From the NCBI RefSeq assembly GCF_022701195.1, contig NZ_CP078089.1:1674001-1738000 (forward strand): a stretch of DNA of 64,000 bases. The letters run 5' to 3'. This DNA is from Allobaculum mucilyticum (GTDB lineage: Bacteria > Bacillota_I > Bacilli_A > Erysipelotrichales > Erysipelotrichaceae). Both the position numbers and the translations under genes were made by a program. Below the pieces are notes generated by a model that had not been told where the DNA came from, did no database searches, and saw only the letters and a list, made by a program, of their open reading frames with translations. Of the stretch, positions 1 to 64,000 are shown piece after piece (the stretch's first letter is position 1; each line of letters starts with the position of its first letter).

Positions 1-1301
1 TGCTGTTTCCATTTTCACAGTCGCTTCGCCTGAAATTCCTGCTTGTCTGCCTTTTCATCAACCTGCTGTGCGGACGTTACCGCCATAAAGCCCTGCTGAT
101 CTGGGATGAGGTCCGCTATCTGGTTCAGGCATGGCTGGGAATTTTCTTTGTGGATCTGCTCTTCCTGCCTTTTCCGCCGATTGCCTGGGTACAGGTCGGC
201 TGGCTGGTTCTTTATGTCGTCAGCAGCTTTCTTGGCGTGCTGCTCATCAACCGCTACGCCCATCTGGTGTTCTGGAAGTTTGTCCGTCAGAAGGTTCTGA
301 TTGTCGGAACCGGAGCGGCGGCTGAAGAAGTATACGACGTCTGCAAGCACAACCGCTTTTCCCTGCTCGAGGTTCGCGGTTTTGTCCAGTACCGCAAAGG
401 TGACGAAGATGTAATCCCCGAAAGCGTCCGGGCAAAAATCCCGGTCTATCCGCTCTCAAGTCTGGAGAGCGTAATTGATCAGAAAAAAATCGATACCGTC
501 CTGGTTGCAGTCAGCGGGATCGGCCAGAAAGAAATGCGCCGGCTTCTCTCCCGCGTTTCCAGGAAAGTCGACAACGTCCGCTATATTCCTCTGCTCGAAG
601 AGCAGATCAACTTCTCGTCCAAAATCGAAGACTTCGACGGTCAGCTGCTGATTTCTACATCAACCGGCAAGATGACCGGTATGGAAAAAGTCTTCAAGCG
701 CGCTGTAGACATTCTTGCGGCGATTCCGGGCATGCTGATCCTTGGACCGCTGACCGTATACGTCTGGTGCATCAATAAGAAATATGGAAATGAAGGTCCT
801 CTGTTCTTCAAGCAGAAGCGAATCGGACTTCATGGAAAAGAATTTGAGATTTACAAATTCCGCTCCATGGTCGTCAACGCTGATCAGATTCTCGAAGAGC
901 TGATGGAAAAGGACCCGGCAATCCGGGAAGAATATACAAAAAACAAGAAACTCGAACATGATCCGCGCATCATCCCGGCATGGGATCGTCTGCGCCGCAA
1001 AAGCATTGACGAGTTTCCGCAGTTTATCAATGTTCTCAAAGGCGACATGTCTCTGATTGGTCCAAGACCGTACCTGCCCCGTGAAAAGGCAGATATGGGC
1101 GAGATCTATGAAGAGGTCATTCAGAGCAAGCCGGGTATTACCGGCATGTGGCAGACTCACGGCCGTTCGGCTGTTGATTTTGAGCGCCGTCTTGAACTTG
1201 ATTCCTACTACTATCACAACTGGAGCACCTGGCTCGATTTGACTCTGCTTGTCCGGACTCTCAAGGAACTGATTTCTAAAGAAGATAACAACGCGGTTTA
1301 A
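1..1301 (+). CDS. Polyprenyl-phosphate sugar-1-phosphate transferase (WbaP/exopolysaccharide type), 5' end outside window
   Basis: The frame is open from base 3 to the TAA at 1299-1301, so about 432 residues of the C-terminal part are present and the true start lies upstream. The first part has hydrophobic helices and a Rossmann-like stretch (KVLIVGTGAAAEE). The last ~200 residues are the catalytic bacterial sugar transferase domain: a transmembrane helix after KVFKRAVD, then KFRSM, DEFPQFINVLKGDMSLIGPRP and PGITGMWQ, all hallmarks of the family. Members move a sugar-1-phosphate from a nucleotide sugar to undecaprenyl phosphate at the membrane and so start capsule, exopolysaccharide or glycoprotein glycan synthesis. 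The sugar cannot be told from sequence. The GTG inside the frame at 150 is not the start, because conserved-looking coding sequence continues upstream of it. Confidence 0.88.
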   Translation, partial: LFPFSQSLRLKFLLVCLFINLLCGRYRHKALLIWDEVRYLVQAWLGIFFVDLLFLPFPPIAWVQVGWLVLYVVSSFLGVLLINRYAHLVFWKFVRQKVLIVGTGAAAEEVYDVCKHNRFSLLEVRGFVQYRKGDEDVIPESVRAKIPVYPLSSLESVIDQKKIDTVLVAVSGIGQKEMRRLLSRVSRKVDNVRYIPLLEEQINFSSKIEDFDGQLLISTSTGKMTGMEKVFKRAVDILAAIPGMLILGPLTVYVWCINKKYGNEGPLFFKQKRIGLHGKEFEIYKFRSMVVNADQILEELMEKDPAIREEYTKNKKLEHDPRIIPAWDRLRRKSIDEFPQFINVLKGDMSLIGPRPYLPREKADMGEIYEEVIQSKPGITGMWQTHGRSAVDFERRLELDSYYYHNWSTWLDLTLLVRTLKELISKEDNNAV

Positions 1302-1327
1302 CCCGGCTTGGGGCAGGCCGCGTTTTT
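1290..1327 (+). terminator. Rho-independent terminator overlapping the sugar transferase stop codon
   Basis: Arms AACGCGG and CCGCGTT close a hairpin that contains the stop codon and is followed by a T run (TTTTT). Confidence 0.7.
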
Positions 1328-1509
1328 CTGTTGGCGAGCCTGCTTTACTGACTGCAGAATGTCTGCTTTTGAAAGGCAGAAGGAACAGAGAAAAGGCAGC
1401 CGGTCAACGCAAACGCTTTTGTGTCCCATTCGCGAAATAATGAAGACAGGAAAACATCCGGAACAGATTCCGGATGCATCAGGAAAGTGAAGAAAGAGAG
1501 GACAGATTT

Positions 1510-1875
1510 ATGTCTGACGAAATCAAAAAGATTCACGAAGAAATTCTGGAAAAGGAAATTGCCCACGATCGCAATGAAGTAAAAAAAGAAGATGCACGCA
1601 TCGAAGCTCATCAGAAAGAGGAGAAGAACGAAAAAGACGCTCTTCTCAAAGATCTGCGCAAAGCAGAAATCCATCACGATGAGCAGGAAGTTTTCCGTGC
1701 TTCCCATAAGCTTGATGAGCATGAAGCCAAGCTGCAGAGCGTAAAGCTTGGTCATCCGGGAACTGAAGAAGACTGCGAAAAAGCCTACGAGTTCAAAAAG
1801 CTCGCCGATCAGGCAAAATCCGAGCGGATTCTTGATGAGGATCTGTTTGAAACACCGATTCAGCCTTTGAAATAA
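1510..1875 (+). CDS. Hypothetical charged coiled-coil protein
   Basis: This encodes 121 residues starting at the ATG at 1510, behind a GAAAGAGAGGAC ribosome binding site. The in-frame ATG at 1474 adds a poor leader and was not used. The protein is almost wholly Lys, Glu, Asp, His and Ala with heptad-like spacing (EKEIAHDRNEVKKEDARIEAH) and has no signal peptide or membrane segment, so it is probably a soluble helical rod. I do not recognise the family. It stands alone between a terminator and a convergent thioesterase gene. Confidence 0.72.
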   Translation: MSDEIKKIHEEILEKEIAHDRNEVKKEDARIEAHQKEEKNEKDALLKDLRKAEIHHDEQEVFRASHKLDEHEAKLQSVKLGHPGTEEDCEKAYEFKKLADQAKSERILDEDLFETPIQPLK

Positions 1876-1917
1876 GAATAAGAAGTAAAACAGGTCCAGT
1901 CAGACCAGAAAACAAAA

Positions 1918-1957
1918 CAGCCGTCTGCTGCCCAGAAGTGTGGGCGCAGGCGGCTGC
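1918..1957. terminator. Bidirectional terminator between convergent genes
   Basis: A stem of about 16 bp (CAGCCGTCTGCTGCCCA with its partner TGGGCGCAGGCGGCTG, some G-U pairs) has a six-base loop. The plus strand continues CGTTTT and the minus strand TTTTGTTTT, so it can serve both flanking genes. Confidence 0.7.
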
Positions 1958-1983
1958 TGACGTTTTACAACAAGAAAAATGAA

Positions 1984-2454
1984 TCAGTTCTTTTCAGAAT
2001 CAGCTGGCTGAGAGTTTTTCTCTTTATGGGAAAGACCTGGCTTGAGGTTCTGGTAGAAGAACATGGTGAACTGGGCACTGGCAACCAGGGCTTCTGCATC
2101 ATCGAAAATTTCGACGGAATAGACGCCGGTTGTCTGTCCGGCATGAAGACAGCGGGCAACTGCACGCAGCAGACCGGGTCTTGCCGCCTGCAGAAAACTG
2201 ATTGAAGAATTGAGCGTAACGACGTTTTTACTGCTGGTCAGAGCGCAGACGCCTGCAGCCATATCGGCAAGTGAGAACAGTGCCCCGCCGTGAACCATTC
2301 CATACATATTGGATACGCGCTCATCGGCACGCATGGAAGCAACAGCTTCACCGGGCTGCAGAGAAATAAGCTTCAGATCGTTTTCTTTCAGAAACGGGTT
2401 TTTCTCATTGACGGTTTTGATAATGGCTTCATAGTCCGCCTGCCGGAAATACAT
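1984..2454 (-). CDS. PaaI-type hotdog-fold acyl-CoA thioesterase
   Basis: This encodes 156 residues. The start is the ATG at 2454 with AAGGA upstream; a longer frame to 2553 lacks a ribosome binding site and family similarity. The core motif is NMYGMVHGGALFSLADMAAG, matching the HGG-x-[LI]-x-[ST]-LAD signature of PaaI/YbgC-like thioesterases, followed by beta-strands typical of the hotdog fold (VTLNSSISFLQAA). Such enzymes hydrolyse acyl- or aryl-CoA thioesters in the cytosol. The substrate is unknown. The C-terminal ~20 residues are polar and probably disordered. Confidence 0.85.
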   Translation of the reverse strand: MYFRQADYEAIIKTVNEKNPFLKENDLKLISLQPGEAVASMRADERVSNMYGMVHGGALFSLADMAAGVCALTSSKNVVTLNSSISFLQAARPGLLRAVARCLHAGQTTGVYSVEIFDDAEALVASAQFTMFFYQNLKPGLSHKEKNSQPADSEKN

Positions 2455-2872
2455 GTCAGTTCCTTCTTTCTGTGTCTGTCTGCAATATATACGGTAAAAA
2501 ACAGGAACATCATAACGACATACAGCACAGATCGGATAACTGGGGGCTCCCAAACCCCTGGAAACCGCTCAATTCCTGCAGATTTACTGTGTTTTGAGGG
2601 TAAAAGCGCCTGATGCGTCTTTCGGTGAAGAAATCCGAATAAACTGTACATTGCGTATCTTTTCACGTTTTTTTGTTATTCTGTTCTTCAGAATCCATAC
2701 CATCTCAAATGCATCTCTGAGCCAGACGGATTCACAAATACACAGAAGGCGATTCAGCCTGTTCTGTTTACCAATAAAGAAAATCAGAAAATAAAAAATG
2801 GATAGACCCTGCAGACCAGTTCCAGAAGGAATTCGTCCAGTGAAACCGGGTCTGTAAAATGGAGGAACTACA
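2455..2872. other. Intergenic region between divergent thioesterase and membrane-protein genes
   Basis: These 418 bases hold no convincing gene. They must carry the divergent promoters. The T-rich stretch around 2650-2690 is the likeliest place for the plus-strand promoter, but I could not pair a good -35 with a -10. Confidence 0.4.
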
Positions 2873-3466
2873 ATGGACAATCTTTTTTTCTGGATTATTG
2901 CAGCTCTGCTGGTCGGCATGGGCGGCTTTACCGGCTATACCAACTGGAAACTGTACTTTGAAGCAAAGAAAATGCGTGAGCATGTACTCAAAACACACCA
3001 GAGCGCGAAAGTGATCCGTCTTGGACAGCTTCGCATCTGGATGTATGCCGCAATGGCTGCAGTGTGTATGGCTCTTGGCATTATGATGCTCGTTATGGAA
3101 CCTGCCAGTCAGGCAGTAGCTGATGCCCGCTATTCTCAGGCTGTCATTTACTTCGGTCTTGCAGTCTTTGCGTTTGCCATGTTTGGCGAAGCTCTGACAG
3201 ACAGCGAAGTCATCCAGACACCGGATGCTTTTCTGTATGAAGCTACTCTGATCCGTTACCGCGATATCCGTACAGTTACGGTCGCAAAAGGCTGGTTCAA
3301 ATCGAGCATGATCGTTCTGAGCGGTGCCAAGGAAATTCCTGTTTCCAAAAAGACTGCGTACTGGGTTGAACAGGAACTCGAGACCTGGAAAAAAGAACGT
3401 AAATCGACATTCAAAAACCGTAAGGAGCGCCGCATGGAAGCACGTAAAAAACGGGAGGGCAAATGA
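2873..3466 (+). CDS. Membrane protein with C-terminal PH-like domain
   Basis: This encodes 197 residues with an excellent GGAGG five to nine bases before the ATG. Three hydrophobic helices lie at about residues 4-25, 54-75 and 88-108. After them comes a soluble part (DAFLYEATLIRYRDIRTVTV...) whose strand pattern and YRDI motif resemble bacterial PH-like domains of the YcxB/DUF5673 sort. The last 30 residues are a basic tail (KNRKERRMEARKK) likely to sit on the membrane or on nucleic acid. Its stop overlaps the next start by four bases (ATGA), so the two are translationally coupled. Function unknown. Confidence 0.75.
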   Translation: MDNLFFWIIAALLVGMGGFTGYTNWKLYFEAKKMREHVLKTHQSAKVIRLGQLRIWMYAAMAAVCMALGIMMLVMEPASQAVADARYSQAVIYFGLAVFAFAMFGEALTDSEVIQTPDAFLYEATLIRYRDIRTVTVAKGWFKSSMIVLSGAKEIPVSKKTAYWVEQELETWKKERKSTFKNRKERRMEARKKREGK

Positions 3467-3879
3467 GAAAGCTGATTTTTCTTGGTGAAGGCAGCTTTGG
3501 CCCGGCTCTGCTGGCCAGTACCGTATCGATCACCGGCATCGAACCGGATGAAGATACATTTGCGCTCGACGGCAGCAATCCCCAGCAGGTCCGACAGGCA
3601 GTCGACTCCATCTGCAACGCCGTTCACCGTAAGGATTCCCTGGTGATCCTCTGCGACTTCTCCATGTCCAAAGCCATGGAAGAAGCCTGGCTGGTTCTTG
3701 AGAAGCGCTCGATGATTCACCGCATGATTCTGATTTCTGGTGCAAACGTACCCTGCGCTGCAGCTGCAATGACGTTTAAAGAAGAAATTGCGGATGATGC
3801 ACAGTATGCCCGTTCCATTCTTTCCGAAGGAAAATCCGGCATCAGCGTTCTGGGTACCGCTGTTCATGCAACAAACTGA
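3463..3879 (+). CDS. PTS EIIA (mannose-type)-like protein lacking the phospho-accepting His
   Basis: This encodes 138 residues, coupled to the gene before it by an ATGA overlap. The order of elements follows mannose-family EIIA: an N-terminal strand then LGEGSFGPALLAS, where EIIA has SHG-x-FA-x-G; a middle strand LVILCDFS, where EIIA has VLVDLxGGSP; and LISGANVPCAAA, where EIIA has SGxNLPM. The active-site His is replaced by Glu and the GGSP loop is lost, so phosphotransfer is unlikely. No other PTS gene is nearby. It may be a sensor or a structural relic working with the PH-like membrane protein. The family assignment is inference from motif order. Confidence 0.6.
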   Translation: MRKLIFLGEGSFGPALLASTVSITGIEPDEDTFALDGSNPQQVRQAVDSICNAVHRKDSLVILCDFSMSKAMEEAWLVLEKRSMIHRMILISGANVPCAAAAMTFKEEIADDAQYARSILSEGKSGISVLGTAVHATN

Positions 3880-3938
3880 GAAGCAGAACAGCGAAAATCA
3901 GTCCTGCAGACAATACAGAATGAAATGAAGATCTTTTC

Positions 3939-3967
3939 GGCAGTGCATAGCGCACTGCCTTTTTTTC
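3939..3967 (+). terminator. Rho-independent terminator
   Basis: GGCAGTGC and GCACTGCC form an 8-bp stem with a five-base loop, followed by seven T. Confidence 0.85.
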
Positions 3968-4119
3968 GTTCCCTGATCTCTTTCCCTTTTCTTTTTGTTC
4001 ATCTTCTTGACGGATTTAAACATTTGGTCGATGAAATAACATCTCTGATGTATAAAAGAACCATAGTGAGTGTTTACTTGAATGGCTGCAGAACGGGCAG
4101 TCTGGAAAGGGAAAGATCT

Positions 4120-6579
4120 ATGAAACAATGTCCAAACTGCCAGGAATGGGTTGAAGACAGCCAGAAATTCTGTACCCGCTGCGGCGCCTCTCTTACTTCA
4201 ATGGCACCGGGAGGCTTAAACACGCCTCCAATGCCCGGGACTTCAGGCCAGACAGATAACTGGTCTGCTCCGGCTGCTTCAAATATGCAAGGATATGGCA
4301 ATCCCTCCGGATATGGTCAGCCAGAATCTGGAAATTTTGGCATGGGGAATGCCTATGGAAACAATCCATACGGGCCCCAGCCTTCCGGTACAGGGTATCC
4401 TGGCGGATTGAATTCCGGTTCTTCAAAGAAACAGAAAGGGTTCCGGAAAGCTAAGAAAGAGAAAAGGGCTGCAGGCTATGCATCCGGCAGCCGGTATGGA
4501 AGTCCGTATTCTGCTGCAGGGCAGAATTACGGAAAAAAGAAGTCGAGCAGGACGATTAAGATTGTGGTCAGTGTCTGTGTTGTCCTCGCTCTGATTATTG
4601 GCGGAGTTGCGGCATGGCTGATCGTCCCGGACAAGCTGTATGACAGCCGGGTGGCGGAAGGAATCGAGCTGCTCCATGACAAAGAATATGATGAAGCGAT
4701 CGATAAGCTGAAAAGTGCCCGTAAGCTGAAACCCAAACGCCTTGAAGCTTATGAACATCTGTATGCAGCAGCCTGTGCGAAAGAAAGCACCACCGATCAG
4801 GAAGAGATCCGGACACTCGCAAAAGAGAATCTGGATCAGTCTGACCGTGTTAAATTCGGCGCGCTGACACAGGAAATCGATGAAGAATACGAGCCGGGCG
4901 AAGCGTATCACGTTCTTAAAGATCTTGGCGAACTCGACTTTGCACCAATTCATCTGGGGATTACCTTCGATGACCCCAATGAGCGCGGATGGCTGATATG
5001 CCAGAATGGTGTATACAGCTTTGTGACTATCAACGGTGATATTCGCACGATCGATCACGATGACGCAGAATACGCCAGAATGGAGCTTGCTAATGACGGA
5101 GGCGGTTACAGCCTGGCTGCATCTGGCTCGGAAGAAGTGCTGGTTTACCCGGAATCGCTGGAACAGTATCGTTCGCAAGCGTCAGAGTCGGCAGATGAGA
5201 ATCACGCAGGTGTTTTTACGCTGGATGAATACGGCGAACTGGTCACAGTAATGGATAATCCGGCAGTCGATGAGAAGGGACTGCTCAACGACTGGGATGC
5301 ACAGGGATTTTTAATGGTCACGCAGGAAGATGAAGATGACTGTAAACATCGTGTTTTTGATACAGACGATTCTGGCGGAAGCAATCCTTTCCTGTCCGTA
5401 TATGATCGTGGATCCGCTGCACTTCTGAACGACCAGGAATATTACCTGTACGAGATGACGACCAGACGGACAATCGGTCCGTTTGCGGCCGATGAAGAGT
5501 CCTGCTTCGGTCATGCACATCTGAAAAATCCAAATTTGAAAGTTGAAACGATTAGCCCCTCTATGATGAATACGCTGCAGTATGCCGGAACCGTCTGTGC
5601 AAAGAAAGAAACTGACTTGAAAACAGGCGAGGAGTCATGGACGCTTTACGGAAAGGACAGCGCAGAGCTGAACGGCTTCCAGGATGTAGAGTTCGTGTCT
5701 CAGCATACAATCGGGGCATTCCGCCGTTCCCGGTTTTATCTGTACAACAACATGCTTGAACCCATCTATGACGGACGCTTTGAAGGCGGCAGCGTTCCAA
5801 TCAGCGGAAACGCAATTGTCAAAACGGATGGCACCTGGAAACTGATCCGTTTTGCGAGTGCAGATGCAGAGAAAGTCAATAAGGTTTCAGTCGCCATGCA
5901 GAATATTGGCGTATATATGGAATCGCCATATGAAACCAGAGAAAGCGTAAAAAGTCTGGCGGAAGAGCAGCTGTACCTGCTCCACCCCCAGTACGGATCT
6001 GTCCGCGAACCGGAATACTATATTGATTCTGTCCGTTTCTATGAAGATGATGACCTGTCCAGTCTGCCGGAAGGCGAGCTGCTGATTCTGAACCCGGAGT
6101 CGGGATTCATCACGTGGGCAGAGAACAGTATTGGCGGAAAGCCGGATGGTCTGACAGTGCAGATTTTTATGAATCCTAAAGAAGGAACGGCAAAGCTTGT
6201 ATCTGTTAATCAGGCTCAATGCGTGAGGGGAGACCCGGATTCTTTTTCAACTGCAAGATACACTGAAGATGCCGAAGAAAATGAGGCAATATGGTCGTTC
6301 TATCAGGGACATGCCAAAGACAATCTGTATGAAGGAGCAGTGCAAAACATAGCAGTCTATTATGACGATGCGATTCAGATTTCGATGAATTTTAAAAGTG
6401 GAAAGATGGTCCCAGTCAGGAATATGACCCCTGAGGAAGAAAGAGAGATTGGATATTCAGGATTTGCGGTAACTAAAGAAGGAGCAGATACCAGCATCTT
6501 TTATCCCGATAAGAGCAGAGACCGCCAATATAAGGCACTGTATGTTGGCACTGCGTTAGGCGCACTGGCTTATGACTGA
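4120..6579 (+). CDS. Zinc-ribbon membrane protein with TPR-like and WG-repeat-like regions
   Basis: This encodes 819 residues. The start is the ATG at 4120 behind GAAAGGGA; an in-frame upstream extension to 3925 runs through the terminator and is rejected. Order: zinc ribbon (CPNC at residues 4-7, CTRC at 18-21), a Gly/Tyr/Pro/Asn-rich linker to about residue 140, a basic patch, one transmembrane helix at about 147-170 (IVVSVCVVLALIIGGVAAWLIV), a TPR-like helical pair (EGIELLHDKEYDEAIDKL), then a ~550-residue extracytoplasmic part with short Trp/Tyr-Gly beta units (WTLYGKD, YLYNNMLEPIYDG, KTDGTWKLI) like degenerate WG repeats. Topology is inferred: zinc ribbon inside, large domain outside. 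Function unknown; similar zinc-ribbon anchors are common in Firmicutes stress proteins. Confidence 0.75.
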   Translation: MKQCPNCQEWVEDSQKFCTRCGASLTSMAPGGLNTPPMPGTSGQTDNWSAPAASNMQGYGNPSGYGQPESGNFGMGNAYGNNPYGPQPSGTGYPGGLNSGSSKKQKGFRKAKKEKRAAGYASGSRYGSPYSAAGQNYGKKKSSRTIKIVVSVCVVLALIIGGVAAWLIVPDKLYDSRVAEGIELLHDKEYDEAIDKLKSARKLKPKRLEAYEHLYAAACAKESTTDQEEIRTLAKENLDQSDRVKFGALTQEIDEEYEPGEAYHVLKDLGELDFAPIHLGITFDDPNERGWLICQNGVYSFVTINGDIRTIDHDDAEYARMELANDGGGYSLAASGSEEVLVYPESLEQYRSQASESADENHAGVFTLDEYGELVTVMDNPAVDEKGLLNDWDAQGFLMVTQEDEDDCKHRVFDTDDSGGSNPFLSVYDRGSAALLNDQEYYLYEMTTRRTIGPFAADEESCFGHAHLKNPNLKVETISPSMMNTLQYAGTVCAKKETDLKTGEESWTLYGKDSAELNGFQDVEFVSQHTIGAFRRSRFYLYNNMLEPIYDGRFEGGSVPISGNAIVKTDGTWKLIRFASADAEKVNKVSVAMQNIGVYMESPYETRESVKSLAEEQLYLLHPQYGSVREPEYYIDSVRFYEDDDLSSLPEGELLILNPESGFITWAENSIGGKPDGLTVQIFMNPKEGTAKLVSVNQAQCVRGDPDSFSTARYTEDAEENEAIWSFYQGHAKDNLYEGAVQNIAVYYDDAIQISMNFKSGKMVPVRNMTPEEEREIGYSGFAVTKEGADTSIFYPDKSRDRQYKALYVGTALGALAYD

Positions 6580-6800
6580 TCTGGCGAGCATGAGACAGCC
6601 AGCTGGCAGTTAGAGCCTGATCCTGTACAGGAAAAGCCGGACCTCAGCATAGAACCAGTCTGAAATTCAGGCTGACTGCAAGGAACCGGCTGCTTGAACA
6701 GATGAATCTGAATCGGCTGATGTCATCATCCCGGATGGAAAACAGACTGACGCAGATGGTCATGAATCACCGGGCAGGAAAATAGGATTCAGAGAGTGAA
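6580..6800 (+). other. Possible decayed or frameshifted tail after the zinc-ribbon gene
   Basis: In different frames the stretch reads as hydrophilic, acidic, Pro-rich peptide (LEPDPVQEKPDLSIEPV near 6612; ESADVIIPDGKQTDADG near 6715), interrupted by stops. This looks like former C-terminal coding sequence rather than ordinary spacer, but it is weak evidence. Confidence 0.3.
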
Positions 6801-6876
6801 ATGCTAAGATACAGGTGAGCAGTAAAACAGCTCGCTTCACACTATATTCCCTTTCTTTAAAACTTTCTTGAGTAGG

Positions 6877-6903
6877 GCCGGCGCAAGCCGGCTTTATTTT
6901 TTG
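6877..6903 (+). terminator. Rho-independent terminator
   Basis: GCCGGC-GCAA-GCCGGC hairpin with a stable GCAA tetraloop, followed by TTTATTTTTT. The rest of 6800-7220 shows no convincing gene. Confidence 0.82.
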
Positions 6904-7221
6904 TGCAGCCTGAGACTCTTATTCAGGCATTTTTTGCTGAATCCGGCTCAGACCATGCACAATCTAAGCAGGAATCATTCATTTTTTCCTTCACAGAACG
7001 GGAAGAGAACGGTACGAATCTGAACACTTTCCTAAAAGCGGAGAAAGCTTCTCTTACCGTACGCCATATCCGGCCACGATCCGCTGGTTAAAGAGTAAAA
7101 TGGCTCTTACGAGGACCAGCTGAATACATGACGGTTCTGGCTGACTGTGATCCGGCACTCCAGGGCGGGAGTGCTCTTACAGAACTGACAGGCCGGGTGC
7201 AAAGTAGCCGAAAAATGCCTG

Positions 7222-7230
7222 TGCTATAAT
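7222..7230 (+). promoter_or_regulatory. Extended -10 promoter element before the glycolipid gene cluster
   Basis: TGCTATAAT at 7222-7230 is a perfect extended -10 (TGnTATAAT). No good -35 is seen 17 bases upstream. The predicted start of transcription would be only about 13 bases before the ATG at 7250, giving a very short leader that begins at the GGAGG. Confidence 0.5.
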
Positions 7231-7249
7231 CGGACGGAGGTTTCAGACT

Positions 7250-8320
7250 ATGAAAAAAGACAAATTACTGATTACGATGTTTTCCAGTGCAGATTCTGTT
7301 GCCGGACAGGGTGTCGGCAGCGCATATGAAGAACAGGTCAGCCTGATTGAACAGGGTGCCTCCGATCTGTTTGATGTCGAGATCAATAAATGGTCCTCGA
7401 ATCCGGACATTCAGCATTTCCATACGATTGATCCGGCATTTCTGATGCGCATCAAAAACAAGTCATCTGTCAATATTGCCTACTGCCATTTTCTGCCGGA
7501 CACGCTTGAGGGTTCGCTGAAAATTCCGAAAATCCTCTATCCGACGGCAAGAAAGTACATTATCAATTTCTATGATTCCGCGGACCGGCTTGTTGTGGTC
7601 AACCCTTCCTTCATCAATGAACTTGTGAAGTACAACATTGACCGCAATAAGATCTACTACATTCCCAACTACGTCTCCAAGGAGCGTTTTCATAAACTGT
7701 CCAAAGAAGACCGCGAAGAGATGCGGGCAAAATACGGACTTGGAAACGATGATTTTGTGGTTCTTGGCTGCGGCCAGGTCCAGACACGAAAAGGCGTACA
7801 GGATTTTGTAAAGACGGCTGAAATGATGCCGGACACGAAGTTTGTCTGGGCCGGCGGCTTCTCCTTTGGAGCCATCACCGAAGGCTATGACGAACTGAAG
7901 GAGCTGATGGACAATCCGCCTGCTAATGTCGTATTTACCGGCATTGTGGACCGCTCCGACATGGTCCGCATCTACAACATGGCCGATGTACTGTTTATCC
8001 CGAGCTACAACGAACTGTTCCCGATGACCATTCTTGAAGCGGTCAACCTCTCTTTGCCGCTGGTTACCCGGGACCTTGAGCTTTACAGAGATATTCTTTT
8101 CGACGACTATCTTCGCGGACAGAACAATGAAGAGTTTAAGAACCTTCTGACCGGTCTGAAGAACAACAAAGAAACGTATGCCTTCTGGTCGAGAAGAAGC
8201 GACAGGCTGTCTGAATTTTATTCAAGAGAACATGTCCTTCAGATGTGGCGTGAGTTCTATATGGATGCCTGGAAAGAAAAATTTGAAGGCGTTAAGGATC
8301 TCACGTATGCGCCTGAATAA
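7250..8320 (+). CDS. GT4 glycosyltransferase, probable second-step diglycosyl-diacylglycerol synthase (CpoA/BgsA/LafB-like)
   Basis: This encodes 356 residues, GT-B fold. The C-terminal half has the nucleotide-sugar site: GCGQVQTRKG at about 176-185 and an EX7E motif (ELFPMTILE) at about 252-260, diagnostic of GT4. It is followed with a 14-base overlap by a flippase-like membrane protein and then by a glucosyl-diacylglycerol synthase-like gene. In Listeria (lafA, lafB, lafC), enterococci (bgsA, bgsB) and pneumococcus (cpoA with its partner) such a set makes the glycolipid that anchors lipoteichoic acid. By order and the non-MRIGLxTDTY N-terminus this gene resembles the enzyme that adds the second sugar. 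The role is inference from context. Confidence 0.75.
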   Translation: MKKDKLLITMFSSADSVAGQGVGSAYEEQVSLIEQGASDLFDVEINKWSSNPDIQHFHTIDPAFLMRIKNKSSVNIAYCHFLPDTLEGSLKIPKILYPTARKYIINFYDSADRLVVVNPSFINELVKYNIDRNKIYYIPNYVSKERFHKLSKEDREEMRAKYGLGNDDFVVLGCGQVQTRKGVQDFVKTAEMMPDTKFVWAGGFSFGAITEGYDELKELMDNPPANVVFTGIVDRSDMVRIYNMADVLFIPSYNELFPMTILEAVNLSLPLVTRDLELYRDILFDDYLRGQNNEEFKNLLTGLKNNKETYAFWSRRSDRLSEFYSREHVLQMWREFYMDAWKEKFEGVKDLTYAPE

Positions 8321-9551
8321 AAAATATTTCTGGAATATTCTGCTGATTATTACAGTCACGGTGATCGCGATGTACTTTGCGCTGAGAGACAACTTCTCTC
8401 AGATCATGGCAGCAATCGCCCGTATGAATGTACTGTCTCTGCTTTTTGTTCTGGCCTGGGGCCTGGCTATCAATGTGGCCATTGGTCTTGGCTATCAGAT
8501 TCTGACTCTGCACTATAAAAAGGGTTATACCCTCTGGCAGGGCGTTGTGGTCGCTTTTACCGGAACGTTCTTCGCGGGAATTACGCCTTCATCCACCGGT
8601 GGACAGTTCGGACAGATCTATGTCCTGAAAAAGCAGGGGCTGTCGTATTCGGATGGCGCAAGTCTTCTGTGGGCGGACTTCATCATTTACCAGACGGTCA
8701 TGATGATCTATGTCACAATTCTGTTTGCCCTGCGCTATTCGCACTATGCCAACCTGAATGCCTGGTTCTGGATTGTCTTTGCGGGCTATCTGGTCAACGT
8801 GGTCGTCATTCTCGGCCTGTATACCATGGCTCTGTTTCCGAAGGTCTATATCTGGCTGTCCGGCAAAGTGCCTCCCATTCTGGCAAAGATTCATCTGTGC
8901 AAAGACCCGGCACACCAGTCGCAGGTCTGGATTGAGCAGGTGACGGGTTTTACAACCCAGATCCGCGATCTTTCCCACAACAAGATGATTGTTTTAAAGA
9001 CAGCCGGAGCCAATGTGCTGCGTCTGACGATGTACTACGCACTTCCTTATATTGTCGCGGTGAGTCTTGGCATCCGTCTGCCGATCAGTTCGCTGATTGA
9101 CTGCATGGCTCTTGCCTCGTTTGTGACAATGGCAAACAGCTTTGTTCCGCTGCCCGGTGCATCGGGCGGCACGGAAGTCTTCTTTACGATGCTGTTTTCC
9201 AGCATGCTCGGTCCGCTGACCGGTGCCGTTCTGCTGCTGTGGCGTTTTTCGTCTTACTATATTCCGGTTATTGCCGGTGCTCTGGTGTTCATGGTTTTCA
9301 AGAACCGTCAGAGTGCAAAAGAAGACAGGGAAAAAATCGCCCATGCGGTTTCGCAGACAGAAAAGGAAGAAACAAAAGCCGATGAACTGCAGGCGACTGT
9401 TCAGGCAGATCAGAGTGCAGCAAAGTCGATCGGTACGAGTGCGGCTGGTCAGACACAGATTGAAGAGCACGCAGATGTGCAGATTATGGTGTCTTCAGCC
9501 GACGATCCGACGGATCCGATATCACCAGGGGCGCCCGCCGATTCTCTTTGA
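8307..9551 (+). CDS. LPG-synthase transmembrane-domain (UPF0104/LafC-like) flippase-type membrane protein
   Basis: This encodes 414 residues. The ATG at 8307 lies inside the end of the preceding gene and has AAGGA eight bases upstream. About eight transmembrane segments cover residues 5-335. The stretch TPSSTGGQFGQIYVLKKQG and the late motif FVPLPGASGGTE are signatures of the family related to the MprF N-terminal flippase domain. The final ~85 residues are an unusual acidic, Ala/Gln/Asp-rich cytoplasmic tail. Sandwiched between two lipid glycosyltransferases, it likely moves or supports glycolipid across the membrane, as proposed for LafC. The exact activity is not shown by the sequence. Confidence 0.8.
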   Translation: MRLNKKYFWNILLIITVTVIAMYFALRDNFSQIMAAIARMNVLSLLFVLAWGLAINVAIGLGYQILTLHYKKGYTLWQGVVVAFTGTFFAGITPSSTGGQFGQIYVLKKQGLSYSDGASLLWADFIIYQTVMMIYVTILFALRYSHYANLNAWFWIVFAGYLVNVVVILGLYTMALFPKVYIWLSGKVPPILAKIHLCKDPAHQSQVWIEQVTGFTTQIRDLSHNKMIVLKTAGANVLRLTMYYALPYIVAVSLGIRLPISSLIDCMALASFVTMANSFVPLPGASGGTEVFFTMLFSSMLGPLTGAVLLLWRFSSYYIPVIAGALVFMVFKNRQSAKEDREKIAHAVSQTEKEETKADELQATVQADQSAAKSIGTSAAGQTQIEEHADVQIMVSSADDPTDPISPGAPADSL

Positions 9552-9577
9552 AAACCAATCGGCGGATGCCCTTTTTG
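9530..9577 (+). terminator. Terminator overlapping the 3' end of the flippase-like gene
   Basis: GGGCGCCCGCCGATT pairs with AATCGGCGGATGCCC across the stop codon, followed by TTTTT. The next gene, 9908, is therefore probably read at least partly from its own promoter in 9578-9907; I could not pick a convincing -35/-10 pair there. Confidence 0.7.
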
Positions 9578-9907
9578 TGTTTACCCGCAGAATTGCCGGA
9601 TTTGACGCATGGTCAGTTTTCTGCCATGGTACAGACTGTCCATGCCCCAGGTAAGGGGATTTTCAGAGTTTACCAGCCTGCAGATCCGCAAAACTTCAAT
9701 GTGCCTGCCGGTTTTGTGAAAAAAGCGCGGATCTGCATTTGAAAAACTGTAAACTGTATTTCGGCTGATTCTATAGCCATCCGGACGGTTTTCCCTCTTC
9801 ATGGGATGAGAAACCGCCAGGATGGAGATTCAGCCAGAGCACAGACAGCGGAACGTGCACCTGGTCCTTACGGTGCGGATCCGTACGTCAGGAAAGGAAG
9901 CGAATAT

Positions 9908-11872
9908 ATGAGAATCGGACTGGTTACCGATACCTATCTTCCCGATGTGAACGGGGTAGTCAGCTCGACCGTTACCCTGAAAAATGCTTTTGAGAAGCTT
10001 GGCCATACGGTGTTTGTCATCACCAACCATGCCGGGTCGAGAATCGAATACGAAGACGGAATTCTCCGGCTCCCTGGCTTCCGCCTCAAAAGCCTGTATG
10101 GATACAAAGTCTCGTCGCCCATCAACATGGGTGCGATGAAATATATAGAGGGGATGCACCTGGACATCCTGCATCTGCAGACTAACTTCGGTGTCGGTCT
10201 GTACGGCCAGCATCTGGCTAAGGCACTGGCGATCCCTGTAGTTGATACCTATCACACCATGTATACCGACTACACCCACTACATCAACCCGAGAGGCTAT
10301 GAAGGAATCGAACGGGTTTCTGTAGATGCCATCAAGGCAGCCAGCCGGAAAGTCTGCAACAGCGTCCAGGCAGTTGTTGCTCCTTCGGAAAAAACACGCG
10401 ACGCTCTTCTTGAATATGGAGTGCTCGCGCCGATCTATGTTATCCCGACCGGTCTGGATCTTTCTAAATTTACGGACATAGATCCTGATGATCCAAGACT
10501 TGTCGAAATCCGCAGCCGCGTAAGCAGTGATCCGGATGATGTGATTCTGGTGTTCGTCGGCCGTCTGGCAAAAGAAAAATCTCTTGAAATGCCGATTGAA
10601 GCAGTCGCACGCTCGAAGAATCCCCATATTAAGCTTGCGGTTGTCGGCGACGGACCGGATGCAGGCTACTATCAGAACCTGGTTTCTTCATTGGGGGCAG
10701 AAGACCGTGTAACATTCCTGGGTCTTGCTAAGCCGGAAGATATCGGTGCTTACTACAAAGCCTTTGACGCATTTGTCTCCGCCTCTCTTTCTGAAACGCA
10801 GGGTATGACGTATCTTGAAGCACTCGCAGCGGGCAAGATGATTTTTGGCCGGCGCGATGATGTGCTTGACGGTCTGCTCGATGAAGGAAAAAGCGGATTC
10901 TACTTTGACTCTCCGGATGAACTCAATGAGAAAATCGAAGCGCTCTGCGCAATGAGTGAGGAGCAGAAACAGGAAGCAGCTGCATACTGTTCGAAAAAGA
11001 TCGCTCCGTTTACGTCAGAAAACTTCGCAAGTTCGATGGAGCTGGTTTACCGGCAGGCGATTGAAGACTATTCGCAGACTTTTGAAGTCGAAAAGATTCA
11101 GTTTTCCGGTGACTATGCGCTGCTCAAGCTCTGTCGCGATTCGTCAGATGAGCCGGTCCGGCTTCTGCTTCCGATGGAAGACTTCTTTGATCTGAAGATT
11201 TCTCTGCATACCCGTCTGGATGCCTACATGGTTCGCAGCTATCTCGACCTGCAGGATTTCTACTGGTGTGTCTATAAAGTCAAAAACCGTCTGCACGGCC
11301 GGGATATGACCCGCAAGCAGGTCATTGACTACTGTGTCCTCAAACTCGGTGCTACAGTTGCGGTTGCCACCCAGGCAGCGAATGAACTGGAGACAGCCGG
11401 ACTGATCGATGATGAGAAGTTTGCGAAAGATAAAGCAGATTATTACCAGTCCTGCGGCCTGTCCAGACGACAGGTACAGGAAAAGCTCTATAAAGCGGGA
11501 ATTGAGCGGGAGCTGATCCTGGAGGCCTGTCAGAATCTTTCGGAAGACAAGGAAAGAAGCAATGCGAGCCAGATGGCCCGCCGTCTGGCCAAGTCGATCC
11601 GTACAAAATCCCGCCGCGAGCAGCAGAGAACCATTGTGCAGAAACTGCTCTCCCGCGGTTATTCGGTCGAAGCGGCCCGCGAGGCTGCAGAAGATCTTGT
11701 CTTTGATGAGGACTATGATTCCAATGCACTAAATGCTGCGTTCGCCAAAGCCTGCCGGCTTTATGCCTCCAGACCGCCGGAACAGAAGCGATACAGAATC
11801 CGGACCTACTGCCTGCGACAGGGCTTTGAACGCGAAGACATCGATGCGCTTCTGGAAAGTGAGAATATATGA
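9908..11872 (+). CDS. Fusion: GT4 diacylglycerol glucosyltransferase (BgsB/LafA-like) + RecX domain
   Basis: This encodes 654 residues from the ATG at 9908 (AGGAAAGGAAG upstream). Residues 1-385 form a GT4 enzyme: MRIGLVTDTYLPDVNG start, DTYHTMYTDYTHY, PTGLDLSKF, VFVGRLAKEKS and EX7E (ETQGMTYLE) at about 296-304. This is the pattern of 1,2-diacylglycerol 3-glucosyltransferase, which adds the first glucose in glycolipid anchor synthesis. Residues ~393-654 look like a complete RecX: a beta-strand N-terminal part (VEKIQFSGDYALLKL), then three-helix repeats including ETAGLIDDEKFAKDKADYY and SRRQVQEKLYKAGIE. RecX curbs RecA filaments. No stop or ribosome site separates the halves. The stop overlaps the next start (ATGA). 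Confidence 0.85.
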   Translation: MRIGLVTDTYLPDVNGVVSSTVTLKNAFEKLGHTVFVITNHAGSRIEYEDGILRLPGFRLKSLYGYKVSSPINMGAMKYIEGMHLDILHLQTNFGVGLYGQHLAKALAIPVVDTYHTMYTDYTHYINPRGYEGIERVSVDAIKAASRKVCNSVQAVVAPSEKTRDALLEYGVLAPIYVIPTGLDLSKFTDIDPDDPRLVEIRSRVSSDPDDVILVFVGRLAKEKSLEMPIEAVARSKNPHIKLAVVGDGPDAGYYQNLVSSLGAEDRVTFLGLAKPEDIGAYYKAFDAFVSASLSETQGMTYLEALAAGKMIFGRRDDVLDGLLDEGKSGFYFDSPDELNEKIEALCAMSEEQKQEAAAYCSKKIAPFTSENFASSMELVYRQAIEDYSQTFEVEKIQFSGDYALLKLCRDSSDEPVRLLLPMEDFFDLKISLHTRLDAYMVRSYLDLQDFYWCVYKVKNRLHGRDMTRKQVIDYCVLKLGATVAVATQAANELETAGLIDDEKFAKDKADYYQSCGLSRRQVQEKLYKAGIERELILEACQNLSEDKERSNASQMARRLAKSIRTKSRREQQRTIVQKLLSRGYSVEAAREAAEDLVFDEDYDSNALNAAFAKACRLYASRPPEQKRYRIRTYCLRQGFEREDIDALLESENI

Positions 11873-13242
11873 TTCATGAACTGAACCAGGAAGGGAAAGT
11901 TACCCTTACCTGTCTGATTGCCCGGGCAGAAATCGGCCGTTCCAGCAAGAACGTCCCGTATCTGACCCTTTCGTTGCAGGATAAAAGCGGAACACTCGAT
12001 GCCCGCTACTGGAACCTGAGCGAAGAAGAGGCAAAAGCCTGGAAAGAAGGGCAGGTTGTCGAAGTACAGGGCGATCTCAAACGCTATCGCAATGCATGGC
12101 AGCTGCGCGTCTTTTCTCTGAGCGAAGTTGAAGGGGATGCCGTTGACTATGTGCCAAGCGCGCCTCTTGATACCGAAGAGCTCAAGACAGAAATCTACGG
12201 ACTGATCGCAGAGATCACCAATCCGATCATCCGTGCTGTATCCGAAAAACTGCTGATGGACAACGAGAAGGATTACTTCACCTATCCGGCTGCTGTTCGC
12301 AACCACCACAATTTCCCCGGCGGTCTGGCCTGGCATTCGCTGAGCATGGCCCGTCTGGCAAAAAGCGTGCTGGCACAGTATCCATGGCTCGACTACGATC
12401 TGCTGATTTCCGGCGTACTCCTGCATGATCTTTCCAAAATCGAAGAGTACACAGCCGCTGTTCTTCCCGAGTATTCAGCAGCCGGCAATCTGATCGGCCA
12501 TATTTCCATGGGCAGCGAGCAGATCGACCGTGCCGCTGTTGAACTTGGCGTCAGCCAGAGCGAAGAAGTCATGTTGATGAAACACATGCTTCTTTCTCAT
12601 CATGGAAAGCACGAATACGGCTCTCCGGTTCTGCCGATGATTCCGGAAGCCGAAGCTCTGACCATTCTCGACAACTTGGATTCAAGACTGTTCATGATCC
12701 AGGCGTCCGTCGAACAGGTTGCTCCAGGCTGCTTCGGTCCGCGCAGCTTTGCCCTCGATAACCGCATGTTCTACCGCAAGAGCTGGGACGATGAAAACAA
12801 CCGCCCGGTTCCCTGTAAGCTGGAAGTCAACCCGGAACAGAGAGAAGAAACAGAGCAGAAAACGGAAACAAAACCGGAAGAAACGCCGGACAATAAACCC
12901 TCTGCAAAACAGGCAGATCAGGCCGACCATCCAGTTGAAAAAAGAGCTGATCAGCCCGCTGAAAAGCCTGCAGAAAAAACGGAAGAGAAACCGGCTGAGA
13001 AAACAGAAACAAAGCATGCTGCAGCCCATGAGCCAAAAGCGGAAGGACAGGTAAAAAAAGCAGCTGACCATCATCCAGATCAGCTAAAGAAGCCCGATGA
13101 GGCGCGCCGCCGCAGAAATGATGCAGCGCACTCCACTACAAACCGGAATGACCGTGTACATGATGTCAGAAAAGAGCATGGTTCTTCCCGCTCGAAAGAA
13201 TCCCGCAAAGACGGTTCGCATGAGCGTACCTGGACATTTTAG
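11869..13242 (+). CDS. 3'-5' exoribonuclease YhaM family with long disordered C-terminal tail
   Basis: This encodes 457 residues, coupled to the previous gene by ATGA. Residues 1-90 are an OB-fold (VTLTCLIARAEIGRSSKN, GTLDARYWN). Residues ~120-310 are an HD hydrolase domain with NHHNFPGGLAWHS, GVLLHDLSKIEEY and LLSHHGKHEYGSP supplying metal-binding His/Asp. This is the YhaM/CBF1 architecture, an enzyme that trims RNA 3' ends, normally about 310-325 residues. Here ~140 extra residues rich in Lys, Glu, Pro, Ala and Gln follow (repeats such as EKPAEKTEEKPAEKTE), ending in an Arg/Ser/His-rich stretch. The tail is probably disordered. Confidence 0.85.
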   Translation: MIHELNQEGKVTLTCLIARAEIGRSSKNVPYLTLSLQDKSGTLDARYWNLSEEEAKAWKEGQVVEVQGDLKRYRNAWQLRVFSLSEVEGDAVDYVPSAPLDTEELKTEIYGLIAEITNPIIRAVSEKLLMDNEKDYFTYPAAVRNHHNFPGGLAWHSLSMARLAKSVLAQYPWLDYDLLISGVLLHDLSKIEEYTAAVLPEYSAAGNLIGHISMGSEQIDRAAVELGVSQSEEVMLMKHMLLSHHGKHEYGSPVLPMIPEAEALTILDNLDSRLFMIQASVEQVAPGCFGPRSFALDNRMFYRKSWDDENNRPVPCKLEVNPEQREETEQKTETKPEETPDNKPSAKQADQADHPVEKRADQPAEKPAEKTEEKPAEKTETKHAAAHEPKAEGQVKKAADHHPDQLKKPDEARRRRNDAAHSTTNRNDRVHDVRKEHGSSRSKESRKDGSHERTWTF

Positions 13243-13290
13243 GGTCAGTCTATCTGAAGTAAACGAAGACTAACTATTTTACAGACACAA

Positions 13291-13321
13291 AACAGGAAGT
13301 CCGCGCGGCTTCCTGTTTTTA
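13291..13321 (+). terminator. Rho-independent terminator
   Basis: AACAGGAAG and CTTCCTGTT form a 9-bp stem around TCCGCGCGG, followed by TTTTT. Confidence 0.85.
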
Positions 13322-13501
13322 TAGGTACAGGACGGTCTGTGAACAGGCACAAAGCCGCTCCGGCTTTGATACCCAGAACGAAATCAGAACCAGACTGCAC
13401 TTCAGCAGAACCTGGACATGAACAGAAACAGAACCCCGTCCAGAATGGAAACTGTTTAACAATCCATAAACCATACAGAAAACAGAAAGAAGGTACTGAA
13501 T

Positions 13502-14791
13502 ATGAAAATCGGATTTGTATCCCTTGGATGCTCCAAGAACCTTGTCGACTCCGAAGAAATGATGGGCATGCTCAAAGCTGCCGGTCATATCCTTGTCTCC
13601 GATCCGAGACAGGCAGAAGTCATTATCGTCAACACCTGCGGCTTCATCAACCCGGCCAAAGAAGAGAGCATCAACACCATTTTTGAAATGACCCGCTATG
13701 CCGAAAAAGTCATCGTTACCGGCTGCCTTGCACAGCGCTATGAAGACGTCCTCCGCAAAGAGATTCCGGAGGTTGCAGCCGTCATTCCGATCCGCGATTA
13801 TCCAAAACTGCCCCACATTCTTAAAGACCTGCTTAATCAGGATGAAGAAGTCCCGTATGTAAAGTCTTATCGAACAATCTCGGGCAATCCGTGGAGTGCT
13901 TATATTAAGATCAGCGACGGCTGTTCAAACCACTGCACTTTCTGTGCAATTCCTTTGATCCGTGGGGAACAAAAAAGTAAGCTGATAGCAGAAGTCAGGG
14001 AGGAAGCAGAATTCCTGGCCTCTGCCGGTGTCCGAGAGATCACTCTCATTGCCCAGGACACCACAAAATACGGCCTCGACAATTACGGTCAGCTCATGCT
14101 GGCCAAACTCATCCGCGAACTGGATGACATCGACGGTATTCACTGGATTCGTATCCTGTATATGTATCCGGATGAAATCGAAGATGAACTGCTTGAGGCT
14201 ATGAGATCGAGCAGCAAAGTTGTCCCTTACTTCGATATTCCGATGCAGCACGCTAACAACCGTCTGCTGAAGATGATGAACCGCAGGGGTACGAAAGAAG
14301 ACGTGAAGGCCCTTGTGGCTAAGATCCGGGCAATGTTTCCGGAGGCAGTGCTCAGAACGACCGCGATTGTCGGCTTCCCGTCTGAAACTGAAGAGGACTT
14401 TTCAGAGCTGCTGGATTTTATCAGGGAGGTCCGATGGGACCGGCTTGGAGCGTTCACTTACTCGAAAGAGGAAGACACTCCGGCAAGCAGGCTGCCAATG
14501 GAAGTTGATGAGGCCGTGGCAGCTGAGCGACTGAACCGCCTGATGGAGGTTCAGAAAGAAATCAGTCAGGAAAGCAATTTAAAGAAAATCGGGAAGACGT
14601 ATGAAGTGCTGGTTGAGGAGAAAGAAGCCCTTACCGGACGCTATCGCGGCCGTTCCATTGCGGATGCACCGGATGAAGTCGACGGTCAGGTCATCTTCAC
14701 TTCAGAACTGCCCATTGAACCTGGAACATTCGTTCCGGTTCGCGTTACCGATGCTACTCAATATGATCTGATCGGGATCTATGAGGGATAA
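13502..14791 (+). CDS. rimO: Ribosomal protein uS12 methylthiotransferase RimO
   Basis: This encodes 429 residues with an AAGAAGG site before the ATG. It has the three-part radical-SAM methylthiotransferase layout: an N-terminal UPF0004 domain with Cys in SLGCSKNLVDSE, NTCGF and TGCLAQR (first Fe-S cluster); a radical SAM core with CxxxCxxC (GCSNHCTFC at about 140-148); and a C-terminal TRAM domain (YEVLVEEKEALTGRYRGRS). RimO adds a methylthio group to the conserved Asp of ribosomal protein S12. SLGCSKNLVDSE distinguishes RimO from the tRNA enzyme MiaB. The gene ends 60 bases before the first of three tandem small-protein genes. Confidence 0.95.
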   Translation: MKIGFVSLGCSKNLVDSEEMMGMLKAAGHILVSDPRQAEVIIVNTCGFINPAKEESINTIFEMTRYAEKVIVTGCLAQRYEDVLRKEIPEVAAVIPIRDYPKLPHILKDLLNQDEEVPYVKSYRTISGNPWSAYIKISDGCSNHCTFCAIPLIRGEQKSKLIAEVREEAEFLASAGVREITLIAQDTTKYGLDNYGQLMLAKLIRELDDIDGIHWIRILYMYPDEIEDELLEAMRSSSKVVPYFDIPMQHANNRLLKMMNRRGTKEDVKALVAKIRAMFPEAVLRTTAIVGFPSETEEDFSELLDFIREVRWDRLGAFTYSKEEDTPASRLPMEVDEAVAAERLNRLMEVQKEISQESNLKKIGKTYEVLVEEKEALTGRYRGRSIADAPDEVDGQVIFTSELPIEPGTFVPVRVTDATQYDLIGIYEG

Positions 14792-14851
14792 AATTCCGAC
14801 TGGAAGTATTCGTTGAGAAGCAGCGCAACAAAATCAAGGAGGTTATCTGGT

Positions 14852-15115
14852 ATGACCAAGGAACAATTAGTTAATGCTTTGAAAGAAGCTGTTGGCGGAA
14901 CACCTTATGGCGATATGCTCGTTGATGAAGCAGCTGTTACCTATGACGACAAAGATAAGAAATACGGTCAGGATATGAAAGACCGTCTCGATGAGAGACT
15001 TGGTGTCCTGAAAGCTTACGAACGCATCCACAAAGATGCTGGTGCTGAAGCTAAAGCTACAGCAGAAGCGGAAAAGATCGCTGTCGTTGAAAAAGCACTT
15101 GCTGCTCTGAAATAA
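14852..15115 (+). CDS. Unrecognised small helical protein, copy A1 of a six-member family
   Basis: This encodes 87 residues with a near-perfect AAGGAGG site. It is predicted all-helical and cytosolic, with no signal peptide, Cys or Trp. Pattern: MTKEQLVNALKEAVGG, PYGD, a central YDDKDKKYGQDMKDRLDERLG, then YERIHKD and an Ala/Lys/Glu tail ending EKALAALK. It is ~90% identical by eye to the copy at 15344 and clearly related to those at 15656, 55276, 55862 and 56229. Codons are strongly biased (GCT, CGT, GAA, AAA), which together with the ribosome site suggests high expression. No known family is recognised. It lies 60 bases after rimO with no terminator between. Confidence 0.85.
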   Translation: MTKEQLVNALKEAVGGTPYGDMLVDEAAVTYDDKDKKYGQDMKDRLDERLGVLKAYERIHKDAGAEAKATAEAEKIAVVEKALAALK

Positions 15116-15130
15116 GACACATCTGCATAA

Positions 15131-15328
15131 AACAGGAGTTACCTGTTCCATACCTTGACGGACGGCATAAGCTGCCGTACCGGAAATCTGATCAGACACC
15201 GCTTTGCCGGTCAGCCTGATTCAGTCGCGTTCGACAAACCGCCAGCTATGCTGGCACAGCTTTTGCAGTGCGAATCGAACACGGATTGTCCGGACTTCGC
15301 GTCCGGAACTGTATGAGCTTGGCTCATA
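15131..15328 (+). promoter_or_regulatory. Structured spacer: row of five hairpins before small-protein gene A2
   Basis: Five perfect short hairpins follow one another: AACAGG/CCTGTT (15131-15147), ACGGCA/TGCCGT (15162-15178), GCCAGC/GCTGGC (15241-15255), TCCGGAC/GTCCGGA (15289-15307) and TATGAGC/GCTCATA (15312-15328). The last touches the AAGGAG ribosome site of the gene at 15344. None carries a T run, so these look like mRNA structure or processing elements, not terminators. Confidence 0.55.
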
Positions 15329-15343
15329 AGGAGAATATCCATC

Positions 15344-15607
15344 ATGACAAAAGAAGAACTGGTTGCCGCTCTGAAAGCCGCAGTCGGCGGAACCGCTTAT
15401 GGCGACGCTATCGTTGATGAAGCAGCTGCTACATACGACGACAAAGACAAAAAATACGGACAGGACATGAAAGACCGTCTCGATGAGAAACTTGGTGTCC
15501 TCAAAGCTTACGAGCGCATCCATAAAGATGCTGGCGCAGAAGCTAAAGCAACTGCTGAAGCAGACAAGATTGCTATCGTTGAAAAAGCTCTTGCCGCTCT
15601 GAAATAA
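15344..15607 (+). CDS. Unrecognised small helical protein, copy A2
   Basis: This encodes 87 residues from an AAGGAG site that sits directly after a 7-bp hairpin. The sequence is nearly that of copy A1 (MTKEELVAALKAAVGG, DDKDKKYGQDMKDRLDEKLG, EKALAALK), so the two form a subfamily with the YDDKDKKYGQD centre. The spacer to copy A3 is 48 bases. It is predicted as three helices with the Gly-Gly and Tyr-Gly-Asp between helices 1 and 2. Function unknown. Confidence 0.87.
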   Translation: MTKEELVAALKAAVGGTAYGDAIVDEAAATYDDKDKKYGQDMKDRLDEKLGVLKAYERIHKDAGAEAKATAEADKIAIVEKALAALK

Positions 15608-15625
15608 GTAACATCACACTGAAAA

Positions 15626-15638
15626 GATCATTCTGATC
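15626..15638 (+). promoter_or_regulatory. Small hairpin just before the ribosome site of copy A3
   Basis: GATCA-TTC-TGATC immediately precedes the AGGAG of the gene at 15656. It is placed like the hairpins before the copies at 15344 and 55862. Confidence 0.4.
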
Positions 15639-15655
15639 CAGGAGATAAATACATC

Positions 15656-15916
15656 ATGACTAAAACTGAATTCGAAGCTAAACTGCAGGCTGCTGTAGGC
15701 GGATCCGCTTACGGTGACGAAATCGTCAAAGATCTCGTTGATCATTTCGACGAAACTGGCAAATATGCTCAGACCGCTAAAGATCGTCTCGACGACAGAC
15801 TCGGCTCTCTGAAAGGCTGGGAGAAGAGACACAAAGATGAAGGCGACGCAGCTAAAGCTGAAGAAGAAGCCGCTAAAATCGCCCTTGTTGAAAAAGCTCT
15901 TGCAGCTATCGAATAA
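15656..15916 (+). CDS. Unrecognised small helical protein, copy A3 (HFDETGKYAQ type)
   Basis: This encodes 86 residues with a CAGGAG site. Although it is tandem with A1 and A2, its centre reads HFDETGKYAQTAKDRLDDRLG and GWEKRHKDEGD, so it belongs with the distant minus-strand copies at 55276, 55862 and 56229 rather than with its neighbours. It starts MTKTEFEAKLQAAVGG and ends VEKALAAIE. This split shows that two subfamilies existed before the clusters separated. A strong terminator follows. Confidence 0.87.
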   Translation: MTKTEFEAKLQAAVGGSAYGDEIVKDLVDHFDETGKYAQTAKDRLDDRLGSLKGWEKRHKDEGDAAKAEEEAAKIALVEKALAAIE

Positions 15917-15951
15917 CCAACTCGCTCGCTGTAACTTCTGAGTAAATACCC

Positions 15952-15988
15952 AAAACGGGGCAGGGACCACGTCCCTGCCCCGTTTTCT
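15952..15988 (+). terminator. Strong terminator after the small-protein cluster
   Basis: A perfect 15-bp stem (AAAACGGGGCAGGGA with TCCCTGCCCCGTTTT) and a five-base loop. The A/T arms make it usable on both strands. Confidence 0.9.
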
Positions 15989-16017
15989 TAGAAGAAAGAG
16001 GAAAGGCGGGGATTTGA

Positions 16018-16527
16018 ATGAAGTACAGAGAAGGCGGCCTGCAGGAATTTCAGGCGCTTGATCCGATTGTCTCAGAGGACTGTACCACGCTGATCCTGAT
16101 GTCGATGCCCAGCGTCAAGTCAGAACAGGAAAAGTTCTACTTCGCTGATCAGAGCAACCGCTTCTGGTCTCTGATGTCCACGATCTATAAAATGCCCGTG
16201 AAGACAAAAGAAGATTGCCTCGATCTTCTGCACAGAAACCACATCGCGATGTGGTCGGTCATCCAGACCTGCCTGCGCTATCGCAGCCGTGAAGACACAA
16301 TGCAGGATATTGTTCTCAATGACATTCCGGCTTTTCTTAAAAAATATCCGGCAATCCGCCGGATTGTCTGCATCAGCCACGATACGCTCCGGCTGCTTCA
16401 GCAGGCCGATCCGCATGCTGCCGCAATGGCTTACTATGTTCCATCCACTTCAGCAGCGGACTTATGGTACGACGCTGTAGACAAGCTTCTGCCTGAATAC
16501 GCACGGGCACTCGGAGTCAGACTCTGA
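16018..16527 (+). CDS. DNA-deoxyinosine glycosylase-like protein (UDG superfamily, family 6)
   Basis: This encodes 169 residues with GGCGGGG before the ATG. The sequence follows the hypoxanthine-DNA glycosylase branch of the uracil-DNA glycosylase fold: MSMPSVKSEQEKFYFADQSNRFW near the N-terminus (family: GSxPGxxSLxxxxYYxxxxNxFW), then HIAMWSVIQTCLR and a late VPSTSAADLW (family: LPSTSPA). These enzymes excise deaminated bases in DNA. Differences from the usual motifs are Met for Gly and Ser for Gly in the first motif. It sits between terminators as a one-gene unit. Confidence 0.68.
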   Translation: MKYREGGLQEFQALDPIVSEDCTTLILMSMPSVKSEQEKFYFADQSNRFWSLMSTIYKMPVKTKEDCLDLLHRNHIAMWSVIQTCLRYRSREDTMQDIVLNDIPAFLKKYPAIRRIVCISHDTLRLLQQADPHAAAMAYYVPSTSAADLWYDAVDKLLPEYARALGVRL

Positions 16528-16552
16528 ACCCCTCAGGCAAAACAGAATATTC

Positions 16553-16585
16553 AAAGACGCAGGTGCTTTCCATCTGCGTCTTTTT
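16553..16585 (+). terminator. Rho-independent terminator
   Basis: AAAGACGCAG and CTGCGTCTTT form a 10-bp stem, followed by further T. Confidence 0.85.
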
Positions 16586-16779
16586 GCATGTCCAGATAAA
16601 TACTGCACCCGGTTTTCTGGCGTTCAGCCTGAAGAAACGAAAGCGAAAAGACTGAGAAGGGCGTTCCTTGCAGGCAGACCGATATAATGTAGAACGAAGC
16701 CGGAAATACAATGTGCCGCATGAAGGCGGTAAGCTATGCCGGCTATCTCTGCCAGTCTGGCAGATCAAGGAGGAATTCG

Positions 16780-17277
16780 ATGAAACTGTACTGGGCTAAA
16801 GTAAAAAGCGATGCAAAGATCCCGACGCGCCGTCTGGAAGACGCCGGGTATGATCTTTATCCCTGCTTTGAAGAGGACTGGATCGAAATCCTGCCGCTTC
16901 ATACAGAACTTGTCCCGCTTGGCGTTGCTTCGGCGTTTGATCCGGACTACGTTCTGTTTTTAAAGGAAAGAGGCAGTACCGGAATCAAAGGCATGTCCGT
17001 ACGTGCCGGCGTCATGGACTCCGGCTACCGTGGGGAATATCTTGCACCGATTACAAATGTGAATGACAGACCGCTGCGCATTATCAAAAAGGCAGCACTT
17101 GAACAGCTCGACGAAAAAGAAAGAGATTCGTTCATCGCTTATCCATATGAAAAAGCCTGCGCCCAGGGCGTTCTTCTGCAGATGCCTTCCGTACTTTCAG
17201 AAGAAATCAGCCTGGAAGAACTGCAGAACATCAAATCGGAACGTTCAGCCGGCCGCTTAGGCAGCACGGGCAAGTAG
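16780..17277 (+). CDS. dut: dUTP diphosphatase (trimeric dUTPase)
   Basis: This encodes 165 residues with an AAGGAGG site; TATAAT at 16683 marks a possible promoter. The conserved dUTPase motifs are in order: motif 1 DAGYDLYP (~20-27), motif 2 RGSTGIKG (~67), motif 3 AGVMDSGYRGE (~78-88) with the catalytic Asp, motif 4 around KKAALEQL, and the flexible C-terminal motif 5 as RSAGRLGSTGK. The enzyme converts dUTP to dUMP, keeps uracil out of DNA and feeds thymidylate synthesis. The motif 5 Phe that stacks on uracil is Leu here, and the N-terminal half is slightly unusual (WIEILPLHTELVPLG), so the assignment is to the family with high but not total certainty. Confidence 0.82.
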   Translation: MKLYWAKVKSDAKIPTRRLEDAGYDLYPCFEEDWIEILPLHTELVPLGVASAFDPDYVLFLKERGSTGIKGMSVRAGVMDSGYRGEYLAPITNVNDRPLRIIKKAALEQLDEKERDSFIAYPYEKACAQGVLLQMPSVLSEEISLEELQNIKSERSAGRLGSTGK

Positions 17278-17345
17278 GCCGATACCAGATTTAAAGAAGA
17301 AACGAAAACAGAAAGAGAAGAAAGAGAATACAGGAGAGGCAGATC

Positions 17346-18128
17346 ATGATTGTATTTGGAACAGATTTTGACGATACGCTTTATTTTCATGCCGTTCAGG
17401 GAGCCAGAGAAGAGGACATTGCTGCAATTGAGAAATTTCAGAAGGCCGGCAACGTCTTTGGCCTGGTGACCGGCCGTTCGCTGGTGATGCGCGATCAGGT
17501 CGAAGACATGCTCCATCATCGGGTGAACTTTGATTTCTTCATTTATTCCAATGGTGCACTGCTCTGCGATAAAGAGGACCATGTGCTCAAAGAGCATTTC
17601 CTGCCGGAAGAGTTTGTTCGCGAAGTCTTCAATGATATGGAAGATGTCGGTTTCTTCTTTCATACCCGCAATGAACTCCTGGGCACGCCAGGTGCAGAGG
17701 GTCAGAGAGAATTCGACTTCCGGATTGTCCATTCTTTAGATGAATTTGATCCGTCGAAAGTCTATTCGGTTTCGTTTGTTCATCTCAATGAAAAAGGAAA
17801 ACGGATTCTTGAAGAAAACCGGAACCGGACAGATGTTGTAACGGTCCCGAATTCCCGGTTTGCGGATTTCAATCCGCTCGATGCCAATAAAGGTCTGGCA
17901 CTGCTCGAAATGGCTAAAGAAGTCTACGGAAAGAAAACGGAGAATGGTACCGTGATTCCAAAAAGCGCGTCAATCGGCGATTCCTTCAATGATCTGGCGA
18001 TGCTCAAAGAAGCCGACTGCTCCTTTACATTCCCCACATCTCCTAAGGAAGTTCAGGATGGTGCAGACCATCTGGTGAGCGGCATTGCGGAAGCTGTGGA
18101 TCTGCTTCTCAAACAGGATGAAGAATAA
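17346..18128 (+). CDS. HAD-superfamily Cof-type phosphatase
   Basis: This encodes 260 residues with an AGGAGAGG site. HAD motif 1 is DFDDTLY (residues 7-13), motif 2 VTGRS, motif 3 Lys in DANKGLAL and motif 4 GDSFNDLAML. The large C2-type cap between motifs 2 and 3 places it in the HAD-IIB (Cof/YidA) group, which dephosphorylates sugar phosphates, FMN or similar small molecules. The substrate cannot be read from sequence. It is 68 bases after dut in the same direction and may be co-transcribed with it. Confidence 0.88.
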   Translation: MIVFGTDFDDTLYFHAVQGAREEDIAAIEKFQKAGNVFGLVTGRSLVMRDQVEDMLHHRVNFDFFIYSNGALLCDKEDHVLKEHFLPEEFVREVFNDMEDVGFFFHTRNELLGTPGAEGQREFDFRIVHSLDEFDPSKVYSVSFVHLNEKGKRILEENRNRTDVVTVPNSRFADFNPLDANKGLALLEMAKEVYGKKTENGTVIPKSASIGDSFNDLAMLKEADCSFTFPTSPKEVQDGADHLVSGIAEAVDLLLKQDEE

Positions 18129-18194
18129 AGAGAAAGAATAAGAGAAACAGGTCTGAGATCTGTGATCTGTTCTTTCTAAACTGCGTAAAACAAC

Positions 18195-18254
18195 AAAATG
18201 GAAGCTCTGCGCCTTCTGCCGGAATACCGGCGAGGTCAGAACTTCCATTTTTCT
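18195..18254. terminator. Bidirectional terminator between convergent genes
   Basis: AAAATGGAAG and CTTCCATTTT close a stem over an inner CCGG-AATA-CCGG hairpin. T runs lie on both strands. Confidence 0.75.
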
Positions 18255-18315
18255 TTGTTCGCTATTGTTCGTTAATCGATTGTTATGCGGACTGTTGTGC
18301 ATTCGGAGAACGGAA

Positions 18316-19082
18316 CTAGTCTTCAACAGGTTCAAGCCACTCGGTCGAGCAGTTTTCGCCAGGAATTTCGAAGGCAAGATGGGAGAACCAGCAACCGTCA
18401 GCTGCGCCATGCCAGTGTTTGACGCCTTCCGGGATTTCAATGACGGTACCGGGAGTGATTTCTACAGGTTCTTCGCCCCATGCCTGATACCAGCCTTTGC
18501 CGCCAACGCCGATCAGAACCTGACCGCCGCCTTTGTCAGCATGATGAATGTGCCAGTTGTTCTTGCATCCCGGTTCAAAGGTTACGTTTGCGATCGCAAT
18601 CGGAGCACCGCTGATCGGAGTAAGCCAGGAACGGCCGGAGAAGTACTTCGCATAGGCGTCATTGGGCGCGCCGACCGGGAAGAAAATGGTCTTTGCGTAG
18701 TCAGCCAGTGCTTTGTCGGTATCTGTAAGTTCCTGTTCAGGAGTTTCAGGATTTTCGTCATCTTCAGTCCAGACGGCTTTGCCGCGGTTGAACAGTGCCC
18801 AGGCCATTGGCCAGCCGCATAGAAGCCGCCCTGGGTAACGAGAGCGACAAACTCGGATTTGGTCATTCCGTGTTTTTTAGCCATCTGCAGATGGGCATCG
18901 AGAGAGCTGTCAGCAAGACCGCGTCCCATGAAAATCGACAGGACGATCATGCTTCTTGTTTTTGGGGAAAGCGTTTCATCATTCCAGACTTCGCCAAACA
19001 GAATGTCATCGTTGTAGCGGGCGAAATCAGGTGCGAATGTACCGAGCGCATTGCGTCCGGCGGTCTGTACAATTTTTGCCAT
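18316..19082 (-). pseudogene. Carboxymuconolactone decarboxylase-like + cupin protein, broken by a one-base frameshift
   Basis: The gene starts at the ATG at 19082 (AGAAAGAAG site) and reads a CMD/AhpD-like domain (SPKTRSMIVLSIFMGRG, HLQMAKKHGMTKSEFVALVTQGGFYA), then loses frame at about 18813-18818. In the next frame it continues at once with WPMAWALFNRGKAVW and a full cupin domain (HIHHADKGGGQVLIGVGGKGWYQ, IPEGVKHWHGA) to the stop at 18316. Adding one G (GCGGGCTGG for GCGGCTGG) would restore the usual family junction FYAGWPMAWA and give a 255-residue fusion, a length normal for CMD-cupin proteins. Both halves look otherwise intact, so the break is recent or a sequencing error. Confidence 0.8.
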
Positions 19083-19215
19083 GGAAATATTCTTCTTTCT
19101 GAATCGCTTTTGCGATTTTTCGGGGTTCAGTAAAGCGTTACGGGTTGTGTAAAACAATCAAAGATTCCTGCCTCATTTCAGAGTGCAGAGAAAGAAAACA
19201 GAAGCGTCTGATGAA

Positions 19216-19689
19216 CTAGGCGTTAACTGTGTCGAGCCACTGTCTGAGCTGTTCATCCGTTTCGGCTGAACTGATGCGCAGACCTGGTTTCCAGTTCAGC
19301 GAACTGAAGCGTTTTTCCAGACCTTCCTGGGCGCGGGAAATTCCGCTTCCGCCGGATGTAGCAAAGCAGGCTGCTTTAATTCCGTTTGCGTTGAGCTCTT
19401 TCATAAAGGAATTGATGATTGCCGGTTCGCGGTACCACCAGATCGGGAAGCCAACCAGAAGCAGGTCAACACCCTCAAGATCCGGAAGGGAAGCAATGGC
19501 AACTGGATGATCCGGATTTTTCATCTCCAGCGTGCTTCGGCTGTTTGTATCCGTCCAGTCAAGATCCGCTGCTGTATACGGGACTTTCGGCTCGATTTTA
19601 AAGAGACGTCCGCCAGTCAGACTGGCGATTCTTTTTGCGGCTGCGGCAGTTGTGCCGGTAGCTGAGAAGTAAGCAATAAGAACAGACAT
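19216..19689 (-). CDS. Flavodoxin-like protein
   Basis: This encodes 157 residues with a GGAGG site. The N-terminus MSVLIAYFSATGTTAAAAKRIA carries the FMN-phosphate loop (S-x-TGTT), followed by LVGFPIWWYREP (isoalloxazine-binding loop) and FATSGGSGI. It belongs to the flavodoxin_4 type often annotated as a quinone reductase or electron carrier. It lies just upstream, in the same direction, of the CMD-cupin gene and downstream of a LysR regulator, suggesting a small redox or aromatic-stress unit. It seems intact. Confidence 0.88.
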   Translation of the reverse strand: MSVLIAYFSATGTTAAAAKRIASLTGGRLFKIEPKVPYTAADLDWTDTNSRSTLEMKNPDHPVAIASLPDLEGVDLLLVGFPIWWYREPAIINSFMKELNANGIKAACFATSGGSGISRAQEGLEKRFSSLNWKPGLRISSAETDEQLRQWLDTVNA

Positions 19690-19864
19690 GAATAAACCTC
19701 CAAAGGCCGCTGACTCAGGCGGTCTTTCTGAGCACAGTATTCACCCATTTACTTCTTATGTCAATTTGGAATCACCAAGTGTTTTTATATAAATTATGAA
19801 TAAGAAAACGGGTTTCTTATTCTCCTTTACGGATTTATGCCGGGCGTCTGAATGCCATCCGGCA

Positions 19865-19897
19865 TGAAAAAAGCCTGAACCGGAAAATGGTTCAGGC
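19865..19897 (-). terminator. Terminator overlapping the LysR gene stop
   Basis: On the minus strand GCCTGAACC and GGTTCAGGC pair around a seven-base loop and are followed by TTTTTT. The hairpin includes the stop codon at 19892. Confidence 0.8.
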
Positions 19898-20830
19898 ACA
19901 TGATTCAGACTCTTCACTTTCGCAGCTGCATTCGGTCTGAGACGGACACGAGCAGGTGACAGACTGCGCATGCAGGAAACTCAGAAAGCGGGTAAGGACT
20001 GGAGGCATTGGAAAGCGTTCTTTCCATGCAAGAGCCAGACAGGAAGAGAGCTGCGGTTCAAAAGGAATGGAGCGCAGATCCGGTCGACGGTATGCAGGAA
20101 CGTTCATCAGACTGAGCAGAACGCCAATATCGGCAAGGACCATCAGTGCGCCGGTACTTGCCAGAGAAGCAGACCCGGCATCTCGCAGTTCATCGAGGGG
20201 AAGACCCAGCCAGCGAATGACCAGATTGCGGACTTCGCTTCGCCAGGGGAGAATGAGCGGCTCGTTGAGCAGATCTTCCGGGGTGATCACGCTTTTCTTG
20301 GCCAGCGGATGATCGACGGGGACAATTGCACCCCAGAGTTCGCGGTGCTTCCAGCAGACGGATTTAAAGCCGTCCAGGTTTATCGGTTCCATGAACAGAC
20401 CAAGATCAACCAGACCATGGTCAATCATTTCGCGGGCCTGGGCACCGTCGCCGGTAATTATGGTGATCTGGACGCGGGGATACATTTTCTGGAACTTTGC
20501 GGTCAGTTCGACAAGATCTGCAGTTGCTGCATACTCGCCGCAGCCAATAACCAGTCTGCCGCTTACCTGATCATCAAAGGATTTCAGTTCACTCATTGTT
20601 TTCTGTTCAAGATCGAGAAGCTCTCTTGCCCGCCGGGCAAACAGCAGTCCTTCACGGCTCAGACGCAGGGACTTTGCCTGGCGTTCGAACAGAGAAACCC
20701 CGAGCTCATCTTCAAGCCGGGCGAGCTGCCGTGACAGAGTCGGCTGGGCGAGACCGAGAACGCCGGCTGCTTTGTTCATGCTGCCGGCATCAATGATTGC
20801 CAGAAAAGCCTGGCAGGCTTTCAAATCCAT
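19892..20830 (-). CDS. LysR-family transcriptional regulator with Cys-rich C-terminal tail
   Basis: This encodes 312 residues from the ATG at 20830 (GGAGAGG about ten bases upstream; a GTG nine bases earlier is a less likely start). Residues 1-60 are the winged HTH (FLAIIDAGSMNKAAGVLGLAQPTLSRQLARLEDELG), and residues ~90-290 the periplasmic-binding-like effector domain (GRLVIGCGEYAAT). The last ~25 residues are odd: SVTCSCPSQTECSCESEESE holds five Cys and a sixth follows. Such a tail is not part of the family and could bind metal or sense redox state. Its own terminator separates it from the flavodoxin and CMD-cupin genes it may control. Confidence 0.9.
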   Translation of the reverse strand: MDLKACQAFLAIIDAGSMNKAAGVLGLAQPTLSRQLARLEDELGVSLFERQAKSLRLSREGLLFARRARELLDLEQKTMSELKSFDDQVSGRLVIGCGEYAATADLVELTAKFQKMYPRVQITIITGDGAQAREMIDHGLVDLGLFMEPINLDGFKSVCWKHRELWGAIVPVDHPLAKKSVITPEDLLNEPLILPWRSEVRNLVIRWLGLPLDELRDAGSASLASTGALMVLADIGVLLSLMNVPAYRRPDLRSIPFEPQLSSCLALAWKERFPMPPVLTRFLSFLHAQSVTCSCPSQTECSCESEESESCA

Positions 20831-21189
20831 GAATATCACCTCTCCACGATAAGTTCCTTGTGGACTGTCTACATCGTATCAGACAGCAGGCCTGAGTGAC
20901 AGATTCGACTGCTTTAAACCATCTTAATGCAATCTGAATTGTACTTAATCTGTTCAGTTCTGCGCCTGAATCGGGTTTATCTTTCAAATCGGGAGGAAAT
21001 AGACAGGAATCCAAAGTGAAACCGTCTTGTTTCTGGATAAACAGTTCATATTTTCACAAATCGCTGTTCTTTCAGGGATAAAAGCGGTCCTGGCGCCTTA
21101 AGGCAAAAGAAACAGTGAGAATAAGAATGCGTAAAGTAAATGAAACGGTCACAAAGAAGAAAGACAGGTACACAGCGAAAAAAGAAAAA
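20831..21189. other. Intergenic region upstream of LysR gene
   Basis: About 360 bases contain no gene on either strand. The LysR promoter must be here; I did not find a clear -35/-10 pair. It ends at the terminator of the first tRNA cluster. Confidence 0.4.
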
Positions 21190-21215
21190 TAAAAAAGGAA
21201 GCCTTACGGCTTCCT
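21190..21215 (-). terminator. Terminator of tRNA cluster 1
   Basis: On the minus strand AGGAAGCC-GTAA-GGCTTCCT is followed by a T-rich run, nine bases beyond the CCA of the last tRNA. Confidence 0.85.
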
Positions 21216-21224
21216 GAATCAGCT

Positions 21225-21301
<77 letters not shown>

Positions 21302-21451
21302 ATGTACAGGCATGGGAATCATCCCTTGTCCTTATAGAATATCACCTCAGGTATTCTGGTCATGTGATCTGACCGGAATCCGGGGGCGGTGCCCATGGGG
21401 CTATATCTTACGGAGTGCGACCAGAGATCTGGTTCGATCCGTTGATAACGA

Positions 21452-21542
21452 TGGCGGAGAAGCAGGGATTCGAACCCTGGCGCCGCTTGCACGACCTACC
21501 GGTTTTCAAGACCGGACCCTTCAACCACTTGGGTACTTCTCC
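21452..21542 (-). tRNA. tRNA-Ser (TGA)
   Basis: 91 bases, with the long variable arm of class II tRNAs, anticodon loop CTTGAAA, acceptor GGAGAAG/CTTCTCC and encoded CCA. Confidence 0.93.
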
Positions 21543-21563
21543 ATAACATATAAGATATAAAAA

Positions 21564-21640
21564 TGGTGGCTAGGGTGAGACTCGAACTCACGACCTTCCG
21601 GGTATGAACCGGATGCTCTAGCCAACTAAGCTACCTAGCC
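21564..21640 (-). tRNA. tRNA-Met (CAT), elongator
   Basis: 77 bases, acceptor GGCTAGG/CCTAGCC fully paired, anticodon loop TTCATAC as in Gram-positive elongator tRNA-Met, and CCA encoded. Confidence 0.88.
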
Positions 21641-21656
21641 ATATATATAGATAAAA

Positions 21657-21733
21657 TGGTCGGGACGACAGGATTTGAACCTGCGACCCCTTGCACCCCA
21701 TGCAAGTGCACTACCAAGCTGTGCTACGTCCCG
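21657..21733 (-). tRNA. tRNA-Pro (GGG)
   Basis: 77 bases, acceptor CGGGACG/CGTCCCG, anticodon stem CTTGC/GCAAG with loop ATGGGGT, CCA encoded. The body is nearly identical to the tRNA-Pro (TGG) at 26151, differing mostly in the anticodon arm. Confidence 0.9.
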
Positions 21734-21739
21734 AAAAAA

Positions 21740-21816
<77 letters not shown>

Positions 21817-21835
21817 ACTCGTTAACGCAATGATT

Positions 21836-21863
21836 ATTATAGCGATTCTCGTTTCAATGACAA
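21836..21863 (-). promoter_or_regulatory. Promoter of tRNA cluster 1
   Basis: On the minus strand TTGTCA and TATAAT are separated by 16 bases, placing the start about 15 bases before tRNA-Arg. The rest of 21864-22142 shows no gene. Confidence 0.75.
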
Positions 21864-22142
21864 CTGAAATGGTCAAAAACAGAAAAGAAATTTACCCCTG
21901 AAAACTGATAGAGCAGCTTCTGTTCCGCCCATATTTTCGGAAGCAGAAGGATTCTGATTCGGATAATTAATAGTCATTTATTCTATGGACGCAACAGCGC
22001 ATCTGTTCGGATTCAGTACAAACTGTTCTTTTCTATAAGGTTCTGGATGGATCCAGCTGCCCGGAATAAATTGCAGGCATCTGTGCCAGCACCCGGAAAG
22101 ATTCAGGGAAAAATATAGAAAAGGGAATCTGGAGGGAGATTG

Positions 22143-22889
22143 ATGGAAAAACTTGTACTGCTTCGCCATGGCGAAAGTGAATGGAATAAGGAAAACCGTT
22201 TTACCGGATGGACCGACGTAGATCTGTCTGAAAAAGGACATGAAGAAGCAAAAGAAGCCGGACGTCTGCTTCGTGATGAGGGAATTGTTCTGGATAAGGC
22301 TTATACGTCGTATCTGAAACGGGCGATCCATACGCTCAATCATGTTCTTGATGAGCTGGATGAAAACTATATTCCGGTAGAAAAGACCTGGAAACTGAAT
22401 GAACGCCATTATGGAGCACTTCAGGGCCTGAACAAAGCCGATACCGCTAAGAAATTCGGAGAAGAGCAGGTGCAGATCTGGCGCCGTTCCTTCGATGTGC
22501 TTCCTCCGGCACTCAGTCCGGATGACGAACGGGCACCGAGAAATCAGGCTCAGTATTCGAAGATTCCAGCCGATGAGCTGCCGTTAGCAGAATCGCTCAA
22601 GACAACGATAGAGCGGGTTGTTCCATATTATAAGGAACACATTGAACCGGATGTGAAAGATGGCCAGACGGTTGTGATTGCAGCCCATGGAAATTCTCTT
22701 CGCGCACTGGTTAAATATCTGGACGGTATCAGTGACGAAGAGATCGTTAAGCTCAATATCCCGACTGGCGTACCGCTGGTTTATGAGTTTGACGATGATA
22801 TGAACGTTCTGCGCCATTACTATCTGGGCAATCAGGATGAGCTGAAAGCCAAGATGGAAGCTGTCGCCAATCAGGGGAAAGCAAAATAG
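22143..22889 (+). CDS. gpmA: 2,3-bisphosphoglycerate-dependent phosphoglycerate mutase
   Basis: This encodes 248 residues; the ATG at 22143 follows GGAGGGA. It keeps all known GpmA residues: [24 protein letters not shown] with the phospho-His, [15 protein letters not shown], the WRRSFD arginine pair and [14 protein letters not shown], and it ends in the usual ANQGKAK. It interconverts 3- and 2-phosphoglycerate in glycolysis. A second, divergent copy lies at 24745, with an IS4-type element between them. A terminator follows directly. Confidence 0.95.
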
Positions 22890-22898
22890 CACGTTTTA

Positions 22899-22946
22899 CA
22901 GTTCGGCTCTGGCGGGATGTTCGTCAGAGCTGAACTGCTTTTTATT
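22899..22946 (+). terminator. Terminator of gpmA
   Basis: CAGTTCGGCTCTGGCG pairs with CGTCAGAGCTGAACTG (16 bp, two non-Watson-Crick positions), followed by TTTTTATTT. The IS target duplication begins four bases beyond. Confidence 0.85.
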
Positions 22947-22949
22947 TCT

Positions 22950-22959
22950 GTTCTGGCGG
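22950..22959 (+). repeat. Left target-site duplication of the IS4-family element (GTTCTGGCGG)
   Basis: The same ten bases recur at 24610-24619 directly outside the other inverted repeat. Confidence 0.92.
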
Positions 22960-22984
22960 CAATGTCATTAAGTTAAGATTTCTC

Positions 22985-23022
22985 AGACCACATCAGCGTT
23001 AAGCAGTGATGTGGTCTTTTTT
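22985..23022 (+). terminator. Terminator-like hairpin just inside the IS left end
   Basis: An 11-bp stem followed by T6. It probably insulates the transposase from outside transcription. Confidence 0.7.
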
Positions 23023-23148
23023 CTACTCTTCAAGTCAAATCTCGAATGATTCGAGTTTTTTCACTTTTTTCTAAAAATCTATTGACAAATTTCTGCCGCC
23101 GCGCGGCTGCTTCGCAGCCGATGGGGAGAACTTAAAGGAGTTTTCCCT

Positions 23149-24459
23149 ATGACTGCTATCGCCAAAGAATGTTCTTTCTTCAGAAACACCTTCCTCAATA
23201 TCATCAGCTCAGAAACGGCGAACCCTGCCAATTTTACTTCTCAGTCCGCCTTCACCCGTAAGCGGCAGATTGACCTGCATGAGCTTGTCCTTCTTCCGTT
23301 TCAGCTGACAGAGGAATCCCTCGCTGCTTCCTTTCCCTGGATCCTGTTTAAGGGCGGATCATCTGTTTCAGCCTCTGCTGTGTCTCAGGCCCGTTCCAAA
23401 ATCAACTCTTCACTTTATAAAAACGTCTTCAATCGGTTTAACAAGGCAACTTCCAGCTCTGATGTTAAAACCTTCAAGGGTTATCGCCTCCTCGCTGTAG
23501 ATGGAAGCGAGATTCAAGTTCTTCCTGAACAGGACAATGACATCACCTATGGCGCTTCTAAAAAAGGCAAGAAGAGGCACTTTGTTCATTTGAATGCCGA
23601 ATTCGACGCCCTCAACTCCGTCTTTACTGACGCGCTGCTTCAACCCGGCTCTGAGAAGAATGAAGATTCAGCTCTTCTTGAACTCGCTCAGCGTTCTTCA
23701 TTTCAGAAAGCCATCTTCATCGCTGATCGGGGATACGAAGCTCTTATGTCTTTCTATCGCCTGCAGAAGGAACATGTCCCTTTTGTCATACGTATCAAAG
23801 ACGAGACATCATCTACAAGCATTCTCAAGTACTATAAGACTCCCGAGTCAGAAGAGTATGACATTCCTTTCAATGTGATTCTGACCAGTAAAAACAACAG
23901 GCATGTCAAAGACCATTGGGATGTCTATAAGTACATCTCTTCGTACAGGAAGCAGCCTGAATTTGACGGTCAAACGACTGAACTCCCTTTAAATATCAGG
24001 GTTGTGAGGTTCAAAGCTGCCTGCGAAGGGAATGAATCATTCATTACCGTCTGCACCAATCTGTCGGAAGCTGAGTTTGGGACCGAGGACATCAAGCAGA
24101 TCTACCGTCTGCGCTGGCAGGTTGAAGTCGGCTTCAGGGGACTGAAACGAAACACCGATCTTGAATGGACTCATTCAAGGAAGCTTGATCTGGTCCAGGC
24201 AGAGATCTATGCCAAAATGACTCTCTACAATCTTTGTTCCCGTTTGCGCAACAAGGTAGAAAGATCTCGTCAGCACCAGAAGCGCATCGCTCAGGCCAAA
24301 AAGCACAAGCAGAAGGCAGATTTCGGATTCATCATCAAAACGATTCAACAGTGGCTGTTCAAAAAAGCCAGAATCAGCTTGAGTACACTGGAAGATCTTC
24401 TTCTGGCCAGGATATCTCCGATCAGAGAAGGAAGAGCTGATACCAGAAAGAAGAAGTGA
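23149..24459 (+). CDS. IS4-family DDE transposase
   Basis: This encodes 436 residues with an AAAGGAG site. The DDE catalytic elements are visible: first Asp in LLAVDGSEIQV (~114), second Asp in AIFIADRGYEAL (~197), and the IS4 signature YRLRWQVEVGFRGLK near residue 320 (Y-2-R-3-E-6-K) with the catalytic Glu. The frame is intact, so the element may be active. The basic C-terminus (RTKRKK-like, Lys/Arg rich) probably binds DNA. Confidence 0.93.
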   Translation: MTAIAKECSFFRNTFLNIISSETANPANFTSQSAFTRKRQIDLHELVLLPFQLTEESLAASFPWILFKGGSSVSASAVSQARSKINSSLYKNVFNRFNKATSSSDVKTFKGYRLLAVDGSEIQVLPEQDNDITYGASKKGKKRHFVHLNAEFDALNSVFTDALLQPGSEKNEDSALLELAQRSSFQKAIFIADRGYEALMSFYRLQKEHVPFVIRIKDETSSTSILKYYKTPESEEYDIPFNVILTSKNNRHVKDHWDVYKYISSYRKQPEFDGQTTELPLNIRVVRFKAACEGNESFITVCTNLSEAEFGTEDIKQIYRLRWQVEVGFRGLKRNTDLEWTHSRKLDLVQAEIYAKMTLYNLCSRLRNKVERSRQHQKRIAQAKKHKQKADFGFIIKTIQQWLFKKARISLSTLEDLLLARISPIREGRADTRKKK

Positions 24460-24591
24460 CAGATTTGAAAACCGAAAAGTCATCAGGATGATTTTTTCAA
24501 CAGGTAGAAAATCATCCTTTTCGTCATGCCTGAGATGCAAAATATAAGAAATGACAACGCTCATGAACAGGGTATACGATTTTTATCCCTC

Positions 24592-24609
24592 CTTAACTTA
24601 ATGACATTG
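24592..24609 (-). repeat. Right terminal inverted repeat of the IS4-family element
   Basis: Exact reverse complement of 22960-22977. Confidence 0.92.
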
Positions 24610-24619
24610 GTTCTGGCGG
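24610..24619 (+). repeat. Right target-site duplication (GTTCTGGCGG)
   Basis: Identical to 22950-22959. The spacer 24620-24744 before the next gene contains only a GTTCGC...GCGAAC dyad near 24659-24680. Confidence 0.92.
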
Positions 24620-24744
24620 ATAAGATATCTGTCGACTCTGCAGAGTGCAAAGGGAGTTGTTCGCGTGAGCAGGTGCGAACGCGCTATTCTGTAAGTAGTT
24701 ATGCATCGGATCTATGAAGTGTCTGCTTAGGGAGGGGCCGGGTT

Positions 24745-25503
24745 ATGAAGAGACTGATTCTGCTTCGTCATGGTGAAAGCGAATGGAATAAAGAAAAACG
24801 CTTCACAGGGTGGAGTGATATTGATTTAAGTGCAGAAGGTCACAGAGAAGCGGCGAAAGCCGGAAAACGTCTGAAAGCAGAAGGTATTCAGATCGATCAG
24901 GCCTTTACATCCTGGCTGAAGCGTGCAGTCCATACCCTCAATCATGTCCTGGATGAGCTGGATCAGAACTATATCCCGGTCACAAAGAGCTGGAGACTCA
25001 ATGAGCGCAGCTATGGAGCACTCCAGGGCTGCTTTCAGGCAGATGTCGTAAACCAGTATGGCAAAGAACTGGTCAGCGCATGGCGCGATTCGCTCGATGC
25101 ACAGCAGCCGGTTCTTAACCCGCAGGATCCGCGCTCTCCTTTATGTCAGCCCCGTTATGATGGAATCCCCAGAGATCAGCTGCCGCTTGGCGAATCATTG
25201 CAGATGCTCATGGACCGGATTGTTCCGTTTTATAAAGAGCAGATCGAGCCGGCTGTTGCGGCGGATCAGACTGTTCTGATTGCGGCACATGGCAATGCGC
25301 TTGGTGTTCTGATGAAATATCTCAACGATACAGCGGCCAAAGATCCTGCTTCGATTGAACCGGATGTGGAATTTCCGCTGATCTATGAGCCGCCAACGGG
25401 TATCCCGATGGTTTATGAGTTTGACGATGATATGCATATCGTCCGTTTCTGTTGCCTTGGCGACCATGAAGAAGTTCTTGAGCGGTCCGGAAGAATCGGA
25501 TAG
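24745..25503 (+). CDS. Divergent phosphoglycerate mutase paralogue
   Basis: This encodes 252 residues with a GGGAGGGG site. It keeps the histidine-phosphatase core ([23 protein letters not shown]-x-YGALQG, AAHGNAL) but differs where GpmA holds the phosphoglycerate: ERHYG is ERSYG, LNK is CFQ (loss of the Lys equivalent to K100 of E. coli), WRR is WRD, and HGNSLRA is HGNALGV. About 18 residues are inserted before the C-terminal TGIPMVYEFDDD, and the ANQGKAK tail is absent. It may be a mutase of altered activity or a phosphatase. It sits after the IS, in tandem with the canonical copy. Confidence 0.82.
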   Translation: MKRLILLRHGESEWNKEKRFTGWSDIDLSAEGHREAAKAGKRLKAEGIQIDQAFTSWLKRAVHTLNHVLDELDQNYIPVTKSWRLNERSYGALQGCFQADVVNQYGKELVSAWRDSLDAQQPVLNPQDPRSPLCQPRYDGIPRDQLPLGESLQMLMDRIVPFYKEQIEPAVAADQTVLIAAHGNALGVLMKYLNDTAAKDPASIEPDVEFPLIYEPPTGIPMVYEFDDDMHIVRFCCLGDHEEVLERSGRIG

Positions 25504-25568
25504 ACAAGTCGCACGTCAAATCGGAACGGATAAAAGAATTCAGCAAAGAGTAAAAGACAGAGATACAG

Positions 25569-25613
25569 AAAAGCTGCCCCGGAATAGAAGAAACTTTCCA
25601 GGTCAGCTTTTTG
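25569..25613 (+). terminator. Probable terminator of the second gpmA-like gene
   Basis: AAGCTG...CAGCTT with an inner CCGGAA/TTTCCAGG pairing, followed by TTTTT. Confidence 0.6.
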
Positions 25614-25642
25614 CGTGCGGAATATCCGCGAAAGATGAGAAT

Positions 25643-25668
25643 GAAAAAAGCACCCCGAATTGGGTGCT
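25643..25668 (-). terminator. Terminator of tRNA cluster 2
   Basis: On the minus strand AGCACCC and GGGTGCT pair around a short loop and are followed by TTTTTTC. Confidence 0.8.
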
Positions 25669-25680
25669 GTATTTGCGAAA

Positions 25681-25756
25681 TGGTGGTCTCTGTCGGAATC
25701 GAACCAACGACACAAGGATTTTCAGTCCTTTGCTCTACCAACTGAGCTAAGAGACC
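25681..25756 (-). tRNA. tRNA-Phe (GAA)
   Basis: 76 bases, acceptor GGTCTCT/AGAGACC, anticodon loop CTGAAAA, CCA encoded. Last gene of cluster 2 and absent from cluster 1. Confidence 0.93.
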
Positions 25757-25759
25757 ACA

Positions 25760-25836
<77 letters not shown>

Positions 25837-25952
25837 ATGTGCTTAGATATAATATCTTGAAGGATTTCAGAATGCAAGGATTAATTTCGGAATTTTTGAA
25901 ATTCTTCATCTGGCTGTTTTCTGTCTTCCATTCTGAACCTGAAGTGGCAAAT

Positions 25953-26029
25953 TGGTGGACCCTGCAGGACTTGAACCCGCGACCAACCGGTTATGAGCCG
26001 GCAGCTCTGACCAACTGCGCTAAGGGTCC
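25953..26029 (-). tRNA. tRNA-Ile2 (CAT, lysidine type)
   Basis: 77 bases. The anticodon loop CTCATAA sits in a GCCGG/CCGGT stem, with acceptor GGACCCT/AGGGTCC typical of the AUA-reading tRNA-Ile whose C34 becomes lysidine. It differs from both the initiator and elongator Met tRNAs here. The 116 bases between it and tRNA-fMet carry no gene. Confidence 0.75.
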
Positions 26030-26066
26030 AGAAGTAAGACTGGATCTGTAAAGCAGATATAAAAAG

Positions 26067-26143
26067 TGGTGGCTAGGGTGAGACTCGAACTCACGACCTT
26101 CCGGGTATGAACCGGATGCTCTGGCCAACTAAGCTACCTAGCC
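26067..26143 (-). tRNA. tRNA-Met (CAT), elongator, second copy
   Basis: Differs from 21564-21640 by one base in the D-arm region (GGCCAGAGC against GGCTAGAGC). CCA encoded. Confidence 0.88.
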
Positions 26144-26150
26144 ATAAAAA

Positions 26151-26227
26151 TGGTCGGGACGACAGGATTCGAACCTGCGACCCCCTGGTCCCAAACCAGG
26201 TGCACTACCAAGCTGTGCTACGTCCCG
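26151..26227 (-). tRNA. tRNA-Pro (TGG)
   Basis: 77 bases, anticodon stem CCTGG/CCAGG with loop TTTGGGA. Outside the anticodon arm it is almost identical to tRNA-Pro (GGG) at 21657. Confidence 0.92.
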
Positions 26228-26232
26228 ACAAA

Positions 26233-26309
<77 letters not shown>

Positions 26310-26318
26310 GATTGCCTG

Positions 26319-26324
26319 ATTATA
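26319..26324 (-). promoter_or_regulatory. -10 element of tRNA cluster 2
   Basis: TATAAT on the minus strand, ten bases upstream of tRNA-Arg. No good -35 is seen at 17 bases, so the promoter is only partly supported. Confidence 0.5.
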
Positions 26325-26547
26325 GTACGACATCCCGATCCAAAACGCAAACGCCAAAACACAAAAAGTGACAGAGAAATGAAAATTTTAGTTAGCCTGA
26401 GCTGACTCCCAGATTGATAAACCGCATCTGAACAGATCAAAAGGTGCCCTTCGAAGAGAATTCTGCATCTGTTCTGTCCCGATCGTGCTGCATAGAAGGG
26501 AGGGTAAAGGAAGCAGAAGGGTGGCGGGAAACAGTTCGGGAAAAAAC

Positions 26548-26573
26548 GAATATTTCTGACTGTTCAGATATTC
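26548..26573. promoter_or_regulatory. Inverted repeat upstream of the XRE-type regulator
   Basis: GAATA-T-TCTGA and TCAGA-TATTC are arranged around CTGT, a near-perfect dyad of ten base pairs. A second dyad (ATTGTTT...ACAGAACAAT) lies near 26625-26648. Either could be an operator for the regulator that follows. The remainder of 26325-26719 holds no gene. Confidence 0.35.
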
Positions 26574-26719
26574 CTTTGGCGAATTCGGGAAATGTATTTC
26601 TTTTATCGAACAGAATCCGCCACATTGTTTACAGGAAACAGAACAATTCCGACTGCAACCGGCGGTTGACGGATTGCAAGTTTCCGTTGGAAGACGATTC
26701 AAGGAGGAATTTTTAAGAT

Positions 26720-27907
26720 ATGAGCACATCAGCTGATTCCAGAAGAAAGGAAAATCTTATGAACCTCAGTGAAAACCTGTATCGCCTGCGCCGCAATGCC
26801 GGCCTCTCGCAGGAAGAACTTGCCGGAGAGCTTGGCGTTTCCCGTCAGGCCGTATCCAAATGGGAAACCGGTCAGGCCCAGCCGGATCTCGATAAAATTG
26901 TTCAGCTTGCCGCCTTTTATAAAACAACGGTAGATGATCTCCTCTCAAATAATAGAGAAATGCCGGAGTCTGCTGCAGCGCCAGATCCTGCTGTAACGCC
27001 GGGGCCTGTTGCAAAGTGCGAGGAAGCTCCAGTATTTGTTCCGCCTGTTCCTGAGATGTCGGTCAGCCAGTTTTCGAAAGAATATACAGAGAAAGCTTCG
27101 GACTATTATCTGGAAGACGGAAAGGTTCTGACGATCGATAAAGATGAAGCAGAGCGCATTGTTGATCTGTGGACACGTCCGCGGCTGATCTGTGCTGTTT
27201 CTGTCATGCTCTTTATTCTTTCCCCTGTTGTTCTGCTCATCTGTGCCGGCTATTCCTACTGGCGCCCCGATCTTCTGCCGGAAGGTACAGCAGTATTTGC
27301 GGGAGTTTGCGTTCTGCTTCTTTTCGTTGCAGCTGGTGTCGGTCTTCAGATCAAAGCCGGTTCGATTCGCAAGCCATGCGATATCTATACGCGCCGCTTA
27401 ATCTGGCTTGAGCCGGATCTGAAAGCGGAATATGAAACGAAACAGAATGAATACCGTAAAAGCACGTCCTGGATGGTTACGACGGCTATTATCCTGTTCA
27501 TTCTTTCGCCTCTTCCTGTCATCAGCATCGTTATGGGCGGAGGCGGACGTCTTTCTGAAGCGCTTTTAGGACTGTGGTCGGTTGTCGGCGTATCGATCCT
27601 GCTGATCTTTGTCTCCTGCGGTGTCGGCCTGCTGCTCTATCAGGAAGCCTACACGGAAGCCTGTGATATTCTTCTGCAGAAAGGCGACTTCAATAAGTGG
27701 CGAAAAACGCATCCGCAATACGAAACCATCATCAGCATCTACTGGATCTGCGTCCTGGCAGTCTATCTTGGCGTATCGCTGAGCCTGGGAAACTGGGGCG
27801 ACAGCTGGCTGATCTGGATTGTCGGCGTCATCGGATTCCTGATTCTCAACTACTGGCTTAAGACGCATCTGAAAGCCGCTTCGACTCGTCTGAATGAAGA
27901 AGACTGA
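26720..27907 (+). CDS. XRE-family HTH regulator fused to a membrane domain
   Basis: This encodes 395 residues from the ATG at 26720 (AAGGAGG twelve bases upstream). An ATG at 26759 with AAAGG gives the more typical N-terminus MNLSENLYRLRR and is a real alternative. Residues ~17-75 are the HTH (LSQEELAGELGVSRQAVSKWETGQAQPDLDKIVQLA). A Pro/Ala linker follows, then paired transmembrane helices at about 155-175, 185-215, 252-275, 285-315 and 345-385. DNA-binding proteins tethered to the membrane in this way are common in Firmicutes and often sense the envelope. No obvious target beside it. Confidence 0.85.
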   Translation: MSTSADSRRKENLMNLSENLYRLRRNAGLSQEELAGELGVSRQAVSKWETGQAQPDLDKIVQLAAFYKTTVDDLLSNNREMPESAAAPDPAVTPGPVAKCEEAPVFVPPVPEMSVSQFSKEYTEKASDYYLEDGKVLTIDKDEAERIVDLWTRPRLICAVSVMLFILSPVVLLICAGYSYWRPDLLPEGTAVFAGVCVLLLFVAAGVGLQIKAGSIRKPCDIYTRRLIWLEPDLKAEYETKQNEYRKSTSWMVTTAIILFILSPLPVISIVMGGGGRLSEALLGLWSVVGVSILLIFVSCGVGLLLYQEAYTEACDILLQKGDFNKWRKTHPQYETIISIYWICVLAVYLGVSLSLGNWGDSWLIWIVGVIGFLILNYWLKTHLKAASTRLNEED

Positions 27908-27991
27908 GCAAAGAGCGAGTGCGACTTAGCATCAGATCTTCTGTTCTCTTATTGCGTTTTCTCTTTACCGTTTCACTCTGAATCTGATCTG

Positions 27992-28022
27992 TGCTCTGTT
28001 CGAACGGACAGAGCATTTTTGT
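27992..28022 (+). terminator. Rho-independent terminator
   Basis: TGCTCTGT and ACAGAGCA pair around a short loop, followed by TTTTTGTT. The gap 28023-28246 otherwise holds only the upstream region of tldD, with ACAGT/ACTGT dyad symmetry near 28136-28165. Confidence 0.8.
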
Positions 28023-28246
28023 TCTGGTCTGGAAAGACGGATTGTACGGCGCAGCTGCTCTCATCCTGCCGGGAACAGGTCATCTGACCGGATAAGTTTC
28101 TGTATTCATAAATGGGAAAAATTACATAAATCCGACAGTTCTGCTGTAAATACAGACTGTATAGAGTGCTATGCTTCATTGCCTGCAGAATTAGACTAAA
28201 CTAAAAGGTCACAGGCATTTTGTTATACTGAAAACGAGGTGAGACC

Positions 28247-29650
28247 ATGCTAACAAAAGAACAGACAGAAGCTCTGCTCAGCCAGGCGATGAATTCCGCT
28301 GCCGACTTTGCAGAGATTTTTGAAGAAGAAACACATACCGAATCCTTCACCATGCTCGACGACAGTGTGGAAAAGATTTCCCGCAGCGTACGTGCAGGTG
28401 CAGGCATCCGGTTATATAAAGGAACGTCATCCGTCTATGGCTATACCGATGAAATGGATCCGGAAGTCCTTTCCGGCATTGTCAGCGATCTTTGCGACGC
28501 CATCGGTTCTGCAGATGCGGATGCGGCTCCAGCTGCAGTAAAGCTTGAAGACAGGCGTGTTCCCGAAAACATTTCCCCGATCGGCATTGATCCGTTTAAA
28601 ACAGACGATGACGCCAAGATCGAGCTGCTCGAAAGGGCAATCCGGGCAGCCAGAGAAAGCGATGAGCGCATTTTCAAAGTGAGTGCATCGATCTCTTCCG
28701 TCCATCAGGACGTTCAGATTTCCAACTCGGACGGACTGTTTACAGGCGATACCCGTCAGCGTTCCCGCATGGCAGTTTCTGCTTATGCAAAAGAAGGCGA
28801 CAACGTTCAGTCCGGAAGCTGTGCACCGGGTGCAAGTGCAGGTCTTGAATTCTTCCAGGGCGATCACGCACCGGAAGAAACAGGAAAAGAAGCTGCACGT
28901 ATTGCGACCGTTCTGCTTCGTGCCAAACCGGCTCCAAGCGGCGTAATGCCCGTCATTATCGACAACGGCTTTGGCGGCGTTATTTTCCATGAAGCCTGCG
29001 GTCATTCGCTTGAAGCGACAGCGGTTGCCAAAAACCTGTCCGTCTTCTCCAACAAGCTTGGCGAGAAGATTGCCAGCGACATTGTCAGCGCGTATGACGA
29101 TGGAACGATGCCAGGCGAGTGGGGAAGCCAGAACATCGATGATGAAGGCAATCCGCAGCAGCGCCGTGAACTGATCAAGGACGGCGTACTGACGCAATAC
29201 ATGGTTGACCGTCTGAACGCCAGACGCATGAACACAGTTTCCAGCGGAAGCGGCCGCCGTGAATCCTATAAATATGAACCGACCAGCCGGATGTCCAACA
29301 CATTTATCGCTCCGGGCAAAGATAAAAAAGAGGATATGTTCAAGGGCATCAAGCTCGGTCTGTACTGCCGTTCCATGGGCGGAGGTTCCGTCAACCCGAA
29401 TACCGGCGAATTCAACTTCGGTGTCAATGAAGGCTATCTGATTGAAGATGGCAAGATTACCGATCCGGTCATCGGCGCTATGCTGATCGGAAGCGGTGCT
29501 GAAATTCTGAAAAATATCGATATGGTTTCCGATGATGTCGCTCTTGCACAGGGCATGTGCGGATCGCTCTCCGGATCCATTCCGACAAACGTCGGACAGC
29601 CGGCCATCCGGGTCAGCTCGATCACAGTAGGAGGTACCGCAAGTGAATAA
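28247..29650 (+). CDS. tldD: Metalloprotease TldD
   Basis: This encodes 467 residues with a GAGGTGAG site. The zinc-binding HExxxH motif appears as FHEACGHSLE (~248-257), and the conserved C-terminal stretch GLYCRSMGGGSVNPNTGEFNFG supplies the third ligand region. TldD pairs with TldE to make a heterodimeric protease that cuts unfolded or leader peptides (microcin B17, modified peptides, CcdA in E. coli). The tldE gene overlaps its end by eight bases, as expected for a 1:1 complex. Confidence 0.95.
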   Translation: MLTKEQTEALLSQAMNSAADFAEIFEEETHTESFTMLDDSVEKISRSVRAGAGIRLYKGTSSVYGYTDEMDPEVLSGIVSDLCDAIGSADADAAPAAVKLEDRRVPENISPIGIDPFKTDDDAKIELLERAIRAARESDERIFKVSASISSVHQDVQISNSDGLFTGDTRQRSRMAVSAYAKEGDNVQSGSCAPGASAGLEFFQGDHAPEETGKEAARIATVLLRAKPAPSGVMPVIIDNGFGGVIFHEACGHSLEATAVAKNLSVFSNKLGEKIASDIVSAYDDGTMPGEWGSQNIDDEGNPQQRRELIKDGVLTQYMVDRLNARRMNTVSSGSGRRESYKYEPTSRMSNTFIAPGKDKKEDMFKGIKLGLYCRSMGGGSVNPNTGEFNFGVNEGYLIEDGKITDPVIGAMLIGSGAEILKNIDMVSDDVALAQGMCGSLSGSIPTNVGQPAIRVSSITVGGTASE

Positions 29651-30968
29651 GCAGGCATGGATCAGCCGGGCAAAAGAGCTTGGCATTGAAGGTCTTGAAA
29701 TCACCGAACGCCGCAGCCAGTCACGCGAGCTGAACTGGTACGAAGGCGAGATGGATTCCTTTACGACATCCCGCGTTCTGTCTGTTTCTCTGCGCGCGCT
29801 GTGCGGCGGAAAAATTGTCAGCACATCTCTGGAGAAAGTCTCCGACGAGCAGATGGACGAAATTCTCGGCCAGCTCGTATCCAGTGCAGAAAAAATCTCA
29901 GAAACAGAAAAAGATATCCTGGTCGGACCGGCTGCAGCAGAAGAAGTCCATTCTTCACGCAAATGGGTCGAGCCGTCCGCAAATCAGATCAAAACGGTTC
30001 TGGCTTCTATTGAAAAGAAGCTTCTTGCAGCCGATGAGCGCATTACCAAGGTCAATGATCTTGGCTTTGGCGGCGTGCGCGCTTTCCGTGAGCTGACCAA
30101 TTCTCTGGGAACTGAAATCTCAGACGATTACGAATACCAGCTGATCTCCGCATCGATTACGATGCGAGCAGACGGCGAAATCTATGATGACTATCTCTAT
30201 GAGATCGTTGAAAATCTCGATGACTTTGATGAGGACGACTTTGTAAAGCGTCTTGTCGAAAAGGCAGCGGCTCAGGTCGGTGCCAAGTCGATCGCTTCGC
30301 GTTCATGCAAGGTGATCTTTGACTACAAAGCCATGTCGACTCTGTTTTCCTGCTTTGCCGGCATGTTCTACGGTTCTCTGATCGCCAAAGGCATTTCGCC
30401 TCTGACAGGCCGTCTTGGCGAGAAGATTTTCTCGGACAAAATCACCGTGATCGATGATCCGCGCAATCTTGATGCGCTGTTCATGCAGAACTATGACGAT
30501 GAAGGCACGCCGACGGCGACAAAAACAGTTGTACGCGACGGCGTATTTGAAATGATGCTCCACAACACTAAGTCCGCTCTGAAAATGGGGGCCGAGTCGA
30601 CCGGAAACGGCTTTGCCAGCGGTGCCGGATCGACAGATGTGTCGAGCCTGAACCTTTATATCCAGCCGGGCTCAATTTCTTTTGACTCTCTTTTGGAAAA
30701 AATGGACAATGGAGTGGTGATCAGTGAGCTGGCCGGCATGCACGCCGGTATTGATTTCGTCAGCACCAACTTCTCTTTGCAGGCCAAAGGGTACCTGGTG
30801 GAGAACGGAAAGAAAGTCCGTCCGCTGACTCTGATTACGGTAGCCGGCAATTTTATGGATCTGATGAACCATGTGGAAGCCGTCGCCAGCGATCTGAACT
30901 GGGAAACCAGAAGTACCGCCGCTCCTTCGATTCTCTTCGAAGAAGCAGCAATCGGAGGAAACGAATAA
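29643..30968 (+). CDS. tldE: TldD/PmbA family protein TldE, inactive partner subunit
   Basis: This encodes 441 residues beginning with GTG at 29643 behind an AGGAGG site, overlapping tldD by eight bases. It shows the TldE/PmbA pattern (ERRSQSRELNWYEGEMDSF, ADGEIYDDY, TKSALKMG, GVVISELAGMHAGID) and lacks the HExxxH motif, as TldE subunits do. It completes the protease with TldD. PmbA is the E. coli name. No peptide substrate gene is adjacent. Confidence 0.93.
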   Translation: MNKQAWISRAKELGIEGLEITERRSQSRELNWYEGEMDSFTTSRVLSVSLRALCGGKIVSTSLEKVSDEQMDEILGQLVSSAEKISETEKDILVGPAAAEEVHSSRKWVEPSANQIKTVLASIEKKLLAADERITKVNDLGFGGVRAFRELTNSLGTEISDDYEYQLISASITMRADGEIYDDYLYEIVENLDDFDEDDFVKRLVEKAAAQVGAKSIASRSCKVIFDYKAMSTLFSCFAGMFYGSLIAKGISPLTGRLGEKIFSDKITVIDDPRNLDALFMQNYDDEGTPTATKTVVRDGVFEMMLHNTKSALKMGAESTGNGFASGAGSTDVSSLNLYIQPGSISFDSLLEKMDNGVVISELAGMHAGIDFVSTNFSLQAKGYLVENGKKVRPLTLITVAGNFMDLMNHVEAVASDLNWETRSTAAPSILFEEAAIGGNE

Positions 30969-30972
30969 TTTT

Positions 30973-31881
30973 ATGAGCGACACAGAAAGAGAACAGAACC
31001 TTGAAAAAGATTCGGCTCCAGCAGCAGAGCCGGCAAGCGAATCGCAGAGCAGCGCAAGCCAGACTGGCAGCGTCGCCCCTGAGAATTCCAGAGATTTCCA
31101 TTTTGACAACGAAATTCTTCGCGAAGCCCTGCAGCGCATGCGCGAAGATCACAGTGATGAAACACTCCTCAAAGCCGGACAGGCTTTGATGGATACCCGC
31201 GTTCTTGTTCCTGCAAAATGGGACAAAGAACCAGTCCGCACAGAAGACGGAAAAATTTCCTTCCCGCCTGATGCGCAGCTGTCTTTCATGACCGCAAAAG
31301 ATTCCAAAGGCGAAAAGTCCTTCCCGTTCTTTACGAGCCTGGACGAAATGAAAAATGCCTTCGGCAATCCTGGCGTTAACTGCATGGTTCTCGGTGCTGA
31401 ACAGTTCATGCCGATGATCCGCAACGCTAAAGACGATGTCAACGGTATCGTCATCGACCCGGCTGGCGTCAATATCCGCTTCCCGGCAGACTTCCTGATC
31501 GGATTCAACGATGCATACAAGTCGCCGCTCAAAGAGCGTTCGCTCAAGCAGAACGACAACGTCTACATGAAAGATCCAACCGGCAACCTGCAGAACCTGG
31601 AGGCCGCTCTGATTTCCGCCGGCTTCCATGAAAAAGCCATTAACGCCATCTATCTCAAAGAGCGCCTCAAAGACCCGAAACAGCCGGAAACCGCATGGTT
31701 CATCCTGGTTGATTCCGATGAGAAAGATACTGGCATTTTCACCCGCATTTCCGCTGCTGTGAAAAAGGCAATCGAAAACGACAAGGAACTCAACAAGGAT
31801 CTTGAGTTCATGTTCACCGATTCCAAACTCGGACAGGACATCGCAAAATCGACCCGTCCAATCTACGTCCGCGCATTCTAA
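30973..31881 (+). CDS. SseB-family protein
   Basis: This encodes 302 residues, starting four bases after tldE and so part of the same operon. After a ~45-residue acidic, Ser/Ala-rich disordered N-terminus comes an SseB N-terminal domain (ALMDTRVLVPAKWDK, FFTSLDEM, MVLGAEQFMPMI, GIVIDPAGVNIRFP). The last ~100 residues match the second SseB domain in outline (YLKERLKDPKQPETAWFILVD). SseB-type proteins are of uncertain function: enhanced serine sensitivity in E. coli, and common beside housekeeping genes in Firmicutes. Confidence 0.82.
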   Translation: MSDTEREQNLEKDSAPAAEPASESQSSASQTGSVAPENSRDFHFDNEILREALQRMREDHSDETLLKAGQALMDTRVLVPAKWDKEPVRTEDGKISFPPDAQLSFMTAKDSKGEKSFPFFTSLDEMKNAFGNPGVNCMVLGAEQFMPMIRNAKDDVNGIVIDPAGVNIRFPADFLIGFNDAYKSPLKERSLKQNDNVYMKDPTGNLQNLEAALISAGFHEKAINAIYLKERLKDPKQPETAWFILVDSDEKDTGIFTRISAAVKKAIENDKELNKDLEFMFTDSKLGQDIAKSTRPIYVRAF

Positions 31882-31895
31882 ACCGGAAACAAGTC

Positions 31896-31950
31896 AATCC
31901 CGCCTGCGGGCTCGTGCACGCTGCATGAACTCACGGCGGGATTTTCTGTT
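31896..31950 (+). terminator. Terminator of the tldD-tldE-sseB operon
   Basis: AATCCCGCC and GGCGGGATT close a stem over a 30-base loop, followed by TTCTGTTTT. Confidence 0.65.
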
Positions 31951-32060
31951 TTCCCTGCCAGGCGTGCGAGCGTATAAAATAGAACCATTCCTCAGTAACG
32001 GAAGAGCCGTACATTTTTTAAATTTTAAAAAAGAGGAACAGGAAAGCAGAGGTGCACATT

Positions 32061-33503
32061 ATGGCAGACACTCAGAGCAGAAAAACGATGCAGAAAACAG
32101 AAGGGCAGAAGCCAGAACAGACTCTGCTTGAGATCGAAGTGCCAGAGGCAATTGAGCGGATCATTTCAAGGCTGGAAAACGCGGGCTATCAGGCATTCCT
32201 GGTTGGCGGATGCGTCCGTGATTCGCTGCTTGGACTGACGCCGAAGGATTTTGATCTGACAACATCCGCAAAACCCGAAGAAGTGATCAGTCTGTTTGAG
32301 CGGACAGTCCCGACAGGCATCAAGCATGGAACCGTCACGGTCATTGAGGATGGAAATCCTGTCGAAGTGACGACATTTCGGACCGAATCGGATTATGCCG
32401 ACCATCGTCATCCAGGCCAGGTGCACTTTGCCAGCACGATTGAAGAAGATCTCTCCCGCAGAGACCTGACGATAAATGCTATGGCGTGGTCAGAAAAGAC
32501 CGGCCTGAAGGATCCCTTTGGCGGGCAGACAGATCTGAAGAACCGCCTGATCCGGGCCGTAGGCGATCCGGATGTGCGTTTTGAAGAAGATGCACTGCGC
32601 ATGTTCCGTGCCTATCGCTTTGCGGCAAGACTGCATGGCACCATTGATCCAAAAACAGAACAGGCCATTCACCATCAGGCGCACCTGACGAAAGTACTTG
32701 CGGTTGAGCGCGTGGTTCCTGAAGTGGAAGAAATCCTGGATACCGATCCCTGGATGATTGCGCGCATGCTGGATGTGCTTCATCCGTTTCTGCCGCAGCT
32801 TGAAGCGATGAAAAACACGCCGCAGAATACGCCGTATCACTATGCGGATGTTCTGGGTCATACCCTTGATGCGCTCAAGTTTCTGGATATCCGCAATCAG
32901 ACAACACTCTGGGCTGCCTTGCTCCATGATGCAGGCAAAGTCGAGGTACGCACGACCGATGAAAACGGACGGGATCATTTCAAGCACCATGAACAGGCAT
33001 CGGCCCGGATCGCCAAAAAGGTTCTTGCCGATCTCAAGCTGCCTGTAAAGGTTCAGAAGGAAGCTGTACGGCTGATCCTCGACCATGACACCTTCTATGC
33101 GCCCCGTCTGGAAAGCCTGTATAAGCTTCGCGTCATCAAAGGCTATGATGACAGATTAGTCCAGTGGCTGTTTGCCCTGCAGAAAGCGGACATCCGTGCG
33201 CATGCCATGCAGGAGCGCATGGAGACGCGGCAGAAGTTCATCGACTTTTATGAACAGGAAAAAGAGCGTCATCCATGGAGCGTCCGGGATCTGAAGATCA
33301 ATGGAAAAGACGTCGCAGAGCTGACCAGCCTGCAGCGGGCAGATCGTGCCGAGGCGCTTCGTGAAGTCCTGCATCAGGTAATTGTTCAGCCTGGAAAAGA
33401 TACAAGAGAGGCACAGCTGACACTGCTTAAAAGCATTGCCAGAAAGCTTGAAGGTCATGCCAGGGCAGACGCAAAGCAGGGCAGACGGGGACAGAGAAAA
33501 TAA
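32061..33503 (+). CDS. cca: CCA tRNA nucleotidyltransferase (class II, with HD domain)
   Basis: This encodes 480 residues from the ATG at 32061 (AGAGG upstream; an in-frame GTG nine bases earlier is possible). The polymerase head has LVGGCVRDSLLG and DFDLTTSA (metal-binding DxD), then RRDLTINAMA and EEDALRMFRAYRFAARL, the nucleotide-selecting helix. An HD domain follows (LLHDAGKVE). The enzyme builds or repairs the CCA end of tRNAs. All tRNAs in this window already encode CCA, so repair is a likely main job. The basic C-terminal tail is short and disordered. Confidence 0.92.
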   Translation: MADTQSRKTMQKTEGQKPEQTLLEIEVPEAIERIISRLENAGYQAFLVGGCVRDSLLGLTPKDFDLTTSAKPEEVISLFERTVPTGIKHGTVTVIEDGNPVEVTTFRTESDYADHRHPGQVHFASTIEEDLSRRDLTINAMAWSEKTGLKDPFGGQTDLKNRLIRAVGDPDVRFEEDALRMFRAYRFAARLHGTIDPKTEQAIHHQAHLTKVLAVERVVPEVEEILDTDPWMIARMLDVLHPFLPQLEAMKNTPQNTPYHYADVLGHTLDALKFLDIRNQTTLWAALLHDAGKVEVRTTDENGRDHFKHHEQASARIAKKVLADLKLPVKVQKEAVRLILDHDTFYAPRLESLYKLRVIKGYDDRLVQWLFALQKADIRAHAMQERMETRQKFIDFYEQEKERHPWSVRDLKINGKDVAELTSLQRADRAEALREVLHQVIVQPGKDTREAQLTLLKSIARKLEGHARADAKQGRRGQRK

Positions 33504-33641
33504 AGAAGCAAAACGTATAAAGCGAATAAAGGGAACAACCCTAATGAATAAAAGAAAATAGAGAGATCAAAAATGGCACAGCTCCATCGAACGGTTCGAT
33601 GAGTCTGTGCCGTAAGGGAATAGATTGAGAGGGGAAGAGAC

Positions 33642-34625
33642 ATGAACGGACTGATAATGACTTTTCTGGTTATTGTCATTCTTCTGCTGGGCTTTGTCGG
33701 CTACTGGCTGTGGTCCATTTCTCAGGAACTTGGCACCACGTTTTCATCGATGGAGCGCGAGCAGATCAAAACCGATGCGTCGCTCAAACGCATGGGATCA
33801 CAGATCGAGAGAATGAGCGGCGAAACGGCCAATACGCTGATGCGATCAAACGATATCGCGGTGCAGATGAAGTCAGTGACTGATGTCATGGCCAACGCAA
33901 AGAAGCGCGGAACATGGGGCGAATACCAGCTTGAGACAATTGTCCGGACGTATCTGGGCAACAATTCCGAGCTGTTCAGCACGCAGTTTCATCTGGAAAA
34001 CGGAAAGATCGCCGACGGTGCTTTCCACCTTCCGCAGACCAGTGAAGTGCTGTGCATCGACTCAAAATTTCCAATGGAAAATTACCTGAAGATTGATGAA
34101 GATCCGCAGAACGCGGAGTATCATGAAAAAGAATTCAGAAAGAATATCAAAAAACACATTGAGGATGTCAGCTCGAAGTACATCACCTCACAGACTGTGG
34201 ATGAAGCGCTGCTGTTTATCCCCAGTGAAGCGGTGTATGCGTGGATCTGCGGCGAGGGGGCGGACCTTCTGCCCTATGCGCTCGAACGGCATGTGCTGTT
34301 CGTTTCTCCGACGACGCTCTGCGGTGTCATTTTCTCACTGAGTGCCAGCACACGAAGCTTTTTCAGAGCCCGCAATATGGCCTCTTTTGAAAAGCAGGTC
34401 CGTGAACTCGAAGACCGGGCACAGATGCTCTGCGAACAGGCCGCAAAAGCCAGCCGCACAAGCAGCCAGCTTTCCCGCCAGCTCTTTGAACTGCAGAACA
34501 GTGCTGAAACGCTGCTCAGCCAGATTGAGCGCAGTGCCGATCCGGTGTATGACGATGGACCGGCAGCAGGCAACGGAAGCCGTCTTGTGGATGAGTGGCT
34601 GGAAGGCACGCTTTCTGACGATTAA
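33642..34625 (+). CDS. rmuC: RmuC-domain DNA recombination protein
   Basis: This encodes 327 residues with a GAGGGGAAG site. An N-terminal transmembrane helix (FLVIVILLLGFVGYWLW) is followed by a coiled coil and the RmuC core: KKRGTWGEYQLETIV, LCIDSKFPMENY, IPSEAVYAWI and SPTTLCGVI. RmuC proteins have a restriction-endonuclease-like fold and limit recombination at inverted repeats. It is shorter than the E. coli protein, as in many Firmicutes. The preceding spacer, 33504-33641, has a short GTTCGATG-containing palindrome but no gene. Confidence 0.88.
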   Translation: MNGLIMTFLVIVILLLGFVGYWLWSISQELGTTFSSMEREQIKTDASLKRMGSQIERMSGETANTLMRSNDIAVQMKSVTDVMANAKKRGTWGEYQLETIVRTYLGNNSELFSTQFHLENGKIADGAFHLPQTSEVLCIDSKFPMENYLKIDEDPQNAEYHEKEFRKNIKKHIEDVSSKYITSQTVDEALLFIPSEAVYAWICGEGADLLPYALERHVLFVSPTTLCGVIFSLSASTRSFFRARNMASFEKQVRELEDRAQMLCEQAAKASRTSSQLSRQLFELQNSAETLLSQIERSADPVYDDGPAAGNGSRLVDEWLEGTLSDD

Positions 34626-34660
34626 ATCCCAATCCCGGATCAAGAAAGGCGGCAGATCAC

Positions 34661-35233
34661 ATGAAATCCATGAGCGAGCTTTCGCATGAATTTTTAAAAG
34701 GCGCCCTGCACAGACAGGCATTCTGTGTGGACGGCACGCTGGGAAGCGGACGCGACTCTGCATTCTTTCTGGAACAGGGTGCAGATCTGGTCTACGCTTA
34801 TGAAGTCTGTGAAGAGCTGTATGAGCAGAGCTGTGAAAAACTGGCCAGTCCGCATTTTCATGCGTTTTTAAAAAGCCATGAATTCGCGGGTGAAGATCTT
34901 GAAGCTGCAGGCCGGTGTGTTGATGCGGCGGTGTTCAACTTTGGCTTCGATCCGCGCACCATTGCCGGCAGCTGCACGAAGGCCGAGTCTTCGCTCAAAG
35001 CAGTTCTTGCGGTTCTTGATGCGATGAAAATTCGCGGACGGATGAGTCTTGTTTTCTATATGCATGAAGAAGGGCAGAAGGAATACAGATTGATCATGGA
35101 TGCGATAAACTGCCGTCAGGATACTGATCTTCTTGAATGCCGGAGATGCGATCATCCCGGAGCTCCGATTCTTGTCTGCGTAGAGAAGAAGAAAGCAGTT
35201 CAGCCGTCTGAAAAAGGCGTAAAATGGAACTAA
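34661..35233 (+). CDS. YtqB/MnmM-like SAM-dependent methyltransferase
   Basis: This encodes 190 residues, 35 bases after rmuC. SAM-binding motif I is VDGTLGSGRDSAFFLE (~23-38), where YtqB has DATxGNGHDT. The middle motif VFNFGFDPRT matches the family FNLGYLPG, and KAESSLKAVLAVLDAM followed by FYMHEEGQKE matches the family end. MnmM methylates the wobble uridine side chain of tRNA (cmnm5s2U/nm5s2U) in Bacillus. Key changes (GNGH to GSGR, loss of the Gly-Gly after LP) make the exact reaction uncertain. Confidence 0.72.
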   Translation: MKSMSELSHEFLKGALHRQAFCVDGTLGSGRDSAFFLEQGADLVYAYEVCEELYEQSCEKLASPHFHAFLKSHEFAGEDLEAAGRCVDAAVFNFGFDPRTIAGSCTKAESSLKAVLAVLDAMKIRGRMSLVFYMHEEGQKEYRLIMDAINCRQDTDLLECRRCDHPGAPILVCVEKKKAVQPSEKGVKWN

Positions 35234-35385
35234 GGCAAGACAAAGAAGATAAGCATCCCAAACGATAAGGATTAAAAATTGAGATATAAAATTCTTTGAA
35301 ACAGATTGGGAAAACAGCCAGAGAGCATGCTTTCCCAGTTCTGATGCGCCTGGAAACAGACGCTGCCAAGAGGCAGGTGCTCATT

Positions 35386-36018
35386 ATGGAAACAAACAGA
35401 AAACCGCCGATCTCTGTGACCAAGTCACAGCTGACCCATCACTGGCAGGACCGCCTGAAAGGAAACAACGTTTCTGAAAAGGTAGTCCGCTACAAGGATA
35501 CGGATTACTTCCGCCGGAAGGATCCGAATCTGGATCCGGAGACCGTGATTTATGAGCGGTATGTCAAGGAATCGACACCCGGCGAAGGCCATCTCAACTG
35601 GGGGCACATCACCTTGTATCCCGGTCAGGTGGATGATCAGTATTTCTGCACGAAAGGTCATTACCACGAAAACCCGGATGCCGAGGAATATCTGCTCTGC
35701 ATGCAGGGAGAAGGCCTGGTGATGTTCCTGTCACGGGAAGGCGAATGCTGGTGCGAAGAACTCGAAGAAGGCAGTCTGCATAAGATCCCGGCAGGAATTG
35801 CCAGACGTCTGATCAATATCGGCGACAAGCCGCTGATGCTTTCGCAGTGTCTGCCCGCCAATGCCGGATATGATTTTGTTTCTGTTGAAAACAACCCGTT
35901 TACCTGCCATGTCTATGATGACAATGGCGAAATGGCAATCGAAGTGGATATCGACGAACGTCCGGAAGGAACGGACGATCTGCGCGAAGAAGATATTATT
36001 GAGTTTCTGAAGTCCTGA
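35386..36018 (+). CDS. Cupin-type glucose-6-phosphate isomerase
   Basis: This encodes 210 residues from the ATG at 35386 (GAGGCAGG upstream). The metal-binding cupin motif TKGHYHENPDAEEYLLCMQG (~86-105) and the downstream IPAGIARRLINIGD match archaeal-type phosphoglucose isomerases (PF06560), which interconvert glucose-6- and fructose-6-phosphate with a divalent metal. It is unrelated to the usual Pgi. Whether this is the cell's main isomerase cannot be told from this window. Confidence 0.85.
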   Translation: METNRKPPISVTKSQLTHHWQDRLKGNNVSEKVVRYKDTDYFRRKDPNLDPETVIYERYVKESTPGEGHLNWGHITLYPGQVDDQYFCTKGHYHENPDAEEYLLCMQGEGLVMFLSREGECWCEELEEGSLHKIPAGIARRLINIGDKPLMLSQCLPANAGYDFVSVENNPFTCHVYDDNGEMAIEVDIDERPEGTDDLREEDIIEFLKS

Positions 36019-36037
36019 GAAATCAGGACTTTTTTTA
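36010..36037 (+). terminator. Terminator overlapping the isomerase stop codon
   Basis: AAGTCCTGA-GAAA-TCAGGACTT with a GAAA tetraloop, followed by TTTTTT. Confidence 0.87.
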
Positions 36038-36173
36038 TGGCCGGAAAATACGCCCTATCTGAACAAATCGCTACAGAAAGCCGGAATGCGCTGTATGAAC
36101 AGCTCATGCTGGATTAAACTCTGATTCTGATATCATTACATAGCGATCAATGTAAAAAACAGGAGGACGACGC

Positions 36174-37589
36174 ATGCCGCAGACACTGAAAAAAGCAGAC
36201 CCGACAAAGCCAAACCCATTAGGAACTGAAAAAATTTCGAAGCTTCTGTTCCGCTTTTCTCTGCCTTCGATCATTGCGATGCTTGTTTCTTCGCTCTATA
36301 ACATCGTCGACCAGATCTTTATCGGACAGGGTCTTGGATATCTTGGCAACGGCGCGACAACGGTTGCCTTTCCGCTGTCCACATTCTGCCTGGCCATTAC
36401 GCTTCTGCTTGGTGTCGGTGCAGCATCCTGCTATTCGCTCCGGCTTGGCGAAGGGGACCGGAAAACTGCTGCTTACTGCATCGGATCATCCCTGTCATTT
36501 TCTCTGCTTGCGGGCCTGGCCATCCTGATTCTTGGCGAACTGTTTCTTCCCTGGCTGCTTCCCGTTTTTGGGGCCACGTCGGAAAACATTGGTCTGGCAA
36601 TCGAATACAGCCGGATTATTCTGATCGGTTTTCCTGTTCTGATTATTGAAAACGTTATTTCTCAGGTGTGCCGTGCAGACGGATCGCCGAATTTTTCGAT
36701 GGCGTTCATGGTTGCCGGTGCGATCGTTAACTGCATTCTCGACCCGCTCTTCATTTTCGTGTTCAATTGGGGCATGTCCGGAGCTGCCTGGGCGACAGTC
36801 ATCGGTCAGTTTGTTTCGCTGGCAATTGCGCTGTTCTATCTGCCGCACTTTAAGCAGGTGAAGCTGAGTCGTGATGATTTTAAAATCCGCTGGTCTGTTC
36901 TTGGCAAATGCTGCGAACTTGGTCTTTCTTCCGCTCTCAATCAGGCAGCTGTTCTTGCAGTTCAGATTACCGTCAACAATCTGTTCAAACACTATGGCGC
37001 GCTGTCGATTTACGGCTCCAATATCCCGATTGCCGCAAGCGGCGTTGCCTTCAAGCTCAATGGTCTGTATGTTTCGCTCATGGTTGGCCTTTCCCAGGGC
37101 CTGCAGCCGATTGTCGGTTTCAACTATGGCGCCGGCAAGTACGAGCGGGTGAAAAAGTGCATGAAGCTGGCTATGGTGAGCATGGTCATTCTTGGCTGTA
37201 TGGTAGAAGCCATTTTCCAGCTGTTTCCTGAGCAGCTGCTCAGTCTGTTCGGTGCAGGCGATGACCTGTATATCCGCTTTGGCGTTCTGATGCTGCGTGT
37301 CTATTTTGCCTGCATCGGCATTCAGGGCATCGTACAGCTCAGTTCCACCTATTTTGCAGCGATCGGGCAGCCGCCAAAAGGAATCTTTCTGTCTCTGTCC
37401 CGTTCGATCATTTACTTCATGCCTCTTGTCTTCCTCTTCTCGAGCCTCTGGGGCATTGATGGACAGATCTGCGCACAGCCAATTGCGGATTTCCTTGCTG
37501 TCATTACATCCCTGATCCTTGATACGAAGTCCTTTAAAAAGATGAATGAACTCGAGCGCGTGCATAAATTAGCGCCGGAAACGTTCTGA
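36174..37589 (+). CDS. MATE-family multidrug exporter (MepA-like)
   Basis: This encodes 471 residues with an AGGAGG site. Twelve hydrophobic helices are arranged in two related halves. The N-terminus FSLPSIIAMLVSSLYNIVDQIFIGQGLG is the MATE entry motif, and the second half repeats it (ALNQAAVLAVQITVNN, GLSQGLQPIVGFNYGAG). These carriers exchange Na+ or H+ for cationic drugs or metabolites. Substrate unknown. It is a single gene between two terminators. Confidence 0.92.
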   Translation: MPQTLKKADPTKPNPLGTEKISKLLFRFSLPSIIAMLVSSLYNIVDQIFIGQGLGYLGNGATTVAFPLSTFCLAITLLLGVGAASCYSLRLGEGDRKTAAYCIGSSLSFSLLAGLAILILGELFLPWLLPVFGATSENIGLAIEYSRIILIGFPVLIIENVISQVCRADGSPNFSMAFMVAGAIVNCILDPLFIFVFNWGMSGAAWATVIGQFVSLAIALFYLPHFKQVKLSRDDFKIRWSVLGKCCELGLSSALNQAAVLAVQITVNNLFKHYGALSIYGSNIPIAASGVAFKLNGLYVSLMVGLSQGLQPIVGFNYGAGKYERVKKCMKLAMVSMVILGCMVEAIFQLFPEQLLSLFGAGDDLYIRFGVLMLRVYFACIGIQGIVQLSSTYFAAIGQPPKGIFLSLSRSIIYFMPLVFLFSSLWGIDGQICAQPIADFLAVITSLILDTKSFKKMNELERVHKLAPETF

Positions 37590-37638
37590 AATCCGGACAT
37601 GTAATCTGCTTCTTCATAAAATTGAAAATCGAATCAGT

Positions 37639-37690
37639 AAACGCCCCTGCCTTTCGGAATGAATCCAAAGGACAGGGGCGTTCGTTTCTG
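37639..37690. terminator. Bidirectional terminator between MATE and CBS-protein genes
   Basis: AACGCCCCTG with CAGGGGCGTT, extended inward by CCTTT/AAAGG pairing. T-containing flanks lie on both strands. Confidence 0.75.
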
Positions 37691-37696
37691 TAAAAA

Positions 37697-38869
37697 TCAG
37701 GCAGCTTTGCGGGAGGTCTGAGAAGCGGGCAAAGACTGCGGAGCCTGTGCGGTCTGCGCGGGTGCGGAAGGGTCGGGGGCATCGAGTCTTACAAGAGTCT
37801 GGCGAATGCGGTGGCCTTTGATGCGGCGGATCTGGATATTCATCGGGCCGATCTTTGTTTCAAGCTGGGCGCCGTCTTCAGGGATGTAGCCTAAAGAGCC
37901 GAGGATGAAGCCGGAGAAGGTTTCAAAATCATCGAGGTGAACATCAAAGCCGAGTGCTTTGGAGACATCGTCGAGATCGGCTTCGCCGTTAATACGCCAT
38001 ACATTTTTGGGCAGCTTTACGATATCGGCCTGCCGCTTTTCTTCTTCGCTCAGTTCGCCGAAGAGTTCTTCAATAATGTCATGCAGAGTGACCAGACCGA
38101 CAACTCCGCCGTATTCATCCAGGACGATCGCAAAGTAAGTCCGGCGCTGCTTCATCATGTGAAGAAGTTCATCTGCGGTGGTGTTTTCAGCCGCAAACAG
38201 CGGCTTGTCGACGGTTTTGTCGAGGATCGTTTTCTTGCCGATGCCGTCCAGCCGGAAATAATCGCGCGTATCGAGAACGCCGATGATGTCATCGCCGCTT
38301 TCATCGGTTACCGGATAGAACGTGTGCCGGTTGGCGAGAATGATCTGTTTCCATTTGGACGGATCGTCTTTCATGGACAGGCAGACCATGTCGGAGCGGT
38401 GAGTACATATTTCATCAAGCGTTGTCTCATTGAGATCGAGGGCATTTTCAAGAATGTCGCGCTGCTCTTCCATTTCCGGCTGCTTGGTAGCTTCCAGAAG
38501 GCGCGTCAGCTCATCGTCACTTTCGAGCTGTTCTTCTGGAATCCAGAAAAAGAGCCGGCTGAGCGGCTTCTGAAACGAAGCCATGGAGTCCAGGGAGAAA
38601 TGAATGGAAGAAGAAATCTTCAGCCAGACAAGCCCCAGTACAAATTCGAGAGCCAGAACGACCCAGAAGGCCGCATAGCCGATATAAGAGAGCAGGGGGT
38701 AAAGCGAAGAAGCCGGGGAGCATAAAAGCCATGCAGCCAGGACTTCAAAGAACAGGGCGCAGAACAGATCCATCTGCCGCCAGCGAAAGTCGGCCTCCGG
38801 CTGATCAAACAGGCACAGAAAGAAGACAGCCAGACAGAAGGAGGCAAGCGAGAGAAGACAGTAAACCAT
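37697..38869 (-). CDS. CorC/HlyC-type CBS-domain membrane protein with reduced N-terminal domain
   Basis: This encodes 390 residues from the ATG at 38869 (GAAAGGAAC upstream). Residues 1-100 form three or four hydrophobic helices but lack the DUF21 signature usual for this family. Residues ~150-275 are a CBS pair (THRSDMVCLSMKD, TFYPVTDESGDDIIGVLDTRDYF, FAIVLDEYGGVVGLVTLHDIIEELFG). Residues ~280-360 are the CorC/HlyC transporter-associated domain (DVSKALGFDVHLDDFETFSGFIL). Family members act in Mg2+/Co2+ handling. A Pro/Ala/Gln tail follows. The missing DUF21 makes transport itself doubtful. Confidence 0.82.
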   Translation of the reverse strand: MVYCLLSLASFCLAVFFLCLFDQPEADFRWRQMDLFCALFFEVLAAWLLCSPASSLYPLLSYIGYAAFWVVLALEFVLGLVWLKISSSIHFSLDSMASFQKPLSRLFFWIPEEQLESDDELTRLLEATKQPEMEEQRDILENALDLNETTLDEICTHRSDMVCLSMKDDPSKWKQIILANRHTFYPVTDESGDDIIGVLDTRDYFRLDGIGKKTILDKTVDKPLFAAENTTADELLHMMKQRRTYFAIVLDEYGGVVGLVTLHDIIEELFGELSEEEKRQADIVKLPKNVWRINGEADLDDVSKALGFDVHLDDFETFSGFILGSLGYIPEDGAQLETKIGPMNIQIRRIKGHRIRQTLVRLDAPDPSAPAQTAQAPQSLPASQTSRKAA

Positions 38870-39083
38870 ACCAGTTCCTTTCGTAAAAAATGATGAAGTG
38901 ATGAAGTAATGAAAACTGCAAATCATCAGATCTGTGCAGCAGCCGCTATGGAATCTTCATTAAAACAGAACGATGAATAAAGCAGATCCTGCAGGCCTGC
39001 AGAGCACTCTGATGGATAACTGATTATACCATCAGCTCCAATACTCACAGCCTGCCCCCTGCCTGCAAAGCCGGGCAGAGCAC

Positions 39084-39118
39084 GAAAAAGGCAGCCGGGG
39101 TTCAGGCCGGCTGCCTTA
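39084..39118 (-). terminator. Terminator of the small CBS-protein gene
   Basis: On the minus strand AAGGCAGCCGG pairs with CCGGCTGCCTT, followed by TTT. Confidence 0.8.
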
Positions 39119-39133
39119 AATGAGCGGATGGGG

Positions 39134-39607
39134 TTATTCGGCACCTGCAGGAAGCTGTGTGCTTTTAGCTGGCTGATGATAAGGCCTTGCTGCAGGAAGA
39201 AATGCATTCTGTGCATCGCGGAAATGGCGCAGGATTGCCTGACGGGTAACGATGCCGATAAAAATATTGCGGTCATCCACAACAGGAACAAAATTCTGGT
39301 GAAGGGACGTTTCAAACAGTTCGTCCATGGAGACGTTGATGTTGACAGCCGGCATGAAATCCGGACGGAGCAGATCGCTGACTGTATAGCTGCCAAGCTC
39401 GTCTGTCGAGATTGAATTTTTCAGGATATACCACAGAAAATCGCCTTCGCTGACTGTGCCTTTATAGACGCCCGAAGCATCAATGACCGGGACAGCGGTG
39501 TAGCCGTGCGAGTTCATCAGAACAAGTGCTTCATCGAGAGGAAGCGAGTCGTAAAGAAACTGCAGATCCTTTTTGTATGTAAGAAAAAAGATAATATTCT
39601 GATTCAT
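39134..39607 (-). CDS. Stand-alone CBS-pair protein (CbpB-like)
   Basis: This encodes 157 residues with an AAGGAG site. Two CBS motifs span the protein (LPLDEALVLMNSHGYTAVPV with GTVSEGDFLWYI; VSMDELFETSLHQNFVPV with GIVTRQAILRHF). Stand-alone pairs bind adenine nucleotides; DarB/CbpB of Bacillus and Listeria binds c-di-AMP and controls Rel. This gene has the same size and layout, but the specific ligand is inference. The C-terminal ~25 residues are Ala/Pro rich. Confidence 0.82.
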   Translation of the reverse strand: MNQNIIFFLTYKKDLQFLYDSLPLDEALVLMNSHGYTAVPVIDASGVYKGTVSEGDFLWYILKNSISTDELGSYTVSDLLRPDFMPAVNINVSMDELFETSLHQNFVPVVDDRNIFIGIVTRQAILRHFRDAQNAFLPAARPYHQPAKSTQLPAGAE

Positions 39608-39920
39608 TTGATCTCCTTAAGCTCTTTCATTGTAGAAAGGCTAATTGGGCAGAATACCGGGCAATTATGGGATTTCTTATCATTCACAGGCGATTTATGT
39701 GAAAGATGGAACCGCTTACCAAAAGACCCTGTTTTCGGTGGAAAGAGTCTTCTAGAATGCAGAAAAAGCAGATTCTGCAGACTGCCGGACAGACTGCCGG
39801 CTCTGTGCAAAATCTGCAGTTCTTTTTTATGAGGCTTTTGCATTGAACAGCTCTGTGCGCATCAGGTAAGACAGGGGAACGGTGCAGGGCATTCAGAAAA
39901 GGGAAACAGAGAGGGAAAGC
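39608..39920. other. Intergenic region before the secreted protease
   Basis: No gene is seen. It contains a complex hairpin at about 39765-39832 (GCAGATT...AATCTGC with inner GCCGG/CCGGC) ending in TTCTTTTTT on the plus strand, although no plus-strand gene precedes it. It could be a transcriptional insulator or an attenuator before the protease gene. Confidence 0.4.
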
Positions 39921-42900
39921 ATGAAATACACCAGACTTTATGCCATTGCAGCTGCGCTCAGTCTGAGCATCAGCCTGCTGCCGCTTCAGGCAAAGCAGAC
40001 AGCAGAAAATCCGGACGTGCAGATCAGTCCAGTCTCGGATACTCTGGACAGATCGCAGATCAATCCGGATTATCTGGAGTGGCTTGATGATCCAAAGGGC
40101 GATCAGCCATCCATCCTCAGCCACTCCTATCTGATGGAAAGCTATGCCAGACTGCTTGGCAGGCAGAAAAGCAGAAGAAGAATTTCTGAAGAACTTCCGG
40201 AAACCTACGACATGCGCGATGAAGGAAAAGCGCTTCAGATTGTCGACCAGAATCCGTATGGCATCTGCTGGGCAGTGAGTGCCGTACAGTCTGCTGCTGA
40301 ATCAATTTCAGATCAGGAAACGGGGCTCGCACTTTCGCCAATGCATCTGGCCTGGTTTACCCGCAGGGGAATTGAAGAAGAAGCCAGTGTACAAAATCCG
40401 AACCCGTATGATGCGGGCGGTCTGCAGGTAGAGGCAGCAGCTTCCATGGCTGCCTGGAAAGGCCCCGTCCTGGATGAAAAATTCCCGATCATTGAGGGAA
40501 ATCCGGAACCGGATGAATCGATGCGATTTGAAGCGGACTACCATCTGCAGGATGCATTCTATCTGCCAGGCGGTATCTACCTGGATACCGATGTTTCCCG
40601 CCAGGTGAGTCAGGAAGCCATGAAGCGGATTGTCATGGAGTATGGTCCGGCTGTGATCAGCTACCATGCCTCCAGCCAAGCGGAATACTTCAACGAAGAG
40701 ACAAGCGCCTGGTATAACGCCAATCCTGAGCTGCAGCTCGATCATGGCGTACAGGTCATCGGATGGGATGACAATTATTCGAAAGAAAACTTCAACGAAG
40801 GCGCTCAGCCGGAAAATGACGGCGCCTGGCTGATTCGAAACAGCTGGGGAATGGACTGGGGAGATGGCGGATATTTCTGGCTGTCCTACGAAGATCCGAC
40901 CATGTCGGAAGGATGCGTCTATATTCTCGAAGAGAAGGACAACTATACAAACAATTATCAGTACGACACCCTGGGCTGGAGCTTTGTAACCGCAACAGGA
41001 CAGGGCGAAAGTTCCCTTACAGGAAGTGCCGCAAATATCTTTACTGTCCAGGATGACGAACAGCTTGAAGCCGTTTCGTTCTATACAACTGAAGCCGGCG
41101 CGTCCTATACCATCTCCATCTATACAGATGTAACGGAAGGAGAGCCGACAGGCGGCACGCTGGCTTGCACACAGAGCGGAACTGAGCTGTATCCTGGCTA
41201 CCACACAATTGAACTGAACAAACCGGTGGCTCTAAAAAAGGGCAGCCGTTTCAGCATTGTTGTTGAAACCCGCAATCCGCAGTATCCCGGTCCGATTGCG
41301 ATTGAACTGTACCCATGCTTCAATCCGGAAACGGATCTGGTTGAAGAACTCGGAACAGGCGGCGAAAGCTATGTCTGCATGCAGGATGAGGGAACATGGC
41401 AGGATATCGCCGGATTCATGGAAGGCGAACCGTTCTATGTCACCAACGTATGCATCAAAGGATTTACCAATCCGCTTCCTGAAGACGGAAAGGCGCTCAG
41501 TACCGTACGCTTTTCAGAAATGGAAGGTGAAGTGGATGATCATACGCCGCTGACTCTTTCGGCAGAAGGCGGGGAAGCGATTGAATATTCGATCGATGGT
41601 TCGGACTTTATCCCCTATACCAGTGCGATTGAACTGCAGTTCGAAAACCCCGAACAGACCCATACCATTGCCGCATATACGGTCGATGAAGAAGGAAACC
41701 AGGGCAATACTGTAAGCCGTACCTATTCCAAAGCGCATGCCCTGCTGTATTCCGTTCTGACAAAAGGCAATGGCGACAGCATCTCTCTGGATCTTTCGAG
41801 CGATGATCAGGTGATTGATCTGTATTCCACAGAAGAGACGTTCTCGATTCAAGCAATCAGTCCCGATACCGTCACCGTGAATGGAAAAGAGCTCGAACCG
41901 CGTGCATGGAGCGAGCCGATTTCCATTGATGAAGGCGAGAGCAGAACAGTCGAAGTGACCGCTTCAGCTCCTGGCAAAGAAAGCGAGACCTGCACGTTTA
42001 CCGTAAGACGCTCTCCTTTGTGCATCGATTTTGAAAACGAAACACTCTCATTTGATTCCGCGTTTACCGTTTACGATCCGGATGGAAATCCCATGACAAA
42101 CGGACAGTCCATTACCGATTTCATCAGCCCGGATCATGAAGTTGATCTGAAGGTCGTTCACACGGATGAAGATGGAAAACGAGTAGAAGAAACCTATTCC
42201 ATTCCGGCAAGACGCCGGCCGCCTGATGTCACGATCGACTATGTGAATGAAATGACGGAACAGATCTTTACCGAACACTATCTTTACGGCTTCAAAGAAG
42301 ATCTCAGTGATGCAAAACGAACCGTCCGGGGACAGTCGATTGAACTGACGCCTGGAAAAGATCTGTACATGAAGCGCGTTGCAACCGAGCACGATTTCTG
42401 TACAGAGATCTTTAAAGTTGAAGTCCCTGATCGTCCTGCTGCTCCAGAGCTTGTGATTGAAGAGCTGACCTCTTCAACCGTAGTCTTTGCGGAGCTGCCT
42501 TCTGCTTGCTTTGCGCTTGTGCCAAATGATGAAGAAGGCAATCCGCAGCAGCCATCTGTGGAAGATCTGGTTGATTATGGTCAGTTTGGCGGCCTTGAAG
42601 CGGATACGGACTATACAGCCTATGCCTTCATTTCAGCCAGTGCAGATCACTTCCGCTCCGGACTCGCATTCCGCACGGTTCACACGAATCCGGATGTGGA
42701 TCTGCTCGATGTTGTCTATCGCAAGAGCACGGCTCTCGATGCATCATTCTTCAGCATACAGAACGTCGAAGCGTTCGAAGAAGCTCTCGATCAGGCCGCT
42801 GAGATCCTCATAGCCCGTGAACAGTACACCGCCAAAGAGGCAATGGATTGCGCCATCCGGCTCAATGCCAGCCTGCTTGCTCTGCGCCTGGAATCTTCTG

Positions 42901-42953
42901 CAGAGCTTCTTTCCTGGCTTGAAGACCGAATCTGCCCTTTCGAGTTTTATTGA
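39921..42953 (+). CDS. Secreted papain-like (C1) cysteine protease, multidomain
   Basis: This encodes 1010 residues from the ATG at 39921 (GAGGGA site). Residues 1-26 are a signal peptide (YAIAAALSLSISLLPLQA). The C1 domain covers ~90-330: GICWAVSAVQ with the catalytic Cys at about 116 and the oxyanion Gln in DQN, His in LDHGVQVIGWDD (~274) and Asn in IRNSWGMDWGDGG (~306). Next is a lectin-like jelly-roll domain seen in bacterial C1 proteases (~345-520), then chitobiase/Ig-like modules (EYSIDGSDFIPYTS), and a C-terminal helical hairpin (LNASLLALRL). No LPxTG or transmembrane anchor is present, so it is secreted or held non-covalently. Peptide targets unknown. Confidence 0.87.
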   Translation: MKYTRLYAIAAALSLSISLLPLQAKQTAENPDVQISPVSDTLDRSQINPDYLEWLDDPKGDQPSILSHSYLMESYARLLGRQKSRRRISEELPETYDMRDEGKALQIVDQNPYGICWAVSAVQSAAESISDQETGLALSPMHLAWFTRRGIEEEASVQNPNPYDAGGLQVEAAASMAAWKGPVLDEKFPIIEGNPEPDESMRFEADYHLQDAFYLPGGIYLDTDVSRQVSQEAMKRIVMEYGPAVISYHASSQAEYFNEETSAWYNANPELQLDHGVQVIGWDDNYSKENFNEGAQPENDGAWLIRNSWGMDWGDGGYFWLSYEDPTMSEGCVYILEEKDNYTNNYQYDTLGWSFVTATGQGESSLTGSAANIFTVQDDEQLEAVSFYTTEAGASYTISIYTDVTEGEPTGGTLACTQSGTELYPGYHTIELNKPVALKKGSRFSIVVETRNPQYPGPIAIELYPCFNPETDLVEELGTGGESYVCMQDEGTWQDIAGFMEGEPFYVTNVCIKGFTNPLPEDGKALSTVRFSEMEGEVDDHTPLTLSAEGGEAIEYSIDGSDFIPYTSAIELQFENPEQTHTIAAYTVDEEGNQGNTVSRTYSKAHALLYSVLTKGNGDSISLDLSSDDQVIDLYSTEETFSIQAISPDTVTVNGKELEPRAWSEPISIDEGESRTVEVTASAPGKESETCTFTVRRSPLCIDFENETLSFDSAFTVYDPDGNPMTNGQSITDFISPDHEVDLKVVHTDEDGKRVEETYSIPARRRPPDVTIDYVNEMTEQIFTEHYLYGFKEDLSDAKRTVRGQSIELTPGKDLYMKRVATEHDFCTEIFKVEVPDRPAAPELVIEELTSSTVVFAELPSACFALVPNDEEGNPQQPSVEDLVDYGQFGGLEADTDYTAYAFISASADHFRSGLAFRTVHTNPDVDLLDVVYRKSTALDASFFSIQNVEAFEEALDQAAEILIAREQYTAKEAMDCAIRLNASLLALRLESSAELLSWLEDRICPFEFY

Positions 42954-42997
42954 TAAGAATGAACACAGTCTGCGGTTCTGAACAGACGCCATCTTTC

Positions 42998-43028
42998 AAA
43001 AACGGTGTCTGCTCGGGACCGTTTTTGC
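42998..43028 (+). terminator. Rho-independent terminator
   Basis: AAAAACGGT and ACCGTTTTT form a 9-bp stem that itself supplies the T run. Confidence 0.8.
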
Positions 43029-43320
43029 GTGCCAGTTTCATCCTGAATCGTGAATTTGGCATGACTTATGCAGGAAACACATGAAAAGGACGCACGACAG
43101 TTCGGAAAGCAGTCAGAAAGTGGGAAAATAAAAGATGTTGTTATTCTTTATCACGTTCTTTTGTTCCCTCTCAAAAGAGCGGGCTTATGCACAGAAAATG
43201 TGAACAGAAGATGACGGTACAGATCAGAAAACAGAATGCAGATCAGAACAGCTGATCTGTTCCATAAGAAAACCGGCGATCAATCATCAAATGCCGGCTG
43301 AGAACAAACGGAGGCATGTA
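43029..43320 (+). other. Leader/promoter region of the nuclease gene
   Basis: No gene is seen. It contains a perfect hairpin CAGATCAG-AACAG-CTGATCTG at about 43241-43261 and a weaker CCGGC/GCCGG pairing at about 43272-43298, just before the GGAGG of the nuclease gene. Neither has a T run. Confidence 0.4.
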
Positions 43321-44406
43321 ATGAAACCTGTAAAACTATTCCAATGGCTGCTGAGTGTTGGACTGGCTCTGACACTCTGCGCCTGCGGCGGCAGCAGTGA
43401 TTCTTCATCCATCTCTTCTTCTGCAGAGATTCCCTCTTTGCAAAGCGCGGTGACAAGTACTGCATCTTCAGAGGAGTCCATCTCGTTTACGGAGGCAGTT
43501 TCTGAAGACGACTCGAGTGTTGCCGAGCCGAACCCCAAGGGAACCGACTTTACGGTCGATGACATCCCTGCCTATACGGGGACACCTTCCGTTGTCATCA
43601 ATAATAACGTTCCGTTCTTTGAACCGAACGAAGAGACGACGGATGCTTTCCAGCATTATTTCGATCTCGACAATCTGGGCCGGGTCACGCTCGCTTATGC
43701 ATCGCTTGGTCCGGAACTGCTGCCTGAAGGAGAGCGGGGAGATATTTCTTCCGTTCACCCGACCGGCTTTGAAAACGAAAGCTACCCATGGATCGACGGC
43801 GGCGGAGGCATGGTCTATAACCGCTGTCACCTGATTGCCTATATGCTTGCCGGTCAGAACGCCAACCCGAAAAACCTGATGACCGGTACGCGCTATATGA
43901 ATGTCGAGGGGATGCTGCCATATGAACAGCAGACTGATGACTACATCAAGAAAACCGGCAATCATGTGATGTACCGGGTAACGCCGCTGTTTAAAGGCGA
44001 CGATCTTGTCGCACAGGGCGTTTTAATGGAAGCCAAGTCTGTCGAAGACAAAGGCGCAGGCCTGCAGTTCTGCGTCTTCTGCTACAACGTTGAACCTGGT
44101 GTAGCGATTGACTATGCGACCGGTCTTAACCATACCGACGGCACGATTGGAGCCGGAGGCGTCACAGGCGAATCATCTGCTGCCAAGCCGGAAGCCGAGC
44201 AGCCCGCGCCGCAGCCTGCAGCGCCGGCTCAGGATGCTCCAGCTGCGGCACAGCAGTATGTCGTCAACACCAACACGCATAAATTCCATTACCCCTGGTG
44301 CAGTTCCGTCTCGCAGATGAAGGCGAAAAACCGCATGGACGTTACGGAAACCAGAGACAGCCTGATTTCTCAGGGCTATTCTCCCTGCAAACGATGCAAT
44401 CCCTGA
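43321..44406 (+). CDS. Lipoprotein DNA/RNA non-specific endonuclease with C-terminal Cys-rich module
   Basis: This encodes 361 residues from the ATG at 43321 (GGAGG site). Residues 1-22 form a lipoprotein signal with lipobox LCAC. A Ser-rich linker to ~75 precedes the NUC domain: SVVINNNVPFF, then MVYNRCHLIAYMLAG (~166-180), where the beta-beta-alpha-metal nucleases have DRGH, then NLMTGTRYMNVEGM and YRVTPLF. Relatives include streptococcal EndA-type DNA-entry nucleases. An Ala/Pro/Gln linker leads to a C-terminal ~45-residue unit (THKFHYPWCSSVSQM...SPCKRCNP) with the Ada-like Cys pattern common in Firmicutes surface nucleases. Roles may be DNA scavenging or uptake. Confidence 0.88.
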   Translation: MKPVKLFQWLLSVGLALTLCACGGSSDSSSISSSAEIPSLQSAVTSTASSEESISFTEAVSEDDSSVAEPNPKGTDFTVDDIPAYTGTPSVVINNNVPFFEPNEETTDAFQHYFDLDNLGRVTLAYASLGPELLPEGERGDISSVHPTGFENESYPWIDGGGGMVYNRCHLIAYMLAGQNANPKNLMTGTRYMNVEGMLPYEQQTDDYIKKTGNHVMYRVTPLFKGDDLVAQGVLMEAKSVEDKGAGLQFCVFCYNVEPGVAIDYATGLNHTDGTIGAGGVTGESSAAKPEAEQPAPQPAAPAQDAPAAAQQYVVNTNTHKFHYPWCSSVSQMKAKNRMDVTETRDSLISQGYSPCKRCNP

Positions 44407-44449
44407 TCTTCAGAACAAGTCAGTAGATATTACCAAAAGAAAACAGATC

Positions 44450-44502
44450 CGGGACCGGACTGCCGCGATATCTGGAGAAAGGCGGCTTCCGGTCCCGTTT
44501 TT
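44450..44502 (+). terminator. Rho-independent terminator
   Basis: GGGACCGGA and TCCGGTCCC pair over a 28-base loop, followed by GTTTTTA. The gap 44503-44684 to the pyr promoter holds no gene. Confidence 0.75.
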
Positions 44503-44684
44503 ATGTGCGGCGGAGGCTGGTGGGGATGGCTCTGCGGAACAGATCGGCGGCACAGAGAGGAAGAATTCGGTTCTATTCGTTCGTAAATCCTGGGAGTTTA
44601 CGGAAGGATTCAGGGAACATTTCGGGAAATTCCGGATTTGTCGTTTTTTCGGTCATTCGGCTGTTAAGGGCAGGGTTTCGCGGA

Positions 44685-44713
44685 TTGTACTTTGAAAACC
44701 CATGCGCTATAAT
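44685..44713 (+). promoter_or_regulatory. Promoter of the pyrimidine operon
   Basis: TTGTAC (44685-44690) and TATAAT (44708-44713) are separated by exactly 17 bases. The expected start at about 44720 leaves a leader of only ~45 bases, with no room for a PyrR-type antiterminator/terminator, and none is seen. Confidence 0.8.
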
Positions 44714-44764
44714 CCAAAAGATCCAAGCGGTCATGTTTTGTCTACACATCAGGGAGGGAATCGA

Positions 44765-45676
44765 ATGCATCCAAAATCGCTTCTTACCATGCAGGATCTC
44801 ACCAATGAAGAGATCCTTGATATTCTCAATGATGCGAAGGCTTTTTCTAGTTCCCATTCAGATTGGCAGATTCCTGTTTCGTCCAGGAAACTTACTGCTA
44901 ATCTTTTTTTTGAGCCTTCGACACGAACACACTACTCATTTTTAAGCGCCCAGAAGGGGCTGGGCCTCGACAGTGTCGATTTCAATCCGGAAACCTCTTC
45001 GCTTACGAAAGGGGAATCGCTTTACGATACCGTCCGTACATTTGAGGCACTCGGCTATGGTCTTCTGATCATCCGCAGCCCGCAGGACGGCTACTTCAAT
45101 GAGCTCGAATCCGTCGGCATCCCGATCATCAACGCCGGCGATGGAAAAACCAACCATCCAACGCAGTGCCTGCTCGACCTGCTGACGATTTACAACGAGT
45201 TCGGGCACTTCGACGGGCTGAATGTGCTGATCGTCGGCGACGTTGCGCACAGCCGTGTCGCCGCTTCCAACAAAGAGGCGCTCGAACGCTTCCATGCCAA
45301 TGTCCGCTTTGCCGGACCGAAAGAGTGGGAGCGTGAAGGGTTCCCGTTCTCGGATTTCGATGAAAGCATTCCCTGGGCGGATGCGATCATCATGCTGCGC
45401 ATCCAGAGAGAGCGCGGAGCAAAGCTTTCCGACATGAGTGATAACGACAGCTATCTTGAGCGCTACGGTCTGACCAAAGAGCGTGCCGCAAAGATGAAGC
45501 CAGGCGCAATCATCATGCATCCGGCACCAGTCAACCGCGGCGTCGAGATCGACAGCGATCTGGTCGAATGCGAAAAGAGCCGGATCTTTGAACAGATGAA
45601 AAACGGCGTCCTCGTCCGCAAGGCGGTCATCAAACGCGCGCTGGGAAGCGAGCCGTTTGGCCGGACGCACTGCTAG
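44765..45676 (+). CDS. pyrB: Aspartate carbamoyltransferase catalytic subunit
   Basis: This encodes 303 residues from the ATG at 44765 (GGGAGGG site; an in-frame ATG at 44702 lies in the promoter and is rejected). It has the carbamoyl-phosphate loop FFEPSTRTHYSF (~49-60), HPTQCLLDLLTI (~131), and HPAPVNRGVEI (~258) for aspartate binding. It joins carbamoyl phosphate and aspartate, the first committed step of pyrimidine synthesis. There is no regulatory pyrI gene, as in other Gram-positives. First gene of the operon. Confidence 0.95.
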   Translation: MHPKSLLTMQDLTNEEILDILNDAKAFSSSHSDWQIPVSSRKLTANLFFEPSTRTHYSFLSAQKGLGLDSVDFNPETSSLTKGESLYDTVRTFEALGYGLLIIRSPQDGYFNELESVGIPIINAGDGKTNHPTQCLLDLLTIYNEFGHFDGLNVLIVGDVAHSRVAASNKEALERFHANVRFAGPKEWEREGFPFSDFDESIPWADAIIMLRIQRERGAKLSDMSDNDSYLERYGLTKERAAKMKPGAIIMHPAPVNRGVEIDSDLVECEKSRIFEQMKNGVLVRKAVIKRALGSEPFGRTHC

Positions 45677-45687
45677 AAGGAAACAGA

Positions 45688-47001
45688 ATGATGACAACCG
45701 AAAACAAACCTGCTGTTCTGATTAAAAATGCGCAGATTTTTACGGACGGCTGTCTGCAGAATCTGCAGATTCTGTTTAACGAAGAGGAAATTCTGCGCAT
45801 TGCGCCAGCAATCGATGAAGCTCTGGCAAAGACAGTCATCGATGCAAAGGGCCTTGCCCTTCTGCCCGGTCTGGTGGACACCCACGTCCATCTGCGCGAG
45901 CCGGGATTTGAAGCCAAGGAAACCATCAAAACAGGAAGCCTTGCGGCTGCTGCAGGCGGATTTACAACGATCTTCGCCATGCCAAACCTCAAGCCAGCTC
46001 CATCTACCGTTGAGACGATGAAGCCGTATATGGAAAAAATCGCGCGGCACGCGGCAGTACGGGTCATTCCGTTTGGAACCATTACCGACAACGAAGCCGG
46101 CGCTACTCCGACAGATTACAAAGCGCTCAAAACTCTCGGATGCCGCTGGTTCTCCGATGACGGCGTCGGCGTAGCAAGCGGCGCTGTCATGCAGAAAGCT
46201 ATGAAACAGGCGGTTGAAGAAGATGTTCTGTTTTCCTGCCATACAGAAGACATGAACTATCGCCAGCCCGGTGCAAGCGTCCACGCAGGTCCTTACGCAA
46301 AAGAAAACGGATGGACCGGCATTCCATCTGCCTGCGAATCCAGCCAGCTGATCCGCGATCTGGAATTCGCCAGAACGATTCCGGTGAAATACCATGCCGA
46401 TCACATCTCGGCGAAAGAAAGCGTCGAAGCTCTGGCCGCCGCAAAAGCGGATGGCGTCAACTGCACGGCCGAAGTCACAGCGCATCATCTTCTGCTTGAA
46501 GATAAAGATGTAACCGGACCGATGTTCAAGATGAATCCCCCGCTGCGCTCGCATGAAGACCGCATGGCTCTGATTGAAGGTCTGGAAAACGGCACCCTCG
46601 ACTTCATTGCCAATGACCATGCACCGCACACGATGGAAGAAAAAAGCCGCCCGATGGAACAGGCGCCCTTTGGAATCGTGTCGCTCGAAACCTCATTCCC
46701 GCTTCTGTACACCGAATTTGTAGAGAAACAGAAACGCTGGAGTCTGAAACAGCTGATCGAATGGATGGCCGAAAAACCGGCTGCACGCTTCGGTCTGGAA
46801 AAGACCGGCAGAATTCAGGAAGGGTACCGTCCGGACTTCTTCCTGGCGGATCTGAACACCTCGTATGTGATTGATCCGCAGAGCTTTGAATCGATGGGAA
46901 AGAACACGCCTTTTGGCGGATGGACATCCTGCGCACGCGTGGAACAGACCTGGGTCGAAGGCAGACCGGTCTGGACCCGCGCGGATTCAGGGCTGAACTG
47001 A
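45688..47001 (+). CDS. pyrC: Dihydroorotase (class I)
   Basis: This encodes 437 residues, eleven bases after pyrB. The metal ligands are visible: PGLVDTHVHLREPG (HxH), His in SCHTEDMN and in KYHADHIS, and Asp in IANDHAPHT. It closes carbamoyl aspartate to dihydroorotate. It belongs to the zinc amidohydrolase superfamily, Gram-positive PyrC type. The longer-than-usual 107-base spacer to carA has two hairpins. Confidence 0.95.
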   Translation: MMTTENKPAVLIKNAQIFTDGCLQNLQILFNEEEILRIAPAIDEALAKTVIDAKGLALLPGLVDTHVHLREPGFEAKETIKTGSLAAAAGGFTTIFAMPNLKPAPSTVETMKPYMEKIARHAAVRVIPFGTITDNEAGATPTDYKALKTLGCRWFSDDGVGVASGAVMQKAMKQAVEEDVLFSCHTEDMNYRQPGASVHAGPYAKENGWTGIPSACESSQLIRDLEFARTIPVKYHADHISAKESVEALAAAKADGVNCTAEVTAHHLLLEDKDVTGPMFKMNPPLRSHEDRMALIEGLENGTLDFIANDHAPHTMEEKSRPMEQAPFGIVSLETSFPLLYTEFVEKQKRWSLKQLIEWMAEKPAARFGLEKTGRIQEGYRPDFFLADLNTSYVIDPQSFESMGKNTPFGGWTSCARVEQTWVEGRPVWTRADSGLN

Positions 47002-47016
47002 ACAGACAGAGAAAAA

Positions 47017-47076
47017 CTGCAGAAAGTCTGCAGAACAGAATAAACAGAAACCCGAAGAATCGATAAAACTATCGAT
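47017..47076 (+). promoter_or_regulatory. Two perfect hairpins in the pyrC-carA spacer
   Basis: CTGCAGA-AAG-TCTGCAG (47017-47033) and ATCGATA-AAAC-TATCGAT (47059-47076). There are no T runs, so they do not look like terminators; they may set mRNA processing or stability between pyrC and carA. Confidence 0.45.
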
Positions 47077-47108
47077 AGAACAGAAAACAGATAAAGGAGA
47101 AAGAATCC

Positions 47109-48200
47109 ATGGAAGACAGACTGCTCATTCTTGAAGACGGCAGCGTCTGGAAAGGCAAGGGCTTCGGCTCTGACAATTTCCGGGTTGGCGAGCTTGTCTT
47201 TAACACGTCGATGACCGGCTACCAGGAAATCCTCACGGATAATTCCTACTGCGGCCAGATCATCCTGATGACTTACCCTCTGATTGGCAACTACGGCGTA
47301 AACCGCGATGACTGGGAAAGCATTGAACCTGCTGCATTCGGCTTTGTCGTCAAAGATCTCTGTGATGACTACTCCAACTGGAGAGCCTGCGAATCGCTCG
47401 ACCAGTTCTGCAAAAACGAAGATATTCCCGGCATCAGCCAGGTTGATACCCGCGCTCTGACCCGCCGCATCCGCGACCACGGCACCATGAAAGCTGTCAT
47501 GGCTAATCCGGATGCCGATGTAGATGCGATCGTAAAAATGCTCAATGAAACAGAGATGCTGCACGATCAGGTTCAGCGCGTCAGCTCCTCTAAGCTGTAC
47601 TCCGTACCTAACCGCGGACCAAAAGTTGTCCTGATGGACTTTGGTGCCAAACTCGGCATCGTACGCGAACTCTCTCAGCGCGGCTGCGACATTGTCGTTG
47701 TCCCCTGGAACACCGATGCAAAAACGATCATGAACTTCCGTCCGGACGGCGTCATGCTCACAAACGGCCCTGGCGACCCTTCCGATCTGCCGGAGTCGAT
47801 CGAAACCATCCGCAACCTGATTGGTCAGGTACCAATCTTCGGCATCTGCCTTGGCCACCAGCTGATCGCTCTTGCCTGCGGCGCAAAAACCTACAAGCTG
47901 AAATTCGGTCACCGCGGCGGCAACCATCCGGTTGTTGATCTGTCGGACGGCCATGTAGAAATCACCAGCCAGAACCACGGCTATGCAGTGGATAAGGATT
48001 CTCTGGAAGGAACCGGTCTGGTCATGACGCATCAGGCGCTCAATGACAAATCCTGCGAAGGCATGATGCACACGCAGTATCCGGTCTTCTCCCTGCAGTT
48101 CCATCCGGAAGCCAATGCAGGCCCGAATGATTCCAAGAAAATGTTTGACCGTTTCATCACTCTGATGGAAGAAGAGAAAGAGAGGAAAAAGCATGCCTAA
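47109..48200 (+). CDS. carA: Carbamoyl-phosphate synthase small (glutaminase) subunit
   Basis: This encodes 363 residues with an AAAGGAG site. The N-terminal CPSase small-chain domain ([19 protein letters not shown]) is followed by a class I glutamine amidotransferase with [12 protein letters not shown] (nucleophile Cys ~257), and His and Glu in [12 protein letters not shown]. It frees ammonia from glutamine for CarB. The end overlaps carB by eight bases. Confidence 0.96.
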
Positions 48201-51200
48201 AAGAACAGACATCAAGAAAATCCTGGTCATCGGCTCCGGTCCGATCGTGATCGGCCAGGCAGCCGAGTTTGACTACGCCGGAACGCAGGCGTGCCAGTCG
48301 CTGCGCGAAGAAGGCTATGAAGTCATTCTGATCAATTCCAACCCGGCGACGATCATGACAGACTCTGTTGTTGCCGATCAGGTTTACATCGAACCGATCA
48401 CTCTCGATTTCGCAAAACGCATTATTTATAAGGAACGCCCGGATGCCATTCTCGGCTCCCTTGGCGGACAGACCGGTCTGAACCTGGTTGTCGAACTTGC
48501 TGAAGACGGCATCCTCGACGAATACGGTGTAGAAATCCTCGGTACAGACCTGTCTGCAATCAATAAAGCGGAAGACCGCGAACTCTTCCGTTCCCTGATG
48601 CAGGAAATCAACGAACCTGTACCGGAAAGTGCCATTGTTCATACCGTTGAAGAAGCCGTTGATTTCTGCTCCGAACACGGCTATCCGGTTGTTGTCCGTC
48701 CGGCTTACACCCTTGGCGGTACCGGCGGCGGATTTGCAGATGATGAAGAAGAGCTCCGTGAAATTGCGGAAGCCGGTCTGAAAATCTCCCCGGTTCACCA
48801 GTGCCTGATCGAACAGTCGATCGCCGGCTACAAGGAAATCGAGTACGAAGTTATGCGCGATACCAACGACAACGCCATCGTTGTGTGCAACATGGAAAAC
48901 GTTGACCCGGTCGGCATCCATACTGGCGATTCGATCGTTGTCGCTCCGGTTCAGACGCTGACTGACCGTGAAAACCAGCTGCTCCGTTCGGCTTCTCTGA
49001 AAATCATCCGTGCACTGAAAATCTGCGGCGGATGCAACGTCCAGCTTGCTCTGGATCCGGAAAGCTTCAACTACTACGTCATCGAAGTTAACCCGCGTGT
49101 ATCCCGTTCTTCCGCTCTTGCTTCCAAAGCAACCGGCTACCCGATCGCGCGCATCTCGGCCAAACTGGCAGTCGGACTGACACTCGATGAAATTCTCAAC
49201 CCGATCACAAAAACGTCCTATGCCTGCTTCGAGCCGGCCATTGACTACATCGTTTCCAAATTTCCGCGCTTCCCGTTCGATAAATTCCCGAATGCAGACC
49301 GTACCCTCGGCACGCAGATGAAGGCAACCGGTGAAGTCATGTCCATCGGCCGTACCTTTGCGGAATCTTTCCTCAAAGGCGTCCGTTCTCTGGAAATGAA
49401 AGTGGATCACATCTACCTCAAAGATCTGCAGGAAATGTCCAAAGAAGAAATTGAAAAACTGATCCGCGGCAAGAGTGACCTGCGCATCTTCGCAATCGCA
49501 AGATGGCTGCGCGAATTCGGCACAATCGAAGAAATCTATGAAATGACAAAGATCGACTCCTTCTTCCTGTGGCACCTCAAGAAGATCATCGATCTCGAAA
49601 AGAAAATGGAAGCCAACCCGCTCAACCTTGATATTCTGCGCGAGCTCAAAGAATTCGGTTTCTCGGATTCCTATATCGCAAAAGCCTGGAGCATTCCGGA
49701 AAAGGAACTGTACGAACTGCGCCATGCCAACGGCATCATCCCGGTCTACAAAATGGTAGATACCTGCGCTGGCGAGTTCACATCCGCTACCCCGTATTTC
49801 TACTCGACCTACGAGCAGGAAAACGAATCCATTCCTTCCGATCACAAGAAAATCATCGTTCTTGGTTCCGGTCCGATCCGTATCGGTCAGGGTGTCGAGT
49901 TCGACTACGCGACTGTACACTGCGTTGAATCTCTCCGTGCAGCCGGCTATGAAGCCATCATTATCAACAACAACCCGGAAACGGTATCTACCGACTTCTC
50001 CATCTCGGACAAGCTGTATTTCGAACCGCTGACAACCGAAGATGTCATGGAAGTCATCGATCTTGAAAAACCGGAAGGCGTCATTGTTCAGTTTGGCGGA
50101 CAGACCGCAATCAACCTGGCTGCTTCGCTGGCAGAACACGGCGTCAAAATCCTCGGTACATCCTTAGAGAGCATCGATAAAGCGGAAGACCGTCATGAAT
50201 TTGAACAGATGCTCCGCAAGCTCAACATCCCGCAGCCCCAGGGTGAAACCGCTGTTACGGTTGATGAAGCCCTCGAGATTGCCGGCCGCATCGGCTACCC
50301 GGTTCTTGTCCGTCCTTCCTATGTCCTTGGCGGACGTGCGATGGAAATCGTTCACGATGACGAAGAACTCGTCAAATACATGGGCAATGCGGTTAAGGAA
50401 ATTTCGCATGACGCCCCGATCCTGGTCGACAAGTACATCGTCGGCAAGGAGCTGGAAATTGACGGTATCGCCGATGGCGAGCATGTCTATCTGCCAGGCA
50501 TCATGGAGCACATCGAACGTGCCGGCGTTCACTCCGGCGACTCGATTTCGGTCTATCCGGCACAGCGCATCAACGATGAAGTCAAGGCAACCATCATCGA
50601 CTACGCAACCCGCATCGGTGAAGGATTCGGATTCATCGGGTTATACAACATTCAGTTTATTGTGGATAATAACAATCAGGTATATGTTCTCGAAGTCAAC
50701 CCGAGATCCTCAAGAACCGTTCCGTTCCTCTCCAAGATCACTGGCGTGCCGATGTCCCATATCGCGACCATGGCTGTATTAGGTCAGTCGATCGAAGAGC
50801 AGGGTTATACACCGGGCTATCGTCCCGATGATGCACACCGCGTCTTTGTTAAAGCGCCAGTCTTCTCCTTTGCCAAACTCCACCATGTCGATACCGTCCT
50901 CGGACCGGAAATGAAATCGACCGGTGAAGCGCTCGGATCGGATGTCAGCCTGGAAAAAGCGCTGTATAAAGCACTTGTTGCAGCCGGCATCAAAGTCGAT
51001 GTTCACGGCAACGTCCTGCTGACGATTGCGGATGCCGACAAGGAAGACGCACTGCCGCTGGCAAAACGTTTTGCAACGATCGGCTATGGTCTGTATGCAA
51101 CGCCGGGAACCGCAAAATTCCTGCGCAGCCACGGACTGTTCGTTCACGATGCCGCGAAGATTGAAAACCAGGACGAAGGCGTTGAGTCAGTTGTCGATGT

Positions 51201-51405
51201 CATCCGCAACGGCCGCGTCAACTTCGTTGTCAACACGATGAGCCGCCATTCCCGCAAAAACGAAGATGACGGATTCATCATTCGCCGTGTCGCATCGGAA
51301 AACAACATCTTCTGCATGACCTCGCTCGATACAGCAGATGCGCTCCTGCGTGTTCTTGAGTCCCTTTCCTTCTCGATGATTTCCATGAACGAAATGGGGA
51401 AATAA
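48193..51405 (+). CDS. carB: Carbamoyl-phosphate synthase large subunit
   Basis: This encodes 1070 residues, full length. Two homologous ATP-grasp halves start with [20 protein letters not shown] and [20 protein letters not shown]. Each has a [13 protein letters not shown] or [12 protein letters not shown] phosphate loop. The last ~130 residues are the MGS-like allosteric domain ([23 protein letters not shown]), where UMP or ornithine acts in relatives. It makes carbamoyl phosphate from bicarbonate, ammonia and two ATP. Being inside the pyr operon, this copy is probably the pyrimidine-specific enzyme. Confidence 0.97.
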
Positions 51406-51410
51406 AATAC

Positions 51411-52145
51411 ATGAAACAGTCAAATGCAGTGATTTTAAGCAACGCCCCGATTGCCAGAGACGTGTTTAAGATGGATCTGCGTACGGACCTCGCCCCGATG
51501 GCCAAACCTGGACAGTTTGTCCAGGTGGCCGTACCGGGCTTCTTCCTGCGCCGTCCGATTTCCGTCTCCTGGACCGAAGGGGATGTCCTTCGAATTGTCT
51601 ATAAGATCATGGGCAACGGAACCGATAAAATGTCGTCCATGAAACCTGGTGAAGAACTGAGTCTTCTCGGACCGCTCGGAACCGGTTTCCCGATCAAAGA
51701 TGAAAAGGAAGTTGTCATCATGGGCGGCGGTGTCGGAACGCCTCCAATGCTCAAAACGGCTAAAGCTTACCTGGATCAGGGAAGCAAAGTCGATGTCATT
51801 CTCGGCTTCAATACCGCACAGGATGTTTTCTATGTCGATGAATTCGAACAGCTCGGCATTTCGCCTGTCGTCTGCACGATGGACGGATCAGCCGGCGTAA
51901 AAGGTACCGTTCTTGACGGAGCTGCTTCAGCCGGTATTAAAACCGACTATGTTCTGGCCTGCGGACCGCTTCCAATGCTGCGTGCCATCAGCGCTTCTTA
52001 CACGAAAGGCTACATTTCGCTAGAGAGCCGGATGGGCTGCGGATTTGGCGTCTGCAACGGATGCGTCATGACCGATACAAACGGCATGCAGGTTCGCGTA
52101 TGCAAAAACGGACCGGTTTTCCCGATCGGAAAGGTGGTGCTCTAA
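51411..52145 (+). CDS. pyrK: Dihydroorotate dehydrogenase B electron-transfer subunit
   Basis: This encodes 244 residues, five bases after carB. An N-terminal FAD-binding beta-barrel ([11 protein letters not shown], RRPxS motif) is followed by the NAD domain ([14 protein letters not shown]) and a C-terminal [2Fe-2S] cluster with four Cys ([11 protein letters not shown] ... VRVCKNG). It passes electrons from dihydroorotate in PyrD to NAD+. Its ribosome binding site is weak (GGGGAAA inside carB), suggesting coupling to carB translation. Confidence 0.95.
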
Positions 52146-52146
52146 G

Positions 52147-53067
52147 ATGATGGATCTTTCTGTACAGCTTCCAGGTCTGAACCTGAAAAACCCGATTATT
52201 CCGGCTTCTGGAACCTTTGCGTTTGGTCGTGAATTCTCGATGATTTACGATCTGTCTCTGCTTGGCGGCATGTGCGTCAAGTCAGTCACTCTTGCACCAA
52301 GAGAAGGCAACCCGCTTCCCCGCATTGCGGAAGCTCCGTCCGGCATGATCAATGCGATCGGCCTGCAGAACCGCGGCGTAGAATTCGTTGCGGAGAAAGA
52401 ACTGCCGTTTTTAACGAAATTTGATACGGAAGTTATCGTCAATGTGGCGGGCGCTTCCATTCAGGAATACGGTGAAGTCATCGAACGCCTGCAGGGCATC
52501 GATGTCATCAAAGCCTTCGAGCTGAATATTTCCTGCCCGAACGTTTCCGCTGGCGGAATGGCCATCGGAACTGACCCGGATCTTGCCGCTGAATGCGTCC
52601 GCATTGCCAAACGGGTCGCCGACAAGCCGGTTTATGTCAAGCTTTCGCCAAACGTCACCGACATCACAAAGATTGCGGCTGCGGTTGAACAGGCCGGTGC
52701 TGACGGACTGGTTCTCATCAATACCATGCCCGCAATGCGCATTGACCTGAAAACCCGCAAGCCCCTGCTTGCCAATATCACAGGCGGTCTGTCCGGACCG
52801 GCAATCAAGCCGATTGCGATCCGTGCAGTCTACCAGTGCGCACAGGCTGTAAATATTCCAATCATCGGCTGCGGCGGAATCACCTGCGGCGAAGATGTCC
52901 TGGAATTCCTGCTTGCCGGCGCAAGCGCTGTGGAAATCGGTTCAGAAAACCTCGTTGACCCATGGGCCTGTCCGCGGATCATCGATGAACTGCCTGGCGT
53001 TCTCGAAAAATACCGCTTTGCTTCCGTCAAAGACGCGATCGGCAAAGCACTTCCGCAGAACAGCTAG
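52147..53067 (+). CDS. pyrD: Dihydroorotate dehydrogenase B catalytic subunit
   Basis: This encodes 306 residues starting one base after pyrK with AAAGGTGG. It is an FMN TIM barrel: [15 protein letters not shown], the class 1 catalytic Cys in [11 protein letters not shown] (~127), [10 protein letters not shown] and [21 protein letters not shown]. Cys instead of Ser at the catalytic base, together with PyrK, marks class 1B (NAD-dependent). A terminator follows. Confidence 0.95.
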
Positions 53068-53097
53068 TCTGAGTCTGCACTGTTTCTGACATACTGA

Positions 53098-53130
53098 AGA
53101 AGCCGGTCTCTGCCTCCGGCTTCTTTTTTC
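53098..53130 (+). terminator. Terminator between pyrD and pyrF
   Basis: AGAAGCCGG and CCGGCTTCT pair around nine bases, followed by TTTTTTC. pyrF therefore needs readthrough or its own promoter in 53131-53245; I saw no clear one. Confidence 0.82.
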
Positions 53131-53245
53131 AGGCCAGCCGGCATCCGCCACAGAACCACAGAATGATGTCAGACAGGAACCCAGACTGAAAAAGGCAGAT
53201 CCCCTGCGAAAACAGGAAAGTGAAGAGAGAAGAAAAGGAGTAAAT

Positions 53246-53947
53246 ATGAGCCGTACAATTATTGCCCTCGATTTTTCAAGCCGTCAGGAAGTCTTTGACT
53301 TTCTGAGCCAGTTTGACCAGCCGGTTACCGTAAAGATCGGCATGGAACTTACCTATGCAGAAGGACTCGATATGGTCCGGGCAGTGAAGGAAATGGGACA
53401 CGATGTATTCCTGGATCTGAAGCTGCACGATATCCCCAATACCGTAAAAGGCGGCATGAAAAACCTCGCTGCGCTTGGTGCAGACATCGTCAACTGCCAT
53501 GCCGCAGGCGGCATTGAAATGATGAAAGCCGCCAAAGCCGGCATTGAAGCAGGTGCTCCGGAAGGAAAACGCCCGCTCGTGATCGCCGTTACGCAGCTGA
53601 CTTCGACTTCCAAAGAAGCCATGAATGAACAGCAGGGCATTCCGGGAGACGTCATCGACTCGGTGATCCGCTATGCAAAAGCAGCAAAAGAAGCCGGCCT
53701 GGACGGTGTTGTCTGCTCCGTTCATGAAGCAAAAGCCATCAAGGAAGCCTGCGGCGAAGATTTCCTGACCGTTACTCCGGGAATCCGTCTGGCTACTGAT
53801 TCTGTAGATGATCAGAAACGTGTGGCTACGCCGGAATTTGCCAGAGAGCAGGGATGCGATTATATCGTTGTCGGCCGTTCCATCACCAAATCCGAAAACC
53901 CGAAAGAAACCTTTGACGCTATTGAAGCAGTCATGAACGGACGCTAA
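53246..53947 (+). CDS. pyrF: Orotidine-5'-phosphate decarboxylase
   Basis: This encodes 233 residues with an AAAAGGAG site. The catalytic tetrad lies in VFLDLKLHDIPNTV (Asp-x-Lys-x-x-Asp), the N-terminal strand is IIALDFSS, and the phosphate loop is DYIVVGRSITKSENP. It decarboxylates OMP to UMP, the last pyrimidine step. It is set apart from pyrBC-carAB-KD by a terminator and lies 22 bases before an FNT-like membrane gene. pyrE, its usual partner, is not in the window. Confidence 0.95.
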   Translation: MSRTIIALDFSSRQEVFDFLSQFDQPVTVKIGMELTYAEGLDMVRAVKEMGHDVFLDLKLHDIPNTVKGGMKNLAALGADIVNCHAAGGIEMMKAAKAGIEAGAPEGKRPLVIAVTQLTSTSKEAMNEQQGIPGDVIDSVIRYAKAAKEAGLDGVVCSVHEAKAIKEACGEDFLTVTPGIRLATDSVDDQKRVATPEFAREQGCDYIVVGRSITKSENPKETFDAIEAVMNGR

Positions 53948-53969
53948 GGGTCAGCGAAGGGATGCGGAG

Positions 53970-54563
53970 ATGAAAAAATCGATTGCAGCCGGTGCTCTGA
54001 TCGCCATGGCCTCATTTCTCTATCTCAAAGCTGCTGCTCCTTTAGGAGCTCTGCTCTTCGGTTTCGCCCTGTGCTTTGTCTGTCTGTTTCAGCTTGATCT
54101 GTTTACCGGAAAGATCGGCTATCTTGGCGCCAAAGATCTGCCGTATGTAAAGATCCTTGCGGGAAACTTAATCGGTGCTGCCATTGTCTGCCTGCTTCTG
54201 CGCCAGAATACAGCCATCATTGAACCGGCCGAGACGCTCTGTGCAGCCAAAGCGGCACTGCCCTGGTACACCGCGCTGATTAACGGTACATTCTGCGGCG
54301 TACTGATGTATCTTGCGGTTGCCAGCTATGCACGCGGCTTTAAATCAGGATGCTTCCTTTGCGTCAGCGTATTTATCCTGTGCGGATTCGAGCACTCGAT
54401 TGCGGACTTTGCCTACATGATGTTTGGCTTTGCTTTCAGCATCAACCTGCTCTATATCCTGATCGGCAATGCGCTTGGCGCCGTCATCTGCCGTCTGCTT
54501 ATCGAAAACGATGCTCCATTCTTTAAATGGAACTTCTCAAAGAAGAGCGAAAAGGCAGAATAA
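53970..54563 (+). CDS. Short formate/nitrite transporter (FNT) family protein
   Basis: This encodes 197 residues, directly downstream of pyrF. Five or six hydrophobic helices are present. The central FNT elements are recognisable: FGFALCFVCLFQLDLFTGKIGYL (family: A-E-LFTGN), NGTFCGVLMYLAVASYARG, and FILCGFEHSIADFAYM with the pore His (family: GFEHSVAN). Typical FNT channels have 250-280 residues and six helices; here the N-terminal helix and loop are reduced. FNTs form pentameric pores for formate, nitrite, hydrosulfide or lactate. The start at 53970 has GGATGCGGAG upstream. Confidence 0.78.
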   Translation: MKKSIAAGALIAMASFLYLKAAAPLGALLFGFALCFVCLFQLDLFTGKIGYLGAKDLPYVKILAGNLIGAAIVCLLLRQNTAIIEPAETLCAAKAALPWYTALINGTFCGVLMYLAVASYARGFKSGCFLCVSVFILCGFEHSIADFAYMMFGFAFSINLLYILIGNALGAVICRLLIENDAPFFKWNFSKKSEKAE

Positions 54564-54591
54564 TCACGGCCAGGTTAAAAATAAGAATAAA

Positions 54592-54622
54592 AAAGGGACA
54601 GACCTTGTGTCTGTCCTTTTGC
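54592..54622. terminator. Bidirectional terminator between the FNT and lipoprotein genes
   Basis: GGACAGA and TCTGTCC with A-rich and T-rich flanks on either side. It serves both convergent genes. Confidence 0.8.
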
Positions 54623-54644
54623 GTTTGCGGGATAAAACAATTAA

Positions 54645-55043
54645 TTACTCAGCTTTTGCGGCTGCGATGGCTTCCTCTTCTGTAAAGCCATGGGATGTAA
54701 GTACTTCAACAGCCTCGTCGCCTTCGACCGGTTCTGCCATTTCATCGAGGTAGCGTTTTGCCTGTTCAGTCCAGTCAGCACCGTATTCATCAACAGCGGC
54801 TTCTGCACTTTCTTTCGAGTAGCCAAGGTAAACGAGCTGATCAATCAGGCCTTTGCGGGAATATGCCTGGGTATCCAGGTATTCAGCAACCTTGTAAATC
54901 GGCTGTTCCGAAGGAGCCGTTCTGGATTCAGAAACGGATGCCTCTGCAGCTTTTGAATCAGTATTTGATGAAGAACCGTTCGAGCAGGCAGCCAGAGAAA
55001 GAGCCATGGCTCCGCACAGAATGGCATAAAGTGTTTTTTTCAA
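54645..55043 (-). CDS. Ltp-family lipoprotein (superinfection-exclusion type), TTG start
   Basis: This encodes 132 residues. The start codon is TTG at 55043, behind an excellent GAGGAGG. Signal MKKTLYAILCGAMALSLAAC has a clear lipobox LAAC. After a Ser/Ala-rich linker come two short helix-turn-helix repeats, YSRKGLIDQLVYLGYSKESAEAAVDEYGADW... and AVEVLTSHGFTEEEAIAAA. These match the repeat of phage Ltp lipoproteins (PF07553), which sit on the cell surface and block DNA injection by incoming phage. No phage genes are nearby, so it is a chromosomal copy of unproven role. Confidence 0.85.
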   Translation of the reverse strand: MKKTLYAILCGAMALSLAACSNGSSSNTDSKAAEASVSESRTAPSEQPIYKVAEYLDTQAYSRKGLIDQLVYLGYSKESAEAAVDEYGADWTEQAKRYLDEMAEPVEGDEAVEVLTSHGFTEEEAIAAAKAE

Positions 55044-55172
55044 GATGAGTTCCTCCTCGGTCCATTATGTAGGAATTGGAAAATGAAATCAATTTCTCTT
55101 TGGAAAGGGCTTTCTGTCTGTCAGAGAGGCCAGCGGAAGGAACAGAGCTGAAATTATGGGTTTCTAAGATAG

Positions 55173-55210
55173 AAAATACCCGGTCATGACAATTCACGGC
55201 CGGGTGTTTT
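55173..55210 (-). terminator. Terminator of small-protein copy B3
   Basis: On the minus strand AAAACACCCGG pairs with CCGGGTATTTT (one mismatch) over a 16-base loop. Confidence 0.7.
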
Positions 55211-55275
55211 CTGGGTTGAAAGAGTGTTTTTTGTGAGCCGGTCTGGGGCCGGCGTTTTTGGGGGACGCTGCGAGC

Positions 55276-55536
55276 TTAAGCGATAGCAGCGAGAGCTTTT
55301 TTGACGAGAGCGATCTTTTCTGCTTCAACAGCAGCTTTTGCGTCGTCGCCTTCTGCTTTGTGTTTCTTCTCCCAGCCAGTCAGAGTGCCGAGGCGCTCAT
55401 CGAGACGGTCTTTAGCGGTCTGAGCATATTTGCCGGTTTCGTCGAAGTGAGCAGTCAGATCAGCGATGATTTCATCACCGTATTCTGTGCCGCCTACAGC
55501 AGCTTCAAGGGCTTTTGTGAATTCTTCTTTTGTCAT
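55276..55536 (-). CDS. Unrecognised small helical protein, copy B3
   Basis: This encodes 86 residues with a GGGAGG site. It shares MTKEEFTKALEAAVGG, YGDEIIADL, the invariant HFDETGKYAQTAKDRLDERLG and GWEKKHKAEGD with copies A3, B1 and B2. The C-terminus KKALAAIA closes a predicted third helix. It has its own promoter-like block at 55551-55593, which is shared with copy B1. Highly biased codons suggest strong expression. Confidence 0.87.
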   Translation of the reverse strand: MTKEEFTKALEAAVGGTEYGDEIIADLTAHFDETGKYAQTAKDRLDERLGTLTGWEKKHKAEGDDAKAAVEAEKIALVKKALAAIA

Positions 55537-55550
55537 GAGGATGACCTCCC

Positions 55551-55593
55551 TTTTCTTTACGCACTTATCATACGAGTCCCATCGAAATATTCC
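55551..55593 (-). promoter_or_regulatory. Promoter-like block of copy B3, shared with copy B1
   Basis: On the minus strand GGAAT, 16 bases, TATGAT, then GTAAAGAAAAGG leading into the ribosome site. The block upstream of 56492 has GGAAC, 16 bases, TATGAT and GTAAAGAAAAGG. GGAAY is not a standard -35. Confidence 0.5.
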
Positions 55594-55753
55594 TGTTCAG
55601 ATGACCGCAAAAAAATCGGAATAAACGATGAATAAAATACAGAGAATGAGATTAGATTACTGTTGTTCGTGGCAAGCCATCTGCCCGAAGAGTGCCAGTG
55701 CTGGATGCCTGGATCTGCCTCTGGATCTGCTCTGCCTTTCCCTGAAGCTGAAG

Positions 55754-55767
55754 TGCCCGATCGGGCA
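55754..55767. repeat. Perfect 14-bp palindrome
   Basis: TGCCCGATCGGGCA lies in the 325-base gap between copies B2 and B3. The remainder of the gap holds no gene. Confidence 0.5.
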
Positions 55768-55799
55768 TCCGGCAAGAGTAAAGAGAAAGAAATCAGAAC

Positions 55800-55829
55800 A
55801 AAAGAAAACGGAGGGAACGAGTCCCTCCG
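55800..55829 (-). terminator. Terminator of small-protein copy B2
   Basis: On the minus strand CGGAGGGA-CTCGT-TCCCTCCG is followed by TTTTCTTTT. Confidence 0.85.
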
Positions 55830-55861
55830 AACGTGATGCGGTGTCTTGTCTGCCAGATCAG

Positions 55862-56122
55862 TTAAGCGATAGCAGCGAGAGCTTTTTTAGCGATAGCGAT
55901 CTTTTCAGCTTCTTCAGCAGCTTTAGCGGTTTCGCCTTCGGCAGTATGTTTCTTTTCCCATCCGGTGAGGGTAGCGATTCTCTCGTCGAGACGGTCTTTA
56001 GCGGTCTGAGCATATTTGCCAGTTTCGTCGAAGTGTGCAACCAGGTCAGCGATGATTTCGTCGCCGTAAGCTGTGCCGCCAACTGCGGTTTCAAGTACTT
56101 TTTTGAATTCGTCTTTTGTCAT
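55862..56122 (-). CDS. Unrecognised small helical protein, copy B2
   Basis: This encodes 86 residues from the ATG at 56122 with an AAGGAGG site; a longer frame to 56191 runs through hairpins and is rejected. It is very close to copy B3 (MTKDEFKKVLETAVGG, HFDETGKYAQTAKDRLDERIA, GWEKKHTAEGE, KKALAAIA). It lies 106 bases after copy B1 without a terminator between, so the pair is probably one transcript, with hairpins in the spacer. Confidence 0.87.
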   Translation of the reverse strand: MTKDEFKKVLETAVGGTAYGDEIIADLVAHFDETGKYAQTAKDRLDERIATLTGWEKKHTAEGETAKAAEEAEKIAIAKKALAAIA

Positions 56123-56145
56123 GATAGATGACCTCCTTAGTGGTT

Positions 56146-56182
56146 GATTCGCGAAGAATCTGCGAAAGCTCGAAGCTTCCGC
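56146..56182 (-). promoter_or_regulatory. Two hairpins in the B1-B2 spacer
   Basis: GATTC/GAATC (56146-56160) and GCGAAAGC/GCTTCCGC (56162-56182) lie just before the AAGGAGG of copy B2, as before copies A2 and A3. Confidence 0.45.
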
Positions 56183-56228
56183 TATTTCCAAGCATTCGGA
56201 AGAATCCCGGATGCTGTCTGGACTGTGT

Positions 56229-56492
56229 TTATGCGTTGATGGCTGCCAGAGCCTTCAGAACAACCGCAAGCTTGTCAGCCTCGTCGGCTGCTTTTGCATA
56301 ATCGCCTGCAGCGATATGTTTTTTCAGCCAGCCGTTGATCGAGCCAAGACGCTCGTCGAGACGGTCTTTTGCGTTCTGAGCGTACTTGCCGGTTTCATCG
56401 AAGTGCTCCGCCAGATCTGCGACGACTTCTTTACCGTAGTCGGAAGCACCAATTGCGGCATCCAGTTTTTTGGTGAAATCTTCATTCGTCAT
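56229..56492 (-). CDS. Unrecognised small helical protein, copy B1 (most divergent)
   Basis: This encodes 87 residues from the ATG at 56492 (AAGGAGA site). It keeps the HFDETGKYAQNAKDRLDERLG core but differs at the ends: MTNEDFTKKLDAAIGASDYGKEV replaces the VGG-x-x-YGDEI turn, GWLKKHIAAGDYAKAADEADKL replaces the acidic helix, and it ends LKALAAINA. First gene of the minus-strand cluster, with a promoter-like block upstream. Confidence 0.85.
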   Translation of the reverse strand: MTNEDFTKKLDAAIGASDYGKEVVADLAEHFDETGKYAQNAKDRLDERLGSINGWLKKHIAAGDYAKAADEADKLAVVLKALAAINA

Positions 56493-56506
56493 GGGGAAAC
56501 ATCTCC

Positions 56507-56549
56507 TTTTCTTTACACACACATCATACCGGGTGAGTTGAAGTGTTCC
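56507..56549 (-). promoter_or_regulatory. Promoter-like block of copy B1
   Basis: GGAAC, 16 bases, TATGAT, then GTAAAGAAAAGG on the minus strand. Same layout and spacing as 55551-55593. Confidence 0.5.
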
Positions 56550-56878
56550 TTTTGGCGTGCTCATCTTTTTTGCGGAATGTTTCTGATGCTTTAAGACAGT
56601 AAAATGTATGGAAAAGAATGCTGTGAAGGATATACATCCGTCGTGAATGTCCAGTCAGATGCTCAGTTCACCCCAAATTTGCGAATGGAAAAATGGGGTG
56701 CCTGTGTTCCTGAAAGAGAAAAAGACACAGGCTAAACAGCAGAGAAGAGAGAGCGAAGAGCAGAGAAAGTCTGTACAGACAGGCGGGTGTGCCTGAAGGA
56801 GAAGCAGGCAGACCTGCGTACAATACGGATAAGAAGTACTATAAGAAATAAATATTGAACGATCAGGAGGGTTTGAAT
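56550..56878. other. Intergenic region between small-protein cluster and membrane peptide
   Basis: No other gene is seen. Two loose stems occur: CACCCCA/TGGGGTG at about 56669-56701 and CCTGTGT/ACACAGG at about 56701-56733. TATAAG at about 56840 could be the -10 for the peptide gene, without a clear -35. Confidence 0.35.
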
Positions 56879-56995
56879 ATGCAGCAGACAAAATGGATCG
56901 TGACTCTGATCAGCGCAATGCTGATCATCAGCGCACTTGCTGGAGTCTTCCTTGGAATTAAGGAAGAGTTCGACCAGGAGAAAAAGGAAAGCTGA
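56879..56995 (+). CDS. 38-residue single-span membrane peptide
   Basis: The ATG at 56879 follows CAGGAGG at good spacing. The peptide is MQQTKW, then about 19 hydrophobic residues (IVTLISAMLIISALAGVFL), then a charged tail GIKEEFDQEKKES and TGA. The size, a single transmembrane helix with a basic outer start and acidic/Lys tail, and a following strong terminator support a real micro-gene. It resembles no toxin I can name; function unknown. Confidence 0.7.
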   Translation: MQQTKWIVTLISAMLIISALAGVFLGIKEEFDQEKKES

Positions 56996-57045
56996 ACGGA
57001 TCAAAGAAGGATCCGGAGTTCAGCAGCTTCACTCAGCACAGAAGA

Positions 57046-57084
57046 AGGGCTGCAGAGCAAAGAAAACTCTGCAGTCCTTTTTCT
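57046..57084 (+). terminator. Terminator of the membrane peptide gene
   Basis: GGCTGCAGAG and CTCTGCAGTCC pair around nine bases, followed by TTTTTC. Confidence 0.82.
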
Positions 57085-57199
57085 GTATGAAACTTAGCAG
57101 TCCAAATGAGTATGTTTTTTAACGGTGGCGGGCAAGAAATTATTGAATATGTGATAAAAGCGGATGATTTTAGCATACTTTGGGAGATAATAAAAGGGC

Positions 57200-57229
57200 T
57201 TTCATTTGACCTTTTGTTCCTTTTATAAT
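57200..57229 (+). promoter_or_regulatory. Probable promoter of the family 2 glycosidase gene
   Basis: TATAAT at 57224-57229, with TTTCAT 18 bases upstream as a weak -35. The region 57120-57223 is very A/T rich. The start would be about 50 bases before the ATG. Confidence 0.5.
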
Positions 57230-57286
57230 AAGGGTGATTTTCAAGGCAACTTGATGATTCAGGGATTATTTATAAGAGGAAAAGAA

Positions 57287-60200
57287 ATGAAAAACACGAA
57301 ATGGCTTCGACGCACAGGTGCGACTCTGCTTGGCGGAATGATGGCAATCAGTTCCGTTTCCATGCAGATGAGCCTTCCTGTTGCAGCTGAAGAAACCAAT
57401 TCTGATCAGATGGTTTCTGCACCGGAAATTGTTCCTGTTACGCAGATTAACGATCAGGCCAGAACGGTCAACCTGAACTCCGGATGGAAATTCACCCTGT
57501 CCGATCCGGCAAATGCGCAGAACAGCACATTTGATGATTCTCTCTGGGAGAGCGTCAATCTTCCCCACGATTACTCGATCGACCAGGAATACACCGCTCA
57601 GGGTGAAGCGGAGAGCGGATACAAGCTTGGCGGCGTGGGCTGGTACCGCAAATCCTTCACACTTGGCTCTTCATTTAACAAGCGTGTGGTTGTGGAATTC
57701 AACGGTGTCTATATGGACTGCCAGGTCTATCTCAACGGACACAAACTGGGCGAACATCCATACGGCTATACCGGTTTTGCATTTGATCTGACTGATTATC
57801 TGAATAAGGATGGCGAGAACGTTCTTGCGGTCCGCGTCAATCATCAGACCCCGTCTTCCCGCTGGTATTCCGGAAGCGGTATTTACCGTGACGTCAATCT
57901 GACTATTACAGATGCTGTGCATGTCGGTTATGACGGCGTTGTTGTCAGCTCGCCAAATCTGAAAGCAGAAAAGGATTCCGGTACTGTAACAACGAAAACA
58001 AAAGTTGATGTAGTCAACGATTCCGATGCATCTAAAACAGTAACTGTGAAAAACACGATCATCGCTGCAGATGGTACTGAAATCGGAACGAAATCAAGCG
58101 ATCAGACAGTTGCAGCAAATGCAGCAGCGACTGTTGAACAGGATATTGCTGCATCGTCTCCAGAGCTCTGGAGCACAGAAAATCCAAATCTGTATACCCT
58201 TAAAACAGAAATCCTGGATGGACCCGATGTCATCGATACTGTCGAAACATCGTTTGGATACCGCTATTTCGAATTTGACCGTGACACAGGCTTCTCTCTA
58301 AACGGCAAGAAAACCAAACTGAAAGGCGTGTGCATGCATCACGACCAGGGCGCCCTTGGTGCTGCTGCAGATGACCGTGCCATGGAACGCCAGATTCAGA
58401 TCATGAAGAAAATGGGCGTCAATGCGATCCGTATTACCCATAACCCTGGCGATCCGGACTTCATTGCCGCGTGCAGCCGTGAAGGCATTCTTGTAATCAA
58501 CGAAATTTTCGATGGCTGGATCGGTTCTAAGAACGGAAACAGCATGGATTATGCCCGCTTCTTCAACCAGACCGTCGGTTCGGACAATGAAATTCTCAAC
58601 AAAAAAGACGGCGAAAAATGGTCGCAGTTTGATGTGCGTGCTGCAGTCCAGGAAAGCCGCAACGAACCATCTGTCATCATGTACTCCCTTGGAAACGAGA
58701 TTTTTGAAGGATCTTATGACTGGAGTGCACAGAGCGGTGCTATTGCAAAAGAACTGATTGCCGGCGTCAAAGAAAACAATACCGATCAGCTGGTCACCTT
58801 TGGAGGCAATAAACTTAAGCGTGGCGGTACGCAGGAAAATGCGGTCGCCGATGCAATTACAGAAGCTGGCGGCGTTGTCGGCGCGAACTATTTCTCCAGC
58901 GGAGAGTTCGATGAAATTTTCAATCAGCACACCGGATGGACTCTGTATGGTTCAGAAACTGCATCTCATGTCAATTCCCGCGGCGTATATAACGTATTGG
59001 GAAGCCAGGCCTTGAATTCAGATCTGCTTCTGACCAGCTACGATTACTCTGCGGTTGGCTGGGGAAAATCAGCCAGCGACGCGTGGTATACAACGATTAC
59101 TTCTGACTACAATGCAGGTGAATTTGTCTGGACCGGCTTTGACTATCTTGGCGAGCCAACTCCAAAGAACGGAACTGGTTCGGGCTGGACTGCCGGAACG
59201 AATTCGCCGAAGAACTCCTATTTTGGAATTGTCGACACAGCCGGCCTGCCTAAAGACAACTATTACCTGTACCAGAGCTTATGGAACGAAGATGTCAATA
59301 CGCTTCATGTTCTCCCGGCATGGAACCGCGATGCAGTGACCACGAACGGAAACGGAAAAGTTCCTGTTGTCGTCTATTCCGATGCTCCAAGTGTCGAACT
59401 GTTCTTTACGCCAAAAGGCTCGACCGAGCGTACATCGCTTGGCAAAAAGACATTTACTGAGAAGACGACAGATGCCGGCTACACTTATCAGCTTTATGAA
59501 GGCGCAGGCAAACAGAACGCGGAGCATCGTAACCTGTATCTGACCTGGGATGTTGAGTACCAGGACGGCAAGATTGAAGCTGTTGCTTACGATAAGGATG
59601 GCAATCAGATCACAGATACAGAAGGCCGCAGCTTTGTAGAAACAGCGGATGCGTTCTCGAATATTGAGCTGGAAGCAGATCGTCCTGTAATTGACGGCGA
59701 CGGTACCGATCTTTCCTACGTCACCATTTCGCTGACCGACAGTGATGGAACGATTGTTCCAACGGCAAAAAACAACGTGAAGGTTACTGTTGAAGGTGCC
59801 GGAGAACTGGCTGGTCTGGATAACGGCGTACAGCCGGATCATCAGAGCTACCGCGACAACAACCGCAAAGCACAGGCTGGTCAGCTTGTAGCAATCATTC
59901 GCTCCAATGGCAAAGCAGGCGATATCACTGTCAAAGCTTCGGCAGACGGCGTTGAATCCGAACCGCTTACCATCAAAGCAAATGAAGTTGCAGGAGAGAC
60001 AGGCGACTCTCTGACAAGCTTTGAATATTCGCGTATTTATTATGTAAAAACCGGAACGAAACCTTCGCTCCCATCAACAATCACAGCTCATTACAATGAC
60101 GGCACTTCCGACTCGAAAGCTGTAGTCTGGGAAGATATCGATGATGCACAGGTTGTAGAATCGGGTACATTCTCTGTTCGCGGAACCTGCGATGGTCAGA

Positions 60201-61924
60201 CAGTCAGCGTGACGGTCTATGTCATTGATGCAGTATCGAGTCTGCTCAATGTATCTCAGGTCGTTGCCAAGGGCGTCGTACCGACACTGCCGGAAACCCG
60301 CCGTGCTGTTCTTGATGACGGTGAAATCCTCGATGCCAGCTTTGAAGTTGACTGGCAGATGCCAGAAGCTTCCGCGTTTGCGGAAGCCGGAACAGTAGAA
60401 ATTCCTGGTACAGCAACTGTATTTGGTCAGACTGTTCCAGTAAAAGCATACGTTCGCGTAGCTGATGCAGAGGTCACTCTTGCAGAAAGCGTAACGCCGG
60501 CAGCTAAAGTCTCGCAGAGCATTCCTGCAGAATTGCAGAGCGACAGTCTTGAGGCGATCAAAGACGGCGATACAGAATATAAGACAGTACAAAGCGGTCC
60601 GAACACTTCTGTCTGGTCCAACTATGACTACTGCTTCAATACGCCGGAAAACAAGACCTGCTACGTTGACTTTGAATATGACACGCAGCAGACGGTCGGA
60701 CAGATCAAGATTCATTTTGCTTCTGATGGATGGTCCGCTTCTTACCCTGATGCAAATACGACAAAATTTGAGATCAGTGAGGACGGAACCAACTGGAAAG
60801 AACTTCAGGCAACAGAAACTATCGGTGAAGCTACCGGAAATCAGACATGCTACACCTATAATTTTGCCCCGGTTAGCTATACCTTCCTGCGCGTTAACTT
60901 CACGAACCCTGATGGCAAAAAACCAGGAAACAACAATAACAAGTGCCTTGCGGTAACAGAAGTTGAACAGTTCAAAGCTGTCAGCTCGATCGTCACCTAT
61001 GGCGATGCAGAGCTTGAAAGCCTGACTCTTGGCGGCGAAGCAGTTGATGCAGCAATGCTTGCAACAAAGACTGTCACCACCAAACAGGCACCTGGAACTC
61101 TGGAATTCACTTCGAAGAACAATGGTGCTGTTACCGTTCTTCCTGTCATCAACGACACCCAGGTACTGCTTGTTGAAGCAGAAGACGCTTCTGATATTAC
61201 GAAATACACCATTCAGTACAACACTGCTGACCCGTCTGACGACTACCGCGACATTGACCGGACCCGTCTGACAGCTGAAGCTGGTTCGGCGCAGGAACCT
61301 GGCAATGCTGCTTCCTGCGTTCTGGATAACAATACAGGAACACACTGGCATACAGCCTGGGATCCAAAAGCAGATAATGATGAGCTCTGGATTGTACTGA
61401 AATCGTCCAACGGTGAAGAAATGACTGTTGACGGTCTGCGCTATCTGCCACGTACGGAGATGATCAACGGTCTGATTTACACCTATCGCATCGAAGCACT
61501 TGGTGCTGACGGTGAATGGACAACAGTAGCCGAAGGCGACTTTGAGCGGGATAATTCGACCTGGAAACGCGTTCAGTTTAACCCGGTGAAGACCACTGCA
61601 ATCCGTCTGTTTGCGGTTGATTCTCATGAAGATAAGGCAGGACGTCACGCAAGTGCCGCAGAACTTCGTCTGACCGGTTCCATTTCTGATGGCGAAGAAC
61701 TCAATTACACTCTGATTGATCAGGTACTCGAAACGAAGGACGATGTCGTAGCTGGCAACTTCAAGTCGACTGCGGATTATACAAAAGCATGGAACAGTGC
61801 AGATTCAATTCGCAATACGGCTGTTACGCAGGAAGCTCTTGATGATGCAGCAATTGCCCTGAACCAGGAACTGCTGAAACTTCGTCTGAATCCTTCCAAA
61901 GAAGCGCTCGACAACCTGAAATAA
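57287..61924 (+). CDS. Secreted multidomain glycoside hydrolase family 2 (beta-galactosidase-type)
   Basis: This encodes 1545 residues from the ATG at 57287 (AGAGGA site). A signal peptide covers ~1-35. The GH2 sugar-binding domain is ~60-205 (LPHDYSID, GGVGWYRKSF, SGIYRDV), an Ig-like sandwich ~215-325, and the TIM barrel ~330-640 with acid/base Glu in SLGNEIFEGS (~470) and nucleophile Glu in YGSETAS (~556). DUF4982-like and GH2 C-terminal Ig domains follow to ~900, two Big_4-like Ig units (~910-1062), two F5/8-type C (discoidin) carbohydrate-binding domains (~1065-1240, ~1325-1470) and a C-terminal helical hairpin. No LPxTG or anchor. It likely trims beta-galactosides or similar sugars from host or dietary glycans; linkage unknown. 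Confidence 0.9.
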   Translation: MKNTKWLRRTGATLLGGMMAISSVSMQMSLPVAAEETNSDQMVSAPEIVPVTQINDQARTVNLNSGWKFTLSDPANAQNSTFDDSLWESVNLPHDYSIDQEYTAQGEAESGYKLGGVGWYRKSFTLGSSFNKRVVVEFNGVYMDCQVYLNGHKLGEHPYGYTGFAFDLTDYLNKDGENVLAVRVNHQTPSSRWYSGSGIYRDVNLTITDAVHVGYDGVVVSSPNLKAEKDSGTVTTKTKVDVVNDSDASKTVTVKNTIIAADGTEIGTKSSDQTVAANAAATVEQDIAASSPELWSTENPNLYTLKTEILDGPDVIDTVETSFGYRYFEFDRDTGFSLNGKKTKLKGVCMHHDQGALGAAADDRAMERQIQIMKKMGVNAIRITHNPGDPDFIAACSREGILVINEIFDGWIGSKNGNSMDYARFFNQTVGSDNEILNKKDGEKWSQFDVRAAVQESRNEPSVIMYSLGNEIFEGSYDWSAQSGAIAKELIAGVKENNTDQLVTFGGNKLKRGGTQENAVADAITEAGGVVGANYFSSGEFDEIFNQHTGWTLYGSETASHVNSRGVYNVLGSQALNSDLLLTSYDYSAVGWGKSASDAWYTTITSDYNAGEFVWTGFDYLGEPTPKNGTGSGWTAGTNSPKNSYFGIVDTAGLPKDNYYLYQSLWNEDVNTLHVLPAWNRDAVTTNGNGKVPVVVYSDAPSVELFFTPKGSTERTSLGKKTFTEKTTDAGYTYQLYEGAGKQNAEHRNLYLTWDVEYQDGKIEAVAYDKDGNQITDTEGRSFVETADAFSNIELEADRPVIDGDGTDLSYVTISLTDSDGTIVPTAKNNVKVTVEGAGELAGLDNGVQPDHQSYRDNNRKAQAGQLVAIIRSNGKAGDITVKASADGVESEPLTIKANEVAGETGDSLTSFEYSRIYYVKTGTKPSLPSTITAHYNDGTSDSKAVVWEDIDDAQVVESGTFSVRGTCDGQTVSVTVYVIDAVSSLLNVSQVVAKGVVPTLPETRRAVLDDGEILDASFEVDWQMPEASAFAEAGTVEIPGTATVFGQTVPVKAYVRVADAEVTLAESVTPAAKVSQSIPAELQSDSLEAIKDGDTEYKTVQSGPNTSVWSNYDYCFNTPENKTCYVDFEYDTQQTVGQIKIHFASDGWSASYPDANTTKFEISEDGTNWKELQATETIGEATGNQTCYTYNFAPVSYTFLRVNFTNPDGKKPGNNNNKCLAVTEVEQFKAVSSIVTYGDAELESLTLGGEAVDAAMLATKTVTTKQAPGTLEFTSKNNGAVTVLPVINDTQVLLVEAEDASDITKYTIQYNTADPSDDYRDIDRTRLTAEAGSAQEPGNAASCVLDNNTGTHWHTAWDPKADNDELWIVLKSSNGEEMTVDGLRYLPRTEMINGLIYTYRIEALGADGEWTTVAEGDFERDNSTWKRVQFNPVKTTAIRLFAVDSHEDKAGRHASAAELRLTGSISDGEELNYTLIDQVLETKDDVVAGNFKSTADYTKAWNSADSIRNTAVTQEALDDAAIALNQELLKLRLNPSKEALDNLK

Positions 61925-62013
61925 AACCAATTCTGGCTTTTGCCAGATCTGCGGAAGAAGAGGGCGCTCTAAATTTTGTTGAGGTTTTGATACCTACGAG
62001 CTTTTCAAAAGCT

Positions 62014-62037
62014 TGAGGTTTCAAAACCTCATTTTTG
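62014..62037 (+). terminator. Terminator after the glycosidase gene
   Basis: TGAGGTT-TCAA-AACCTCA followed by TTTTTG. A second palindromic stem (AGCTTTT/AAAAGCT) lies just before it at about 61999-62013. Confidence 0.65.
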
Positions 62038-62061
62038 TTTAAAGGGGAACCTGGACTGTCA

Positions 62062-63513
62062 TTACTTTCCCTTGTCTTCTTTCTCGAACGGCTCCAATCT
62101 AAAGGCTGGCCGATTCAATACGTACAGGACGCGATTTCTGAATCGCTTCCAGTTCGTGTATCCATTCGCGTTGTTCTTGATCTGTTTCACGAGTTTGTTT
62201 CGATTTTCGATCATAGAAGAAGTCAGCCGGTGATCCTTCCTTCGAGCTTTTCCGTTCTTCTTGTCAACGACGTACTCCGTCTTGACGATCTCGAAAGAAT
62301 TAACGATCTCCCTGAACCAGTTGACTACAGTCTGTCCGAATGCGTTAAGTTCCTTAACCTGGGACCGGTTAAGATCTGCGAGAATGACCTGCAGCCGATC
62401 GGCGGCATCCACCTTTGTTCCATTTCTAAAGAACTCGCTCAGGGTATTTCGCATTTCATAGGCTTCCGTAAGATCATCGCTGATACTCAGCAGAAGCTCA
62501 CGGAGCTCATACTCGTTTAACCACGTCTTGAAGTGGGCATTGTAGGTGCGTTCACCGTTCGGATCAAATACGTCTACCCAAATATCTTTCTTCTTCTTCG
62601 AATATGGATCTGGATTTTTAATCCTCTTTTTTGCATTGGGCTTAATTCCGAGAAGGTGATTCTGGTGTTTCAGAAGGTAATATTCATCGGACCCTTTCAG
62701 GGTGCCTTTCATCGTCCGGATGCGGACCTCAGTCAGTCGCCTGTTGAATTCCTGCATCACATGGAACCTGTCACAGGCATAGATCGCGTCTGGAAAGAAC
62801 TTTTTACAGACAACCCTGTAAGTCTCGTACATATCCGCTGCAATAAACCGAACTTTTTGTCTCTCTTCCAGCGGGAAACTGCTGAAGAAGTCGATAAGAT
62901 CCTGCTTTTTCCGGCTGGGAAGCAGATCAACAGCGGTCTGTGTGTCGTAGTCCAGAAGCATGCATACATAGACTGAGGTTCCCGACTTAAAGGAATAAGT
63001 CTCGTCAAGCTGCAGCACGCGGGGAAGCGTCGTCGCTTTGGGGATCTGGACATGATCGTCGAAGATGTGCTGAACAGTCGTAGGCGAGAGATTATAGCGC
63101 TTGGCAACTGATGTAAATGTTACGGCTGGGTCTCTCATTTCCTCGAGGACGCATACGACAGTAGAGACCGAGATCCTCTGCTTCTTGAAAACGAAGGGAT
63201 TAAATTCATACCAGGTACGATTACATACCGGACATTTATAGCGGCGGGCATGATAGTTAATCTGACAGCGGCAGTTATGAAGAATTGAATGAGTTATTGT
63301 TTTGTCCACGTAGTTACAGACATTCGGATGCTCATGTCCGCATCTTGGACAGGGTGGATAATCCGGTTTTAAAGTGACGTTGATAATGACTAAATCACCC
63401 AGATTGGTAGACGAAAGACTCTCGACGGCGTTCTGATCTAGTCCATAGAGCTCAAGAACGGAATTTTCGAGAGAAGTTATCGGTACATTACGGGTTTCTG
63501 CCTTCTTGCGCAT
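62062..63513 (-). CDS. ISL3-family transposase
   Basis: This encodes 483 residues from the ATG at 63513 (AAGGAGG site). The N-terminal zinc-binding region (CPRCGHEHPNVCNYVDK, CRCQINYHARRYKCPVCNRTW) and helix-turn-helix (SPTTVQHIFDDHV) are followed by the DDE catalytic domain: LQLDETYSFKSG (first Asp), FIAADMYETYR (second Asp) and ACDRFHVMQEFNRRL, the usual ISL3 string. A final Glu lies near SSMIENRNKLVKQIK. The frame is intact. I could not define terminal inverted repeats or target duplications by eye. Confidence 0.92.
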   Translation of the reverse strand: MRKKAETRNVPITSLENSVLELYGLDQNAVESLSSTNLGDLVIINVTLKPDYPPCPRCGHEHPNVCNYVDKTITHSILHNCRCQINYHARRYKCPVCNRTWYEFNPFVFKKQRISVSTVVCVLEEMRDPAVTFTSVAKRYNLSPTTVQHIFDDHVQIPKATTLPRVLQLDETYSFKSGTSVYVCMLLDYDTQTAVDLLPSRKKQDLIDFFSSFPLEERQKVRFIAADMYETYRVVCKKFFPDAIYACDRFHVMQEFNRRLTEVRIRTMKGTLKGSDEYYLLKHQNHLLGIKPNAKKRIKNPDPYSKKKKDIWVDVFDPNGERTYNAHFKTWLNEYELRELLLSISDDLTEAYEMRNTLSEFFRNGTKVDAADRLQVILADLNRSQVKELNAFGQTVVNWFREIVNSFEIVKTEYVVDKKNGKARRKDHRLTSSMIENRNKLVKQIKNNANGYTNWKRFRNRVLYVLNRPAFRLEPFEKEDKGK

Positions 63514-63564
63514 AGTCCTTCCTCCTTAGTGATGGCAGATTCTCATAGGAGGAGAAATGACGCG

Positions 63565-64000
63565 TCACGTTATAGGTTGAAAAATCGAAAAATGCAGAAA
63601 TCCAGGAGAAATCATCAGGTAAGGACCGATTTTTACTGCGGAACATGTGAATAGATCGTTGAAAGTGCGCAGTCGTTTAAGAACGGCAGAAAAGCGCTTC
63701 TTCATCTGGTTTAGAAAGCGGTAGGCCGTCGATGCATCAACCAGTCCGTTGGACTGCTTGGAAACTGGCTTTCCACTGTTGTGAAGCTGAATGATTTCAG
63801 CAGCGGTGTCGCTGCAGATCTGGAAGCTGGGAATGACGAAAAGCGGCAGAACACGATGGGTTCTGCCGCAATGTGGGCAATGGACTCGGTGGATAGTGAG
63901 GCTTACTACGGTTTGTGCCGATTGGATCTTAACACTTCGGTTGCATGTGTCATGGCGGTACAGCCGATGTCCGCAATCAGGGCAGACAGGATGACCAGCC
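63565..64000 (-). CDS. Zinc-ribbon transposon-associated protein (DUF6431-like), N-terminus outside window
   Basis: On the minus strand a frame is open from 63999 to the TGA at 63565-63567 (144 residues) and continues past the window edge, so no start is present. It begins GHPVCPDCGHRLYRHD, followed by CNRSVKI and HCPHCGRTHRVLP, giving two CxxC zinc knuckles. A helical part follows (DTAAEIIQLHNSGKP, YRFLNQMKKRFSAVLKRL). This resembles small zinc-ribbon proteins carried next to transposases in Firmicutes. It ends 51 bases before the ISL3-type transposase in the same direction, so the two may belong to one element. Confidence 0.6.
   Translation of the reverse strand, partial: AGHPVCPDCGHRLYRHDTCNRSVKIQSAQTVVSLTIHRVHCPHCGRTHRVLPLFVIPSFQICSDTAAEIIQLHNSGKPVSKQSNGLVDASTAYRFLNQMKKRFSAVLKRLRTFNDLFTCSAVKIGPYLMISPGFLHFSIFQPIT

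Follow-up and report, generated by a model that had tools for sequence, protein, structure and literature searches.

Two clusters of FRAT-87 genes

The window (the whole stretch of 64,000 nucleotides that was analysed) carries six complete open reading frames for a small protein, FRAT-87, of 87, 87, 86, 86, 86 and 87 codons (A1–A3 in cluster 1, B1–B3 in cluster 2). Their coordinates include the stop codons, and B1 is the lowest-numbered copy of cluster 2. Scores are those of the NCBIfam model NF045479 unless another model is named; CAI is the codon adaptation index.

13502..14791, plus strand: rimO, upstream neighbour of cluster 1 and putative partner in an old gene pair (TIGR01125, 498 bits; synteny)
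14852..15115, plus strand: FRAT-87 copy A1, 87 residues, first gene past rimO (133 bits; CAI 0.712)
15344..15607, plus strand: FRAT-87 copy A2, 87 residues, 89% identical to A1 (131 bits; CAI 0.838)
15656..15916, plus strand: FRAT-87 copy A3, 86 residues, of the 86-residue kind (136.5 bits; CAI 0.850; tree)
15952..15986, plus strand: terminator hairpin that follows A3, 16 pairs with a loop of 3 (−38.3 kcal/mol, z −9.1, 0 of 200 shuffles equally good)
16018..16527, plus strand: DNA-deoxyinosine glycosylase (UDG superfamily), downstream of cluster 1 (TIGR04274, 91 bits)
55276..55536, minus strand: FRAT-87 copy B1, 86 residues (137.1 bits; CAI 0.851; AF2 pLDDT 95.1)
55566..55622, minus strand: putative B1 promoter block, ATTCCG..CGGTC..AACAGGA-N18-TATGAT (comparison of copies)
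55809..55829, minus strand: terminator-like hairpin after B2, with a T run (z −1.9, 8 of 200 shuffles equally good)
55862..56122, minus strand: FRAT-87 copy B2, 86 residues (135.4 bits; CAI 0.886, the highest)
56229..56492, minus strand: FRAT-87 copy B3, 87 residues (126.7 bits; CAI 0.748)
56522..56578, minus strand: putative B3 promoter block, ATTCCG-N9-TGAGC-N5-AAAAGGA-N18-TATGAT (comparison of copies)

The sequence-only reading had described a six-member family of 86–87-residue proteins, in one cluster on the plus and one on the minus strand, and the reading frames are found where it placed them. In line with its further statements, ribosome binding sites, which are purine-rich, precede all six copies, and none contains cysteine. 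A search of the source genome (3,144,153 bases, one contig) found no others. The six proteins are small, rich in Ala, Lys, Glu and Asp, with pI of 4.9–5.2 and GRAVY of −0.39 to −0.69, and 30 of the 88 columns of their full-length alignment are invariant. The motifs proposed as common to the family apply in part: HFDETGKYAQ, KALAAI and the Gly-Trp pair are present in four copies (A3, B1–B3) and are replaced in A1 and A2, which have TYDDKDKKYGQ, KALAAL and AYERIH; GWEKxH is found in three of the six. YGDEI does not qualify as a shared turn, being present in three copies (YGDML, YGDAI and YGKEV in the rest) and modelled as the start of helix 2.

Long open frames face the FRAT-87 genes on the opposite strand, at 15617–15970 (minus), 55258–55632 (plus) and 55628–56131 (plus); frames similar to the first two exist in relatives. 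These frames are most likely a by-product of codon bias, yet a trap for automatic annotation.

Family identity

The family had been thought to be unrecognised. This was wrong, because the NCBIfam subfamily model NF045479.1 ‘FRAT-87 protein’ matches all six copies with E-values of 3e-37 to 2e-40. The scores of 126.7–137.1 bits are far above the curated cut-off of 50 bits, and model positions 1 to 85 or 86 of 86 are covered in every copy, each of which is a single domain of 86 or 87 residues. The description of the model provides a name but no stated function. The name ‘FRAT-87’ was not found by full-text search of the literature, and no titles or abstract openings dealing with the family appeared in further searches.

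No characterised relative was found in Pfam, PHROGs, PADLOC or the sequences of the PDB. Twelve family members scanned against Pfam had no accepted match, only rows below the cut-off (ISG65-75, DUF883, TPR_11). PHROGs gave no match for the three of the six copies searched, and none of the six matched the PADLOC anti-phage defence models at E up to 1. A search of PDB sequences for A1, A2 and one distant relative yielded nothing credible (best E 0.63, 0.027 for a designed protein, and 0.7). Fifteen stretches of viral contigs fitted a pattern, none of which was confirmed as FRAT-87; the phages and plasmids searched contained no FRAT-87, and no match below E 0.001 was found among BFVD structures.

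Codon usage and selection

The CAI was calculated with 23 ribosomal genes of the source genome as reference. The values for FRAT-87 (listed above) compare with 0.737 (sd 0.038) for ribosomal genes left out singly and 0.628 for 20 window genes (maximum 0.734). The CAI of EF-Tu, 0.820, is exceeded by A2, A3, B1 and B2. When the protein was kept fixed and codons were drawn at the usage of the 20 window genes, none of 2000 draws reached any of these four copies; B3 lies about 2 sd above its null and A1 about 1 sd. The highly biased codons that had been claimed for all six are thus upheld by the numbers for A2, A3, B1 and B2, are weaker in B3 and weak in A1.

Four relatives (Allo2, RD49, Ileibacterium valens and MAG6) were treated likewise, with each genome's own 19–23 ribosomal genes as reference. 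Their copies exceed all 500 synonymous draws in 18 of 21 cases, and 2, 3 and 16 of 500 draws were as high in the other three. The corresponding figures are 2 and 7 of 500 for the M10-2 genes, and 11 and 362 of 500 for those of OPF54. With codon bias moderate to absent in M10-2 and OPF54, abundance is therefore not a trait of the whole family, and the extreme bias seen in the four relatives is tied to the lineages in which the gene is amplified. The earlier claim that the genes bear signs of abundant proteins agrees with the codon adaptation in the source genome and these relatives, and codon usage, an indirect sign, suggests that FRAT-87 ranks with the proteins that the cell makes in the largest amounts.

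The dN/dS ratio is 0.016–0.095 at dS of 1.0–2.2 in five ortholog pairs between the window and Allo2, and up to 0.287 in paralog pairs, two M10-2/OPF54 pairs being saturated; the ratios are rough because dS is near saturation. The FRAT-87 genes are coding and under strong purifying selection. These figures bear on the idea of a storage or buffer protein, serving as a nitrogen or amino-acid reserve or in crowding with no specific partner. Small size, a composition rich in Ala, Lys, Glu and Asp without cysteine, many copies and apparent abundance would suit such a protein, but dN/dS down to 0.016 and the near-invariant polar segment described below exceed the needs of a reserve, which makes this role very improbable.

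Insertion site and distribution

Cluster 1 is flanked by rimO and the glycosylase gene, after which a dUTPase-like gene comes next. A search for rimO matched 136 of 170 genomes, and the best 30 loci were read downstream; five carry FRAT-87. In 24 of the 25 FRAT-free loci among these 30, a glycosylase-like open reading frame (recognised by eye in other genera) starts −10 to +8 bases from the end of rimO, and a recombinase-like one is found there in the remaining locus. A diverged relative, 79–82 residues long, sits at the same rimO site in M10-2 and OPF54. This gene order is most simply read as an insertion of FRAT-87 into an old rimO–glycosylase pair. In the window, Allo2 and one RD49 locus, cluster 2 copies have pyrimidine genes nearby; other loci place them elsewhere. 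In OPF54, at least 9 kb of the rimO region occurs twice (L064 and L065), with identical proteins, 114 kb apart; either this region was duplicated recently or the repeat is an artefact of assembly (contamination 10%).

Other genes of the window were noted in passing. A small lipoprotein of the Lipoprotein_Ltp family (PF07553; 54645–55043, minus) adjoins B1, and 57206–61924 (plus) encodes a large enzyme of glycoside hydrolase family 2 that also has F5/8 type C and Ig-like domains. Two phosphoglycerate-mutase-like genes (22143–22886 and 24745–25500, plus; named by eye, with a His_Phos_1 match for the first) share 140 of 252 residues. Each is near a minus-strand tRNA array (21225–21816 and 25681–26309), and both arrays start with Arg-Pro-Met in transcription order.

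Of 272 genomes searched from the bacterial family, seven have an NF045479 score above the cut-off; 26 match at E 0.1 or better, 19 of them below the cut-off. A profile of 31 sequences at E 0.02 matches eight of the 272, the eighth by one weak row, and a search of a genome collection returned 12 loci from the same organisms. Three genomes of the window's genus, to which Allobaculum sp. Allo2 (G001) also belongs, have 6, 5 and 5 copies. I. valens has seven, Ileibacterium sp. MAG6 (counted as another genus by the search) five, M10-2 two, and OPF54 three, two of them identical. FRAT-87 was absent from two more genomes of the window's genus, but their completeness is 66–67%. FRAT-87 is lineage-specific, and in Allobaculum and Ileibacterium genomes it has been amplified to 5–7 copies. 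One I. valens copy (L074:187–510, minus) is strongly diverged, with 99.7 bits for NF045479 versus 24.3 for the 31-sequence profile.

Of 33 family matches, 31 were aligned; the identical OPF54 duplicate and the L074 copy were left out and are therefore absent from the tree, codon and promoter counts. In the tree, which has weak support for 14 of its 28 inner branches, ten rows, all at the rimO locus, form an 87-residue group (support 96/85), and the remainder includes A3 and B1–B3. A3 thus stands apart from its neighbours A1 and A2, as had been proposed, and the tree and the selection figures are in keeping with the proposal of two old, retained subfamilies. Two RD49 copies are 98.8% identical in coding DNA and 60% and 29% identical in the 100 bases before and after it, which suggests gene conversion or a duplication confined to the coding part. 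An Allo2 copy (L078:6620–6886) ends in KKPSLLSPNQL where others have KKALAAI, as after a late frame change.

Structure model and comparison with known proteins

The AF2 monomer models are all-helical, with pLDDT of 95.1 (B1) and 96.8. Two short helices are followed by a long antiparallel hairpin (residues 37–61 and 65–85), and the protein ends with helix 4. Over 29 rows, the two distant relatives of 79–82 residues being left out, the first half of helix 3 has a mean entropy of 0.49 bits versus 0.92–1.40 bits in six other tabulated segments, the loop ahead of it having 0.99 bits. The near-invariant polar stretch at about residues 32–48 comprises D32, K36, Y37, Q39, K42, D43, R44, D46 and R48; most of these residues are missing from the two short relatives. 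Our best guess from this conservation is that the first half of helix 3 and the preceding loop form a binding face. The polar residues might also be structural.

A structure search with the AF2 models gave no significant fold match. The nearest arrangement is that of the N-terminal domain of YqeY, with homology unproven: it ranks first for the A1 model and tenth for that of B1, with unrelated helical chains scoring equally well. In profile comparison with YqeY, 1, 2 and 7 of 100 shuffles were equally good. Sequence and profile similarity to YqeY (PF09424; PDB 8xje, 8xjg) is not significant, and for none of 12 proteins did the PF09424 profile give a row with E of 10 or less, in a search whose filters drop most matches above about 0.1. 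YqeY also has a C-terminal (GatB-tail) domain, whereas FRAT-87 ends at helix 4; the four YqeYs of the same bacterial family that were aligned have 147 residues or more. Among 59 genomes searched, YqeY was not found in the four that have FRAT-87 (G000, G001, G002, G031), two of which are 58–65% complete. FRAT-87 might be a factor that associates with RNA, tRNA or the ribosome, consisting of one free-standing domain like the helical N-terminal domain of YqeY/GatB and made at the levels of a translation factor; we regard this as unlikely.

Other small proteins were compared. The alignment with YfhH/DUF1811 (PDB 1sf9, 2yxy) begins at residue 15–16 of the FRAT-87 model, so that helix 1 falls outside it, and the YfhH family PF08838 was found in none of 149 genomes of a sample of the phylum. 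Stress proteins of the CsbD/YjbJ type are likewise small, hydrophilic and abundant, with a mechanism that is unknown; FRAT-87 differs in having no accepted Pfam match among the 12 members scanned. A nucleoid protein of the HU type was rejected: FRAT-87 has no PF00216 match and is acidic (pI given above), and true HU is present in all 11 genomes searched, seven of which have FRAT-87.

WXG100-like proteins resemble FRAT-87 in size and helical hairpin, and the lineages that bear FRAT-87 are of gut origin. Together with the narrow spread of FRAT-87, which is limited to a few lineages within a single bacterial family, this would fit a factor for gut colonisation, exported by a commensal or acting at its surface. 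The type VII marker YukC/EssB, however, was found in none of the seven FRAT-87 genomes searched, and a WXG100/type VII secretion substrate was rejected. The N-terminus, moreover, opens directly with the conserved MTK helix. Export appears highly improbable, marginally more so than storage.

Promoters and terminators

An unusual, conserved block precedes a TATNAT-like hexamer in 10 of the 14 copies outside the rimO locus in Allobaculum and Ileibacterium genomes, its best-preserved form being that of B3. It was not seen at B2, one Allo2 copy, two I. valens copies or the cluster-1 copies. In the ten promoters, from five genomes, eight columns are identical in at least nine, against a maximum of one with random shifts (0 of 2000 sets reach eight), although the promoters belong to related copies, whose shared ancestry random shifts do not take into account. 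When each genome is represented by one copy, seven columns are identical in all five. For this comparison of ten promoters the −10 hexamers had been picked by eye ahead of scoring the flanks, and the Allo2 site is one base out of register. Mean identity is 0.62 in the block (six of the ten) versus 0.26–0.27 in two upstream 50-base stretches and 0.37 in the 18-base spacer. A looser AAAAGGA-N18-TATNAT pattern with one change allowed also matches unrelated places in the 870,853 bases of loci (overlaps included). No TTGACA-type −35 element was found for B1 or B3, the other promoters being judged by eye, and no sigma-70-like site was found in 14500–16300, around cluster 1. The conserved, TTGACA-free block leans weakly to regulated, possibly stress-linked expression.

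If the hexamer is taken as −12 to −7, the TGAGC element occupies −47 to −43. G-46 and C-43 are each present in nine of ten promoters and G-44 in seven; positions −45 to −42 read AGCA in three and AGCG in two. In a study of trxB (PMC2801614), AGCA at −45 to −42 of the Bacillus subtilis promoter contacts Spx-αCTD, with G-44 and C-43 indispensable. The overlap of TGAGC with this contact may be no more than a coincidence of position.

FRAT-87 could accordingly be pictured as an abundant stress-linked protein, protective or housekeeping, responding to redox or envelope stress, with an Spx-type activator switching separate copies. The block shared by ten promoters at a fixed distance from the hexamer and the AGCA/AGCG positions would speak for it. 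On the other side, full AGCA is confined to three promoters and G-44 is missing in three, the Spx match was noticed after the fact among related copies with hand-chosen hexamers, and the block is lacking in four of the 14 copies as well as in cluster 1. Abundance in the growth phase also fits codon optimisation better. A stress role seems to us no likelier than the RNA- or ribosome-associated one. The role guessed at in the sequence-only reading, that of a scaffold, storage or stress protein, may or may not hold.

Upstream of I. valens L072:6147–6404 (minus), a perfect 22-base palindrome, ATTCCGATGAATTCATCGGAAT, lies between TGAGC and the −10 element; it is a possible operator. The A2 leader (15195–15343) has several hairpins (−49 kcal/mol, z −1.8, 9 of 200 shuffles equally good).

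The strong terminators that had been described are confirmed for A3, where the hairpin is very strong. B2 has the hairpin listed above and B1 one further downstream (z −3.7); on their own strand, no terminator was found immediately behind A1, A2 or B3.

Discussion

FRAT-87 is a real, conserved orphan family, probably very abundant, to which NCBI had already given a name. The family itself is known; what is new is the numbers for the signs of expression, together with the model, the promoter block and the site of insertion.

The role that we favour, at somewhat less than an even chance, is that of an abundant protein of the cytosol, amplified for dosage, which binds a partner in stoichiometric amounts. 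FRAT-87 would be a small, soluble four-helix protein of the cytosol, made in very large amounts. It would bind an abundant partner rather than catalyse, by way of the near-invariant polar stretch, and its dose would be raised by extra gene copies and separate promoters. A stoichiometric role is favoured because codon usage like that of EF-Tu is combined with five to seven copies and separate promoters. The partner may be RNA or the ribosome, another protein, or FRAT-87 itself; the first would be the likeliest single candidate, albeit a rather doubtful one.

A bolder version, which we consider quite improbable, is that FRAT-87 is a lineage-born, free-standing YqeY/GatB helical (RNA-anchoring) domain that has become one of the most plentiful proteins in Allobaculum and Ileibacterium, is dosed by amplification and gene conversion of the coding region, and is expressed from an activator-dependent promoter of undescribed type. 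If true, this would give gut commensals a new class of abundant factor, tied to translation or to stress.

Allobaculum and Ileibacterium are common inhabitants of the mouse gut. If codon usage is a fair guide, their output of this family, for which no function is described, matches that of EF-Tu. FRAT-87 would then account for a large share of cell protein and for an anonymous signal in gut metaproteomes, and would be a good target for studying how a lineage-specific gene becomes heavily used. With the codon numbers, the insertion site, a confident model and the promoter block, the question is testable at once.
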